From a virus: a DNA stretch of 48,438 bases. Position 1 is the first letter of the stretch, and each line of letters begins with the position of its first letter. Where the stretch lies: IMG/VR virus record IMGVR_UViG_3300021961_000154, positions 1 to 48,438 of that record; one strand, given 5' to 3'. Made by a program: the position numbers and the translations under genes. Under the pieces are notes generated by a model that searched no databases, was not told the origin of the DNA, and saw only the letters and a list, made by a program, of their open reading frames with translations. Positions 1-48,438 of the stretch are shown piece after piece.

Positions 1-1
1 C

Positions 2-1408
2 CTGCGCATGTTTACCGATCCGAAGCTGCGTCTTGACCCCTACATGTTGAAGGATGCGATAGAGGATGAGCGCGTACGCCGGGAAGGGTTGCTGTCTCAG
101 CTTGCGATTGATGAGAAGGAGTTGGCCAGCAACGACAAGTTTGCCGAAGTGCTGCGCAGCATGGGCGTTGAGCCGCCGACCAAAGTGAGCAAGACCACTG
201 GAGAGGTGGCGTTTGCGTTTGCCAAGAACGACGCCATGTTCCAAGCGCTGATGCAGCATGACGACGAGAACGTGGCGCTGCTGTGCGAAGCACGGCTGAA
301 GGTGAAGTCCACGCTGGAGCGTACCCGAGCACAGAGATTCTTAGACATCTCTACCAGAGGGGCACTTCCTGTACCGCTGAACTACTACGGTGCGCACACT
401 GGTCGGTGGGCAGCAAGCAAGGGCAGCGGGTTGAACATGCAGAACCTAAAGCGCAAGTCGTTTCTGCGCCGCTCGATCATGGCCCCCGAAGGATATACGC
501 TGGTGGTGTGCGACCTGTCTCAGATCGAGCCAAGGGTGCTGGCGTGGCTGGCTGACTACCGTGACCTGCTGCGGATTTTTGCCTCCGGTGAGGACGCGTA
601 CGCAGCGTTCGGGGCGCAGATGTTTGGCATACCGGGCATGACCAAGGAGAGTCACCCTGACCTGCGGCAGTCGGCAAAGTCGGCGCTACTGGGCGCTGGT
701 TACGGACTTGGGTGGGCATCGTTCGCAGCGCAGTTGTTGACCGGGTTTCTGGGTGCACCGCCGATTCTGTACAGCACCAAGTTTGCTAAACAGCTTGGTG
801 TAACTAAAGAGATGATGAACGACTTCATTTCGTACGAGCCGAACATGCAGAAGGCGCTTGCCATACCCCGTGTCTGTACCGATGCGGAGATCGTGGTTCA
901 TTGCGTTGCAGCAAAGCGCATCATCGACAAGTACCGCGCGGCAGCCGAGCCGGTCAAGGAGTTCTGGAGTCTGTGCGACGAGTTCATCAACCGCTCGCTG
1001 CACGGCGGCAAGTCGTTCCAGCACAAGTGTTTGACCTTTGAGAAGGAGCGTGTGGTGTTGCCAAACGGCATGTCTTTGCGCTATCCTGAACTCACAGGAA
1101 ATCCTGACGAAAAAGGTCGGGTGCAGTGGACGTACGGCAAGAAGAAGCTCTACGGTGGGAAGCTCACCGAGAACATCGTTCAAGCTGTCGCACGCTGCGT
1201 AATGACAGATGGCATGCTGCGGATACAGAACAAGTACCCATGCGTGTTGACTGTGCATGATGAAGCAGTTGTTCTTGTACCCGAAGATGAAGCGGAGCAG
1301 GCAGAGCCGTGGGTGCTGGAGCAGATGACAAGAGAGCCGAAGTACATGCCGGGAATCCCGCTAGGTGCAGAGACGGGAGTCGGCGTGCGCTACGGCGACG
1401 CTAAATAA
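2..1408 (+). CDS. DNA polymerase family A, 5'-truncated by window edge
   Basis: Template-directed replicative polymerase of the DNA polymerase I family. The reading frame is open to the window edge, so the ATG at 8 is probably internal and the exonuclease domain, if present, lies outside. Numbering from that ATG: motif A is a DLSQIEPR version with D169; motif B is RQSAKSALLGAGYG with R220, K224 and Y232; motif C is HDE at 417-419. An upstream segment GRWAASKGSGLNMQNLKR is the usual phage lead-in to the palm. All catalytic residues of the polymerase domain are visible. It heads the plus-strand replication cluster, and the next gene starts 10 nt after its stop. Confidence 0.96.
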   Translation: MRMFTDPKLRLDPYMLKDAIEDERVRREGLLSQLAIDEKELASNDKFAEVLRSMGVEPPTKVSKTTGEVAFAFAKNDAMFQALMQHDDENVALLCEARLKVKSTLERTRAQRFLDISTRGALPVPLNYYGAHTGRWAASKGSGLNMQNLKRKSFLRRSIMAPEGYTLVVCDLSQIEPRVLAWLADYRDLLRIFASGEDAYAAFGAQMFGIPGMTKESHPDLRQSAKSALLGAGYGLGWASFAAQLLTGFLGAPPILYSTKFAKQLGVTKEMMNDFISYEPNMQKALAIPRVCTDAEIVVHCVAAKRIIDKYRAAAEPVKEFWSLCDEFINRSLHGGKSFQHKCLTFEKERVVLPNGMSLRYPELTGNPDEKGRVQWTYGKKKLYGGKLTENIVQAVARCVMTDGMLRIQNKYPCVLTVHDEAVVLVPEDEAEQAEPWVLEQMTREPKYMPGIPLGAETGVGVRYGDAK

Positions 1409-1418
1409 TGGAGACACC

Positions 1419-1886
1419 ATGACAATCCGCATAGGCAAGACCAAGTACCGTGTTGATTTTGTAGAAGCCTTTTGGGACAAACCAGTTATTGCAACCATCG
1501 ACTATGACAAGCAGACCATAACGCTAGCGCATATCGGTGGCATAACTGGACGCAAGCTCTCGCAAGAAGAGCAACGCACTGCGTTCTGGCACGAAGTTGT
1601 GCATGGCATTCTGAAAGACATGGGGTCAAAGCTTGAGAGCAACGAAGCGTTTGTTGAAAACATCGCCTCGCGGCTAACCCAAATAATCAGGCAGGTACAC
1701 CCTCATGAAGGTAACTTGGTCACACAGCTCACTAAAGGACTACGAGAACTGCGCAAGGAAGTATCACGAAGTACGCGTACTAAAAAAGCACAAGCAGGAA
1801 AAGACAGAGCAAATCCTGTACGGCGAAGAGCTACACAAAGCAGCGGAACAGTACGTAAAAGGCGTGCCGCTACCAAAGCAGTTTGA
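1419..1886 (+). CDS. Putative HExxH zinc metallopeptidase-like protein with an overlapping tail
   Basis: A 155-residue protein read from the ATG at 1419. A zincin motif HEVVH is seen at 58-62, with a candidate third ligand E76 in NEAFVEN. This resembles small phage metallopeptidase-like proteins of the SprT or IrrE type; the substrate is unknown. Residues 1-95 look like a normal folded domain. Residues 96-155 are translated from DNA that also encodes the next gene in another frame. They are basic and low in complexity, as expected for an out-of-frame reading, so the ancestral stop may have been lost. Moderate certainty for the gene, low for the tail. Confidence 0.72.
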   Translation: MTIRIGKTKYRVDFVEAFWDKPVIATIDYDKQTITLAHIGGITGRKLSQEEQRTAFWHEVVHGILKDMGSKLESNEAFVENIASRLTQIIRQVHPHEGNLVTQLTKGLRELRKEVSRSTRTKKAQAGKDRANPVRRRATQSSGTVRKRRAATKAV

Positions 1887-2358
1887 GTTCATACAGGGAA
1901 TGATCGACGCGCTGCTTGCCAAGGAAGGAGAAAAAAGCGTTGAAATACAGATGGCGCTTGATATCAACTTGCAGCCTGTTGAATGGTTTTCCAAAGCAGC
2001 ATGGGTGCGCGGTATTGCTGACCTGCTTATTTTGGACGGTGAGATTGCGTGGGTGGTGGACTACAAGACGGGCAGCAACAAGTACCCGGATCGCAACCAG
2101 CTTGATCTGATGTCGCTGCTTGTGTTCGCACACTACCCCGAGGTCCAGCAGGTCAATTCAGCGCTGTTGTTTGTTGTGAAGAACAGCATGATCAAACACA
2201 AGGTCAAGCGGGAAGATGTAGACAAGCTGTGGTGGGAGTACCGTGAGCGTGTGTCACGCATCGAAGCATCGCACGCAAATGAAGTATGGAATCCCAAGCA
2301 GTCTGGTTTGTGCCCGTGGTGTCCTGTTAAGACATGCGAGTTTCATCCTAACCATTGA
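1705..2358 (+). CDS. PD-(D/E)XK nuclease, Cas4/RecB-like, probable Fe-S cluster
   Basis: Single-strand or end-processing nuclease of the PD-(D/E)XK superfamily. The core is visible as GIADLL with D106, then VVDYKTG with D119 and K121, followed by an NQLDLMSLL helix that fits the QxxxY-type region. C16 near the N-terminus pairs with C203, C206 and C211 near the C-terminus. This is the one-plus-three cysteine pattern that binds a 4Fe-4S cluster in Cas4 and AddB nucleases. The N-terminus WSHSSLKDYENCARKYH is typical of the family and fixes the start at 1705 despite the 182-nt overlap with the previous gene. Likely role: recombination, DNA-end processing or host DNA breakdown beside the helicase. 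Confidence 0.85.
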   Translation: MKVTWSHSSLKDYENCARKYHEVRVLKKHKQEKTEQILYGEELHKAAEQYVKGVPLPKQFEFIQGMIDALLAKEGEKSVEIQMALDINLQPVEWFSKAAWVRGIADLLILDGEIAWVVDYKTGSNKYPDRNQLDLMSLLVFAHYPEVQQVNSALLFVVKNSMIKHKVKREDVDKLWWEYRERVSRIEASHANEVWNPKQSGLCPWCPVKTCEFHPNH

Positions 2359-2367
2359 GGATAGCGC

Positions 2368-2646
2368 ATGCCACTTTGCCGCGCAGGGATTTTCAACTAC
2401 AACGTCAAGAAAGGACAAGTGTGTTACGGATGTGGTCAAGAAATACTGCGTAATCAACCGCACATATATTACGCAGGCTGTAGAACTGATGGAAAAGAAG
2501 GTCACATTTTTCTGCACGTGGAGTGCGCCGCTACACTGGCGATGCGCTTGATACACGATGTGATATCAGAAGAAAGTGAAACAAGTGTGGAGAACACACT
2601 GCGCAACGTACGAAATGTTTTTCAACTACAACGTCAAGAGGAGTAA
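2368..2646 (+). CDS. Small putative zinc-binding protein
   Basis: A 92-residue protein of unknown function. Cysteines C19 and C22 (CYGC) and H50 with C53 (HVEC) suggest a treble-clef or zinc-ribbon-like site; C38 is a further candidate. The C-terminal third is helical and acidic then basic, without a recognised domain. It sits 9 nt after the nuclease stop and 5 nt before the HNH gene, so it is part of the same operon. Both ends of the gene carry copies of a 21-bp direct repeat, read in different frames. Zinc binding is inferred from residue spacing only. Confidence 0.7.
   Translation: MPLCRAGIFNYNVKKGQVCYGCGQEILRNQPHIYYAGCRTDGKEGHIFLHVECAATLAMRLIHDVISEESETSVENTLRNVRNVFQLQRQEE
2390..2639. repeat. 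21-bp exact direct repeat flanking most of a small gene
   Basis: Copies lie at 2390-2410 and 2619-2639. They are identical over 21 bases and diverge on both sides. The first copy encodes the FNYNVK stretch of the zinc-binding protein; the second is read in another frame near its C-terminus (FQLQRQ). Because frames differ, shared protein function cannot explain the identity. The second copy ends within the ribosome binding site of the HNH gene. It could be a trace of recombination or of a small mobile insertion. Confidence 0.85.
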
Positions 2647-2651
2647 GCATC

Positions 2652-2900
2652 ATGCCCTATGTGAACAAACCCCGTCCGTACAAGAAAGAATACAAACAAG
2701 CGCTTGACCTTGGCATATCCGGTCCTGACTCTTTGCAAGGCGAGCGACAAAAAGCGCGGCGCTTGTACGACAAGAAAGGCGTAGACCGTAAAGGCAAAGA
2801 CATCGACCATGTGAAACCGCTGCGTGCTGGTGGCAAATCAAAACCCGGCAACCTTCGCTTACGGAGCAAAAAAGCAAATGAAAGCGACAACGGAAAATGA
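2652..2900 (+). CDS. Small HNH endonuclease-like protein
   Basis: An 82-residue basic protein with the core of an HNH nuclease: D52-H53 in DIDHVKPLRAGG, N67 in GNLRL and N76 in KKANESD. This is the DHxxPLxxGG...N...N layout of short phage HNH proteins. The last position is Asn rather than His, as in many active members. A strong ribosome binding site, GAGGAG at 2637-2642, precedes the ATG. It may nick DNA in replication or act as a stand-alone homing-type nuclease. Position inside the replication operon fits either role. Confidence 0.78.
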   Translation: MPYVNKPRPYKKEYKQALDLGISGPDSLQGERQKARRLYDKKGVDRKGKDIDHVKPLRAGGKSKPGNLRLRSKKANESDNGK

Positions 2901-3219
2901 GCGCATCACCCTTGGTGAGGGCATCACACTTGAGGAAGGCATAACACTTGAGGCACTAGGAGACTTAAACGCACTGTTATCAGAATCAAAGATGTTGTCT
3001 GTAGACAAAACGGACTTCACAAAATGGGATAACGATGCTTTATTTGCGCTATGGACGGCAAAATTTGGAAACATTCAACACACAAGCCTTCAAAAGAATG
3101 AGGAAACGTCCTACTTTGACGCTGTTGGCGCAGAACTATTTAAAAGAAAACTGCTGACACGTATCGTTGATTCAAACTTTTGCACACTAGTACCGAGAGG
3201 AAGTAATGCAGATCGTTGA
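2878..3219 (+). CDS. Hypothetical small protein with ITL repeats
   Basis: A 113-residue protein with no recognised family. The ATG at 2878 was chosen because an upstream GGAG at 2863 can serve it and because a longer reading would run deep into the HNH gene. It overlaps the HNH gene by 23 nt and the helicase gene by 14 nt. Residues about 10-27 form an imperfect triple repeat (ITLGEG, ITLEEG, ITLEAL) encoded by 18-bp units. The centre holds FTKWDNDALFALWTAKFG, a possible helical segment. Function unknown. Confidence 0.62.
   Translation: MKATTENERITLGEGITLEEGITLEALGDLNALLSESKMLSVDKTDFTKWDNDALFALWTAKFGNIQHTSLQKNEETSYFDAVGAELFKRKLLTRIVDSNFCTLVPRGSNADR
2905..2958 (+). repeat. Three imperfect 18-bp tandem units inside a gene
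   Basis: Units at 2905-2922, 2923-2940 and 2941-2958 encode ITLGEG, ITLEEG and ITLEAL. Units 1 and 2 differ at few bases and unit 3 is more diverged at its end. In-frame expansion by slippage or unequal recombination is the simple explanation. Confidence 0.8.
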
Positions 3220-4783
3220 CAACAAAGCGTTGGTGTTTCGTACAAAGCATCCGTACCGATACGCCATCATCCCGCGCAGCAAAAACTTGGGTGAAGTGAA
3301 AGAGGGCATCCATGAAGTCGCTGTGCACTGGGGTCTGGATGAAGTGCGCGTCCTGAAGAACTTGGGTGTGCGCAACGTACCGTCTCCCATACTGCGCGAC
3401 TACAAGTGGCCGGGTAGATACAAACCGTTTGACCATCAGCGCGAGACATCAGCGTTCCTTACGCTGAACAAGAAAGCGTTTGTGTTTAGCGAACCGGGCA
3501 CTGGCAAGACGCTGGCTGCACTGTGGGCTGCTGACTACCTGATGAAGATCAAAGTAGTACGGCGCTGTCTCATCCTATGCCCGCTGTCGATCATGCAGTC
3601 GGCGTGGCTTGGTGACATCGCAAAGAGTGTGCTGCATCGCACGGCTGCTATCGCATACCACAGCAACGCAGCGCGGCGCATCGAGGTAGTACAGGGCGAC
3701 TACGAGTTCATCATCGCCAACTATGACGGTCTGCCCATCCTTGCGGATGCCATCAAGAAAGACGGACGGTTCGACTTGATCATCGGTGACGAAGCCAACG
3801 CGTGGAAGAACGTATCCACGCAACGGTGGAAGACGCTCAACAGCTTGATCAAACCGGACACCTACTTGTGGCTGATGACCGGTACACCTGCTGCACAGTC
3901 ACCGGAAGATGCGTACGGTATCGCCAAGCTAGTCAACCCATCGGCTGTGCCACGGTTCTTTACCGGCTGGAAAGACAAGGTGATGCGGCAGATCACCAAG
4001 TTCAAATGGGTTCCCAAGGACAACGCGTATGACCTTGTGCATGAGGCGCTGCAGCCAGCGATACGCTTTACCAAGGCACAGTGCTTGGACTTGCCACCAG
4101 TTATGACTGTTACACGCGAAGTAGAACTTACCGGTCAGCAAATTAAGTACTACCGGATGCTCAAGGATCAGATGCTTGTGCAAGCTGCTGGTGAAACGAT
4201 CACGGCTGTCAACGCTGCTGCTAGCGTCAACAAGCTGTTGCAAATTTCAGCGGGGGCTGCATACACAGACAACTCGGAGGTAGTGGAGTTTGATTGTGCG
4301 CCGCGCTTGCGCGTGCTGATGGAGGCGCTGAATGAGACAACTCGCAAGGTTTTGATCTTCGCCCCCTACCGGCACAGCATAGACACCATAGCAACTTTCC
4401 TTGAGAAAGAAGGAATTAACTGCGCCAAGATACACGGCGATGTATCAGCCAACAACAGGTCACTGATTTTCAACAGGTTTCAAACGGAAGAGTCACCGCG
4501 TGTCTTGGTGATACAGCCTCAGTCGGCTTCGCATGGGGTGACGCTCACTGCTGCGGACACGGTTGTGTTTTGGGGTCCGGTGATGTCGGTTGAAACGTAT
4601 CTACAGTGTATCGCCCGTGCCGACCGCGTAGGACAGGACAGCACCAAGGTTACGGTCATCCACATACAGGGCAGCGACATTGAGAGACGTATGTTCAAAC
4701 AACTGGAGTCCAAGGTGGACAACCATTCTATTCTGATCAAACTTTATGAGGAGGAGCTTGCAGGGACCACAATTACGGTGTAA
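3206..4783 (+). CDS. SNF2-like superfamily 2 DNA helicase/translocase
   Basis: ATP-driven DNA translocase of superfamily 2, probably remodelling replication or recombination intermediates. Two RecA-like domains are seen. Walker A SEPGTGKT is at 95-102, motif II is DEAN at 195-198, motif III is TGTPA near 231, and motif VI is ARADRVGQ with R471, R474 and Q477. An RVGQ ending of motif VI and the segment SHGVTLTAADTVVFW are characteristic of the SNF2 branch. The 525-residue length suits a phage member without accessory chromatin domains. A clear ribosome binding site, GAGGAAG, precedes the ATG, which overlaps the previous gene's end. It lies close to the PD-(D/E)XK nuclease, a pairing seen in recombination systems. 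Confidence 0.93.
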   Translation: MQIVDNKALVFRTKHPYRYAIIPRSKNLGEVKEGIHEVAVHWGLDEVRVLKNLGVRNVPSPILRDYKWPGRYKPFDHQRETSAFLTLNKKAFVFSEPGTGKTLAALWAADYLMKIKVVRRCLILCPLSIMQSAWLGDIAKSVLHRTAAIAYHSNAARRIEVVQGDYEFIIANYDGLPILADAIKKDGRFDLIIGDEANAWKNVSTQRWKTLNSLIKPDTYLWLMTGTPAAQSPEDAYGIAKLVNPSAVPRFFTGWKDKVMRQITKFKWVPKDNAYDLVHEALQPAIRFTKAQCLDLPPVMTVTREVELTGQQIKYYRMLKDQMLVQAAGETITAVNAAASVNKLLQISAGAAYTDNSEVVEFDCAPRLRVLMEALNETTRKVLIFAPYRHSIDTIATFLEKEGINCAKIHGDVSANNRSLIFNRFQTEESPRVLVIQPQSASHGVTLTAADTVVFWGPVMSVETYLQCIARADRVGQDSTKVTVIHIQGSDIERRMFKQLESKVDNHSILIKLYEEELAGTTITV

Positions 4784-4841
4784 AGTGTTTGACTACAGGG
4801 GAACAACACCCTGACACAACAACCACAACGAAAGGAAATAT

Positions 4842-5258
4842 ATGGCTGAAGAAACGTATGCGCAGCCGCTACCAATGGACAAGCTTGCCAAGGTGTATCG
4901 CAAGATTCGGGATCACATTCAAACGATCACCAAGGAACACGAGACTGAAGTAGCAGCGTTGAAAGCGCAACAAGATGAGATCGCTAACGCTATGCGTGAG
5001 CAGATGAAGGCACTGGGCGTAAAGTCGGTGCGCACTGAACACGGTACGGTAACGATGTCGATGAAGACCCGCTACATGTCCCAAGACTGGGATGCGTTCA
5101 AGACCTTTATGGTGGAGAACAATGCTTTGGATTTAGTCGAGCGCCGCATCTCGCAGCTCAACATGGCTAAATTTTTGGAAGAGAATCCGGACAACATCCC
5201 GCCGGGATTGAGTTCTGAGTCTGAGTACGCTATCACTGTTAAAAAACCAACGAACTAA
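4842..5258 (+). CDS. Conserved-looking replication-region protein, N-terminal coiled coil
   Basis: A 138-residue protein without a confident function. Residues about 10-60 are strongly helical and charged, consistent with a coiled coil. The second half contains GTVTMSMKTRYMSQDWDAF and a C-terminal stretch ending EYAITVKKPTN. The helical-then-beta arrangement faintly recalls host-nuclease-inhibitor (Gam-like) proteins, but the similarity is too weak to name it. AAAGGAAA upstream is a good ribosome binding site. It lies 9 nt before the candidate single-strand-binding gene, so the two are likely co-expressed. Confidence 0.72.
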   Translation: MAEETYAQPLPMDKLAKVYRKIRDHIQTITKEHETEVAALKAQQDEIANAMREQMKALGVKSVRTEHGTVTMSMKTRYMSQDWDAFKTFMVENNALDLVERRISQLNMAKFLEENPDNIPPGLSSESEYAITVKKPTN

Positions 5259-5267
5259 GAGGACCTC

Positions 5268-6263
5268 ATGGCCACAAGCGTAGTGCAATTCAACCCCAAT
5301 CAAGTACCCGCATTTGCAAAGAACCGCAAGGGTAACTCGTCGCTGCTTAACTCTCTGGCTGGTAGCGGTGGCAGCGCTGGTTTCAAGAACCGCATCTCGA
5401 TCAAGGGCGGTGTGTTTCGTCTGGTGTCAGGCGGCAAAGAGATCGCGTCCATCGAAGAGCGTTACCTTGATGTAGTGGTAGTCAACGCTGCACAACACAT
5501 CTCCCGTACGTTCTATGCAGAAAAGTTTGACGAAGAGAACGTGGCAGGTCCGGTGTGCTGGTCGTCTGATGGCAACACCCCCGATGCGGACGTAAAGGAG
5601 CGCCAGTCCAACGCTTGCGCCAACTGCGAGAAGAACGCAAAAGGCTCGGGTGACAATGATTCTCGTGCATGCCGGTTTCAACAACGCATCGCCGTGGTGC
5701 TTGCCAATGATTTGGAAGGCAACGTGTTGCAGTTGACCGTGCCGGGTAAATCGCTGTTTGGCAAGGAAGACAACGGCAACCATCCGATGCAGTCGTACGC
5801 ACGGTGGTTGAAGGCACAGAACGTCGATCCGGACACCATCATCACTCGCGTCAAGTTCGATACCAAAGAGTCGCACCCCAAGCTGTTCTTCAAGGCGATG
5901 CGCTACCTTTCTGACGATGAGTTTGAGATTGTCGAAGACAAGGCTTCATCGGACGATGCCAAGCAAGCCGTGCTGTTGAACCCGGCGCAGGTCGATGGCG
6001 TAGCACCAGCGCCAAAGTTTGAAGACCCGGAGTTTGCTGAGCCGCCCAAGTCCAAGGCAAAGGCTGCACCGAAAGTTGAAGTAGAAGAGGAAGATGAACC
6101 ACCCGCCCCGGCAGCTAAGCGCGGTCGTCCCAAGAAGACGGAGGCTGCACCCGCTGAGGATGATGAGGCGGAGCCGACAGTACGTAAAGCACCGGAAGCA
6201 CCGACTATCCCAGCACGCCCTCCGTTAGCAGCTACCATCGCTTCGTGGGATACCGACGACTAA
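5268..6263 (+). CDS. Candidate single-strand DNA-binding protein with Zn site and acidic tail
   Basis: A 331-residue protein. Residues about 1-215 form the folded part. Four cysteines, C98, C117, C120 and C135, could bind zinc, as in T4 gp32-type proteins. After residue 235 the chain becomes a disordered Pro/Ala/Glu/Lys linker holding KRGRPKK, an AT-hook-like element, and it ends in the acidic ASWDTDD. A short acidic tail is the usual partner-docking device of phage and bacterial single-strand-binding proteins. Position between helicase and primase supports this. Function is inferred from architecture and context, not from a firm family match. Confidence 0.62.
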   Translation: MATSVVQFNPNQVPAFAKNRKGNSSLLNSLAGSGGSAGFKNRISIKGGVFRLVSGGKEIASIEERYLDVVVVNAAQHISRTFYAEKFDEENVAGPVCWSSDGNTPDADVKERQSNACANCEKNAKGSGDNDSRACRFQQRIAVVLANDLEGNVLQLTVPGKSLFGKEDNGNHPMQSYARWLKAQNVDPDTIITRVKFDTKESHPKLFFKAMRYLSDDEFEIVEDKASSDDAKQAVLLNPAQVDGVAPAPKFEDPEFAEPPKSKAKAAPKVEVEEEDEPPAPAAKRGRPKKTEAAPAEDDEAEPTVRKAPEAPTIPARPPLAATIASWDTDD

Positions 6264-6272
6264 TAAAGGGAA

Positions 6273-6289
6273 GGGGGGCTTAGCCCCCC
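6273..6289 (+). terminator. GC hairpin after the candidate SSB gene, possible terminator
   Basis: Seven G/C pairs, GGGGGGC against GCCCCCC, close a three-base TTA loop 10 nt after the stop at 6263. No uridine tract follows, so it is not a classical intrinsic terminator. It could attenuate transcription or protect the 3' end of the upstream message. The next gene starts 9 nt downstream. Confidence 0.5.
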
Positions 6290-6298
6290 GACACACCT

Positions 6299-6577
6299 AT
6301 GCCTTTTTCTACCGCGATCAAGAAACAAATTTCCAAAGCTCCGGACGGTCCGGGCAAGCTGATGGGCACACACGCCATCCGGCTTGATTTTTCTGTACTA
6401 CGAATTGCCAAAGCTACTGGCGCTACACGGCAGACCGTATACAACTGGTTGGCAGGTGGCCCAATAGCACCGTACTACAAAGAGCGCTTCACCCAACTGA
6501 CCAACATACTCAGCGCGGCTAAAACAGCCGAACACGCTTGGAGAGACGCATGCTCACGCTTCAACCTCAGAACCTAA
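6299..6577 (+). CDS. Helix-turn-helix DNA-binding protein
   Basis: A 92-residue basic protein. Residues 34-53 read LRIAKATGATRQTVYNWLAG, a clear helix-turn-helix of the MerR/Cro/XRE-like kind with GATRQTVYNW as turn and recognition helix. The rest is short helices. It follows the GC hairpin and is the only evident regulator in the window, so it may control the replication operon. There is no sign of a divergent partner repressor gene. Its stop overlaps the next small gene by 28 nt. Confidence 0.75.
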   Translation: MPFSTAIKKQISKAPDGPGKLMGTHAIRLDFSVLRIAKATGATRQTVYNWLAGGPIAPYYKERFTQLTNILSAAKTAEHAWRDACSRFNLRT

Positions 6578-6717
6578 CGGACGAAGAATTACTGCGCTAC
6601 GCAGAGCTGCATGTACACGATAGCGAAGGACTGCCACATGATTGGCAGCGTGAACTTGTACGCCGCTTTGCTGCATTACAAGACTTTGTATTAGATGAAC
6701 TGACAAACAACGCATAA
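6550..6717 (+). CDS. 55-residue hypothetical acidic protein
   Basis: A short frame starting with ATG at 6550, inside the end of the helix-turn-helix gene, and ending at TAA 6715-6717. The product begins MLTLQPQNLTDEELLRYAEL and is mostly acidic helix with an HDW segment and the ending LDELTNNA. It fills what would otherwise be a 160-nt gap, with the primase gene starting 20 nt later. Its composition looks coding. No function is recognised. Confidence 0.6.
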   Translation: MLTLQPQNLTDEELLRYAELHVHDSEGLPHDWQRELVRRFAALQDFVLDELTNNA

Positions 6718-6737
6718 GACACCCTTGAAGGGGCAAC

Positions 6738-9653
6738 ATGAAACCGCTGGATTTCATTGCGGCTGTTGTGCCGTCGGCGGGTGTCTACTGCGTCGCGGAA
6801 CTCAGCTCTAGAAAGAAACAACACGTATACGCGCCACAGGTCGCAGACCTTGAGCCAATCATTGAACAATTCAATGCCAAGAACTATGACATCTACTTTG
6901 CCCTAGCCAGCTTCATAGAGGAAGGCAAACGCACTGCCGAGAACGCGCTGTACATGCGCTCGTTCTTCATGGACATTGACTGTGGAGAAGGCAAGGCGTA
7001 TCTGACCAAGCAAGCCGCAGTCACGGCGTTGGATGAATTCCTGCAAGCCACTGACCTTGGCAAGATGGGCAACCCGTGGATCGTATCTTCGGGCGGGGGA
7101 CTGCATATCTACTGGCCGCTGAACGCTGATGTGGCGATTGCCGAGTGGCGGCTGGCTGCAGAAAACCTCAAGCGTCTGTGCAAGAAGCACACGCTACACA
7201 TTGACTTCACGGTCACAGCCGATGCAGCGCGGGTGCTGCGCGTGCCGGAGACGCGCAACTGGAAGAACAAGGCCAAGCCGCGTCAGGTCAAGCTGCTGAC
7301 AACCGGCGGCACGTTCGACTTCGCTACGTTTGCCGAGGCGGTGAAGACCCCGCTCAATGGCGAGGCGGTGCTGGAGGGACATTTTTCTCCCATACCGGGC
7401 AAGAAGCCGACCCGAAAAAATGAAGGCTCACGCGTTGAGCTAGTGAAAAATAGTGTCACCTATTTCAAAAACATCTTAGTAAAAACGGAAGCTGGCACAG
7501 GTTGCGGACAGATCGCGCACTACCTGACCCACGCTGCCGAGGATGGTATGGAACCCCTATGGCGGGGGCTGTTGTCGATTGCGCAGAAGTGCGATGACGG
7601 GGTGAAAGCAGCACGCTGGCTGTCCAAGCTCCACCCGTATGACGAAGAGCGCATGCAGCAGAAGCTGCGCGAGATCAAAGGACCGTACCCCTGCGTCAAG
7701 CTCGACGGCGAGAATCCGGGCGTATGCACATCGTGTGCACACTGGGGCAAGATCACAAACCCGCTGGCGCTTGGGCGCGAGATTGAAGTCGACAACACCG
7801 AGCGGGAGATCGTAATTGAACAGCCGGTTGACCTTGCTGCACCATCCACAGAGTTACCAGAACAGATTAAAGTAACTCGACCATCCCCGCCAAAAGGCTT
7901 CAGCTACGGCAAGAACGGCGGCGTGTACCGTGAGATCGAGGCAGAAGACGAGAACAAGAACAAGATTAAGAAACAGGTTTTGGTATTGCCGTTCGACATG
8001 TTTGTGGTTGACCTGCTGAGCGTGAACCGCGAGCACCATGTGTTCATGCTGGCAACCCGACCCGAAGGACCTGTACAAGTCATCATCCCGCAGAAGGCGG
8101 TGGTCAGCAAGGACGATACGGTCAAGGCGCTGGCTTCTCAGAACATCATCGCCGCCTACGGCTCTGGCAACGATAAAAACCTGTTCGACTATGTACGCGC
8201 ATGCGTCGAGCACATCTCCACCAACAAGCAAGCGATACCTGTACCGAACAGCTTTGGCTGGCAACAGGACGGCAGCTTTGTGGCTGGCGGCAAGATATTC
8301 ATGCCTGACAACACGGTGCGCCAAATCCCCATGCCGGGACTGGAGAACCTGACGCACTCGACCAAGCCAGCCGGTACGCTGGAGAACTGGCGCAAGTACT
8401 CGCAGATGTGCATACAGCGCAAGCTGTGGGATGTGTTGGCGGTGGGCTGTGGCGTGGGCTTTGGCTCGCCCCTGATGGAGTTCACGGGGTTGGACGGGCT
8501 GACAATTCACTGCTGCTCAACCGCATCCGGTACGGGCAAATCGATGGCGCTGGAGTTGGCTGGATCAATTTGGGGGCATCCCCGCGACTACCGCGTGAAC
8601 AAGAGCACCTCTCCTGTTGCGATGCAGCAGCACGCCGGACTGCTGAAGAACCTGCCCCTGCTGAGCGACGAGATCACCTCCAAGAACCGGCGCGACTTTG
8701 AATGGTTTCCTGAGTTCGTGTTCGACTTGAGTGAAGGGCGCGGCAAGGATCGTATGGAGTCGGGCGCGAACAAGGAACGGCTCAACACATCGGTCTGGGC
8801 GCTCATCTCCATCCTGTCCTCCAACACACACGCAATGGACTATCTGTCAGGTGCGCGTAAGCATTCATCCGAGGGCGAGATACGCCGCATGCTGGAGCTG
8901 AAATTCAACGAAAAGATGGTTTGGGAGCTGCATGAGATCGAAGTCATCAAGTCGCTGCGCCTCAACCATGCAGTAGCTGGTGACGTTTATGCCCGATGGC
9001 TTTCCTTAAATGTCGATACAGCCAAGGCGGTGTATGCGCAGGTCTACAAGAAAGTGCGCGACGAATTCAACATGATCAACGATGAGCGCTACTGGCATGC
9101 GGGTGTGTCGTGCATGATCAGCGGATGCCTGCTGGCTAGCTCGCGCTACGCGAATGTGGTTGACCTGCCGATTGAACCGCTGATTGCTGCGCTCAAACGC
9201 ATGGTGGAGAACATGCGGTCGATGGTTCGTGCCAATGTGCGCACGGCTGACGACGTGCTGAACGCTTACATCCGGGAGTTCTACGGCAAGTTCATCAACG
9301 TCCGCGCCATCGACGGGGCGATGCAAGCCACGTTCGGAGAGACAGGCATAGTCGATGAGTCGATCACGCGCACTCAAGTATCAGGGCGGGTTGAGCGTGG
9401 GATAACCCCCGGCTACGTCAACTTCTTCATCGAAGAACAGCAGCTAAAGTCGTTCTGTGCATCCATGAGCTACGGCTACATCGACTTCAGGAAGGAGTTG
9501 GAGGCGCTGTACCGTGTGGACTACGTGAAGAAGGACATGCTGTCCAAGACCAAAGGGCCGCAGATGCGCGTCAATGCGGTGAAGATCAGCCGCCCCGAGT
9601 CTTCCATTGTTGACCCCGATGACGAAAATCAAGGTCTACTTCCCTTGGGCTGA
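6738..9653 (+). CDS. Primase-helicase fusion: AEP-like primase plus DUF927-type ATPase
   Basis: A 971-residue bifunctional replication protein. The N-terminal archaeo-eukaryotic primase-like part shows FMDIDC with D79 and D81, SSGGGLHIYW with H123, and RVLRVPETRNWK with R165. These are the DxD, GxH and Arg motifs of that fold. A cysteine-bearing linker, CVKLDGENPGVCTSCAHW, may bind zinc. The C-terminal half has Walker A STASGTGKS at 594-602 and Walker B LLSDEI with D644 and E645, as in DUF927-type superfamily 3-like helicases. It would prime and unwind at the fork for the family A polymerase. Confidence 0.9.
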   Translation: MKPLDFIAAVVPSAGVYCVAELSSRKKQHVYAPQVADLEPIIEQFNAKNYDIYFALASFIEEGKRTAENALYMRSFFMDIDCGEGKAYLTKQAAVTALDEFLQATDLGKMGNPWIVSSGGGLHIYWPLNADVAIAEWRLAAENLKRLCKKHTLHIDFTVTADAARVLRVPETRNWKNKAKPRQVKLLTTGGTFDFATFAEAVKTPLNGEAVLEGHFSPIPGKKPTRKNEGSRVELVKNSVTYFKNILVKTEAGTGCGQIAHYLTHAAEDGMEPLWRGLLSIAQKCDDGVKAARWLSKLHPYDEERMQQKLREIKGPYPCVKLDGENPGVCTSCAHWGKITNPLALGREIEVDNTEREIVIEQPVDLAAPSTELPEQIKVTRPSPPKGFSYGKNGGVYREIEAEDENKNKIKKQVLVLPFDMFVVDLLSVNREHHVFMLATRPEGPVQVIIPQKAVVSKDDTVKALASQNIIAAYGSGNDKNLFDYVRACVEHISTNKQAIPVPNSFGWQQDGSFVAGGKIFMPDNTVRQIPMPGLENLTHSTKPAGTLENWRKYSQMCIQRKLWDVLAVGCGVGFGSPLMEFTGLDGLTIHCCSTASGTGKSMALELAGSIWGHPRDYRVNKSTSPVAMQQHAGLLKNLPLLSDEITSKNRRDFEWFPEFVFDLSEGRGKDRMESGANKERLNTSVWALISILSSNTHAMDYLSGARKHSSEGEIRRMLELKFNEKMVWELHEIEVIKSLRLNHAVAGDVYARWLSLNVDTAKAVYAQVYKKVRDEFNMINDERYWHAGVSCMISGCLLASSRYANVVDLPIEPLIAALKRMVENMRSMVRANVRTADDVLNAYIREFYGKFINVRAIDGAMQATFGETGIVDESITRTQVSGRVERGITPGYVNFFIEEQQLKSFCASMSYGYIDFRKELEALYRVDYVKKDMLSKTKGPQMRVNAVKISRPESSIVDPDDENQGLLPLG

Positions 9654-9810
9654 GACGCCTGTCGGCGGTTCGTTCTTCATCCCCACCATAGCGCCGTTCA
9701 AAACCAAGGAGGCAGGGCTTATCGAAGCCCTGCGTCTCCACATGAAAGCCAAGGCAACCTTTGGCTTACTGAACGGCAGACATGGTGTTCTGTTTACCCG
9801 CCGCTCATAG
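9619..9810 (+). CDS. 63-residue small phage protein at the convergent junction
   Basis: Begins at ATG 9619 inside the end of the primase gene (35-nt overlap) and ends with TAG at 9808-9810. The pattern, a hydrophobic start, PVGGSFFIPTIAP, a helical middle and a basic GVLFTRR ending, matches small phage proteins with a P-V-G-x-SFF(I/V)P core that I recall from many phages. Function unknown. Its last 17 nt overlap the end of the giant gene on the other strand. Confidence 0.66.
   Translation: MTKIKVYFPWAETPVGGSFFIPTIAPFKTKEAGLIEALRLHMKAKATFGLLNGRHGVLFTRRS
9712..9733 (+). repeat. Nine-base-pair inverted repeat within the small gene
   Basis: GCAGGGCTT and AAGCCCTGC surround a four-base ATCG loop, with a few more pairs possible outside one mismatch. 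It lies 60 nt before the two arms meet. It could end plus-strand transcription, but there is no T tract and it is within coding sequence. Confidence 0.45.
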
Positions 9811-12800
9811 CTGCTTGTTGGAAGTTCTCCGCGATCCGACTTCTGGTCTGGCGCAACTCCTTGATCCGGTCACGCTTCTCAATCGGAGTCATTTCCTTGT
9901 CCGCAATGATGCTACGTTCTGCGGCAGCGAATTGTCCAAGAACTTGTACAAGTTTCCCAGCCATCTTGCCCTTGGCAATCGTGTCGATGTTCTGTTCCAG
10001 ATACGCCTGTGCCTTTTCCGTATCCCCACGCTCCATCATGCGGGCGTAGGTCTTGTTCATCTGCTCAGCTTCCTTCAGCGTATCCATCGCCAAGTCCACA
10101 AGCTCGTTGCCTTCAGCGTTCTTGAACAGCTGGCCCAGCACCGGGTACTTGCTAAGCGTTTTCTCAGGCGCTGCAGCGGCAGACTCCGAACCGGTGAACG
10201 CGCTAACCAGCGCGGCCACAGCCACACCCATCGGGCCAGTGTACCCACGGATCAAGTGGTCAATCTGCTTGGGCGACATACCGGTTGTTTCACCCAACGA
10301 CTTAGCAAGCTCAGACGTACCGTCGCCAAACCGCTGCTCCGGGGCAACAGCAAGGTCACGCGTGCTTTCAATCGGCGCATCGTTGAAGAACGACTTGTTG
10401 GCTTTCAGTTCCAGCAACGGCAGCGCTGCGGTTGGTACAGGCATCGCACCACCGGGGATTGTGTTGATCAGCATGTTTTTGACCGCCTCACGGACTTTTT
10501 TGCCTTCCGGAGAACTGTTGAACATGCCAAGGTATATGCCTTCCCACAGGCCCTTGAACAAAATGCCGAATTCAAACGGTATGGGAATGGCAATCGGCTC
10601 TTCAATATCCGGCAGCTTGATGAGCCAGTTCCGCATGCGCGTCTCCAGCGGCATCTTCTTGTACCAGTCTTCATCACCTACCATAGATGCGTAGAGCAGC
10701 GTGGAGAAACCCATGAGCACGCCAGATGCCCACAGCTTTTTCTTCATCTGCAGCTTGTCTTCCATCAACGACTTGCCGCGCAGTCCTTGGTACAGGGAGT
10801 GCAGACCGACAATTTGAGCGTTGAAGAACGGGATCATGTGCGACAGGTAGCGCAGTCCCGGCGACAAGCCTTTGCGGTTGTATGGCATGGCCGTGATGGT
10901 CATGTACTCAGCGTCGCGCTCATTCAGACCTTGCTTGATGTAGGAGTCAAACAACATCTTGCGCACAGCCGCGTCGGCGCTTAGTGCACGGGATTCTTGC
11001 CATGCCATCGCAGCGTGGATCGGGCCTTGACCTTTCAGAATCTGACGACGGAACTGCGCCACATCTTCCATGTTGCCGGTAAACATCTGACCGCTGACAA
11101 TGCCCTTACCCTGCAGCTCTTCCATCATTTTCTTACTGTTGACATAGTTCTTCATGCCAGACAGTACGTTGATAGTATGGCTATAGCTGTTGCCACGGGT
11201 AGCACCCATCGCCAGCGAGTCTTTAAACAGCTGGTAGTACGGGTACAGCGGGTTGAGCGTTACACCCTTGCGAAGAACTTTGGCTGGCAGCGCCAGCATC
11301 TTGAGCCAGTCCGGAACCGTAATTGCCACGCCTTCCAGACCTTTAGCCAACAGGTCTACCGGGATACCTTCAAACGCTGTGCCCTCAGTCTTGAGCACAA
11401 TGTGCTTGTCCTCGCCCTTGTCTTTAAAGCGCAGCACATCCGCAGCTTGCGGACCGGGACCATTGTGGATGCCGTACTTCTTGCCACGTGCGTCAACCAA
11501 CCCTAGCTTGTTCATAGTGAACGCAGCGTTCTTGATTGCCAGATTGCGCAACGACATATCCGTCAACAGCAGTGTGTTTTGCATAGAGCTGGTGAAGTAG
11601 TCAAGAATCTGCTCATCCCCACCAACAAGTTTCTGCAAGTGCGGAGAATCTTTTAGGTTGCCTACTTTGACCGGATGCGCCGGATCAAGGAACAGCTCCA
11701 GTACCCCGTCACGGGTAGCGCGGTAGTACGGGATGTAATCACGCTTGCTACGCATTTCTTTTGCAGCTGCCGGAGTAATTGCTCCGCTTTGCTCAAGGAA
11801 GTCGATCAGCCCTTTGTTGTAGGCGTTGTAGTCAGCCCGAGCATCATCCAGCACCGCCTTGACTTCCTTGTTGGCGCGTATCGCTGCCACCGCATCTTTG
11901 ATCAGCGCGATCTTGTCCGGGCTGTACTGCAGCTTGTTGTAGCCTTCCACTTCGCCACGCAACGACGCCATGTACGCCGTGAACAAACGGTTCGCACCTT
12001 CAGCGTTGAATCCCATCTTCAGCAGCGGCTTTAGCTTCTCGTCCACAGAGCGCAAGCTTGGGCCTTTCTCAGCAGCAATTGTGTAGACACCGGGCTGCGT
12101 TTCAGACAGCTTCAGGTTGCCGACATACGCGCTGGCCGAGGCCATCGGCAGCAAGTCCAGAGACTTCTGGAAGTAGTACATCATCTGCATACCAGCGTTG
12201 CGGTCGCCCATGTTCTTGGCAAGCTCTTCCCATGCAGCCAGCTGATCTACGTACGTTACCTTTGCGCCAAGCAAACCGGTAGAGCGAATGCGGTCAGCCA
12301 AACCCCTGCCTTGAGCAATGATCTTCTGGTCAAACTCCTGCACCTTTTCAAACCCAGCAGGCATCTTGGCTGCGCCAAACCGGAACGCCGTCTCTCCATT
12401 GGGGCTGGTGTACACACCAAGGCGGCTGGTGGCAAGGTCACGCTCAGCTTGCTTGATCAGGTTGTAGATGTACTTCGTGTCTTGCTTGACCAACGAGTCC
12501 AGACCAAAGCGTTTGAAGAAGCCGCGCACCGCGCTAACAATGTCTTTCACAAACTGCTTGACTCGATCAACCATGCCGGGGGCAACGCGCCGCCCTTCCG
12601 CAGCGTGGGCAATCATCTCGCGCACAACAGCCATGCGCTGGTCTTCAATCGACATGCCACGATCTTTGGCTTCCTGCTGAGTCTGAGACACTTGGGAATA
12701 CACCCCCAACGCTTCTGCCAACTCATATACGTACTTGTCGCCTTTGGCAAACAAACGGTCAACCAGCGCTTTCATTTCTTTCGGGCCAAGCACCGTGTCC

Positions 12801-15800
12801 ACGCCGTAGTGACCAATCAATTCGTGGGCAAACGTCTCTTCCAAATCCTGCACCGTCTTGTGGTGCTCACCAATAACCAGCACCGAACCGTCCGGAAACA
12901 CAGCGCCCTTCAGGGTAGCCGGGTCCATACCTTGCTGCTCCAAACCGCGCATCATGGCGGCAGGTATCTGCTTGGGCGTAGCGGCGTAGACAAGGTTGAT
13001 GCCTTCCGGCAGCTTGGCTTTCACTCTGTCAGCAACAGCTTGCGCTTCCTTGGTGTCTACGCCACGGTCTGCGCTGCTAGCCTCTCGACCTTGAATGTTG
13101 CCATGCTTAATGTAGTCAGCCGCTGCCATCGAATCGTGCTCTGACACATCAGGGTCCGTAAGGAAGTCTTCCGGAGTCTTGGCTTTGCGACCACGTTTTC
13201 TCGTTTGCTCTTTCTCAGCACGCTGTTCTTCGGAACCAGTTTTAAACGGCGCACTACGAGAGATTGGCTTGCGCTCAGCTGCGGCCAAACCACTACGCAC
13301 AGCTTCTGCTTGCGCAGCTAAAGTTTCTGCGGCGGGTGCACGGAAAGTTGTTTCCAGTGTGTAGCCACGAGCGGCAGCGTTCTCTTCCAGCTTGGCGATA
13401 CGTTCGTTCAACGCTTTGCGCTCAGCATCGCGGGTTTTGCGGGCGCTATCGGTCAGGTCTTCTTTCAAACTAGCCATCACCAATCGACGGCGAGCAAGCA
13501 ACTTGTTGTACAACTGCTGTGCGGCGTCTTGCTGTTTTTCCGTTGCGGTTGGTTTTTGCGCTTCTTTCGCTACGCCAGCAACTTCTGTCTTTTTGCTCGG
13601 CACAGTGATAACCGTACGCGAGCGAAGCGTGTCGATCTGATCTAACAAATCAAGACGCTTGCTGTTCAGGCGACGTTGCGTAGCCGACAATCCTGCTGGC
13701 GTAGCGCCGCCACGCATAGACTGTTTTTTATCCAAACCAAGCTGCGCACCGATAGCATGCACCTCTTGCTTCTTCTCTTCAATCTCTTTCTCAATACCGG
13801 CTAGCTCCGCATTTTCTGGAGCTTTTTTAACAAGAGCGTCTATTTGATCCAACAGATCAAGACGTTTGCTGTACAGAAGGCGCTGCGCCGCTGACAACCT
13901 TGCTGGCGGAGGTGCTCCACGCATAGCTTCTTTTTTGTTCAGCTCAAGCTGCACACCAAGTCTATATGCCTCGTACTTTTTATCCTCAATCGCCTTTTCA
14001 ACAGCTGACAGCCCCGTAATTTTCGGAGCTTTCTTGACTCGCACCGTTTCGGTAGTTACCGTTGTTTTCGATATAACGCGTGGTTCAACGGCTTTATCCA
14101 GCTGCTCAGCCAAAGAGTCTTGGCGCTCAGTCACAGCTTCTGCGGCATTAGATTCTTGCTGCTCAATCAAACTCTGCAGCTTGGTCAAACGCTTTGCGCC
14201 AGTAGCTTGACGCAGCATGTCCTCGTACCGACGCAGCAAATCAACGGCGAACTGCAGCTTCTTGTCTGCTTTGGCAACAGTGGCTACGTACTTTGGATCA
14301 GAAATAGCTTCCAACAGCGCTTGCTGACCTTCAATTTCTTTGGACAGCTTTTCATACTTAGCCGCTACATCAGCGCTAACACCAGCATCAGCAACGTCGG
14401 GCAGCAAACCACGACGTGCTTTTTCCAAAGCAGCAATCACATCTCGGCTAGTTTTTATCTCTTCATTAATCTTTTGCTTAACGTCTTTCAGGCGTTGAAG
14501 AACAACTTGCTTTTGCTCTTCCACATATACAGTACGCTGCGCTGCCAAGTCTTTACTAGACAGCTTGAACATGTCGGTTATATCGGCTGTGCCCGGACGC
14601 GGTCCTACCTTGCTCTGCTTTAGCAAACGGCGAACTTTTCCATCCAGTTCTTTCAAAAGGCTGTTGTACTTCTGCCCTTCCACCAACAACGCTTTCTTTT
14701 TCTGCAAGTCGTCCGTTGTCTCAAACTGTTTCTGTAGACGACGCTGTTCATTAGCGTACGTATCCGCTTCATCACGCATCTCTTTGATGCGCTGGTCTAT
14801 GTCAGCCTGTTGCTGCTCTGCAGTAACTGCGGGTTTGGTTTCTTTAGGCGACGGAGTAAGCGTAAGTTGGGGCCGTTCTCCTTTGACGACACGACCTTTA
14901 GGCGCTTCTTTGGTGGGGAACGCCAGCTTGTTGGTCACATCCGCTACGAAACTGCGCAACCCTGCCAGCTCACCTGTACGTTCGTTGGCAATAGTCATAC
15001 CGCGCTTGATCACATCCTGACGCGGACGGAGCGCTTTCATTTCATCGTACAGTTTCTTCAGCTCCGATGCCGGGGCTTTGCGTGCAATGGCTTCGTTGAT
15101 GGCCGTTTGCAGTTCTTCCAAGCGTGCTTGCTGTGCTTCAACGACATCTTTTTTGCTACGGCGCAGTGCCCTTAGCTCCCGCGCTATCTTCCTTATTTCT
15201 GAAATAGGCGCTCTGCGTTTAAGGGCTTCATAAATAGCGGTTCGTAATTCCAGTTCTTTACCAACAGCACGAGTTTTTGCGTGATCAACCAAGGTCTGCA
15301 AACGAGTCGTAATAGCTTCTGCAGCTTTTAGTTTCTCATCCGTAGTTGCTGCCGGACGATCAAACTCTTGCCGCCGATAATCAGCTTCCTTGATAGACGC
15401 ATCAACAATGCGAGCAATTAACCCCGATGCTTTACGCCGTGCAGTCTTGCGGGTAGAGCCGGTAAACTCCCCCTTGCGCAAAGAGTCAATGATGTTGGCC
15501 AGATCAAACAGCGCTGCTTCACGTTCTTTGGCTTGCTGGTCTGCCAGATACCGAGCGCGTTGTTTTTGCAGGCCGGGGTCTTGTGTTTGTTGAGCGTATT
15601 CCCGCAGCTGTTTCAAAACCGACAACGACGCTTCAACGCCCACCAAACGTTTACCGTCCGCAGTCAGCACCGGCTGACCAGCTTCATTCTCCGTGGTCAG
15701 CTCAAGGTTGGGAAACTCTGTTTTACGCTGTTGCTCCAGCTCCGCTATGCGGGCATCCAGTGCTTTAATGGCAGCATCGGCTTGCCGTTTGTCGTTCAGG

Positions 15801-18163
15801 TTCAGGCCACGGTTATGCTGCAGGTCAATAAACGACGTATCAAGTTTGGTTCCAGCTGCTTTACCAAACTTTTCTTGCATGAGAGCGTTGGCTTCTGCCG
15901 CCAACGCGTCGTTGTTTGTTTCTCGGCCAACGCGATATGCTTCCCGCAAATTTTCTTCAGTAGCGTAGGTGTCGTTGGTCACAGCCTCCAGCGCAACCAT
16001 TTGTTCTTGCTGCAGTGCATCTTCCGGCGCTGTACGTGCAGTTACTGCAGCTTGTTCTTTCTGATCACGGAGTTCTTCTTGCCGTGCAACACGGGCAGCG
16101 CGATCTTGCGCACGTTCCTCATCAGTCAGCAGAGAAAAAGCGGAGTCAGGAATGTCTAGCCCCAACAGCTGCTGCGTATCTTTAGTGATGATGCCGTTGT
16201 CAATCGCCCGTTGCTGTGTGGTCAGGAATGTACGCGTTTGCCCTTGACGGGGGCTGATTGCTTTCATTTCAGCATACAAAGCTTGCAACTTTTCAGAATC
16301 ATTTTTCTGTGTTGCTTTAGCAATTTCTTTTTGTATTTTGTCTAGCCGTTCTTTTTGTGCTGGAGTAAACGTAAATTCGTTCATAGCACGACGTTGCCCA
16401 GCAAGAATAGACTCCAGCGGTGCAGCTTTAAGTAACTGCTGCGCCTGCTCACTGGTTTCGTCCAACTGCATATCGGCAAAGCGCTGTTTGCGCTCAGCAT
16501 TCCAAGCGTCCCTAGCACGCTGCACTTTTTCTTTTGCCAGCGTATCTTGGTAGTTCAATATCTCTTGCGAAGCTTGATCTTGCGGCTGCGCGGCAAACAT
16601 GTCCGGCTGGAAGTACTGGCCTTGAACAGCCTCTGCTTCCTGCTCATACCGGGCACGCATCTGCTCCGGATCAAACAACCCACCCTGCCCAGTCGCTGCT
16701 TCTTGCTGAGTGCGGGCTTGCTGCAGCTTGGGGTAGAGCTTCTGAACGGTATCAAAGTCACCCTTGTCCGCAGCTTTCTGAACAGCCCGCTCTAGCGCTG
16801 CTACTTGCTTGGTCAAATCTTGCGGCCCTTGCACCGCAGTCTGCATATCTTCTTTGGTGAACCCAACATCCTTAGACTGCTTGGCCAACGCTGCAACAGC
16901 GTTCTTCAGAAAGTTGTACTGCGGCGTCAGCTTGGCAACCGTTGCCATGTCGCCTTTTTCCGTAGCTGCCTGCATCCTAGCGCCCAGATCATCAAACGCT
17001 TGACTGGCACGACGATAGGTATCCAACACACGCGGACGCGATTCTTCCTCTTCCCGTTTGGCTTGTTCAGCAGCTTCACGCTGCGCGGTCGTAGGCAGCG
17101 GGGTGTACGCCCCAGCCACTTCACCAAACAGATCAGGTTGCGTGCCGCTGGGCAGACCTTGAATTGTTTTCTGGCGCTCGGCAGCTTGTTCTTGCTGACG
17201 CTGTTGTTCCTGCTGAAGAATCTGTTCCTGTATGCGTCTGGCGTTATCCAGTTCGCTAATTTGTTCTTGTGCTTGGCCGCGTTGGCGGTATGCAAAACCA
17301 CCACCCATCGGACCCGTAGCCGCCACCGTGCCAGCAATGGTGTTGATGTACTCGCTCTTGGCTTTGTCATCGGTCAAGGACAGACCAGCTTGATAGCGCT
17401 CAGCAGCTGTCTCAAGGAGTTCGGTCGGCACTTCACTCAATACAGATTTGGCAGCGCCTGTGGCAACGGTACGCCCCGCGCTGCGAGCAGCCAGTTCTCT
17501 GGCAACAGCTTCACCCGCTTTTGAACCAGCCTTACCAAGCCCCAACGCAAACCGGTCAACAAGAAAGCCAAGCGGTGCGGTGGCAGCAGCGGTCAGCGCT
17601 GCTTTGCCGGGTTCCAGTTCTTCGGCGCGTTGCTTTTCCGCAGCCTGACGCTGCATGAACGAACCAAGTTGCTGCAGTCCATACGTACCAATACCTGCCG
17701 CCAAACCACCAATCGGGCCTGCTGCCGCCGTACCGTATGCACCCGCAGCCAGTGGACCAGCCATGCTTGGGGCGGTCTGCAGCACCTGTTCGCCAATGTA
17801 CGCTGGGACTTTACCCAGCATTGAACCAAGACCTTGCGTACGGTAGATGTCTTGCAGCTGCTCGACCGTTAGTCCTTGAGGGCGTTTAGCTTCTTCTGCA
17901 GCTTCGCGCTTAATGCTCTCCATCTGGCGTTGAGCGCCTTCAGTGTCTCCAATAGCCGCACGTGCACCCAGCCCAAGACCAGCCAACGACTCAAAGGGTT
18001 GCTCAATACCGCGCATGGCCGCACGACCCATGCGCTCAACAAATCCTTGGCCTTTGCCGTACAGTTCCGGAAACCGTTCTTTAGCGCGAGCAAGTGCTTC
18101 TTCATCCGACAAACCCTCCGGAACCCGAAAATACTTTTTATTTGGCAGCTCGATAAGGGGCAT
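9794..18163 (-). CDS. Giant (2789 aa) polyvalent internal virion-type protein with HELIGH zincin motif
   Basis: Probably an internal protein carried in the capsid and released into the host. The N-terminus has LPNKKYFRVPEGLSDEEALA, usual for large phage virion polyproteins. Residues about 100-290 contain Gly/Ala-rich hydrophobic stretches that might insert in membranes. Residues about 300-1650 are mostly charged helix and coiled coil with repeats. HELIGHYG at 1780-1787 is a zinc metalloprotease-like motif. The last 700 residues resemble the large polyvalent protein C-terminal domains (LPD38-like) in my recollection, with FFNAQIVGLHSLYQG and PIPFEFGILFKGLWEG. AGGAG precedes the ATG. A tape measure is less likely, since no long-tail genes are present. 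Confidence 0.85.
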   Translation of the reverse strand: MPLIELPNKKYFRVPEGLSDEEALARAKERFPELYGKGQGFVERMGRAAMRGIEQPFESLAGLGLGARAAIGDTEGAQRQMESIKREAAEEAKRPQGLTVEQLQDIYRTQGLGSMLGKVPAYIGEQVLQTAPSMAGPLAAGAYGTAAAGPIGGLAAGIGTYGLQQLGSFMQRQAAEKQRAEELEPGKAALTAAATAPLGFLVDRFALGLGKAGSKAGEAVARELAARSAGRTVATGAAKSVLSEVPTELLETAAERYQAGLSLTDDKAKSEYINTIAGTVAATGPMGGGFAYRQRGQAQEQISELDNARRIQEQILQQEQQRQQEQAAERQKTIQGLPSGTQPDLFGEVAGAYTPLPTTAQREAAEQAKREEEESRPRVLDTYRRASQAFDDLGARMQAATEKGDMATVAKLTPQYNFLKNAVAALAKQSKDVGFTKEDMQTAVQGPQDLTKQVAALERAVQKAADKGDFDTVQKLYPKLQQARTQQEAATGQGGLFDPEQMRARYEQEAEAVQGQYFQPDMFAAQPQDQASQEILNYQDTLAKEKVQRARDAWNAERKQRFADMQLDETSEQAQQLLKAAPLESILAGQRRAMNEFTFTPAQKERLDKIQKEIAKATQKNDSEKLQALYAEMKAISPRQGQTRTFLTTQQRAIDNGIITKDTQQLLGLDIPDSAFSLLTDEERAQDRAARVARQEELRDQKEQAAVTARTAPEDALQQEQMVALEAVTNDTYATEENLREAYRVGRETNNDALAAEANALMQEKFGKAAGTKLDTSFIDLQHNRGLNLNDKRQADAAIKALDARIAELEQQRKTEFPNLELTTENEAGQPVLTADGKRLVGVEASLSVLKQLREYAQQTQDPGLQKQRARYLADQQAKEREAALFDLANIIDSLRKGEFTGSTRKTARRKASGLIARIVDASIKEADYRRQEFDRPAATTDEKLKAAEAITTRLQTLVDHAKTRAVGKELELRTAIYEALKRRAPISEIRKIARELRALRRSKKDVVEAQQARLEELQTAINEAIARKAPASELKKLYDEMKALRPRQDVIKRGMTIANERTGELAGLRSFVADVTNKLAFPTKEAPKGRVVKGERPQLTLTPSPKETKPAVTAEQQQADIDQRIKEMRDEADTYANEQRRLQKQFETTDDLQKKKALLVEGQKYNSLLKELDGKVRRLLKQSKVGPRPGTADITDMFKLSSKDLAAQRTVYVEEQKQVVLQRLKDVKQKINEEIKTSRDVIAALEKARRGLLPDVADAGVSADVAAKYEKLSKEIEGQQALLEAISDPKYVATVAKADKKLQFAVDLLRRYEDMLRQATGAKRLTKLQSLIEQQESNAAEAVTERQDSLAEQLDKAVEPRVISKTTVTTETVRVKKAPKITGLSAVEKAIEDKKYEAYRLGVQLELNKKEAMRGAPPPARLSAAQRLLYSKRLDLLDQIDALVKKAPENAELAGIEKEIEEKKQEVHAIGAQLGLDKKQSMRGGATPAGLSATQRRLNSKRLDLLDQIDTLRSRTVITVPSKKTEVAGVAKEAQKPTATEKQQDAAQQLYNKLLARRRLVMASLKEDLTDSARKTRDAERKALNERIAKLEENAAARGYTLETTFRAPAAETLAAQAEAVRSGLAAAERKPISRSAPFKTGSEEQRAEKEQTRKRGRKAKTPEDFLTDPDVSEHDSMAAADYIKHGNIQGREASSADRGVDTKEAQAVADRVKAKLPEGINLVYAATPKQIPAAMMRGLEQQGMDPATLKGAVFPDGSVLVIGEHHKTVQDLEETFAHELIGHYGVDTVLGPKEMKALVDRLFAKGDKYVYELAEALGVYSQVSQTQQEAKDRGMSIEDQRMAVVREMIAHAAEGRRVAPGMVDRVKQFVKDIVSAVRGFFKRFGLDSLVKQDTKYIYNLIKQAERDLATSRLGVYTSPNGETAFRFGAAKMPAGFEKVQEFDQKIIAQGRGLADRIRSTGLLGAKVTYVDQLAAWEELAKNMGDRNAGMQMMYYFQKSLDLLPMASASAYVGNLKLSETQPGVYTIAAEKGPSLRSVDEKLKPLLKMGFNAEGANRLFTAYMASLRGEVEGYNKLQYSPDKIALIKDAVAAIRANKEVKAVLDDARADYNAYNKGLIDFLEQSGAITPAAAKEMRSKRDYIPYYRATRDGVLELFLDPAHPVKVGNLKDSPHLQKLVGGDEQILDYFTSSMQNTLLLTDMSLRNLAIKNAAFTMNKLGLVDARGKKYGIHNGPGPQAADVLRFKDKGEDKHIVLKTEGTAFEGIPVDLLAKGLEGVAITVPDWLKMLALPAKVLRKGVTLNPLYPYYQLFKDSLAMGATRGNSYSHTINVLSGMKNYVNSKKMMEELQGKGIVSGQMFTGNMEDVAQFRRQILKGQGPIHAAMAWQESRALSADAAVRKMLFDSYIKQGLNERDAEYMTITAMPYNRKGLSPGLRYLSHMIPFFNAQIVGLHSLYQGLRGKSLMEDKLQMKKKLWASGVLMGFSTLLYASMVGDEDWYKKMPLETRMRNWLIKLPDIEEPIAIPIPFEFGILFKGLWEGIYLGMFNSSPEGKKVREAVKNMLINTIPGGAMPVPTAALPLLELKANKSFFNDAPIESTRDLAVAPEQRFGDGTSELAKSLGETTGMSPKQIDHLIRGYTGPMGVAVAALVSAFTGSESAAAAPEKTLSKYPVLGQLFKNAEGNELVDLAMDTLKEAEQMNKTYARMMERGDTEKAQAYLEQNIDTIAKGKMAGKLVQVLGQFAAAERSIIADKEMTPIEKRDRIKELRQTRSRIAENFQQAAMSGG
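13625..14020 (-). repeat. 69-residue tandem duplication inside the giant gene
   Basis: Residues 1382-1444 and 1451-1513 are clear copies at a 69-residue (207-bp) offset. Both carry a charged start, an MRG centre and the shared SKRLDLLDQID end. The two DNA copies differ at many silent and replacement sites, so the duplication is not recent. Confidence 0.8.
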
Positions 18164-18172
18164 CCCTTACTC

Positions 18173-20020
18173 CTACTCAATGATGTCGCGGGGGTGTACT
18201 CTGGAGTCAGGTATCTGAATTGATGGCGCAGCTAGAGTTTTTATACCTTCACGTTCAGCCAATGTTGCTTCAATAGCGGTTGCTCGTTCACGCAACCGGG
18301 CACGTTGTGCTTGCGGCAAACTGATATCCGCCATTTGTATTTTTATAGACTCAAGCATAGAACGAAGGTTTTGACCACTTTGTTCAACACGACTTCTTTC
18401 CATTGCTGCGTCATGCCGCAAGTCATCACGACGCCCTTGACCAGCCAGCACACCAATATGTTGTCTACGCCAAGCAGCTTCTTGATCAGCAATATACCTT
18501 CTCATCTTTATAATTTCTTCGCCCTGCGTTTTTTCGTTCCACAGACCCTTTTCTTTCAGGTCAAGTTCACGTTGCTTAAACAGCTTTTCGGCTTCAAAAC
18601 GTGTAGCCTCAGCCGCCAATTTCTCAGCGTGTTGGAACATGTCAACAGCCATCTTGGAGTTACCTTGCGCCAGCTGTGCCTGTGCACCGAGCATGTTTAT
18701 CTCGGCTCCAATCATGGCTTTCTTGTCCTCACGGTCTTCTTTACCGTAGGCTTGGGTCAGCTCAGCAATCTGGCCCAGCGCAGAACCACGGGCAGCGCCC
18801 GAAGTAGTGCCTGACTGCAGCAATGCTTGCGCAGCCTTCAAGGCCATCACACCTTTACGTTCAGCACTGCGGGACTGTTTTTCTTCTGCCGTAGGCGTCA
18901 TCGTCCGCAACAGCTCAGTCATTTTGTCCATATACGGCTGAGTACTACCACTGATTTTGCGCATTGCACTTTCATAGCCGGTGTCGGCTGGAGCAGCACG
19001 CTCTGCGGCGGGGGCAAGCGTGGTAATACCAGTGGCAGGAGCAGCTTCCGTGGTGGCTGCTTTGTCAGTCATAAGATCAAGAGCGTCTGGCGTTGGTGCA
19101 GGATTGGCTTCCATTTGCACGGGAGCTTCAACACGAGGGCGTGCCGGACGCGTTGCTGGCTCGGGAGCCGAAGGAGCATTGCCAACAAGACGCGGGTCTA
19201 CGTAATTTTTGCCACGGTATCCGGGTTCAACAGCAGCTCGGCGTTGTACAGGTTTATCTGCAAGCGCTTCTTTTTCACGATCAGCCAACCCAGTCAAGTT
19301 TGCCAAATAGTCTGTAACATTTTGCGTTACACCGGTAGCTCTCATTACCGGCTCTGCAAGTCCGTATGACGTTAGGCCAACAGCAGCAGGACCAGCTAGG
19401 GGCGTTGCCGCTGTTAAAGCGCGTGCACCCAAACTACCTAAACCGCGCAGTCCAGCCATAGTTGCCGACTGACCAGATACCTGCGGAAAAAACCTAGACA
19501 GCGAACTGGCAGCACTTGGACCACCGGCAGCTTCTGCAGCCACCGCTTGTTCCGCAACAGACGCGGGGACCCCTTGAGCAGCAAACTGTGCAATCCTTTG
19601 ACGCGTTGCATCAATAACCCGTTGCCGAGAAACGTCTGGATCAAACGGAGTACGAAACAATTCACCTTGCGTACCACCCGTCTGAAAGTGGCGCACATCG
19701 CCACCCTCGGCAAACCCAGCCACACCACCATCCGGAATCGCTCCGGCTTGCTGAGCACCGGGAGCTTGAGCAATACCCATGTCTTCGGGCATCTGCGCTT
19801 GCTGCAGCATGCGGTCTTTAATGCTTGGTTGCTGTAGTTCCTGCTGGGCCTGCACGCCCTGCATGGCAGTCTTCTGTTGCATCCGTTGTTTCAGGACGGT
19901 CAATGCTGTGGGTTGATCTATCTCGCTGGGCTGACCACGCAAAATTGCCTGCAGCTGTGCAATAGGCAGACGCATCGCCAGTTGATACTGGGCCTCCGGG
20001 GATTTCATAGCGCCAATCAT
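18173..20020 (-). CDS. Putative internal virion protein, 615 aa
   Basis: Function unrecognised; judged an internal or ejected virion protein from position and composition. The first 90 residues are helical and Gln-rich. PDGGVAGFAEGGDVRHFQTGG occupies 96-116 and holds the shared aromatic-A-x-GG motif. Residues about 180-220 are Gly/Ala-rich and hydrophobic. A Pro/Ala-rich linker at about 270-340 precedes a long helical C-terminal half (to about 590) likely to form a coiled coil. The start codon overlaps the stop of the previous gene as TAATG, and the giant gene begins 10 nt downstream. Confidence 0.75.
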   Translation of the reverse strand: MIGAMKSPEAQYQLAMRLPIAQLQAILRGQPSEIDQPTALTVLKQRMQQKTAMQGVQAQQELQQPSIKDRMLQQAQMPEDMGIAQAPGAQQAGAIPDGGVAGFAEGGDVRHFQTGGTQGELFRTPFDPDVSRQRVIDATRQRIAQFAAQGVPASVAEQAVAAEAAGGPSAASSLSRFFPQVSGQSATMAGLRGLGSLGARALTAATPLAGPAAVGLTSYGLAEPVMRATGVTQNVTDYLANLTGLADREKEALADKPVQRRAAVEPGYRGKNYVDPRLVGNAPSAPEPATRPARPRVEAPVQMEANPAPTPDALDLMTDKAATTEAAPATGITTLAPAAERAAPADTGYESAMRKISGSTQPYMDKMTELLRTMTPTAEEKQSRSAERKGVMALKAAQALLQSGTTSGAARGSALGQIAELTQAYGKEDREDKKAMIGAEINMLGAQAQLAQGNSKMAVDMFQHAEKLAAEATRFEAEKLFKQRELDLKEKGLWNEKTQGEEIIKMRRYIADQEAAWRRQHIGVLAGQGRRDDLRHDAAMERSRVEQSGQNLRSMLESIKIQMADISLPQAQRARLRERATAIEATLAEREGIKTLAAPSIQIPDSRVHPRDIIE

Positions 20021-21114
20021 TACGCACCCTCCATCACTTGGTACAGCGCCAATTCAGCCAAACCGCTGCCCATGTCGTTCTTGACCACGCCGCCCTTCTT
20101 ATACGCTTTGATTGCCCCGCCTTCTTTGCTGCCTTTGAATAGGTTGGACAGACCGTACGCGCCAAGACCATAACCCATAATCTGGTTGGCCGCGCTGGGC
20201 GGTGCTTGGTAGATCGACTGGGACTGCTGCGTCAACGGCATGCCGCGCAGAATGTCTGACATGAAGCTGAGTTGCTTGTACGGGTAGTTCTGCTGGTTCA
20301 GGAAGTCCTGATACGCTTGGCTCAGATATTGTTGCTGCTGAGCTTGTTGTTGAGCGCCTGCTTGCTGCTGTGCAGCATTGATGCCCATAGCCTGCTGGTA
20401 TTGAGTTTGCCCAAGCTGACCCAGCGTAGCGGCAGCAGCGCCTGCTTGACCAAGCCCTTGCAATCCGAGGTTTGCACCAAACTGTTGTGCTTGTTGGGCG
20501 CGATCAAACGCATTCTGATAACCCTGACCAATCGCCTGATTCATGGCTATGTTCTTGTTGCGCTCGTTTTCAGCTTGCATCAGTGCTTGACGACTTCCGC
20601 CAAACGCACCAGCAGCAGTGGCCCGACCTTTTTCCATCTGACCGGTGATGTCGTACTGACGCTGCATTTCTTGCAGCTGGGGTTGCAGCGCATTCTGAAT
20701 GTAGGGTGACATGTACGCCTGTTGTGCGTACGGATTGGTTGCCTGCTGTTCGTAGTTACGTCCAGCCATCAAACTGCCAATACCCGTCGCACCAGCCAAA
20801 GCAGTGCCGGTATCAAGCTGACCAGATGGGGTAGCCTGCCCAAGGTTTTGGAACGCCTGTTGCTGCATCGGCGTGAACTCAGCAATCCGCTGCCCTTGGT
20901 ACTGTTGATAAGGGTTTTGACTGATGTCAGTTGTGGCTTGCGCCTTGCCAAGCAAAGTTTCAACGTATGGCTTAGCGTATTCAGGGATGCTGGTCTGCGT
21001 GACGTTTTGCGTCGTAGGAGCAGCTTGCTGTTGCTGTGGAGCAGGGCTATCGTTACCAAAGTGCAGTAAAAAAGCTTCGCCCGTCAGCAGTTTTGTGAAC
21101 CAACGAAAAATCAT
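20020..21114 (-). CDS. Gln/Ala-rich virion-associated protein, 364 aa
   Basis: Unrecognised as a named protein but of a type common in environmental podoviruses. It begins with a short aromatic segment (MIFRWFTKLL) and a poly-Gln patch. IPEYAKPYVETLLGKAQ near residues 40-60 and AAGAFGGSRQALMQAE near 170-190 follow. The remainder is rich in Q, A, G and Y and is probably helical. Near the C-terminus the chain turns basic with KEGGAIKAYKKGGVVK, where GG pairs fall at 332-333 and 341-342. ATGA overlaps with the preceding gene and TAATG with the following one suggest translational coupling. Confidence 0.75.
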   Translation of the reverse strand: MIFRWFTKLLTGEAFLLHFGNDSPAPQQQQAAPTTQNVTQTSIPEYAKPYVETLLGKAQATTDISQNPYQQYQGQRIAEFTPMQQQAFQNLGQATPSGQLDTGTALAGATGIGSLMAGRNYEQQATNPYAQQAYMSPYIQNALQPQLQEMQRQYDITGQMEKGRATAAGAFGGSRQALMQAENERNKNIAMNQAIGQGYQNAFDRAQQAQQFGANLGLQGLGQAGAAAATLGQLGQTQYQQAMGINAAQQQAGAQQQAQQQQYLSQAYQDFLNQQNYPYKQLSFMSDILRGMPLTQQSQSIYQAPPSAANQIMGYGLGAYGLSNLFKGSKEGGAIKAYKKGGVVKNDMGSGLAELALYQVMEGA

Positions 21115-21557
21115 TTCAGCACCTCGGCTTTGTAATCGGCGTAGCGCTCAGCCACGACCGCTTTCCACATTTCAGGCAATACCTCTTTGGCCTTCTCAGG
21201 TCCAACACAAACATGCACAGCGTAAGCAATGATGTTGCCTGCTGCGTAGCGAAGCGTGTGGGCAATCTCTAGCCCGTGTTCATCTTTGTCCTGCTCAAAC
21301 TTGTTGGCTGTTTGGTACGCCGATACCACCGTCAACCACATCGGCAACACTGCTTGCTGAATCTGCTGGTAGAACGGATTCGCTGGCATGTACGCCAGAC
21401 AAATCAAGAACGCATTGTTTATGTCGTCTTGCGATACAGGCTTGTCCCTATCAATCAAGTCATCCCACGTATGCGCCAAGTCCACAAACATACGGTAGAG
21501 ATTCAGTGCATCCTGATTGCCGCCAAACCATTCCAGTTTTCCTTGGCTATCAATCAT
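21111..21557 (-). CDS. Hypothetical 148-aa protein in the internal-protein block
   Basis: A compact, mostly helical protein with many aromatic residues, for example LYRMFVDLAHTWDDLIDRD near the N-terminus and AVLPMWLTVVSAYQTANKFE in the middle. No transmembrane segment is evident and no family is recognised. Its ATG overlaps the preceding TGA, and its own end overlaps the next start. Tight coupling to virion genes on both sides suggests a structural or assembly role. Confidence 0.72.
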   Translation of the reverse strand: MIDSQGKLEWFGGNQDALNLYRMFVDLAHTWDDLIDRDKPVSQDDINNAFLICLAYMPANPFYQQIQQAVLPMWLTVVSAYQTANKFEQDKDEHGLEIAHTLRYAAGNIIAYAVHVCVGPEKAKEVLPEMWKAVVAERYADYKAEVLK

Positions 21558-22927
21558 GCAGGCATAAGCCTTTCAGCGTTGATTTGTTTGCCTTGCTTGG
21601 GATTGCCCGTTCGTGCTTTTCGGACTCGATCCATCATGGTGTACAGCCTCTTTGCACCTGCATCGGTCGAACCATTGCCAAGGTGAGACACCACATCAGC
21701 CGGAATTACAAACTCACCATCCGCCAGTGCAGCGCGTTGTGGGGTTTCGCCTTTGATCACCGCCGGAATATCGTCGGACATACCGTCTCCCGGCCCACGC
21801 AGAAGCTTACCACCAGCAGCGTATTCAGGCAGGGCGGCAATGCCTCCAGCAGCCATGCCCTCCGCGCCCGTGAACGGGTTGATCTTCGGGCCATAGCCGT
21901 CCACCACCTCTTGGGAATTTGTGGCTGGCAGGGTGGCGTAGGAGGACTTGCTGATGTTGGAGCCGGGGTAGTTCTGGCTCAGGTCGAGCGGCAACGACGG
22001 TGAGGGCACTTGTCCGCCAGCGGCAGCGGCATAGATAGGTTGTGCGGTGTATCCCTGCCCGGTGAAATACGGTACTTTTGAGAAACCAAATTGTGAAACT
22101 TGTCGTTGGGCTTCGGGGTCTACCTGTCCGACAGTGTACTGATAGGGACGGATGTTGCCTTTGTTTTGGGCGGCTGCGTTGGGAGCCAACGTATTTTGCT
22201 TCAACATGTCCGGAATAAACGGGGAAGCAATTGTTGCTACTCCTCCAAGACCAACTTGCCCGTATAGATTTTTTGCTGCCGCAACCGGATCAGACACAAA
22301 CTGCCCCAAACCTCTAGCCGCTGCTTGCTGCGGTGAAGTATTAGCTAACGCTGCTTCAGACGTTCTTGCCAGTTCAGCCACTTTGGGGGCACTAAATTCC
22401 GTAGTACCTAGCTGGACATCGACCGGTCCAGTCAAAGTATCAACTCCGCCAATAGTTTCGTACCCTTGCAGGGGGTTAAACCGCAGCGCATTGCTCATAG
22501 CTTGGGGGGACGCAACAGCTTCAGGACCAATCAGTTTAGCCACTTCGCTGCTCTGAACTTCGTTGAGGCCCATGTTGGCCAGTCCTTGGCCAAGACCAAA
22601 CCCACCGTACGCACCCAGTCCGGCCATGAGTCCTTTTTGCAAACTGCCAGACGATACCGCGCCCAAACCGCCAACCAGAGCAGCCGCACCAAGGCCAGAT
22701 TCCACAAGACCAAATCCAGCCGGTCCAAGGGCAAACCCAGCGGCAATGGGTAGCAGCTTGTCAAGAAACCCAGCCTCCGGCAGACCGGTCTTGGGGTTGA
22801 TGGTCAGGGAGCCGCCGTGGGCCATAGCCAATGCTTGAAGGCCATGCACTTCGCGGGGGGTCATATGGACGAGCATCTTGTCGTTGCCCCGCCCGAGCGA
22901 GGCCAAACCTTGGGCTACATGCTGCAT
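21554..22927 (-). CDS. Virion-associated protein with GPGDGMSDDIPA C-terminal module
   Basis: A 457-residue protein. The start at 22927 was chosen because GGAGG lies five bases upstream of that ATG. The N-terminal third has Gly/Ala-rich hydrophobic helices (residues about 60-130). The C-terminal 97 residues contain MAAGGIAALPEYAAGGKLL, then GPGDGMSDDIPAVI, LADGEFVIPADVVSHLG and NGSTDAGAKRLYTMMDRVRK. I recall this last block as strongly conserved in environmental phage proteins, of unknown function. It sits between the tail hub genes and the internal proteins, consistent with a tail-tip or ejected protein. Confidence 0.78.
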   Translation of the reverse strand: MQHVAQGLASLGRGNDKMLVHMTPREVHGLQALAMAHGGSLTINPKTGLPEAGFLDKLLPIAAGFALGPAGFGLVESGLGAAALVGGLGAVSSGSLQKGLMAGLGAYGGFGLGQGLANMGLNEVQSSEVAKLIGPEAVASPQAMSNALRFNPLQGYETIGGVDTLTGPVDVQLGTTEFSAPKVAELARTSEAALANTSPQQAAARGLGQFVSDPVAAAKNLYGQVGLGGVATIASPFIPDMLKQNTLAPNAAAQNKGNIRPYQYTVGQVDPEAQRQVSQFGFSKVPYFTGQGYTAQPIYAAAAGGQVPSPSLPLDLSQNYPGSNISKSSYATLPATNSQEVVDGYGPKINPFTGAEGMAAGGIAALPEYAAGGKLLRGPGDGMSDDIPAVIKGETPQRAALADGEFVIPADVVSHLGNGSTDAGAKRLYTMMDRVRKARTGNPKQGKQINAERLMPA

Positions 22928-22961
22928 AACAGCCTCCAAACGGCGAATTTTGTCAATAATA

Positions 22962-23876
22962 TCATGTGGGTAGAGCAGACACAAAGGACAGCGTGGCTAT
23001 GACGGACGCTGTGGAAGGACGGGTTGGACCGGTGGTTGCGGCGTAATACTGAAGGGAAACTGTGTCCAAAGTTGCCGACCACCACAGCTCTACAAACTCA
23101 TTGGCTTGCAGTTCAACGAAGTAATTCCAGCCAACAATTTCATGCGCCTCTTCCCCAGCGCTGGCGCTCTTTCGGGCAGGAATAGAGACATAACCCGACG
23201 AACCTACGATGTCTGTTCCGTTACCCGTTGAACCCTTGCGAAGCCAGATACTCATGTCTTGTAAAGCGTTATCTGTATTTTGGAACTGCCCAGACCACTG
23301 CAAGTTGTAGATGCCGGGGTTCTCCACCGCAATTTTAGATTGGACGGTTCCGGTGATAGTCAGGCTGGTTTGTTCTTGAGAGACGCTGACAACATATGAG
23401 CCGACACCGCCAGCCGTGCCAGAGGTCTGTGAAACAACTTTTGTTCCAGCCGTAATCGACCCGCCGGTTAGCGTCATGCCAAGGTAGATCGTGCCAGAGG
23501 TGACCGCAGTAACAGTCAGTACAGTTCCAGCACCGGGAGGTGTGCCATCGTCAATCGTGCCCGTGAACACCGCTGTGTGTGAACCAAGACTTACCCCGTT
23601 TGCATAATCAGTGGTATCAAAGCGCATGACCTGCGCGGTGTTTGATGGGATTGTCTGGTCAGTTTGATCTTGAAACGCCCCGTACGGAAACCGGATGAAC
23701 TTGCCTCCACCAGCACCAGACCCAAGCAGAGTCTGCATGGCGTTATCAAGCTCGTTGAAATAGATACGAAGCTGATTATTGAGCTGATCCTGATAGCGTT
23801 GCTCATACTCCGTCGTTGCCACCGCAAGGTTGGGAGCCTTTGGCGGGCGCAGATAGTTGGTAATGATCGTAGCCAT
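22962..23876 (-). CDS. Tail-associated structural protein, 304 aa
   Basis: N-terminal residues 1-60 are helical and probably a trimerisation or attachment segment (EYEQRYQDQLNNQLRIYFNE). Residues about 100-175 form a Thr/Gly/Val-rich beta module (TVLTVTAVTSGTIYLGMTL) of a kind repeated in many phage adhesion and structural proteins. The C-terminal 120 residues are a beta-rich domain with WLRKGSTGNGTDIVGSSGYV. It starts as the hub gene ends (shared base 23876), so it is probably a tail component partnered with the hub. Confidence 0.72.
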   Translation of the reverse strand: MATIITNYLRPPKAPNLAVATTEYEQRYQDQLNNQLRIYFNELDNAMQTLLGSGAGGGKFIRFPYGAFQDQTDQTIPSNTAQVMRFDTTDYANGVSLGSHTAVFTGTIDDGTPPGAGTVLTVTAVTSGTIYLGMTLTGGSITAGTKVVSQTSGTAGGVGSYVVSVSQEQTSLTITGTVQSKIAVENPGIYNLQWSGQFQNTDNALQDMSIWLRKGSTGNGTDIVGSSGYVSIPARKSASAGEEAHEIVGWNYFVELQANEFVELWWSATLDTVSLQYYAATTGPTRPSTASVIATLSFVSALPT

Positions 23877-26242
23877 CAGCGACGCCCATCTGGACGGATG
23901 TCAATACGGGGAGTGCCCAACTGCCACGCCACATCTAGTTCGGTTGAGTTGATCTTGAACGACATCTGCCGCCCACGCAGTCGGGTATAGACCTGCCCCG
24001 TGTATTGGTCAATCGTGTAGGAAGAGGCTTGAACCACCGTAGGGTCTGGAGTGCCAGCAGCAGAGCCTGAGTTCTGTTTGGGTCGCACCGTCATCGTGAC
24101 CTGCTTACCTACAGCAGACGAAGTGAAGTTGATGTCGGGGATGATCCGCCAAACAAACCCAAAGTTGTGACCGTCACCGATATCAAAGTCAGACGAGGTG
24201 ATGTACGCCTCAATCGGAACCGCCGTAGGCAACAAACCATCATTTACTCCGACCTCATGGAAGAGCGTCTGGTTTGGATAAATGTAGGACACCACGTCGT
24301 ACTGGCTATGCGAAGCGGCAGTGGTCCCAGCAGCGCCACGGGTGCAGCCAGTCAGCGTGTTTGAGCCGCTGCCAGTGTAGGTGATGATCTCAGAACCGAT
24401 CTGAACCGATCCGCTGTACGGGTAAGACGTAGCATTGATCAATGTGATGTCAGTCGCCGTAGAAGTAATGTTAGCGTTTAGATACGAAGTTTGGACGCTG
24501 AACGCAGCCATAGGTTTTTGACGAAGGGCGCTGTCTAACCAAGCCGTACGGTTTATCGTACCGTAGTACCAAATGCGCTCAAGGTGGTTGAAGATCACAT
24601 ACCGGTCATTGACCGGGCTGTTCTGGGACGGGTACATCCACCAGACCTCGTTGTACCCCTCGTTGCTGCCCGAGATTACCTGATAGGACTGTGAGTAATT
24701 GAAGTCATTGAATATAAATTGGCGCAGAGTGCAAGGCAGCGTTTCAACGCGACCGGTGTAGGTGTAGAACTTGTCCACGCCCATCCAGTAGGTCACGTTG
24801 TTTACGGAAGTCACAGCTTGCGGCGACATGATCGAGATGTTGTCAGCAATCAGGTTGAATCCCCAGACGTACGGCGGTCCAAGGTACTGCATCACAAACA
24901 ATGCCGTATCAGTGTAGATCAGATTTTCTTGGCGGCTATGCACACCAACCACAATTGTGGAACCATTTGACAGCTTAAATTCTCCAGACTGGTTGGTAGC
25001 AGTTGGAACCCAGTCATAGATGTTTTCCTGATCTGACCAACGCACAAGCATTGGATCAAACGTGGTGTTGTCGTTTGTCGGATCGTATTGGTTTGCGCCA
25101 AAAGCAATTCCAAAGCGCTGCGTGTCAGAAGTAAAAATTTGGAGGGTTGTGTGCGGTACGAACGTGCCTGAGTACCCAGCGGTGGTCGATGCGGCAGAAA
25201 GCTTGATGCAACGTGCGTAGCTGCTAGTGTCTGCCACCCAGTAGTAAATTGCACCACCTCGGACTGCCAGAACCAAGTCTTGGCCAAAGTTATCAAATGA
25301 CCAAAGCCGCAATTGTTGCCCAATGCCGACTGCTGCCGCTTGACCCCATCCAACAGACCCCGAAGCTCCGGTTGCCTGTTTTACTGTGACGCCAGACAAG
25401 TGACTTGTCACGGAGGTGGTGTAAGTAACTGCATTAAATACACTTGTCCCACGAGTACAGCCAGTAAATGTGTTGCCGCCCGACAACCCAGAATAGGAGA
25501 TCAATTCTGATTCAATCAATATGCTGCCGGAGGCAGTAAATCCGGTTGTGGATGTGACCGATATGGATGTTGCGATGTCGCTCAAATCTGATGACAAAGT
25601 TGTAGAAATGGAGTTGGTCGCAATTCCATTCCATGCACCAGCACCCCAGCCGTTACCTGTCGTGTAAACGGCAAGACCTGCCGCGATGTCATACAACGCC
25701 TGAACAGATGATCCGCCGCCAGTGGTCGTAGAGGAAGCCGTGTTGGCAGCAATGATGGTGTAAGTGTTGCCTGTCGGCACTGAAATGATTTCATACTCGC
25801 CGCTGATGGTTATCCCCGCGACGGCGGTTGCGCCTGAAAAAGTGACGTAAGTTCCTGCGGTTATTCCGTGGCCCGACGCGGTCACAGTAACCAACTTGGA
25901 GCCGGAGATTGTGGCGAATGGGTTAGACCCAAGGGTGACTGCGGTAGTTGGATATTGCGGCGTGATGTCGTGGTACTGACCGCCGTTCTCAACATAGACC
26001 TTGCAGTTTGTGCCAATTGCATTTAGGTTGGCGTAAGCCAACGTCACCCAATTCCACATCGTTCTGGCAATGCCCTTGAACGTGTAAAGAAGGGGGTTGG
26101 ACAGGCTCTGCCAGCCGCCTAGCTTCTCCGGGTAGCCAGAGCGGAAGCGAATCTTGTCGCACTCGTACCAGCCACCCTCGTTGGAGTAGTTTGTACCCTC
26201 GCGGTTGACGCCCGGTCGAAACTGTAGTTTTTGCAACGGCAT
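23876..26242 (-). CDS. Tail hub/nozzle-type protein, 788 aa
   Basis: Large beta-rich protein, likely forming the tail hub or nozzle of a short tail, comparable to P22 gp10 or T7 gp12. Evidence is the QFRPGVNREGTNYSNEGGWY start, the WYECDKIRFRSGYPEKLGGW segment and repeated Trp/Tyr-rich strands typical of beta-propellers (YVIFNHLERIWYYGTIN). Three accessory modules appear inserted. One is an HG-type beta module at residues about 113-163. Two are related modules ending TFTGCTRGT and TLTGCTRGA, encoded near 25450-25610 and 24310-24475. The specific family match is inferred, not proven. Confidence 0.75.
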   Translation of the reverse strand: MPLQKLQFRPGVNREGTNYSNEGGWYECDKIRFRSGYPEKLGGWQSLSNPLLYTFKGIARTMWNWVTLAYANLNAIGTNCKVYVENGGQYHDITPQYPTTAVTLGSNPFATISGSKLVTVTASGHGITAGTYVTFSGATAVAGITISGEYEIISVPTGNTYTIIAANTASSTTTGGGSSVQALYDIAAGLAVYTTGNGWGAGAWNGIATNSISTTLSSDLSDIATSISVTSTTGFTASGSILIESELISYSGLSGGNTFTGCTRGTSVFNAVTYTTSVTSHLSGVTVKQATGASGSVGWGQAAAVGIGQQLRLWSFDNFGQDLVLAVRGGAIYYWVADTSSYARCIKLSAASTTAGYSGTFVPHTTLQIFTSDTQRFGIAFGANQYDPTNDNTTFDPMLVRWSDQENIYDWVPTATNQSGEFKLSNGSTIVVGVHSRQENLIYTDTALFVMQYLGPPYVWGFNLIADNISIMSPQAVTSVNNVTYWMGVDKFYTYTGRVETLPCTLRQFIFNDFNYSQSYQVISGSNEGYNEVWWMYPSQNSPVNDRYVIFNHLERIWYYGTINRTAWLDSALRQKPMAAFSVQTSYLNANITSTATDITLINATSYPYSGSVQIGSEIITYTGSGSNTLTGCTRGAAGTTAASHSQYDVVSYIYPNQTLFHEVGVNDGLLPTAVPIEAYITSSDFDIGDGHNFGFVWRIIPDINFTSSAVGKQVTMTVRPKQNSGSAAGTPDPTVVQASSYTIDQYTGQVYTRLRGRQMSFKINSTELDVAWQLGTPRIDIRPDGRR

Positions 26243-26251
26243 AGCTTTTCC

Positions 26252-26764
26252 TTACGCCAGCATGGTTTCTGCGGCCTTCTCAACTTCAAGCACACGACGC
26301 TCCCAGCCCTTACCAAAGTCAGCCCAAGTGTTCAGCGCTTTCAAGAACTGGAGCCGCTTGGCTTGGTACAGATCGACGATTTCGGCTGGATTGTGCGCTG
26401 CAACAGCTTGCAGGGTTGCGTGACCGATTGCGCCGTCTGGGTGTGCCCCGACACATTCTTGAAGCCACTTCGCAGCCCGACCGGGACCGGAATTAATGGA
26501 TGCGTCAAATACAGCATAGTCTACTCCAGCAGGAAGATCGTCGCCCTTGATTTTGTCCCAATACTTGGCCTTGTACAACGGAGCCACATCCGCCGGGGTC
26601 AGCGCCCGCATCGCCTTCTCATCTACCGGGTGTCCCACCCACTCCTCCCAAACCCGCTTGGTGCAGCCAAGGTTGGTCATGCCGCCCGGATCGGACGGAT
26701 GGTTCACAAACCCACCCTCATGGTGCAGGACTGCGGCCAGCGCTTTGTCGAAGTTTTCTTTCAT
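26252..26764 (-). CDS. Endolysin, glycoside hydrolase family 108 (N-acetylmuramidase)
   Basis: Cleaves the glycan backbone of host peptidoglycan at lysis. Residues 14-20 read HHEGGFV, the EGG(Y/F) signature of family 108 with catalytic E16. The motifs SDPGGMTNLGCTKRVWEEW and INSGPGRAAKWLQE match the enzymatic and C-terminal peptidoglycan-binding parts. The 170-residue length is typical. No signal peptide is seen, so export should depend on a holin. Its start overlaps the small membrane protein gene by 4 nt. Confidence 0.93.
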   Translation of the reverse strand: MKENFDKALAAVLHHEGGFVNHPSDPGGMTNLGCTKRVWEEWVGHPVDEKAMRALTPADVAPLYKAKYWDKIKGDDLPAGVDYAVFDASINSGPGRAAKWLQECVGAHPDGAIGHATLQAVAAHNPAEIVDLYQAKRLQFLKALNTWADFGKGWERRVLEVEKAAETMLA

Positions 26765-26988
26765 TTTTCAAGGTGCTCCGTCACTTTGACTGCTGCAAGG
26801 ATGCCAATGAACCCGCCTACGATGGTGTTGAAGGCTGGGCCAATGATCGGGAAAACATCGTTGTTGTTGATGACGCTGTTGGGCATGAACAGACCGTACA
26901 GGAAGACACCAACCATTGACACCATGACCAGCGACAGCGTGATGCTGACAAGGATAGTTACGAAGCAGATCGTGTTTTCACGGTTCAT
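26761..26988 (-). CDS. Small two-helix membrane protein, holin-like
   Basis: A 75-residue protein. One hydrophobic helix covers residues about 8-33 (CFVTILVSITLSLVMVSMVG) and a second about 46-66 (FPIIGPAFNTIVGGFIGIL). The tail is short and charged. Size, topology and position directly upstream of the endolysin suit a holin or antiholin. It overlaps both neighbours by 4 nt. No named family is recognised. Confidence 0.68.
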   Translation of the reverse strand: MNRENTICFVTILVSITLSLVMVSMVGVFLYGLFMPNSVINNNDVFPIIGPAFNTIVGGFIGILAAVKVTEHLEK

Positions 26989-27377
26989 TTCTTGACCCCC
27001 ATGATTTTCTCAAGCGTCCTTCCGCCAAAATAAAAACTCATGATGAGCATGCCCCATTGCCCAAGCAGCTGTACATATTCCTTGTTCACTTCCACATCCC
27101 ATGCCGACATCAAGCCAAACACGGTGTAGGTGACAAGGATGAAGATCAAAGTCATGGGACGGATGTTCTTCGACAACCAAGAGTCAGAACCCATATCGGC
27201 TTTTAGCCGGTCTGTCAGTTCGTGCTGCTCCGATACGTCGGCATTCAGTTGAGCCAGTTCGCCGTTTTGCTGCATCTCCAGCAACTTCAACTTGGCTGCT
27301 TCAGCAGCAGCCGGGTCTGGAAACACTTTGTCCAGAATCTTGCTACCAATATCTAGCACCGCGCCGAGTGGAAACAT
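26985..27377 (-). CDS. Holin, three-transmembrane type
   Basis: A 130-residue protein that resembles the 3TM holins found in gene transfer agents and phages. It opens with GAVLDIGSKILDKVFPDP, followed by a charged coiled region to about residue 65. SWLSKNIRPMTLIFILVTYTV and QLLGQWGMLIMSFYFGGRTLEK then hold the hydrophobic helices. The conserved-looking NIRP and FYFGGR segments fit that family. The ATG at 27377 was preferred to a TTG two codons earlier. It would permeabilise the inner membrane so the endolysin can exit. Confidence 0.82.
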   Translation of the reverse strand: MFPLGAVLDIGSKILDKVFPDPAAAEAAKLKLLEMQQNGELAQLNADVSEQHELTDRLKADMGSDSWLSKNIRPMTLIFILVTYTVFGLMSAWDVEVNKEYVQLLGQWGMLIMSFYFGGRTLEKIMGVKK

Positions 27378-27379
27378 GA

Positions 27380-27913
27380 TCAACCCCTGAAATAAATGGC
27401 GACGAAAATGATGATGCCGCCGATACCCAAGAACACGAAGATGCCAGCCGTCATCAGCAACTCTTCCTGCTCCTGTTTTTTCCTTGCCGCTCTATCCTTT
27501 GCCAGTCTTGCCTTGCGTATTGCTTCTCTGTGCGCTTCATCCTGCTCACCTGCTATGCGGTTACGTTCAGCGCATAGTTCGTGGTACAACTCCAACTCGC
27601 CCTTGAGTGTAAACATGTCGCGCAGTTCAGTTTCAAACTGCTTCAACTGCTTGCGCTGCATCACAATCGTGAATGCTTGCGACAGGGCGCTTTCCTGTTT
27701 TTCTGCTTCCTTCGGGTCTTCCGGCTTGGGTTGAGTCTTTGCTGCCTCAACTTCCTTGGCCGCTTTCTCAATTTCGCCTTGAGCATTGAAGAACTTTTGC
27801 AGGTCTTCGTAGCAATCCTTGATCTCATGACCAAGCTCGATTGCCTGTTTAACTCCGGCTACAGCCCCCTTTGCGACGGCAAACGCCGCACCTATGGTAA
27901 TTGGGTCGATCAT
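27380..27913 (-). CDS. Lysis-region coiled-coil protein with C-terminal membrane helix
   Basis: A 177-residue protein starting MIDPITIGAAFAVAKGAVAG, a moderately hydrophobic segment. Residues about 40-145 are long charged helices rich in E and K. The C-terminal TAGIFVFLGIGGIIIFVAIY is a clear membrane helix. The ATG at 27913 has AGAGGA upstream and gives the natural N-terminus. Its place next to the holin suggests a lysis accessory role. A spanin is possible, but there is no lipobox and the topology is inverted relative to Rz. Confidence 0.68.
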   Translation of the reverse strand: MIDPITIGAAFAVAKGAVAGVKQAIELGHEIKDCYEDLQKFFNAQGEIEKAAKEVEAAKTQPKPEDPKEAEKQESALSQAFTIVMQRKQLKQFETELRDMFTLKGELELYHELCAERNRIAGEQDEAHREAIRKARLAKDRAARKKQEQEELLMTAGIFVFLGIGGIIIFVAIYFRG

Positions 27914-27929
27914 TTCGCATAAATCCTCT

Positions 27930-28130
27930 CTACAGTCCGAGCAGCTTGCGGACAAATTCAGCCCCGACACCGGGGCCAAGCAAGACCACGACAATCACTG
28001 CATAGAGCAGGTACTCGATCTTGGTCATGCGCTTGTCGCCATCCTTCAACGAGGTGGCGATGTTGCTGTACCGCTCCGAACAAATAGCCTCGTGAACGGC
28101 CAGTTTTGTTTCAAGAGATTCTTCACCCAT
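27930..28130 (-). CDS. Small membrane protein, XhlA-like
   Basis: A 66-residue protein. The N-terminal 40 residues are helical with KLAVHEAICSERYSNIATSL and DKRMTKIE. One C-terminal helix, YLLYAVIVVVLLGPGVGAEF, spans the membrane. This amphipathic-then-membrane layout resembles haemolysin XhlA proteins, which act with holins. It starts 2 nt after the tail-collar gene ends and opens the lysis cassette. Confidence 0.66.
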   Translation of the reverse strand: MGEESLETKLAVHEAICSERYSNIATSLKDGDKRMTKIEYLLYAVIVVVLLGPGVGAEFVRKLLGL

Positions 28131-28132
28131 GA

Positions 28133-29134
28133 TTAAGTCTTCATGATGTAGCAAAGAGCGTAGTACGGCGGCAAGTTGGCATTGGTTGCCGACGAACCCT
28201 CTGTACTGACGGTGATGTTTGCAGTTCCGGTGTTGCTTGTTATCGTCTTGTCGCCACTAAGGTTTTCGCCAGCAGACAAAATGTCAGGAGTGTCTCCGCC
28301 AGACTTTTTCGTGCTTTTGATTGTGCTGGTATGCGTGTGTCCTGAATCAGTGGCCGTGTGGGTGTGGCTGACCAGCGTTGCGTTTGCAGAGCCGCCGGTT
28401 GCCCCAACGGCGTAAGTTGATCCAGCGCCAACCACAAAGCGGTCGCGCAAATCTGGTGTGCTGTTTGATCCGTTGCAAAGCACCCAACCAGAAGGGATGG
28501 ATGCAGAACTCCCAGACCAAAGAATGATCATTCCCGTCACAAACGACGTGATCGTTTGAAATGAAGGCATCGCGCCAGCGCCGTTACTGGTCAAAACTTG
28601 CCCAGACGTTCCAACACTTGCTACCGATTGAACTGCGCCAGTTGAGGTAGTGCCACCGGTCAGGACGGCATAAGCGGTGTTGGATGCAACCCCAGAACCA
28701 CCAGACGCCACTCCCAGCGGCGATCCAAGCGTCATAGACGACATGTAGTTGGTTGCCACGACAACGTCCGTGCCGTTGCTGACGAGCACCATCTTTGCGG
28801 CGGCAGGAACGGAGACGCCAGTCTGGCCGCTGACCTTTACCGTGATTGCGCTGCTGGTGTTGTTGTAGATGAAGTACAGCTTTGTCTTTATTGATGGCAC
28901 AACCAAGTTGCCGCCACCAGTACCAGTCAACTCAAGATACATATTCCGAGCGACACCAGTTGATCCGTTCGGGATAGTGATCGTATCAGTTCCACCAGAG
29001 CAAACATATGTGGAGTAACCAAGCGCCTGATCGATTAGCGTACCAAGATTGGTATTAGTGGTGGTTCCCCAAGTGCCAGTCTGATCACCTTCTGTGATCA
29101 GTTCAAGTGCAAGGTTGGTTGAATATGTACTCAT
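28133..29134 (-). CDS. Short tail fibre with tail-collar domain
   Basis: A 333-residue receptor-contact or fibre protein. The N-terminal STNLALELITEGDQTGTWG is a common attachment segment of phage fibres. The middle is Gly/Ser/Thr-rich (PLGVASGGSGVAS). Residues about 200-240 hold the collar domain: GMIILWSGSSASIPSGWVLC then STPDLRDRFVVGAG. The C-terminal His/Thr-rich stretch and LPPYYALCYIMKT are the usual end of such fibres. GGAG lies about six bases before the ATG. It is the last fibre gene before the lysis cassette. Confidence 0.88.
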   Translation of the reverse strand: MSTYSTNLALELITEGDQTGTWGTTTNTNLGTLIDQALGYSTYVCSGGTDTITIPNGSTGVARNMYLELTGTGGGNLVVPSIKTKLYFIYNNTSSAITVKVSGQTGVSVPAAAKMVLVSNGTDVVVATNYMSSMTLGSPLGVASGGSGVASNTAYAVLTGGTTSTGAVQSVASVGTSGQVLTSNGAGAMPSFQTITSFVTGMIILWSGSSASIPSGWVLCNGSNSTPDLRDRFVVGAGSTYAVGATGGSANATLVSHTHTATDSGHTHTSTIKSTKKSGGDTPDILSAGENLSGDKTITSNTGTANITVSTEGSSATNANLPPYYALCYIMKT

Positions 29135-29146
29135 GAATTACTCCAG

Positions 29147-29959
29147 TTATGTCCAACGACCAACACGGGTTGCAGATGCGCTAGTGCCAGAGCCACCTTG
29201 GTTACCTATCGGGTAGATAGTCATGTACGAGCCGGGAAGAACTGAATATGCACCTCCGGGCGCTGCGCTGAGCGTGAACTGCGGTATCAAAGTTCCAGTG
29301 CCGCTAAATCTTAAAAATCCATTTATTGTCATACTGAATGTTGCAGCGGCGTTATTTATTGTTCCAGACACCGTGTTGTTTGAAACAGCGTTTGATGCGA
29401 TGTTGGCTATACCAGTATTAAATCCGCTGATTGACGATGAACCAACAACACTCATGCTTGTGCCCCTGTAAAAAATGTTGCTAACAGTGGCGCTTCCAGC
29501 AAAACCAAAGCCTATTGTGTGTGATGTAGCTCCAGCGGTTTTGGTCAGGCCGATATTTATTTCAAACAGGTAATTGATGTTAATGGTGGATGGATTAAAG
29601 GAAGTAAATGATCCGTTACTGCCAAATATGTTTTGTGCTGTCGTCTGGCTGGCTATAGTATTTCCGCTGCCAAGCTGGCAATACACACTCACCCCCGGCA
29701 TCACTCCTCGGCCAGTACCCGGAGTGGTGTATATGACGTTTCCGTCGTACTCAATAGCGCCTTGAGTTTGTGTTGTGAGTATTTGGCTGCTTCCCGCACT
29801 AAATTGAAGAGGTGCAACGCTTGTCGTGCCAGCAGCCAAAGACAAAAGCTTGTTGGTCAAGGTTTGCGTATCAGTTGTGCCAACTCCAGCGCCAGCAGTA
29901 TTGCCAACGCCTCCAGCCGGGAATGTAGCTCCAACAGTACCGTCAAGTATCAATGCCAT
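29147..29959 (-). CDS. Tail fibre or adhesin protein, paralogue A
   Basis: A 270-residue beta-rich protein. It shares a layout with the adjacent upstream gene: TFPAGGV near the start, VGTTDTQTLTNKL, EYDGN, the block ATVSNIFYRG, FSGTGTLIPQ and an RVGRWT end. The two are tandem paralogues that have diverged widely between these anchors. DTQTLTNK occurs in many fibre proteins. GGGGGA precedes the ATG. No enzymatic motif is visible. Confidence 0.78.
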   Translation of the reverse strand: MALILDGTVGATFPAGGVGNTAGAGVGTTDTQTLTNKLLSLAAGTTSVAPLQFSAGSSQILTTQTQGAIEYDGNVIYTTPGTGRGVMPGVSVYCQLGSGNTIASQTTAQNIFGSNGSFTSFNPSTININYLFEINIGLTKTAGATSHTIGFGFAGSATVSNIFYRGTSMSVVGSSSISGFNTGIANIASNAVSNNTVSGTINNAAATFSMTINGFLRFSGTGTLIPQFTLSAAPGGAYSVLPGSYMTIYPIGNQGGSGTSASATRVGRWT

Positions 29960-29971
29960 TACATCCCCCGA

Positions 29972-30760
29972 TCATGTCCAGTTTCCAACGCGAACAGCGT
30001 TGGCATCTCCCAAGTTACCAATAGGCCATATTGACATGCTTGATCCAATAGCAAGGTTTGGTGTGTTGCTACTGGTAAAAGTTGCCTGTGGAATGAAAGT
30101 TCCTGTGCCACTAAATGTTACTGCACCAGAAAAATACCCTTGATATTGAAAAGGTACATTACCAATTGCCTGAAAAACAGCTGTTGCTGCCGTTGTTGTT
30201 GATGCTCCTTGGCCGACGTTTGCGCCGGTATTGACGCCAGCAACTGCCGTGATGTTGGATGAATAAACCGCACCTCTATAAAAAATAGAGGAGACAGTTG
30301 CTGTCCCACCAAAACCAAGCGAAATGTTTACCACTGGAGTTGCTGGAGAAGCTTTTGAAAAAAACAAATTCATTTTAAATAGATATGTAGTTGCAACACC
30401 TATATTCAATGTAGAAAAATTTGAATCTCCGAAAAGATTTTGGGTTGTGTTTGTGTTGTAGGCGACAGTAGATAGCACGGCAAAAGTTTGATAGCTTGGA
30501 ACAACCCCACGATTATTGTTGGCAAGGTCGCAATAAAAGGCGTTGCCATCGTATTCAAAAGCACCTTTTGTTGGCGTAGCAAGAACAGTCCCGGTCGGGT
30601 TAAGCTGCGCTATTGGGACAGAAGTTGATCCAACCGAACAAGAAACCAATTTGTTCGTCAATGTTTGAGTGTCGGACGTACCAACATACGAACCTGCCGG
30701 GTTAGCTACACCCCCAGCAGGAAACGTCACGCCACTCGTGCCATTGATCGTGATAGTCAT
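29972..30760 (-). CDS. Tail fibre or adhesin protein, paralogue B
   Basis: A 262-residue paralogue of the next gene downstream. Matching anchors are TFPAGGV, VGTSDTQTLTNKL, EYDGN, ATVSSIFYRG, FSGTGTFIPQ and RVGNWT. The segments between anchors have changed strongly, which suits diversification of a receptor-binding surface. It starts 3 nt after the small gene upstream ends, with CGGAG as ribosome binding site. Confidence 0.78.
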   Translation of the reverse strand: MTITINGTSGVTFPAGGVANPAGSYVGTSDTQTLTNKLVSCSVGSTSVPIAQLNPTGTVLATPTKGAFEYDGNAFYCDLANNNRGVVPSYQTFAVLSTVAYNTNTTQNLFGDSNFSTLNIGVATTYLFKMNLFFSKASPATPVVNISLGFGGTATVSSIFYRGAVYSSNITAVAGVNTGANVGQGASTTTAATAVFQAIGNVPFQYQGYFSGAVTFSGTGTFIPQATFTSSNTPNLAIGSSMSIWPIGNLGDANAVRVGNWT

Positions 30761-30762
30761 TA

Positions 30763-30960
30763 CTACTCCGAAACCGGAACTGCCTTGATCTGGCTGTCGC
30801 CAGTGTCGTAGTAGTGAGTGCTTGGAGTTACATCGTCAGCGCACTCAACCCAGAACAAAAGACCATCAACATCCACAAGGCCATCTTTTGTGTCCTGAAC
30901 TTGAACAATCCGAACCCCAAGAGAAAAGGGTTCCTGCGTGGAAATGTATGCGTATTTCAT
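30763..30960 (-). CDS. Small protein between fibre genes, possible fibre accessory
   Basis: A 65-residue protein beginning MKYAYISTQEPFSLGVRIVQ and containing GLLFWVECADDVTP. Short genes of this type often sit beside fibre genes and may assist folding, but no family can be named. It is closely packed, with 9 nt before and 2 nt after. Confidence 0.66.
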   Translation of the reverse strand: MKYAYISTQEPFSLGVRIVQVQDTKDGLVDVDGLLFWVECADDVTPSTHYYDTGDSQIKAVPVSE

Positions 30961-30969
30961 GCCCTCACC

Positions 30970-31761
30970 TTAGTATTCAAAAATAATCACACCAGCAGCG
31001 CCAGCGCCACCTGATCCAGAGCCGCCGGAGCCGCCTCCACCGTAAGCGCGACCGCTTTGACCCGTGCCACCTCTAGCCCCATATCCTCCACCTCCAAGGT
31101 AAGAGGCTCCCCCCGATCCAGTAACCGGGCTTACCGTATCTCCATCCGTACAACCGCCAGCGCCGCCAGTTCCACCAATGTTTAAATCTCCATTGCTTCC
31201 AATGCCACCAGTGCCACCGCCGCCGGTGTTTCCAGCAGACCCTGCGGTCGCAGAAACCGTAGTAATTGTATTGTTTGTTCCGGACGCTACTTGTGATGAA
31301 GCACCCGCCCCACCTACCGTATAAGTAAGAGAACCAGCAACAAGATTAGATAGCACCTTAATTGCTGTTCCGCCGCCACCGCCGCCACCGCCGCCGTTTG
31401 ATGCGTTACCAGCACCGCCAGCCCCACCGCCAGCAACAACGGTGATGCGAACTTTAGTAACGCCAGCCGGAATCGTCCAAGTTGCAGAAGTGCCGGTTGT
31501 AAATACATCCATTGAAGTTATAGGGCTTGAACTGAGTGTTGTCCAAGTTGGGGCTGCATTGCCAGCCGACGTCAAAACCTGACCAGAAGTTCCATATGCC
31601 GTGCCAGAAGTTCCAAACGCCACACCACCAGCAGTGGTGATTGTCATGGCGGTTGTTCCGCCAGAACCAGTGTCATTTGTTTTAATAACCAAATCACCGT
31701 TCGTATCGCCAGCAACTTGCAGTGTGGTGGTGGATGTAGTCCCTGCGGAAATTGTGCTCAT
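30970..31761 (-). CDS. Gly-rich tail fibre/adhesin
   Basis: A 263-residue protein. The N-terminal 80 residues resemble fibre shafts (TTTLQVAGDTNGDLVIKT, GTSGQVLTSAG). WTIPAGVTKVRITVVAGG begins a glycine-rich domain running to the C-terminus, with runs of up to nine glycines and GGGGYGARGGTGQSG patterns, ending GVIIFEY. This is the Gly-rich_2 type domain found in phage adhesins. Polyglycine sandwiches of this sort bind receptors in T4-like distal adhesins, so a receptor-binding role is likely. Confidence 0.82.
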   Translation of the reverse strand: MSTISAGTTSTTTLQVAGDTNGDLVIKTNDTGSGGTTAMTITTAGGVAFGTSGTAYGTSGQVLTSAGNAAPTWTTLSSSPITSMDVFTTGTSATWTIPAGVTKVRITVVAGGGAGGAGNASNGGGGGGGGGTAIKVLSNLVAGSLTYTVGGAGASSQVASGTNNTITTVSATAGSAGNTGGGGTGGIGSNGDLNIGGTGGAGGCTDGDTVSPVTGSGGASYLGGGGYGARGGTGQSGRAYGGGGSGGSGSGGAGAAGVIIFEY

Positions 31762-31763
31762 GC

Positions 31764-31985
31764 TTACGCCTTCAATGCTTTGAGTTCATCTAAAGACGTT
31801 GCAGCATCTGCAAGTTTCGTAATGTCTCGCAGTCTTTGCTTTTCAGCCACAATTGCTGATGTGTCTGCGCCGGATTCTACTGCGCGTTGAAATGCCACAT
31901 CTTGAGCGGCAAATAATGGAGCGCGTTCTGCACGAAGTCTATCCTTAGTGATAGCTTTTGCTTTGTCAAAGTTGATCGTAATCAT
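31764..31985 (-). CDS. Small helical protein, possible fibre assembly factor
   Basis: A 73-residue protein starting MITINFDKAKAITKDRLRAE, the start I recall for a small family found beside phage fibre genes. It is almost entirely charged helix. The ATG at 31985 overlaps the previous stop by 4 nt. A chaperone-like role in fibre folding is plausible but not shown. Confidence 0.7.
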   Translation of the reverse strand: MITINFDKAKAITKDRLRAERAPLFAAQDVAFQRAVESGADTSAIVAEKQRLRDITKLADAATSLDELKALKA

Positions 31986-32170
31986 TCTGCGTATTCCCAT
32001 GCGTTACGGAATGTGCGGTCTGTTGGCATGTCAGCAACATCCACAATCTTGAATGGCTTGCCAGCAGGTACGTCTTTGGCTGCAATCTCTTCGATGCTCA
32101 GTCCGCACTCAAGCGTAGGAATAATGATGGCAACACCGTCATCAGTCGGATAAATGATTCGTTGGTTCAT
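31982..32170 (-). CDS. Small conserved-looking protein in fibre region
   Basis: A 62-residue acidic protein: MNQRIIYPTDDGVAIIIPT, then a centre with SIEEIAAKDVPAGKPFKIVD, ending FRNAWEYAE. Paired with the helical gene after it through an ATGA overlap. Such two-gene sets are common between phage fibres; function unknown. Confidence 0.7.
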   Translation of the reverse strand: MNQRIIYPTDDGVAIIIPTLECGLSIEEIAAKDVPAGKPFKIVDVADMPTDRTFRNAWEYAE

Positions 32171-32179
32171 GGTTGTCCT

Positions 32180-32719
32180 TTAGCGGAATATTGCATAACA
32201 AACATACTTGGCATCAAGAAAAGAACCAGAATTGTTGCCAACAACCAAACGAACTGCTGATGTAGTTGGCGCAACTTCTGCCAATGATGGCGATGATATA
32301 AATGGTTGCGGGCCCAAAGTCCAACTAGCCGGATTTACTCCTTGCCCAACAACGGTGTAATTTATGTCAGGCATTGCAGTCGTAAAGTTAATGGTGTAGT
32401 CACCAGTGCCATTATCAGTAATGCTTGATACATTTCCAGACGCGCGGATTGCTACTGTTCCAGTACCGTTAAAGTTCACCCAAGCACGACACATGTAAAG
32501 CGGCGCTGTACCAGACACAGTAGCAACTTGTGCTGAATTTATGTTTGGCGTTGTTAATGTGGGGCTAGTCAAAGTTTTATTGGTCAGCGTATCCGTGGTT
32601 GTCAGTCCAACCAAAGTTGTGGTTGCTGCCGGGAGCGTAAGCGTGTTAGTCCCAGACACTGCTGGGGCTGAAATTGTTATAGCGCCGCTAGTATCGCCTG
32701 AAACGACAATTGAACTCAT
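32180..32719 (-). CDS. Tail fibre protein with TNKTLT shaft motif
   Basis: A 179-residue protein. The N-terminus MSSIVVSGDTSGAITISAP and the run DTLTNKTLTSPTLTTPNIN are typical of phage fibre shafts. The rest is a beta-rich domain (VNFNGTGTVAIRASGNV, MPDINYTVVGQGVNP) ending YVCYAIFR. The ATG at 32719 overlaps the preceding TGA and is preferred to a GTG four codons earlier. It probably forms a trimeric fibre end. Confidence 0.76.
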   Translation of the reverse strand: MSSIVVSGDTSGAITISAPAVSGTNTLTLPAATTTLVGLTTTDTLTNKTLTSPTLTTPNINSAQVATVSGTAPLYMCRAWVNFNGTGTVAIRASGNVSSITDNGTGDYTINFTTAMPDINYTVVGQGVNPASWTLGPQPFISSPSLAEVAPTTSAVRLVVGNNSGSFLDAKYVCYAIFR

Positions 32720-33195
32720 AGTATCAACCACCTTTGACCAGATGCGATTGTGATCACAACACCAGACGCAACCGTGACCGGGCCAACGGACATTCCGTTT
32801 GTACCAGTTGCAATCGTTCCAGACACTGATGCCGTCGTTCCATTCAACACAATGGCTTGAGTGCTGGTTCCACCGCCAAGACCTTGCACAGTCCGCTCTG
32901 CTGGAGCGGTAACAAACACATCCTTTGTGCCAGCACTGAAGTTGACTGCGCTACCTGCGTTGCTCGATGCCAGAATCGTGGTTCTGGCCAACGTGGTTCC
33001 GGAAGACGTGTACGTCCCGATGCCAACTTCCCATTCGTTGGCAGTCTGGTGCGCGATGGTGTAATAGGTGGTATTACCGTTGCCAATGACTGAGAAATTC
33101 TGATAGCCAGTTGGCGCAGTGCCACTGAGCGTAATCGTGCCTGTACTCGACGTGGTCGTCGTGTCCTTTACTCGATCTGCAAGAATCAGGGCCAT
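32716..33195 (-). CDS. Tail fibre-type virion protein with ADRVKDTT start
   Basis: A 159-residue protein. The segments ADRVKDTTTTSSTGTITLSG, NEWEVGIGTYTSSGTTLART and NFSAGTKDVFVTAPAER are a well-known arrangement in fibre and baseplate-type proteins of aquatic phages. The C-terminal part continues as a short shaft (SGTIATGTNGMSVGPVTVAS). Starts within TAATG of the repeat-protein gene and ends within ATGA of the next, so the three genes are coupled. Confidence 0.75.
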   Translation of the reverse strand: MALILADRVKDTTTTSSTGTITLSGTAPTGYQNFSVIGNGNTTYYTIAHQTANEWEVGIGTYTSSGTTLARTTILASSNAGSAVNFSAGTKDVFVTAPAERTVQGLGGGTSTQAIVLNGTTASVSGTIATGTNGMSVGPVTVASGVVITIASGQRWLIL

Positions 33196-34256
33196 TAAAT
33201 CACCGTGTCATCAATAAGCTGCCATCCGGCAGAAACATCATTACTTATCACCGTCCAACCAGCAGTTTCTGCACTATCCACCAACGCCCAGTTTGCAGTC
33301 TGCAAATCGTCAATTAATTTCCAATATATCGCTGTCACGCTGCCAGCAGAACCTCTTGCCGACACACCACTCAGGGCGATACTGACAGACCTGCCAACCG
33401 ATCCAACACTGCCCACCGCCGCATTGCCGGTAACCGCATTTACTCTTATCAAGCTTCCGGTCGATCCGGAAGCAGACACGCCAGTCAAACCAACCGTCAG
33501 GTTTGCCCCGACACTACCCGCAGAACCTAGTGCTGCATCGCCGGTCACAGCGACAACAGAACCAGCTATTGCTACAACTGTTCCAACTACACCGCTTGCC
33601 GCTACACCGGTCAACCCAACTACTGTTTCTGGGCCAACTGTTCCAGCAAAACCTAAGGCAATGTCGCCAAGCTCTGCCTCACTGATGGATGCCGACAACG
33701 AACCAACTTGACCACTTCCGGCTACGCCTGTCAGAGCAACCGTCGAAGTCATTGAGACGACTACAGTTCCAGCACTTCCACTTTCCACTACGCCGGTCAG
33801 GGCAGCACTCGAACCGGATGTTGCAGTAACAGTTCCGGCTGACCCGTTTGCTGCATTCCCTGTCAAAGCAATCGAGAAGGAGGTTGCGGGGGTTACCTGC
33901 CCAACTGCTCCTGATGCGTCAACTCCGGTCAACGCGAAATCTTTGTTGGGCGTGGCCGACCCAGCCAAACCACTTCCAGCAACTCCAGTCAGAGCAACAG
34001 AGAGACTTGGCTCTACCGTTCCAACCACGCCACTTGCAACAACACCCGTCAAAGCAGCAGCATTTGTAGCCGCTACCGCACCAACAAAACCACTTCCAGC
34101 ATTGCCAGTCAGAGCAACTGTGCTATCAGATGCAGCCGCAACCGTACCTACAGCACCACTGGCCGCACTCCCTGTTAAAGCTACTGTTACCGTCGTTCCA
34201 GAAGCACCCGGAAGTGCTGCGAACGGAGTTTCAGCGAATGCGGATATCCCGAACAT
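33195..34256 (-). CDS. Tandem-repeat virion protein (14 ALTG repeats, Trp-repeat tail)
   Basis: A 353-residue protein built almost wholly from repeats. Residues about 22-308 hold 14 units of about 20 residues with the pattern V-A-L-T-G-x3-S-G-x2-G-x-V; one unit (ELGDIALGFAGTV) is degenerate. Residues 312-353 hold four shorter units centred on WKLIDD, WALVDS, WTVISN and WQLIDD. The repeats should form a regular beta structure such as a solenoid or an extended fibre shaft. The ribosome binding site is weak. It lies at the head of the fibre block. Function is inferred from position. Confidence 0.78.
   Translation of the reverse strand: MFGISAFAETPFAALPGASGTTVTVALTGSAASGAVGTVAAASDSTVALTGNAGSGFVGAVAATNAAALTGVVASGVVGTVEPSLSVALTGVAGSGLAGSATPNKDFALTGVDASGAVGQVTPATSFSIALTGNAANGSAGTVTATSGSSAALTGVVESGSAGTVVVSMTSTVALTGVAGSGQVGSLSASISEAELGDIALGFAGTVGPETVVGLTGVAASGVVGTVVAIAGSVVAVTGDAALGSAGSVGANLTVGLTGVSASGSTGSLIRVNAVTGNAAVGSVGSVGRSVSIALSGVSARGSAGSVTAIYWKLIDDLQTANWALVDSAETAGWTVISNDVSAGWQLIDDTVI
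33333..34193 (-). repeat. Fourteen degenerate tandem units of about 60 bp
   Basis: The coding repeat of the ALTG protein. Units vary from 16 to about 24 codons and are well diverged at DNA level, so the array is old and under selection for the protein pattern. Confidence 0.8.
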
Positions 34257-34283
34257 AATCTACGCGGCTAGGCCGCGCTCCAA

Positions 34284-34784
34284 TTAGGTGGTCGAGAGGC
34301 GCAGCAGTGCAGTGCTCGTCGTGTTGCTCGGCATAGTCAGCGTGAACGTACCGGCAGTAATAGTCTGCGAACCGAACGTATGCACACTGACAGCCTTGTC
34401 GCTTTGGGTCGAGTTGTACAGAAGAACGGAGTCAAACGCCGTGGTGACGGTCAGTGCAGTCCACTGAAAGCTGGCGGTCGGAGTCCAGTACGCCACACCA
34501 GCCGTAGCCGAAGTGTTGGTGGACAGCGGAGCCGTGCCGTTGGTGACCGTAACGCCACCAGCCGTGTAGCCAGTGCCAGACGTGTTTGTGACCTCACCGG
34601 TTGTGGTGTATGCCGTGGTAGACGCATCCATCGTGGCGGACGCAAAGTACAGAGCCGCCTTGAAAGTGTCAGTGGTCGGAGCAGTCAAGCTGCCACGCGA
34701 AGTCAGCGTGGACGAGCCAAACTGATGCTGACCGAGCATCAGTTCTTTCAAAAACGTGGTGCACATTGATTGGGTGTTTGCCAT
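34284..34784 (-). CDS. Virion protein, TTAYTTTGEV family member 1
   Basis: A 166-residue beta-rich protein with TFKAALYFASATMDASTTAY, TTTGEVTNTSGTGYTAGGVT and the end TALLRLSTT. The same core occurs in the gene at 34981-35418, so the two are paralogues separated by one small gene. Probably a decoration or tail component. AGGAAA precedes the ATG. Confidence 0.74.
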   Translation of the reverse strand: MANTQSMCTTFLKELMLGQHQFGSSTLTSRGSLTAPTTDTFKAALYFASATMDASTTAYTTTGEVTNTSGTGYTAGGVTVTNGTAPLSTNTSATAGVAYWTPTASFQWTALTVTTAFDSVLLYNSTQSDKAVSVHTFGSQTITAGTFTLTMPSNTTSTALLRLSTT

Positions 34785-34792
34785 GATATTTC

Positions 34793-34984
34793 CTATCCAA
34801 AAAGAGATGTTTCACCGCCGACAGTCGGCCACTTTTTCAGCGTGACATGCGCTGATCTGTGGACCAATTCACCATCGAGCCAGTACTCGACCCAAGTGGT
34901 CAATTCATTGTCATCGTCAATCGAGCCTTCCCGCTTCTCCAGCAGGGCCTCATCTATATCACCTTTAGTGGTGGTTACGATCAC
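34793..34984 (-). CDS. Small conserved-looking protein, GTG start
   Basis: A 63-residue protein: IVTTTKGDIDEALLEKREG, DNELTTWVEYWLDGELVHRS and HVTLKKWP. I recall similar proteins in aquatic phages, always beside virion genes, without known function. It starts with GTG at 34984, overlapping the previous stop as GTGA, with GAGGA six bases upstream. Confidence 0.72.
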   Translation of the reverse strand: MIVTTTKGDIDEALLEKREGSIDDDNELTTWVEYWLDGELVHRSAHVTLKKWPTVGGETSLFG

Positions 34985-35418
34985 GATATCCTCACGATTG
35001 CGTTGGTGTTGTTGACGGCGGGGAACTGCACTTCAAACGTACCGGTAGACGTTTTGTCGCTACCAAAATCCAACACAATCATAGCTGGATTAGCCGATCC
35101 GTCATACTTGTAAATCAACGCGCCACGCGCCGTAAACGAACCAGACCAAGTGACATCGGCAAACGAGTAGTACGAAGTCGTACCGGACGAACCAACGGTA
35201 GGCACTTGGCTGATAGTTAGCGTTTGTCCGCCAGCCGTGTATCCTGTAGCCGACACTTCGCCCGTCGTGGTGTAGGCGGTGGTGGTCGAATCCAACGTGG
35301 CCGTGTTGGTATACAGCGCAATCTTGAAGACCTGCGTCGTGCCCGTACCCAGATTAAACGTGGCTGTGTTTAGCCCGTTCTTGTAGGTGTTGGTGGCGTA
35401 GTTGCCGGTGAAAGCCAT
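34981..35418 (-). CDS. Virion protein, TTAYTTTGEV family member 2
   Basis: A 145-residue beta-rich protein sharing VFKIALYTNTATLDSTTTAY and TTTGEVSATGYTAGGQTLT with the gene at 34284-34784. Ends AVNNTNAIVRIS, again like its paralogue. It follows the adaptor gene directly, with shared base 35418. Likely a tail or head-surface protein. Confidence 0.74.
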   Translation of the reverse strand: MAFTGNYATNTYKNGLNTATFNLGTGTTQVFKIALYTNTATLDSTTTAYTTTGEVSATGYTAGGQTLTISQVPTVGSSGTTSYYSFADVTWSGSFTARGALIYKYDGSANPAMIVLDFGSDKTSTGTFEVQFPAVNNTNAIVRIS

Positions 35419-36134
35419 CAGGTCACCTTCTGGCGGTACTGACCGCTGCGGTACGCATCTTGACGCTCCATGCCATCGCCCAGACGCTTGGCCATACCCA
35501 GTGCTTCCATGTATTTGGTGTTGTAGGCGGTGATCAAATCAGCCTCACCCTTCATAAAGGTATAGCCTTCTACGAGAGAGCCATAAAGCAACACGCTGTC
35601 AAAATTATCACCTAACCAAGTTTGGCCACTTGCGGCAGTGGTGATGCTTTCTGGGTAGTAATAGTAATGAAGCTCAACAACATATGAGGCATCGGGGGTA
35701 GGGCCAAGCAGGAAAGACAGTTCGTTGCTGATGGTTGAACCAGATACGGTCGGACCAAACAAAGCGTAATACGCTGGCAAACCCGTATCGGTTGGCGTGG
35801 GATACGCCTCACGAATGAAGTTCACATCTTTGTTCAGCAGGTACGAATACGCTCCATCCCCGTCTACAACAGCCAGCGAGTAAACCGCTAAAAAGTCAGT
35901 TGGTGATGATAGATACTTGTTGTTTGCAGTCACGCTGCCAGTCACGTTCTTGCGAAGCGATGGGAACTGGACAGTGTTGTAGATACGCTGTTCGGCTTGA
36001 GTGATGAACGTATTGATCTGTTCGGTACTCGTGAGCGTAGCCGTGCCTGTCCCTGCGCTGTCCGTGAAAGTGGACGCAGGGAAGTCATTCTCAAGGTATC
36101 CCTTGATGGTTTCAAACAGCGTACTGTAGTTCAT
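35418..36134 (-). CDS. Head-to-tail adaptor, gp11/tail-tubular-A-like
   Basis: A 238-residue protein joining portal and tail. Features are the helical start YSTLFETIKGYLENDFPAS, the middle INTFITQAEQRIYNTVQFPS, a Tyr-rich VVELHYYYYPESI, and the C-terminal SVLLYGSLVEGYTFMKGEAD with RLGDGMERQDAYRSGQYR. This layout is typical of T7 gp11-type adaptors and relatives in environmental podoviruses. Together with the gene at 36921 it supports a short-tailed particle. Confidence 0.8.
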   Translation of the reverse strand: MNYSTLFETIKGYLENDFPASTFTDSAGTGTATLTSTEQINTFITQAEQRIYNTVQFPSLRKNVTGSVTANNKYLSSPTDFLAVYSLAVVDGDGAYSYLLNKDVNFIREAYPTPTDTGLPAYYALFGPTVSGSTISNELSFLLGPTPDASYVVELHYYYYPESITTAASGQTWLGDNFDSVLLYGSLVEGYTFMKGEADLITAYNTKYMEALGMAKRLGDGMERQDAYRSGQYRQKVT

Positions 36135-36136
36135 GG

Positions 36137-36331
36137 TTACGCCATCGGGCCACGGGCCATTCTGCCCTTGGTCTGAGCTTTGCCACCACGCACTTCAATA
36201 CCCGAAGACTTGGCAACGTCAGGGTATCCGTTCTTGCCAGTCGAATTGGTATTTGGGCGCGGCTGCGTGTACTTGTTCATCGGGTTAGCAGTGTCAGCCG
36301 AGAAGAATTCAAACTTGTCGTTGGAGTTCAT
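36137..36331 (-). CDS. Small basic protein, 64 aa
   Basis: Starts MNSNDKFEFFSADTANPMNK and ends GGKAQTKGRMARGPMA. Low in hydrophobic residues, probably disordered. Coupled as TAATG to the basic gene upstream. Part of the small-gene cluster; function unknown. Confidence 0.68.
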   Translation of the reverse strand: MNSNDKFEFFSADTANPMNKYTQPRPNTNSTGKNGYPDVAKSSGIEVRGGKAQTKGRMARGPMA

Positions 36332-36483
36332 TACCGACCCCGCTGGTTGTTTGCACGCGCCATGTTGCGACCGACCTTGCGCATAGCCATGCCGGTTACG
36401 CCGCCTTTTTTCATACCATGCAGACGCTTTTCGTGCATCTTGACTTCTTTGTCTGCAATCTTTTTGACCTGTTTGGTGTTCAT
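36331..36483 (-). CDS. Very small basic protein, 50 aa, MKKGG-containing
   Basis: Read from ATG at 36483 to TAA at 36331-36333. The product begins MNTKQVKKIADKEVKMHEKR, has HGMKKGGVTGMAMRKVGRNM and ends NQRGR. It is strongly basic and carries the MKKGG sequence of the Lys/Gly-rich cluster. A stop-start overlap with the next gene (TAATG) supports it. It may bind DNA or RNA by charge; function unknown. Confidence 0.68.
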   Translation of the reverse strand: MNTKQVKKIADKEVKMHEKRLHGMKKGGVTGMAMRKVGRNMARANNQRGR

Positions 36484-36492
36484 TCTCTACTC

Positions 36493-36918
36493 CTATGAAG
36501 TCACTACTGTTACGCTGCCAATCGCAATCGTCAGCGCCAAGTTATTCGGCGTGAACCCTGCATCAATGCCTCTTGATCCACCCACCGGATTCCAACCCCA
36601 CTGGATGATTCTACTACCACCCTCGGGAGAGCCGCTACCCAAAGGTCCGGTGTTATTCTGCAAAACCTGCAACCCGCTGTTACCAGAAGTTACATAGCTA
36701 ACATCCGGTCTTGGTTCCCGTACAGCTTGCGGATCGTTAACCGGGTACAGACCTAACGACAACTGAGGCTGGTCAGGCTCCCAACATTCTGGGCACACCT
36801 TGATCGACACATTCTTGGTCTTGATAACCAAGTTCTTCAACTGCGTCAGCTTGAACCGAAAACCGCACCGGTCGCATTCCGCAATTGAATTTTTGCCAGA
36901 CGAAAATCTGTTTGGCAT
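36493..36918 (-). CDS. Zinc-ribbon virion-region protein
   Basis: A 141-residue protein. C15, C18, C42 and C45 in ECDRCG and VCPECW form a zinc ribbon. The C-terminal half has a Gly/Pro-rich region (NNTGPLGSGSPEGG) then IIQWGWNPVGGSRGIDAGF and a hydrophobic end VTVVTS. Sits between the two adaptor-like genes; probably a minor structural or assembly protein. Confidence 0.75.
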   Translation of the reverse strand: MPNRFSSGKNSIAECDRCGFRFKLTQLKNLVIKTKNVSIKVCPECWEPDQPQLSLGLYPVNDPQAVREPRPDVSYVTSGNSGLQVLQNNTGPLGSGSPEGGSRIIQWGWNPVGGSRGIDAGFTPNNLALTIAIGSVTVVTS

Positions 36919-36920
36919 GA

Positions 36921-37664
36921 TTACCTAATAAACTGTTCACGCGGCACAAACCGATCCGGAGCTTTCTCCCGATCTTCCGTAGCAGCCATTTCCCACTGCT
37001 CTGCGTACTCAGCTTTGAGCATGGCAATCCGAGCAGGATCGACGTTTGGCAGCTTCATGGATAGCTGGAATGCTAGCCCCGCCACCATACAAGGCATGAA
37101 GCGGAACGGCACATCTTGGCCGTTGATACCGTTACCGGCATCCTGAATACGGCGAAGCCGCCAGTACACAAAGGTGTAGGTCTGGCTGTTGTCTGGCGTT
37201 GGCCAGACGTGAATCCGTGGCGGAACCGCCACACCAGCGGAATCCGTAGCTCCTGAACGGCGCTGAATCCAAACCTGAATCGGTCGACCAACAGCGTTCT
37301 TGTTCGGGATCATGGCGTAGGTAGACTCGCTGATCCGACTGATGTTGATGTCAGTTTGGTTCTGGTACGTGCCTGTGCGGATTACGTGATCCAATAGATC
37401 AACAGTGTCAACAGGCAGATCGTAAGTAATGGTAGGAGTCGGGCTTGTATAAGCAAGCGTGATTTGTCCTTGCTCCACTGTCCACATGTTAATGCCACGG
37501 TTTGCCCACTCCATTGTCAGCAGGTTCAATGACCGTCGTGCCGTACGCATGTCGTAGCCCGAACGCAACTCCTGCCCGCAACGCTCAAACGCTTCCTCAA
37601 CCAGATTATTTAGGTCTAGGTTGAAGTTGTACGTATCAGTAGTTTTGTACGGAACGGTAGCCAT
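36921..37664 (-). CDS. Head-tail connector/adaptor, gp4-like
   Basis: A 247-residue protein. LDLNNLVEEAFERCGQELRS and YDMRTARRSLNLLTMEWANR form the N-terminal helices, followed by beta strands (YDLPVDTVDLLDHVIRTGTY) and YTFVYWRLRRIQDAG near the end. The order resembles P22 gp4-like packaged-DNA stabilisation or connector proteins. It binds below the portal in this model. The match is by motif memory, so the exact family is uncertain. Confidence 0.76.
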   Translation of the reverse strand: MATVPYKTTDTYNFNLDLNNLVEEAFERCGQELRSGYDMRTARRSLNLLTMEWANRGINMWTVEQGQITLAYTSPTPTITYDLPVDTVDLLDHVIRTGTYQNQTDINISRISESTYAMIPNKNAVGRPIQVWIQRRSGATDSAGVAVPPRIHVWPTPDNSQTYTFVYWRLRRIQDAGNGINGQDVPFRFMPCMVAGLAFQLSMKLPNVDPARIAMLKAEYAEQWEMAATEDREKAPDRFVPREQFIR

Positions 37665-37667
37665 TAC

Positions 37668-37925
37668 TTATTTCCTATACGCAGCAGTTTTCTTAGCCAC
37701 GCCTTTAGGTTGCGGTACAAACTGTTTTCCTGCAGCTTTACCGGCTCGCTTGGCACGGGTGCTGGCGGCGTACTCTTGCGGGGAGAGCGCTTTGATGGCG
37801 GCTTCGGGGAGATAACGCTCTCCCGTCGCTTTGCTTCCCTGCGTAGATGGCTTGCCACTTTTCGTGCGCCACTTTTGCTGGGTCCACGCTTTGAGGCTGG
37901 CTTGCGGTTTGGCGAGTCCACTCAC
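37668..37925 (-). CDS. Small basic protein, DUF5872-like second half
   Basis: An 85-residue basic protein starting at GTG 37925 (GTGA overlap with the gene before). It reads SLKAWTQQKWRTKSGKPS, TGERYLPEAAIKALSPQEYA and ends AKKTAAYRK. I recall this block from phages and algal giant viruses, where it lies in a DUF5872-type protein. An overlapping frame four bases away is open too, but its product has no family resemblance. GGGGGGTATAA before GTG supports this start. Confidence 0.75.
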   Translation of the reverse strand: MSGLAKPQASLKAWTQQKWRTKSGKPSTQGSKATGERYLPEAAIKALSPQEYAASTRAKRAGKAAGKQFVPQPKGVAKKTAAYRK

Positions 37926-38203
37926 TTATACCCCCCGCCAGACTTTTTGTACTGTAAAGCCAGCATCTGTGCTTTACGCGCAGACCACTGTCCCGGAGCA
38001 CCGCCTTTGCCACCAGCCTTGATGCGGTTGAACAGCGACTTGCGCATGCCCGGTTTGGTGTAGTTGCCAGCTTCATTCACGCGGCTTACCTTGCCGCCTT
38101 CGGCGTACATGTCCACATCCTGCGGATCGTCTTTCCGCTTGATGGTCTTAGCCTTCGGCATCTTGGCGGGGGCAATTGCCCCCATTCCGCGTGAGGGGCG
38201 CAT
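37922..38203 (-). CDS. Small basic protein with KGGxPGQWSARKAQ motif
   Basis: A 93-residue protein. It has KRKDDPQDVDMYAEGGKVSR with the aromatic-A-x-GG motif, then NEAGNYTKPGMRKSLFNRIK, AGGKGGAPGQWSARKAQMLA and the ending YKKSGGGYK. In algal virus proteins, as I remember them, this QWSARKAQ block is followed directly by the LKxWTxxxW block that here forms the next gene. Nucleic-acid binding is possible given charge; not shown. Confidence 0.76.
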   Translation of the reverse strand: MRPSRGMGAIAPAKMPKAKTIKRKDDPQDVDMYAEGGKVSRVNEAGNYTKPGMRKSLFNRIKAGGKGGAPGQWSARKAQMLALQYKKSGGGYK

Positions 38204-38799
38204 TAGCAGTACCCGCCGCCCTTCATGGACACTTTCATGCCCTTGGTCTTGCCGCGCTGGGCAATGCCATCAGCCGCTTTGTGGCCACCAGCCAGACCAC
38301 CAGCCGCCATCTTGATGATCGTGCCTTTGGTTTTGCCACGAGACTCGATGCCACCACCCTTGGCGTACTTGGCCATACCGCCTTTTTTCATCGCGCCCAT
38401 CTCAGCAGCTTCGTGCCGGATCATTGACTTGGGAGCGCCCTTCTTCTTCATGAAGGCCACTTCCTTGCCAACCATCGCCTTGGATTCTTTCATTCCGCCA
38501 GATTTCATACCGAGATTCCCCATTTGTTTGCCCGTAGGCAGCTTTTTGTCAACGCCTTTGTCCATAAGTCCTCCAGCTTTCATACCGGCGAACCGGTTGA
38601 GTTTGTTGAACGGCATATCCATCTTGCCGTGCTTCGTGTCCTGCTTGTTGATCACTGCTCTACCGCCACCAGCCATCTTCTTCAAACCTTCCTTTGACAT
38701 GCGTTCAGCATCGGCTTGCTTGATCCCGCTGCTCTTGGCAAGGGCAGGATTGTGCGCTGCGGCACGGAAGAGCTTCAGCTGTTTGGCGGTCCAAGGCAT
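38203..38799 (-). CDS. Lys/Gly-rich repeat protein with MKxGG and RGKTKG motifs
   Basis: A 198-residue basic protein. The N-terminal PWTAKQLKLFRAAAHNPALA and IKQADAERMSKEG look like a folded helical unit. The rest is a string of MKAGG, MKSGG, MKKGG, AKGGG, MAAGG and MKGGG. Two copies of RGKTKG are present, in IESRGKTKGTII and ADGIAQRGKTKGMKV. The ATG at 38799 overlaps the previous stop as TGATG. Function unknown; charge and position suggest a DNA-associated virion protein. Confidence 0.76.
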   Translation of the reverse strand: MPWTAKQLKLFRAAAHNPALAKSSGIKQADAERMSKEGLKKMAGGGRAVINKQDTKHGKMDMPFNKLNRFAGMKAGGLMDKGVDKKLPTGKQMGNLGMKSGGMKESKAMVGKEVAFMKKKGAPKSMIRHEAAEMGAMKKGGMAKYAKGGGIESRGKTKGTIIKMAAGGLAGGHKAADGIAQRGKTKGMKVSMKGGGYC

Positions 38800-39044
38800 C
38801 AGACCATCCGACCTTTCGTCTTGCCGCGTTGAGCGCAACCGTCTGCACGAGAGGAAGCTGAACCGCCTTTAGCAAATTTGACCGGCTTTTTGCTGGCTTC
38901 GTATGCTTTGTCTTCCGCTTCCTTGCGCTTCTGTTCCGCCTGTTTATCAGCAATTTCTTTGGGCATAGGAGCAGGGCCAGTCTTGTTCATCTCAGCCCAT
39001 TCCTTGCGGTATTGCGCGGCTTTTGCATCGTACTGATCAGCCAT
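38799..39044 (-). CDS. Charged small protein ending in RGKTKG motif
   Basis: An 81-residue protein. The first 60 residues are helical and charged (DAKAAQYRKEWAEMNKTGP, then KEIADKQAEQKRKEAEDKAY). It then has PVKFAKGGSASSRADG and ends CAQRGKTKGRMV. The end is the same composite module found twice in the next gene. GAGGAAA lies before the ATG. Function unknown. Confidence 0.74.
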   Translation of the reverse strand: MADQYDAKAAQYRKEWAEMNKTGPAPMPKEIADKQAEQKRKEAEDKAYEASKKPVKFAKGGSASSRADGCAQRGKTKGRMV

Positions 39045-39051
39045 GATTTCC

Positions 39052-39306
39052 TCAGCAGTTCCAAGCCCGGAGGCTTTTGTTGATACGGCTATTCGGATCG
39101 TTCGCCGTCTTCGATGAAGTCAGCTTCTTCTTCATCCCGCTCATACGGGCGCAGAACGACTTCTTCCGTGCCCCGCCTTCCGGTTGCGGACGTTTCAGCC
39201 CCGGCTTGCCCGGGTTGGCTGCGTTGTAGGAGGCTCGTCCTTTGGCGTTCAAACCACCAGCAGGATTTTTGCCTTCTTTGCGTTGCCATGCAGGTGTCTT
39301 AGCCAT
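39052..39306 (-). CDS. Small basic protein, DUF6321-like
   Basis: An 84-residue protein: KTPAWQRKEGKNPAGGLNAK, then RKKSFCARMSGMKKKLTSSK and NDPNSRINKSLRAWNC. I recall this order from a family, probably DUF6321, found in environmental phages and some large eukaryotic viruses. Conserved cysteines, Trp and Arg suggest a nucleic-acid-binding or metal-binding fold, unproven. Stop and start overlap with the glycosyltransferase gene as TAATG. Confidence 0.75.
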   Translation of the reverse strand: MAKTPAWQRKEGKNPAGGLNAKGRASYNAANPGKPGLKRPQPEGGARKKSFCARMSGMKKKLTSSKTANDPNSRINKSLRAWNC

Positions 39307-40061
39307 TACGCAGCATCACTCATAGGTGCGTCAACAGGTTTCAACATCGGGTACAGAATCTCATTCCCGAAGTCGCTCTCATACTCATGGACACCCATGT
39401 GACCCAGCTTGATCGTCGGGTCGATCCAGATGTCAAAGCCTTCCGCACGGGCGCGGTCGCAGAACAGGAAGTCCTCGCCAATGTAGCCATCCGGCGTGGT
39501 CATGAAGTCAAAGTAAGCATGCAGCTTCTTGTTGCTGTTGGTGTCCTTGTGCCGCCACTCAGGGTGGTTGGCACGCAGCTTCTCAAACACCTGACGCTGA
39601 ATCATCATGAAGCCGGTGGCGATGCGATGCGCCTTGACCAGACCCCAGCCGTCCATGCTGACCGTGCCTTCTGTGCCATTCACGCCCTCGCCGCCATCGA
39701 GCGACAGGATGTAGACCTTGCCAGCTTTCCGGGCTTGATACGCGCCACCAACGATTGCCTTGCTCTGGTTCCAAGCCATCAGACGGATCACCGAGTCCGC
39801 ATCGAACGTCATGTCCGAGTCGATGAACATCAGATGGTCACAGTCTGACTCAAGGAACTCATACGCAATCAGGTTACGAGCGCGGGATACAACAGAGCAG
39901 CCACAGATGCTGCTGACCTGAATGTGAATCCCATGCTCCAAGACCTTCTGTGCAAGCTGCATCAACGACACTGCCATCTTCAGGCCCACTTTGTGGTCAT
40001 AGGCCGGAAGACCAATCATCAACTTCTTGCCAACAAGATCAAACCCTTTTTGGTTTTGCAC
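39306..40061 (-). CDS. Glycosyltransferase, GT-A-like
   Basis: A 251-residue cytoplasmic enzyme, probably moving a sugar from a nucleotide donor to a virion protein, DNA or host surface. MIGLPAYDHKVG begins the fold. SVVSRARNLIAYEFLES leads to MFIDSDMTFDADSV with the metal-binding DSD at 81-83. GEDFLFCDRARAEGFDIWID then GHMGVHEYESDFG hold the usual catalytic and ligand residues. Starts at GTG; an ATG 14 codons later is an alternative. It lies among virion genes, not in a metabolic cluster. Confidence 0.85.
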   Translation of the reverse strand: MQNQKGFDLVGKKLMIGLPAYDHKVGLKMAVSLMQLAQKVLEHGIHIQVSSICGCSVVSRARNLIAYEFLESDCDHLMFIDSDMTFDADSVIRLMAWNQSKAIVGGAYQARKAGKVYILSLDGGEGVNGTEGTVSMDGWGLVKAHRIATGFMMIQRQVFEKLRANHPEWRHKDTNSNKKLHAYFDFMTTPDGYIGEDFLFCDRARAEGFDIWIDPTIKLGHMGVHEYESDFGNEILYPMLKPVDAPMSDAA

Positions 40062-40064
40062 AAA

Positions 40065-40592
40065 TCACCCGTAGAAAATGGTCACGCCAGTTTGGTTGGA
40101 AAGCTGCCCGTAGATACCGTTGAGGCAAAGCAGACCCTCACCCGGAATCAGCATGCTTTGGTTCTGCGGAACACCAGAACTGGTCAGCGCAGCTGTATCC
40201 ACCGACATCAACCAACGTCCGCCAGCATTGGAGAACGTGCAAGCAGTAGCACTTGCAATAGTCCTGCTGTTGACATCCGTGATGGTGAAGGTGCTGGAGT
40301 CAGTGACGGTAACCGTGTAGTTGCCATTGGTTGCAGACACGCCAGTAGCGGTGGCAAACGTGATACCAATACGATCACCCGTCTGCAAGCCGTGTGCGGC
40401 GCTCACAACCGTCACCGTGTTACCAGACTGCGTATAGCCAGTAGCTGCTGCCGTGGGCGCAGCAGTCACATCCCACATGTTGATCGTGCCAGCCGTCGAG
40501 GACGACGTGTACATGATCCCCTTGAGGCGGGAGCGGTAGTTGATAAAGAACCCGGAACTGTTTAGGTGTCCCGAATAGACATCATATTGCAT
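40065..40592 (-). CDS. Virion protein with HG-type beta module
   Basis: A 175-residue protein. The N-terminal QYDVYSGHLNSSGFFINYRS and SRLKGIMYT and a C-terminal LIPGEGLLCLNGIYGQLSNQ make an outer domain. Between them lies NTVTVVSAAHGLQTGDRIGI and NYTVTVTDSSTFTIT, a beta module also seen in the tail hub protein. Likely a head or neck surface protein. AAGGAG precedes the ATG by seven bases. Confidence 0.75.
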   Translation of the reverse strand: MQYDVYSGHLNSSGFFINYRSRLKGIMYTSSSTAGTINMWDVTAAPTAAATGYTQSGNTVTVVSAAHGLQTGDRIGITFATATGVSATNGNYTVTVTDSSTFTITDVNSRTIASATACTFSNAGGRWLMSVDTAALTSSGVPQNQSMLIPGEGLLCLNGIYGQLSNQTGVTIFYG

Positions 40593-40618
40593 GGTCAATC
40601 TCCTTGGAGTTCAGTGAA

Positions 40619-40634
40619 GGGGGCCGAAGCCCCC
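40619..40634 (-). terminator. GC hairpin with UUCG loop after a decoration-type gene
   Basis: Read on the minus strand, GGGGGC-TTCG-GCCCCC. A C(UUCG)G tetraloop closes a six-pair stem, a very stable RNA structure. It is 12 nt past the stop of the gene at 40647 and 27 nt before the next start. No T tract follows, so it may protect the mRNA end or partly terminate. Confidence 0.55.
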
Positions 40635-40646
40635 CAAGAAGATTGA

Positions 40647-41159
40647 TCAGCTGTACGGCGTAGCGACGGAACCCGAACCGACAAACGAACCCTGCACCGA
40701 CCACTTGTTCGCGGCAAACGGCGACAGCACCAGACGGCTACCAGCAGCAGCGCCACCAGTGGTGGTTGCGTTCAGCGTGATGATGGTGCTGGCGGTCGAG
40801 TTGAACGACGCGGTGGTCGTACCGGCAACGGAAATTTGGCCGACATACGCATCACTGCCAGAGCAGGTAATGGTTTGTCCCGTAGCTCCCGAAGAAGCGG
40901 CGGTAAAGATAAAGGTGAACGTCACACCAAGGTTGTTCAGGGTGTTGGGGTCAGAACCCGGGCCAGCCGAAGTCGGATCAGCCGAAGCATTGATCGTCGG
41001 GAGCGTGATTGCGCAGGTCGCCGGAACCAACAGGATGTGGCCAGCGTGTTGCGCAACAGTGAGGGTGGCGGTAGCGCCAAGGGTAATGAAGTTACCCGGG
41101 CCTTGCGTGTAGAAGCCGTTTAACGACCGTACCGGGCCGTCAAATGTGGAAATAGCCAT
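40647..41159 (-). CDS. Probable capsid decoration-type protein
   Basis: A 170-residue Thr/Ala/Gly-rich beta protein: FDGPVRSLNGFYTQGPGNF, ATLTVAQHAGHILLVPATCA, and a C-terminal NKWSVQGSFVGSGSV. It is the first gene after the capsid terminator, with AAGGA before the ATG at 41159. Position and composition suit a head decoration protein; no firm family match. Confidence 0.74.
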   Translation of the reverse strand: MAISTFDGPVRSLNGFYTQGPGNFITLGATATLTVAQHAGHILLVPATCAITLPTINASADPTSAGPGSDPNTLNNLGVTFTFIFTAASSGATGQTITCSGSDAYVGQISVAGTTTASFNSTASTIITLNATTTGGAAAGSRLVLSPFAANKWSVQGSFVGSGSVATPYS

Positions 41160-41260
41160 TTGATATTCCTTGTGTAGTAGCACATCCCCGTACCGTCTCT
41201 ACTAAGTCTGCTGGGGCAGTCTGTACGGGTGAAAAATCCCAGATAGGTGGAGCATACACC
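41160..41260 (-). other. Non-coding gap between capsid terminator and decoration-type gene
   Basis: With the terminator region this is the longest gene-free stretch in the window (41160-41300). I see no clear -35/-10 pair, but a promoter is expected here because the terminator would otherwise silence everything downstream. Confidence 0.4.
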
Positions 41261-41296
41261 AAAAACAAAAAACGGGGGGTTTTTACGCCCCCCGTT
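41261..41296 (-). terminator. Strong intrinsic terminator after the major capsid gene
   Basis: On the minus strand, AACGGGGGG pairs with CCCCCCGTT (nine pairs) around an eight-base loop, followed by T6-G-T5. This is a textbook rho-independent terminator, 4 nt past the capsid stop codon. It is the only such structure found in the virion arm. Confidence 0.9.
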
Positions 41297-41300
41297 CGTG

Positions 41301-42209
41301 TTACGCGCCTTGGGAACCCCAAGCGCCCAACGGATCAGACCAGCCGAAGCTGTAACGCTCGCGGCTCTTGTAACGGACGTTACCGGTGTCGAAGTCGCCG
41401 TCCATGCTGTTAGACAGCGGTGTGCGGACAAAATGCTTCAGACCATTCGGAACGTCGGTCATCAGGAAGTAGCCATTGCTGTCAGTCAGGAAGTGATTGA
41501 CGCTGTAGCCTTCCGGGATCGAGCCGTTGTTCTTCAGAGCGTTGATGTCGTTGTTGGTGGTGCTAACACGCAGCTCGGTTTCGAGCAGACGGGTCGCAAC
41601 GAACATCAGGTTCGGCGGAACAATCAGCTTACGCGGCTTGGCAGCGATCAGCAGGCCACGTTCGTCGGTCCAAGCAGCGATCTGAATAACGGCGGCTTCC
41701 AGAGAAGTCTCGTTCAGGTCAGCCATAGTCGACTGGGTGTTGCTGTTAGTGCCGCCAGACACCAGCGGGTGAGCGGTCGAGAACAGAACTTGACCATCGC
41801 CACCGGTGTATCCGGAGGTGAAGCCGTTGTTCAGCACTGCGGCTGCTTTGACCTGCTTGGTGTAAGCCATAGCACGGGCCAGACCCTTGGTATAACGAGC
41901 CGACAGGCTGTCATACAGGTTATCTTCAATCGCCTCTTCGGTGATCGAGAAACCAAGGGCAATGGTTTCGTGCTGGTAACGGGCGGTCCAAGCTTCTTGC
42001 GCATTGTCATAAGCAATGGCATTGCCTTCCGCCTTAACCGGCGCTGCAGAGAAACCGGACAGCTTGGTTTCTTCTTCAAACGAACGCTCGGAAGTCTCGG
42101 TTTCGTAGATTTCCTTGTGCTCTTCGCCGTAACGTGCGTACTCCAGACCGAACAAGGCGTTCAGGCCGGGGAGCAGCTCTTTCAGTAGTTGTGCGCGTGA
42201 AATAGCCAT
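41301..42209 (-). CDS. Major capsid protein, Mu gpT-like
   Basis: A 302-residue HK97-fold capsid subunit of the Mu gpT type. Signature stretches are LLKELLPGLNALFGLEYARY, ERSFEEETKLSGFSAAPVKA, HETIALGFSITEEAIEDNLY and LFSTAHPLVSGGTNSNTQS. The end SWGSQGA-like tail (LGAWGSQGA) is complete. GGAG precedes the ATG. It is followed by a strong terminator, consistent with high, separately set expression of the coat protein. Confidence 0.93.
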   Translation of the reverse strand: MAISRAQLLKELLPGLNALFGLEYARYGEEHKEIYETETSERSFEEETKLSGFSAAPVKAEGNAIAYDNAQEAWTARYQHETIALGFSITEEAIEDNLYDSLSARYTKGLARAMAYTKQVKAAAVLNNGFTSGYTGGDGQVLFSTAHPLVSGGTNSNTQSTMADLNETSLEAAVIQIAAWTDERGLLIAAKPRKLIVPPNLMFVATRLLETELRVSTTNNDINALKNNGSIPEGYSVNHFLTDSNGYFLMTDVPNGLKHFVRTPLSNSMDGDFDTGNVRYKSRERYSFGWSDPLGAWGSQGA

Positions 42210-42219
42210 GTGTTACTCC

Positions 42220-42843
42220 TTAGATGCCCGTAGCACCGCGATAGATATGAACACCCTGAGTCCAAGTCACGAGGACTTCGACAAAGGAACCAGCGGCAGG
42301 TGCAGTGTCCGGCACAACATCGACCACTTTGAACGTGTAGGTGCTGGTCGTGCCAGCCGAGTTCAGAATAGCTTGTTGCGAATCACCGGTGATGGTGCTG
42401 CCCACGTTGTTCACCAGTTGAGCGTTGCCGCCAACCAAGTTCGCACGGGTAGCTTGCGCCACAACGGTAGTGCCAGAAACAATTGCACACTTCATCACCA
42501 GATCAGGATCGTCAGCAACATACGCTTGGATCGAGTTCACGCCGTCGGGCGTGCCGGTGGTGCTTGCCGGGTAGTACTGCGCATAAATGCGCTGACCGGC
42601 GGAGTTGATGTACGAGCAGCCCATGAAAACGCCAGCCACTTGAACCGTGGTAGTGGTGTTAACGGTAGTGCCGCCACCAACGACGCAGCCCGATGCGGAC
42701 ATCAGGACAACGTCACCAAAGAAAATTGCAGTGCCCCAGCCGCTTTCGATGGGAATCTGACGGGTTGAGCCAGCAAAAACTTGGCCACCCAGCAGGTTCA
42801 CCGGCTTAAAGCCGTAGGGCTTATCAACAGTCGGATATGCCAT
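42220..42843 (-). CDS. Head structural protein next to capsid
   Basis: A 207-residue beta-rich protein. YGFKPVNLLGGQVFAGSTRQ and WGTAIFFGDVVLMSASG are typical of a small head protein found immediately before the capsid gene in related phages. The end is VLVTWTQGVHIYRGATGI. Ribosome binding site AGGAG. Probably a capsid-associated or stabilising protein. Confidence 0.77.
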   Translation of the reverse strand: MAYPTVDKPYGFKPVNLLGGQVFAGSTRQIPIESGWGTAIFFGDVVLMSASGCVVGGGTTVNTTTTVQVAGVFMGCSYINSAGQRIYAQYYPASTTGTPDGVNSIQAYVADDPDLVMKCAIVSGTTVVAQATRANLVGGNAQLVNNVGSTITGDSQQAILNSAGTTSTYTFKVVDVVPDTAPAAGSFVEVLVTWTQGVHIYRGATGI

Positions 42844-42860
42844 GTGAAACTCCTAAAGGA

Positions 42861-43319
42861 TTATGTGGTTCCGCGCCCAAATGACACTTTGGAACTACGC
42901 TCCTTGAAGAGCGGCATCCGCGAGTCACTTTGACGCATCAATGTGTTGTCCACAGCCTCGGCTTGAGCTTGAGTTTGGGCCGCGTAATACGCATTCCGTT
43001 CCTCAACCGCTTCAATCGGTGCTTTGCACAACAGCAAGCCTCCAACTTCAATGTTGCCCTTGAACCGGCTCGTTGACGCTGGATCGTTATACATTTCCAT
43101 CTCCGGGTGGTCTTCTGCTTTCACAGGAACCCACATCTCCCGAAGCTTTGCCGACACGTTCATCGGGTCAGCCTGACCGGTAATACTCGTGCGAATCCAC
43201 CGAAACTTCCAACCCTTAGATGGTGCAGGATCAGGAAGCAAACTTGATGGTGCCCACGGTTTTTTGCGCTGTGTAGTCTCTCGACTTTCGAGTTCACGAG
43301 CGAGTCTGTTCTCAGCCAT
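42861..43319 (-). CDS. Head-region protein, 152 aa
   Basis: Begins with charged, disordered residues (ENRLARELESRETTQRKKPW), then a folded region with WIRTSITGQADPMNVSAKLR and EMWVPVKAEDHPEMEMYND. The C-terminus is helical (YAAQTQAQAEAVDNTLMRQS) and basic. Starts inside TAATG of the scaffold gene. Likely a minor head or assembly protein. Confidence 0.73.
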   Translation of the reverse strand: MAENRLARELESRETTQRKKPWAPSSLLPDPAPSKGWKFRWIRTSITGQADPMNVSAKLREMWVPVKAEDHPEMEMYNDPASTSRFKGNIEVGGLLLCKAPIEAVEERNAYYAAQTQAQAEAVDNTLMRQSDSRMPLFKERSSKVSFGRGTT

Positions 43320-44284
43320 TATGCGTTCCCCTGTGCAAGTTGTTTAGCGTACAAATCCAAAGGTACTCCGAGCTTTTTTGCAATAGCTACTTGCGTCCTA
43401 GTCAAAGTGATTTTCTTTGGTCCGTTAGAACGACTTGCTGGAGCGACGACTGTAGCAGCCTTACGCACTTCTGTTGGCTGAGTGGTAGGTTCCTCTTTCT
43501 CGTTGAAGAAGTCAGGAAACCGTTTACGCATGCGTGCATCTATGTGCGCGAAGTACTCGTCACTGCGCGGGTCTATACCCGATTGGACCAACTGCTTATG
43601 TGCGATCAGCGCGACGGCGGTCATCTCGTCATTAGGCCCAAACCACTGATTACGTTGCTGCCAACGCAGCGTTTTCTCATCAGGGCGGCTTTGTTGCTGT
43701 TCGATCTGTGTCGTTTCTACACCTTCTACGTCATCTTGTAAAGGGGTAGGACGAAAATTATTTGCCTTCTCCAGCTTCATCTGGGCTTGCATGAGTTTGG
43801 TTTGGGCTTCCAACAAGGCATCCGCGTCAAACGACTCGTGCGCCTCCTTGAACTGCTTCTTGGCCATTTCATACTCAGCCTCTGCCGCCGTCTTCATGGA
43901 ACCGGCATACGCCTGCTCCCCGGTGGAGACGTACTGCTTCAACCGCTTGTTTTCCTCAACAAGTCGCTGAGCGACACGTTTCATCTCCTCCTGTTCGCGC
44001 TGCAGTGCTTCTTTGGCTCGCCGTTCATCATGGCGAGCATGGCTTAACTCCTTAATACGTTTCTGAACGGAGGCACTGTACGTGGCCAGCTCCTCGTCCT
44101 TAAGGTCTTCAGGCTCTTTCTCTAAGGGCTTGCGGCCCCGGTCTTGTTCCGGAGTGTCGTCTGCGATCTCAATATCTACGTCGCCTTCGACTGAAACCTC
44201 GATGTCCGGAGCGTCCGAAGCGTTTTCAGCGCTCGGGGCATCCTGCTCATCCGGAAACTTGTACTCTCCATTACTTGTTGCCAT
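43319..44284 (-). CDS. Candidate scaffolding protein
   Basis: A 321-residue protein. Residues 1-60 are very acidic (PDIEVSVEGDVDIEIADD). Residues about 70-185 are continuous charged helix, likely a coiled coil (RRAKEALQREQEEMKRVAQR). A C-terminal basic region has ITLTRTQVAIAKKLGVPLDL. Acidic start, long helix and a basic, capsid-contacting end are usual for scaffolds, and it precedes the capsid gene by two genes. AAGGAGG lies before the ATG. Confidence 0.76.
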   Translation of the reverse strand: MATSNGEYKFPDEQDAPSAENASDAPDIEVSVEGDVDIEIADDTPEQDRGRKPLEKEPEDLKDEELATYSASVQKRIKELSHARHDERRAKEALQREQEEMKRVAQRLVEENKRLKQYVSTGEQAYAGSMKTAAEAEYEMAKKQFKEAHESFDADALLEAQTKLMQAQMKLEKANNFRPTPLQDDVEGVETTQIEQQQSRPDEKTLRWQQRNQWFGPNDEMTAVALIAHKQLVQSGIDPRSDEYFAHIDARMRKRFPDFFNEKEEPTTQPTEVRKAATVVAPASRSNGPKKITLTRTQVAIAKKLGVPLDLYAKQLAQGNA

Positions 44285-44293
44285 AAGTCCTCC

Positions 44294-44674
44294 TTAAGCG
44301 TGAGAAAGGCCGCGTGGGTCTTCAACCACGGCTTCCACGGTGTCGTCATTGATGATGCGGAATTCCCGGTCGTGAATCTTCATGCGGGTTCCGGCGTACG
44401 TACGGGTCAGGACAAAATCGCCTTTTTTGCACCACGGGCCGGTCGGAAACCGATTCGCGTCGCTGTAGGCCATGTCACCAAGCTCGACCACAAACAGCAC
44501 CTGCGTGGTCAACTCCTCTCGGTTGACGGTAGTTTCCGCCTTGATCAGCCCACCTTCATACTTCGCCTCGATGTGAGGGACCATACAAAGTATCCGGTAG
44601 CCTTTCGGTTTGGGAAGCTGCTTTGCCTTCTCCTCTGCTTCTTGCTGCGTTGCACCAACATCAATGTCACTCAT
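44294..44674 (-). CDS. GroES-like co-chaperonin
   Basis: A 126-residue protein of the Cpn10 fold, functionally comparable to T4 gp31. After a charged lead it reads KPKGYRILCMVPHIEAKYEG (from 22). A GGLIKAETTVNREE stretch at 41-54 corresponds to the mobile loop. LGDMAYSDANRFPTGPWCKK, GDFVLTRTYAGTRMKI and FRIINDDTVEAVVEDP follow. It would bind host GroEL to help fold phage proteins, probably the capsid subunit. Located with portal and scaffold. Overlaps the previous small gene by 8 nt. Confidence 0.82.
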   Translation of the reverse strand: MSDIDVGATQQEAEEKAKQLPKPKGYRILCMVPHIEAKYEGGLIKAETTVNREELTTQVLFVVELGDMAYSDANRFPTGPWCKKGDFVLTRTYAGTRMKIHDREFRIINDDTVEAVVEDPRGLSHA

Positions 44675-44855
44675 CCTGCTTCTCCATTTCTTCTGCAAGG
44701 TCGATTAAATGCCGCTCTGCAGTAGCTAGACCCCGGATCACCCCGCAGAGGTGTTGATACTCGTCAAACGATTTGCATGCGCCGGTCGCTAGATCATCGG
44801 CGTAGTTGTTCATTTCAGTGCGCAGCCTGCTCCGTAGAGCATCCACGGGAATCAT
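44667..44855 (-). CDS. Small helical protein between portal and GroES-like gene
   Basis: A 62-residue protein, MIPVDALRSRLRTEMNNYAD with EYQHLCGVIRGLATAERHLI. Helical, acidic end. I recall similar proteins in the same place in other phages. The ATG overlaps the portal stop as TGATG; a GTG one codon earlier is possible. Function unknown. Confidence 0.74.
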   Translation of the reverse strand: MIPVDALRSRLRTEMNNYADDLATGACKSFDEYQHLCGVIRGLATAERHLIDLAEEMEKQDE

Positions 44856-47332
44856 CACTTGCTACCCCCTTTCGGTTGTTGTTTAGCCTGCATCATCTGC
44901 GCCCTGTTTTTGGCGATCTCTACTCCCATACGAAGTCCTTCGCGCTCATCGTCTCGCTGAGCGTTTTCCTTGTCTTTAGCCATCTGAGCGCCCAAGCGAA
45001 CGCCCTCCAGCTGTTGTTTCCCGGCAAGCTCCGCTTCTTTCAGCTTCAGCTCATCGGCTTTAGCAGCGGCATCAAGGGCCATCTTCTTCTCCTTGATCTC
45101 CACTTCCTTGGCCTTTAGCTGCAGCTCCTGCATCTGCAACTGGAGCAGCGGGTCTTGCGCATTCTGCTGGGCTTGCTGTTGTGCAACCATCGCTTGGCTA
45201 GCAGCCAAGACTTGCGGAGCGGCCTGTGCCAACATCTGCGAGAGCTGGTACTCCATCTCCGGCGGCAGACCTTCCTCCGAGTTCGGCATCGGTACACCCA
45301 ACGCCTGTGACATCTTGTTACGGTATGCGTAGCCAACGTGCTCAGCGATGTGCGCCTGCATAGCGCCCATGATCATCTGCGCCTGTGGGTTCTGCCCCAT
45401 CAGCTGGGCAATCACCGGGTCCTGCATCGCGGAGGTGTGCACCTTGATGTGCGACTCGTGGTCCTGATACGCAAACGCCTTGACGGGCTTGCCAGCCAGC
45501 ACGTTCTGGTTCTCCTGCACCGGGTCAACGGGCTTCAGGTCTTTCTCAGTCGGCACGAGCTTGTCGATGTTCTTTATACCCAGCACGTTCAGCATCTGCC
45601 GATGTAGCTCGGGCATGTCGTAAATCTGCGGAGCCGTCTGCGCCAGCTGCAGCACAGCTTGATACTGCACCACCCGCTGGCTCATGGTCGCCGCGTTCGG
45701 ATCGGACACCGGCACAATCTCCACATGGCGGTAGTCCTCGTACTTGGCTTTGCGACCGTTGGGCGCATCCACGTCGTACGGATACTCTTGGTTGGCCGGG
45801 GAGTCCTCGCGCACCAGCTCGGCAATGAGCTTTAGCTCTTGCTTGAACGCAAAGTGCACACGCGCCTGCACAGCACTCATGACCTTGAGCGTGCGCTCCA
45901 GAATTGCCAGCGTGGAGCCAACAGGAGCTTGGTTGGACATGTCGCTGATCTTCATATCCGCCGTGGCAGCAAACCGACGGCCCTCGTCCACAATCTTGTC
46001 CAGCAACCCGGCCAGTACTTGGCTTGGCTCCTTGTAGGGCAGCGGCAAGATGTTGTCGCGCAGCGATCCAGAGCCAATATCTACGTCGCGGAACTCTCCG
46101 GGGGAGATGGGGGTGTCGTCACCCTTGATCCGCAGACCACGGGTTTTCAGGCCCCCCGGCAGGTTAGATAGTGTGCCTGCATCGACCAGCTGACGAATTA
46201 TGCTGGTGGCGCTCTTGGCGAAGCCCCCGATCAGGTGGAACAGACCCAAACCGTACGCCCCGAAGCCGGGGATGTATTGATAGTGTATGTAGTGCAGCCG
46301 CTTTTGCTTGGTCTTGTCGTCTTCTTTCCAGTTACGGCGAACTGACAGCACCGCGTTGATCTGGTCCACGTAGGTGACGATGTACGGCAGCGCGATGCCC
46401 GTTGGCTTGCCATCTTTGTCCTTGTCTTCAAACCCCGGCAGGTCAAGGTCAACGCACATCTCATAGATTACATAGCGCCCGTCGTTGATGGCCGAGTAGC
46501 CCATCTCCTCGTCCTTGCGCTTCTGAATATCCGTGACCACCTTGGGCGGGTCGCCCAGCTCCACGTCGCGCCAGAACCCGTCGTACTGCATGCGGGTGAT
46601 CTCATCCTCGGTGCGGCGCATGCGGTGTGTAATGCGTGGGCAGGTCAGCAGCTCGGACGTTCCGTACGGCAGAATCATGTCATCGGCCGGTACAAACACA
46701 GATGTCTGGCGGTTGAGAGCCGGGTCGCGGTAGACCTTCTTGAACGCCGAACCCGTAGCAGGCAGGCTCCACAGCATCCGCTCATGCTCAGGACGGAACT
46801 CGGTCATGTTCTCCGTCAGCTGCCAGTTCAAGTCCTCGGCCACACGATCAGCGGCATCTTCTTTCTCTTGGGTCTGTTTGCCAACGATCTTTGTCTTGGC
46901 AGGCCCCATCGCCGGGAATGTCTCCATGATCGTCTCAGACTGGAACCGCACCACGGCCTCAGTAATCATGGGGTGGTACACACCACAGGCCCCCGGCCAC
47001 GGCTCAGTGCGCGTCTCATACTTCAGACCCAGCAAGCCGATGCCTTCCTTGAGCATCGTCTCCCAGTCCTTGCGAGACATCAGGTCGTTCTTGACCTCAT
47101 CGGCCAGCTCAGAGACAAGCGTCTCCAGCTCGCGCTCATCCATGTGCTCGGCAAGGTTTGCGTTGAAGGCAATCTCACCCACCTCGTCGCCCGGACGGAT
47201 GCTGATCTCCATGCCGTCGGCATTTATGTTGACCTCTTCCGGATCAACAATCTCGATCTCGATGTCCGGCTCATTCTCAGCCAGCGCTTCGATCCCCTCC
47301 GGGGCTTGGTACAGTGCCTTATCGACTGCCAT
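44855..47332 (-). CDS. Portal protein, 825 aa
   Basis: Forms the dodecameric DNA channel at one capsid vertex. EIEIVDPEEVNINADGMEIS starts the chain; DWETMLKEGIGLLGLKYETR, PWPGACGVYHPMITEAVVRF, RNWKEDDKTKQKRLHYIHYQ and YGLGLFHLIGGFAKSATSII are typical of large P22-type portals of environmental podoviruses. The last 130 residues are Gln/Ala/Lys-rich helix, probably a C-terminal barrel or extension. Starts 9 nt after terminase ends. Confidence 0.92.
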   Translation of the reverse strand: MAVDKALYQAPEGIEALAENEPDIEIEIVDPEEVNINADGMEISIRPGDEVGEIAFNANLAEHMDERELETLVSELADEVKNDLMSRKDWETMLKEGIGLLGLKYETRTEPWPGACGVYHPMITEAVVRFQSETIMETFPAMGPAKTKIVGKQTQEKEDAADRVAEDLNWQLTENMTEFRPEHERMLWSLPATGSAFKKVYRDPALNRQTSVFVPADDMILPYGTSELLTCPRITHRMRRTEDEITRMQYDGFWRDVELGDPPKVVTDIQKRKDEEMGYSAINDGRYVIYEMCVDLDLPGFEDKDKDGKPTGIALPYIVTYVDQINAVLSVRRNWKEDDKTKQKRLHYIHYQYIPGFGAYGLGLFHLIGGFAKSATSIIRQLVDAGTLSNLPGGLKTRGLRIKGDDTPISPGEFRDVDIGSGSLRDNILPLPYKEPSQVLAGLLDKIVDEGRRFAATADMKISDMSNQAPVGSTLAILERTLKVMSAVQARVHFAFKQELKLIAELVREDSPANQEYPYDVDAPNGRKAKYEDYRHVEIVPVSDPNAATMSQRVVQYQAVLQLAQTAPQIYDMPELHRQMLNVLGIKNIDKLVPTEKDLKPVDPVQENQNVLAGKPVKAFAYQDHESHIKVHTSAMQDPVIAQLMGQNPQAQMIMGAMQAHIAEHVGYAYRNKMSQALGVPMPNSEEGLPPEMEYQLSQMLAQAAPQVLAASQAMVAQQQAQQNAQDPLLQLQMQELQLKAKEVEIKEKKMALDAAAKADELKLKEAELAGKQQLEGVRLGAQMAKDKENAQRDDEREGLRMGVEIAKNRAQMMQAKQQPKGGSK

Positions 47333-47341
47333 GATGTGTCC

Positions 47342-48436
47342 TTAGTAGTATCCAGCGTGTCTCACGGACCTAAACAGCTTCGGCTCATCTTTCATGTCCG
47401 AGTCCAGTGAAATAAAGTTGCCCTGCCTGAACCGCAGCAAGGCTTGTGTTGTCGTGTCAACAAAGTCGTCGTGCTCACCGACCGGGAACGCAGCAACCTC
47501 CTCGATCACCTCCCGCGCCCACCGTGTATCCGGTGCCCATACCTTACCACTAGCAAACAAATCAGCCACCGCGTTCACACGCACGTTCTTGTCGTTGCCT
47601 CGGCTGGGCGTGAACTCCTGCACCGGTATGCCCATGCGCCTGAACTCTTGGATCAACGGTGCACCAGCAGCCTTCTTCTCCACGATGAACGCATCCGGGT
47701 CCCACTCCATGTAGCTCTTGTACGCCTGCTGTTTTAGCTCCGGAAACTCCCAACGATCCTTGAACGCATCAAGCAGTATCAAGTGAGGCGTGTCATTGTC
47801 CTCTTCGTTGTACCACACACCCCACGTAGTGCAGGCGCTGTAGTCGTTTGTGGTCTTGGTGTCGTGCGCAGTATCCCACGACTGAATGATGAACTCACAG
47901 GCGGGCGGCTCTTCTGCTTCCCATATCCTCCAGTAGTCCCGCTTGATGACAGCGATACTGTCTGATGTCGGCTCCTGCTGATACTGGGCGTTCCAAAAGC
48001 GCGGATTGATCGTCGCCTTTGTCTTCATCAACTCTTCCAGCGGCCACTTCTCCGGCCACAACGGATTCCCCGAGGGCAGAATCGCCGGAAACTCCACCAC
48101 TTCCCACTGGTCCGCGTCGGGGTTACGCGCCTGATAGTCCACCAGCTTGGCCGTCAGATCAAGCTGACCCCAGCGTGTCATCACCACAATCACCGAGCCG
48201 CCCCACATCAAGCGCTGCCGGGGACCGGTCTGATACCAATTCCACGCCTGCTCAAACGGCAGCTTTGACCCGCTCTTCAAGTCCTGTTCCGAGTGGGGGT
48301 CGTCGATCACCAGCAGGTTTGCGCCTCGACCGGCCAGCGCACCGCCCACACCCACCGCGTAGTACTTGCCGCCCTTGCTGGTGTTCCAGCTACCCGCCCC
48401 TTTTTTGTCTTCCGCAAGCTTCGTGTTGGGGAAAAC
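47342..48436 (-). CDS. Terminase large subunit, N-terminus beyond window
   Basis: Packaging motor and nuclease. The frame is open to the right edge, and the Walker A motif is outside. In the 364-residue fragment, LLVIDDPHS (D45, D46) is Walker B and VMTRWGQLDLTAKL is the coupling motif. The RNase H-like nuclease has SWDTAHDTKTTNDYS with D188, FIVEKKAAG with E253 and HDDFVDTTTQALLRF with D323 and D327. The DxA...VEK...HDD layout matches terminase C-terminal nuclease domains. It opens the virion operon. Confidence 0.95.
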   Translation of the reverse strand, partial: VFPNTKLAEDKKGAGSWNTSKGGKYYAVGVGGALAGRGANLLVIDDPHSEQDLKSGSKLPFEQAWNWYQTGPRQRLMWGGSVIVVMTRWGQLDLTAKLVDYQARNPDADQWEVVEFPAILPSGNPLWPEKWPLEELMKTKATINPRFWNAQYQQEPTSDSIAVIKRDYWRIWEAEEPPACEFIIQSWDTAHDTKTTNDYSACTTWGVWYNEEDNDTPHLILLDAFKDRWEFPELKQQAYKSYMEWDPDAFIVEKKAAGAPLIQEFRRMGIPVQEFTPSRGNDKNVRVNAVADLFASGKVWAPDTRWAREVIEEVAAFPVGEHDDFVDTTTQALLRFRQGNFISLDSDMKDEPKLFRSVRHAGYY

Positions 48437-48438
48437 CT

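Follow-up and report, generated by a model that had tools for sequence, protein, structure and literature searches.

A giant phage polyvalent protein with a predicted HEXXXH-type metallopeptidase domain coupled to an LPD38 module

The window analysed here is the whole of a 48,438-base virus record. Its late genes lie on the minus strand and run from the terminase and portal genes, through the major capsid protein (MCP) gene, to a giant open reading frame (ORF) that is the last gene of the cluster, and replication-type genes on the plus strand converge from the opposite side. A preliminary description made from the sequence alone had reported a gene of 2789 residues occupying over 17% of the window, and the minus-strand ORF at 9794-18163 (2789 aa, 17.3% of the window) confirmed it. 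The giant gene adjoins late virion genes, as is typical of polyvalent proteins. The coordinates of its parts are collected in Table 1.

Table 1. Position of the giant ORF, its predicted parts and a neighbouring gene in the window
Feature	Window coordinates	Strand	Basis or remark
Giant polyvalent protein ORF	9794..18163	-	Final gene of the minus-strand late cluster
N-terminal module, residues 1-300	17264..18163	-	Gly/Ala-rich, partly hydrophobic, kept in relatives
Variable, charged, helix-prone middle, residues about 330-1640	13244..17176	-	Composition, poor conservation
Predicted HEXXXH metallopeptidase (MPTase) domain, residues 1693-1914	12422..13087	-	Alignment, AlphaFold2 model, N4 MPTase profile homology
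HELIGH, residues 1780-1785	12809..12826	-	Invariant in alignment
E1849 (REMIAH), candidate third zinc ligand	12617..12619	-	Conservation, aligns with the N4 Glu helix
Conserved C-terminal module, residues 2060-2789	9797..11986	-	Conservation in relatives
LPD38 domain (PF18857), residues 2498-2676	10136..10672	-	Pfam, E=4.6e-34
Neighbour gene, DNA ejection protein family (phrog_4287)	20020..21114	-	E=1.6e-22

The MCP matches listed showed 56-72% identity and belong to Pelagibacter, Planktothrix, Roseobacter and other phages. Relatives of the phrog_4287 gene stand beside the giant gene in most of the related loci, and the ejection family of this neighbour supports an internal or ejection context for the giant protein. 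Three further ORFs were noted in the window. The product of 21554-22984 has a C-terminal end of 90 aa that is 56-82% identical in most related loci and a divergent remainder; 33195-34256 encodes 353 aa of ALTGVAASGxVGTV-type repeats, possibly a tail or fibre protein; and 39306-40061 encodes 251 aa with a glycosyltransferase-like look (MFIDSDMTFD) and no Pfam match.

The hydrophobic, Gly/Ala-rich part noticed earlier was found at about residues 1-300 and is conserved in relatives, and a comparison of the N-terminal 315 aa with isolated phages gave no match. This module may have a membrane or ejection role. The stretch that follows (about residues 330-1640), read earlier as coiled coil, is charged, low in Gly and Pro and poorly conserved, which is what long helices would show. 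Inside this divergent middle, residues 787-962 (window 15278-15805) form an island kept in six relatives, a candidate for a functional site or a cleavage region.

The string HELIGHYG lies exactly where it had been located, at residues 1780-1787, and reads H-E-L-I-G-H, that is, HExxxH. A search for HE..H found no canonical HExxH in the whole 2789-aa protein, and membership of the classical HExxH zincins was rejected on this ground. One HExxxH would be expected 0.01 times in a protein of the same composition; this low expectation, together with conservation in the viral relatives compared, makes the motif more than a chance occurrence. Searches with the domain gave 4 and then 23 viral loci, whose proteins measure 1959-3235 aa save for one 5'-truncated ORF of 1174 aa, and HE[LAVI]xGH is kept in all relatives from these loci. 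In an alignment of 22 sequences H1780, E1781, G1784 and H1785 do not vary at all and E1849 hardly varies, the exceptions being two sequences with inserts (L019 and L020). In both, some 60 residues after HELIGH, an insert of about 155 residues separates the two metal-ligand helices. Loss of the Glu helix in them was considered and found to be only apparent, as the insert has displaced it and RE(M/L)xA is kept afterwards. The insert opens with a twin-arginine-like string (TRRKLLKGAAAA; TRRRLLQAAGAA). From this pattern of conservation, H1780, H1785 and E1849 would be the zinc ligands and E1781 the general base.

The His, Glu, His and third Glu are common to the proteins of 21 further viral loci and five named phages; the preliminary description had staked its reading on such conservation, and the His, Glu and His are indeed kept in the viral relatives compared. 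In the named phages (PTXU04, Pondi, Vibrio D274, Achromobacter CF418P1 and Aeromonas phiARM81mr) HExxxH is followed 55-67 residues later by [RE]ExxA. One scan of cellular genomes found no relative of the domain.

Residues 1685-1935 were modelled with AlphaFold2 (pLDDT 84.9, pTM 0.81). In the numbering of the model, HELIGH falls within helix 87-121 and the RE of REMIAH within helix 155-170. The DSSP string of the model gives a three-strand core flanked by one N-terminal and two C-terminal helices, the same order of elements as in the described MPTase core (PMC5512222). By this order E1849 stands in the second C-terminal helix, where the third ligand of a polyvalent MPTase is placed. Hence the zincin fold foreseen around residue 1780, with a third metal ligand, has its counterpart in the zincin-like order of the model and in the candidate E1849.

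Known models and solved structures gave little. No Pfam or NCBIfam model covers the peptidase region; the Pfam model MPTase-PolyVal had no match in the record, but the control was likewise without a match, so this result carries no weight. Foldseek with the domain model matched no solved structure, and the solved structures searched by sequence and fold gave only marginal zincin alignments below significance. Among the predicted viral structures of BFVD, Foldseek matched polyvalent phage proteins with probability 1.0. A profile of the domain compared with the HEXXH MPTase of the N4 virion RNA polymerase (vRNAP) relatives scored 64 (probability 95.7), while 60 column-shuffled controls scored at most 21 and the reversed profile 17.5. 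With the motif masked the score was 45.5, and the Glu helices of both families align. Profile comparison likewise gave 97.4 for the HEVGVH-type domain set against the type of the window and 97.8 for LPD38-linked HExxH domains against N4. Conservation, the predicted structure and the N4 profile homology together support a zincin-type metallopeptidase of the HEXXXH polyvalent kind; of the zincin motif first proposed, the zincin-type domain stands, with the motif in its HEXXXH variant.

A C-terminal domain like those of large polyvalent proteins had also been proposed, and Pfam recognised LPD38 inside the conserved C-terminal module (Table 1). LPD38 and the MPTase share one polypeptide, as in phage-type polyvalent proteins, and Pfam and NCBIfam recognised no second enzyme domain beside the MPTase. 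LPD38 is present in all four of the named phages scanned (PTXU04, D274, phiARM81mr and CF418P1). Ahead of LPD38, D274 carries helicase and methyltransferase domains, phiARM81mr ddrB-ParB and a methyltransferase, and CF418P1 an InPase; Pfam recognised no such cargo domain in the window protein. The model of the C-terminal module (pLDDT 60) was too poor for a fold search.

A profile scan with the C-terminal module reached at least 418 viral loci, of which the best 80, those nearest to the window protein, were examined. The tally included the 76 proteins with at least 350 aa upstream of the module, and the last motif upstream was counted, whatever its surroundings and without a distance limit. 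In these best 80 of at least 418 loci, HExxxH was found in 46 of the 76, HExxH in 28 and neither in two; an upstream motif is thus carried by 74 of 76 LPD38-module proteins, against about 0.9 expected by chance. In most relatives about 990-1040 aa separate the motif from the end of the protein, and the preceding part varies from 952 to 2204 aa in complete ORFs. At the sequence level, then, the peptidase is a near-fixed partner of the LPD38 module. The motif type switches about 14 times on a tree of the module with its branches taken as drawn (shuffled mean 19.2, minimum 15), from which the HExxxH and HExxH versions appear to alternate often.

Two variants of the arrangement were observed. A large polyvalent protein of Planktothrix phage Pag-Yong1 (L034) has an N4-type HExxH at residue 1717 before the same C-terminal module, with 1055 aa from HExxH to the end, about the usual distance, and an extra HExxxH string at 559. 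In the subset of LPD38 proteins with a HEVGVH-type motif, several loci (L225, L237, L249 and similar ones) have a domain of several hundred residues inserted between the MPTase and the LPD38 module.

The domain order, the conservation of the putative ligands, the homology to the N4 MPTase, the near-obligate pairing with LPD38 and the late-operon position are all established at the level of sequence. The explanation that best suits a near-fixed MPTase-LPD38 unit behind variable material is one of delivery and processing. We therefore favour a giant ejected polyvalent protein with a zinc peptidase that most probably cleaves, in cis, the polypeptide to which it belongs, and give this reading a probability of roughly 0.55. 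Judging by its position, the ejection-type neighbour and its kinship with polyvalent proteins, the giant protein most probably travels inside the head and would leave it together with the DNA. Its N-terminal part, possibly membrane-active, would be followed by the long variable helical middle and by a C-terminal unit, about 1000 residues long, that joins the HEXXXH zinc peptidase to the LPD38 module. The LPD38 region would serve packaging or docking, and the peptidase would cleave in cis, at packaging or soon after ejection, separating the C-terminal packaging or docking part from the remainder. No cleavage site was identified in the giant protein. Autoprocessing has been proposed for such MPTases by Iyer et al., with attack on host proteins as the alternative (PMC5512222). 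Since the N4 vRNAP, which has a related MPTase, enters the particle uncut (PMC5512222), cutting may come only after ejection, or never.

More tentatively, the counts of the two motifs may be read beyond this protein: two separately maintained versions, an N4-like HExxH and a HExxxH, could have been exchanged repeatedly before an LPD38 module that needs a zinc peptidase in cis, and ejected phage proteins would then have in it a general, modular means of processing themselves.

The host-directed alternative of Iyer et al. (PMC5512222) would have the injected peptidase attack host proteins in trans and so serve as an effector for take-over or counter-defence. The gene of the related protein gp25 of PTXU04 appears in a list of those that, when expressed, were toxic to E. 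coli or disturbed infection (PMC11879866), but the listed effect does not point to the MPTase, and a giant membrane-active protein might produce it unspecifically. Effector cargo should come and go, yet all but two of the 76 LPD38 proteins keep an MPTase motif. The near-obligate pairing with LPD38 favours action in cis, as optional cargo would be lost more often, and we regard the effector role as unlikely. We hold it to be unlikely in like degree that the domain, while keeping the zincin fold and perhaps binding metal, cuts nothing and has a structural or docking part in the C-terminal unit. The N4 region that holds a related MPTase is required for encapsidation in a protein packaged uncut (PMC5512222), which agrees with such a role, but the general-base Glu is invariant alongside the ligands, a pure structure would not need E1781, and the two motif versions are each kept intact.

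Processing of other virion proteins in trans during assembly, in the manner of a prohead protease or of internal-protein processing, would suit the place of the giant gene among the structural genes of the late cluster, and the timing fits. The peptidase nevertheless pairs with the LPD38 module of its own polypeptide and not with any other protein, and the phages DSL-LC04, HTVC023P and CRP-902, whose MCP is homologous, have shorter, motif-less proteins of 676-1068 aa (one of them annotated 'DNA transfer protein') at or near the end of the late cluster; this reading seems rather improbable. That HExxxH is a chance string in a helical protein without a zincin fold would agree with the lack of a Pfam or NCBIfam model over the region and of any significant match to a solved structure by sequence or fold, but is very hard to reconcile with the chance expectation given above, conservation in all relatives compared and an N4 MPTase homology that beats all shuffles even with the motif masked.

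The domain and the protein are both of kinds already described; what appears to be new, within the literature consulted, is how strongly the MPTase and LPD38 are coupled and how repeatedly the two motif versions alternate. The window protein offers a concrete, testable case for the role of the commonest domain in polyvalent phage proteins, and the near-obligate partnership with LPD38 tells against the role of an optional effector. Giant proteins have to cross a narrow phage tail, and cleavage, whether in the particle or once they are ejected, would be a direct answer to the question of how they do so.

Zincin-type MPTases with a HEXXXH motif were described in phage polyvalent proteins in 2017 by Iyer et al., who distinguish 12 clades of the domain (PMC5512222). 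The window protein resembles theirs in the motif, in the Glu in the second downstream helix, in the helix-strand core and in being a large multidomain phage protein near late genes with LPD38 (PMC5512222). It is unlike those of their proteins that carry several enzymes in that only the MPTase was recognised, with no Pfam model over it. The six-residue HEXXGH-type motif also recalls M49 dipeptidyl peptidase III, as a resemblance of the motif only. Membership of M49 was rejected, as neither sequence nor fold matched the solved structures, which would include M49. Active M49 members with a five-residue HEISH or HELMH are also reported, so that both lengths occur in one family, which makes an alternation of HExxxH and HExxH chemically plausible.

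The vRNAP of N4, itself a giant protein of the virion, was placed above the portal and enters the host by injection (PMC4496689), which favours an ejected protein here as well. This protein, gp50, shares with the window protein its giant size, its position at the far end of the late cluster, a profile-homologous MPTase and a C-terminal stretch of over 1000 aa beyond that domain, and differs in its HEXXH and its RNA polymerase, neither of which the window protein has. An N4-type virion RNA polymerase was rejected, as the vRNAP Pfam domain is present in N4 gp50 and absent from the window protein, and the C-terminal regions of the two showed no significant relatedness.

A distant homologue is gp25 of PTXU04 (PTXU04_00025), with 22% identity over residues 1733-2779, which cover the MPTase and the whole C-terminal unit. 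It shares HExxxH and LPD38 with the window protein and differs in its length of 2197 aa, in reading HEIIVH and EEVLALAAE, and in its N-terminal part, which showed no similarity in the comparison. Peptide fingerprinting of PTXU04 virion bands, only some of which were assigned, named gp7, gp10, gp11 and gp12 and not gp25 (PMC6563267), which counts against the favoured reading. The gp25 gene is classed as 'Fit', its knockdown by CRISPRi strongly lowering plating, so that gp25 is needed for plaques to form (PMC11879866), and PTXU04 is an E. coli phage with the same arrangement that can be grown and mutated in laboratory strains.
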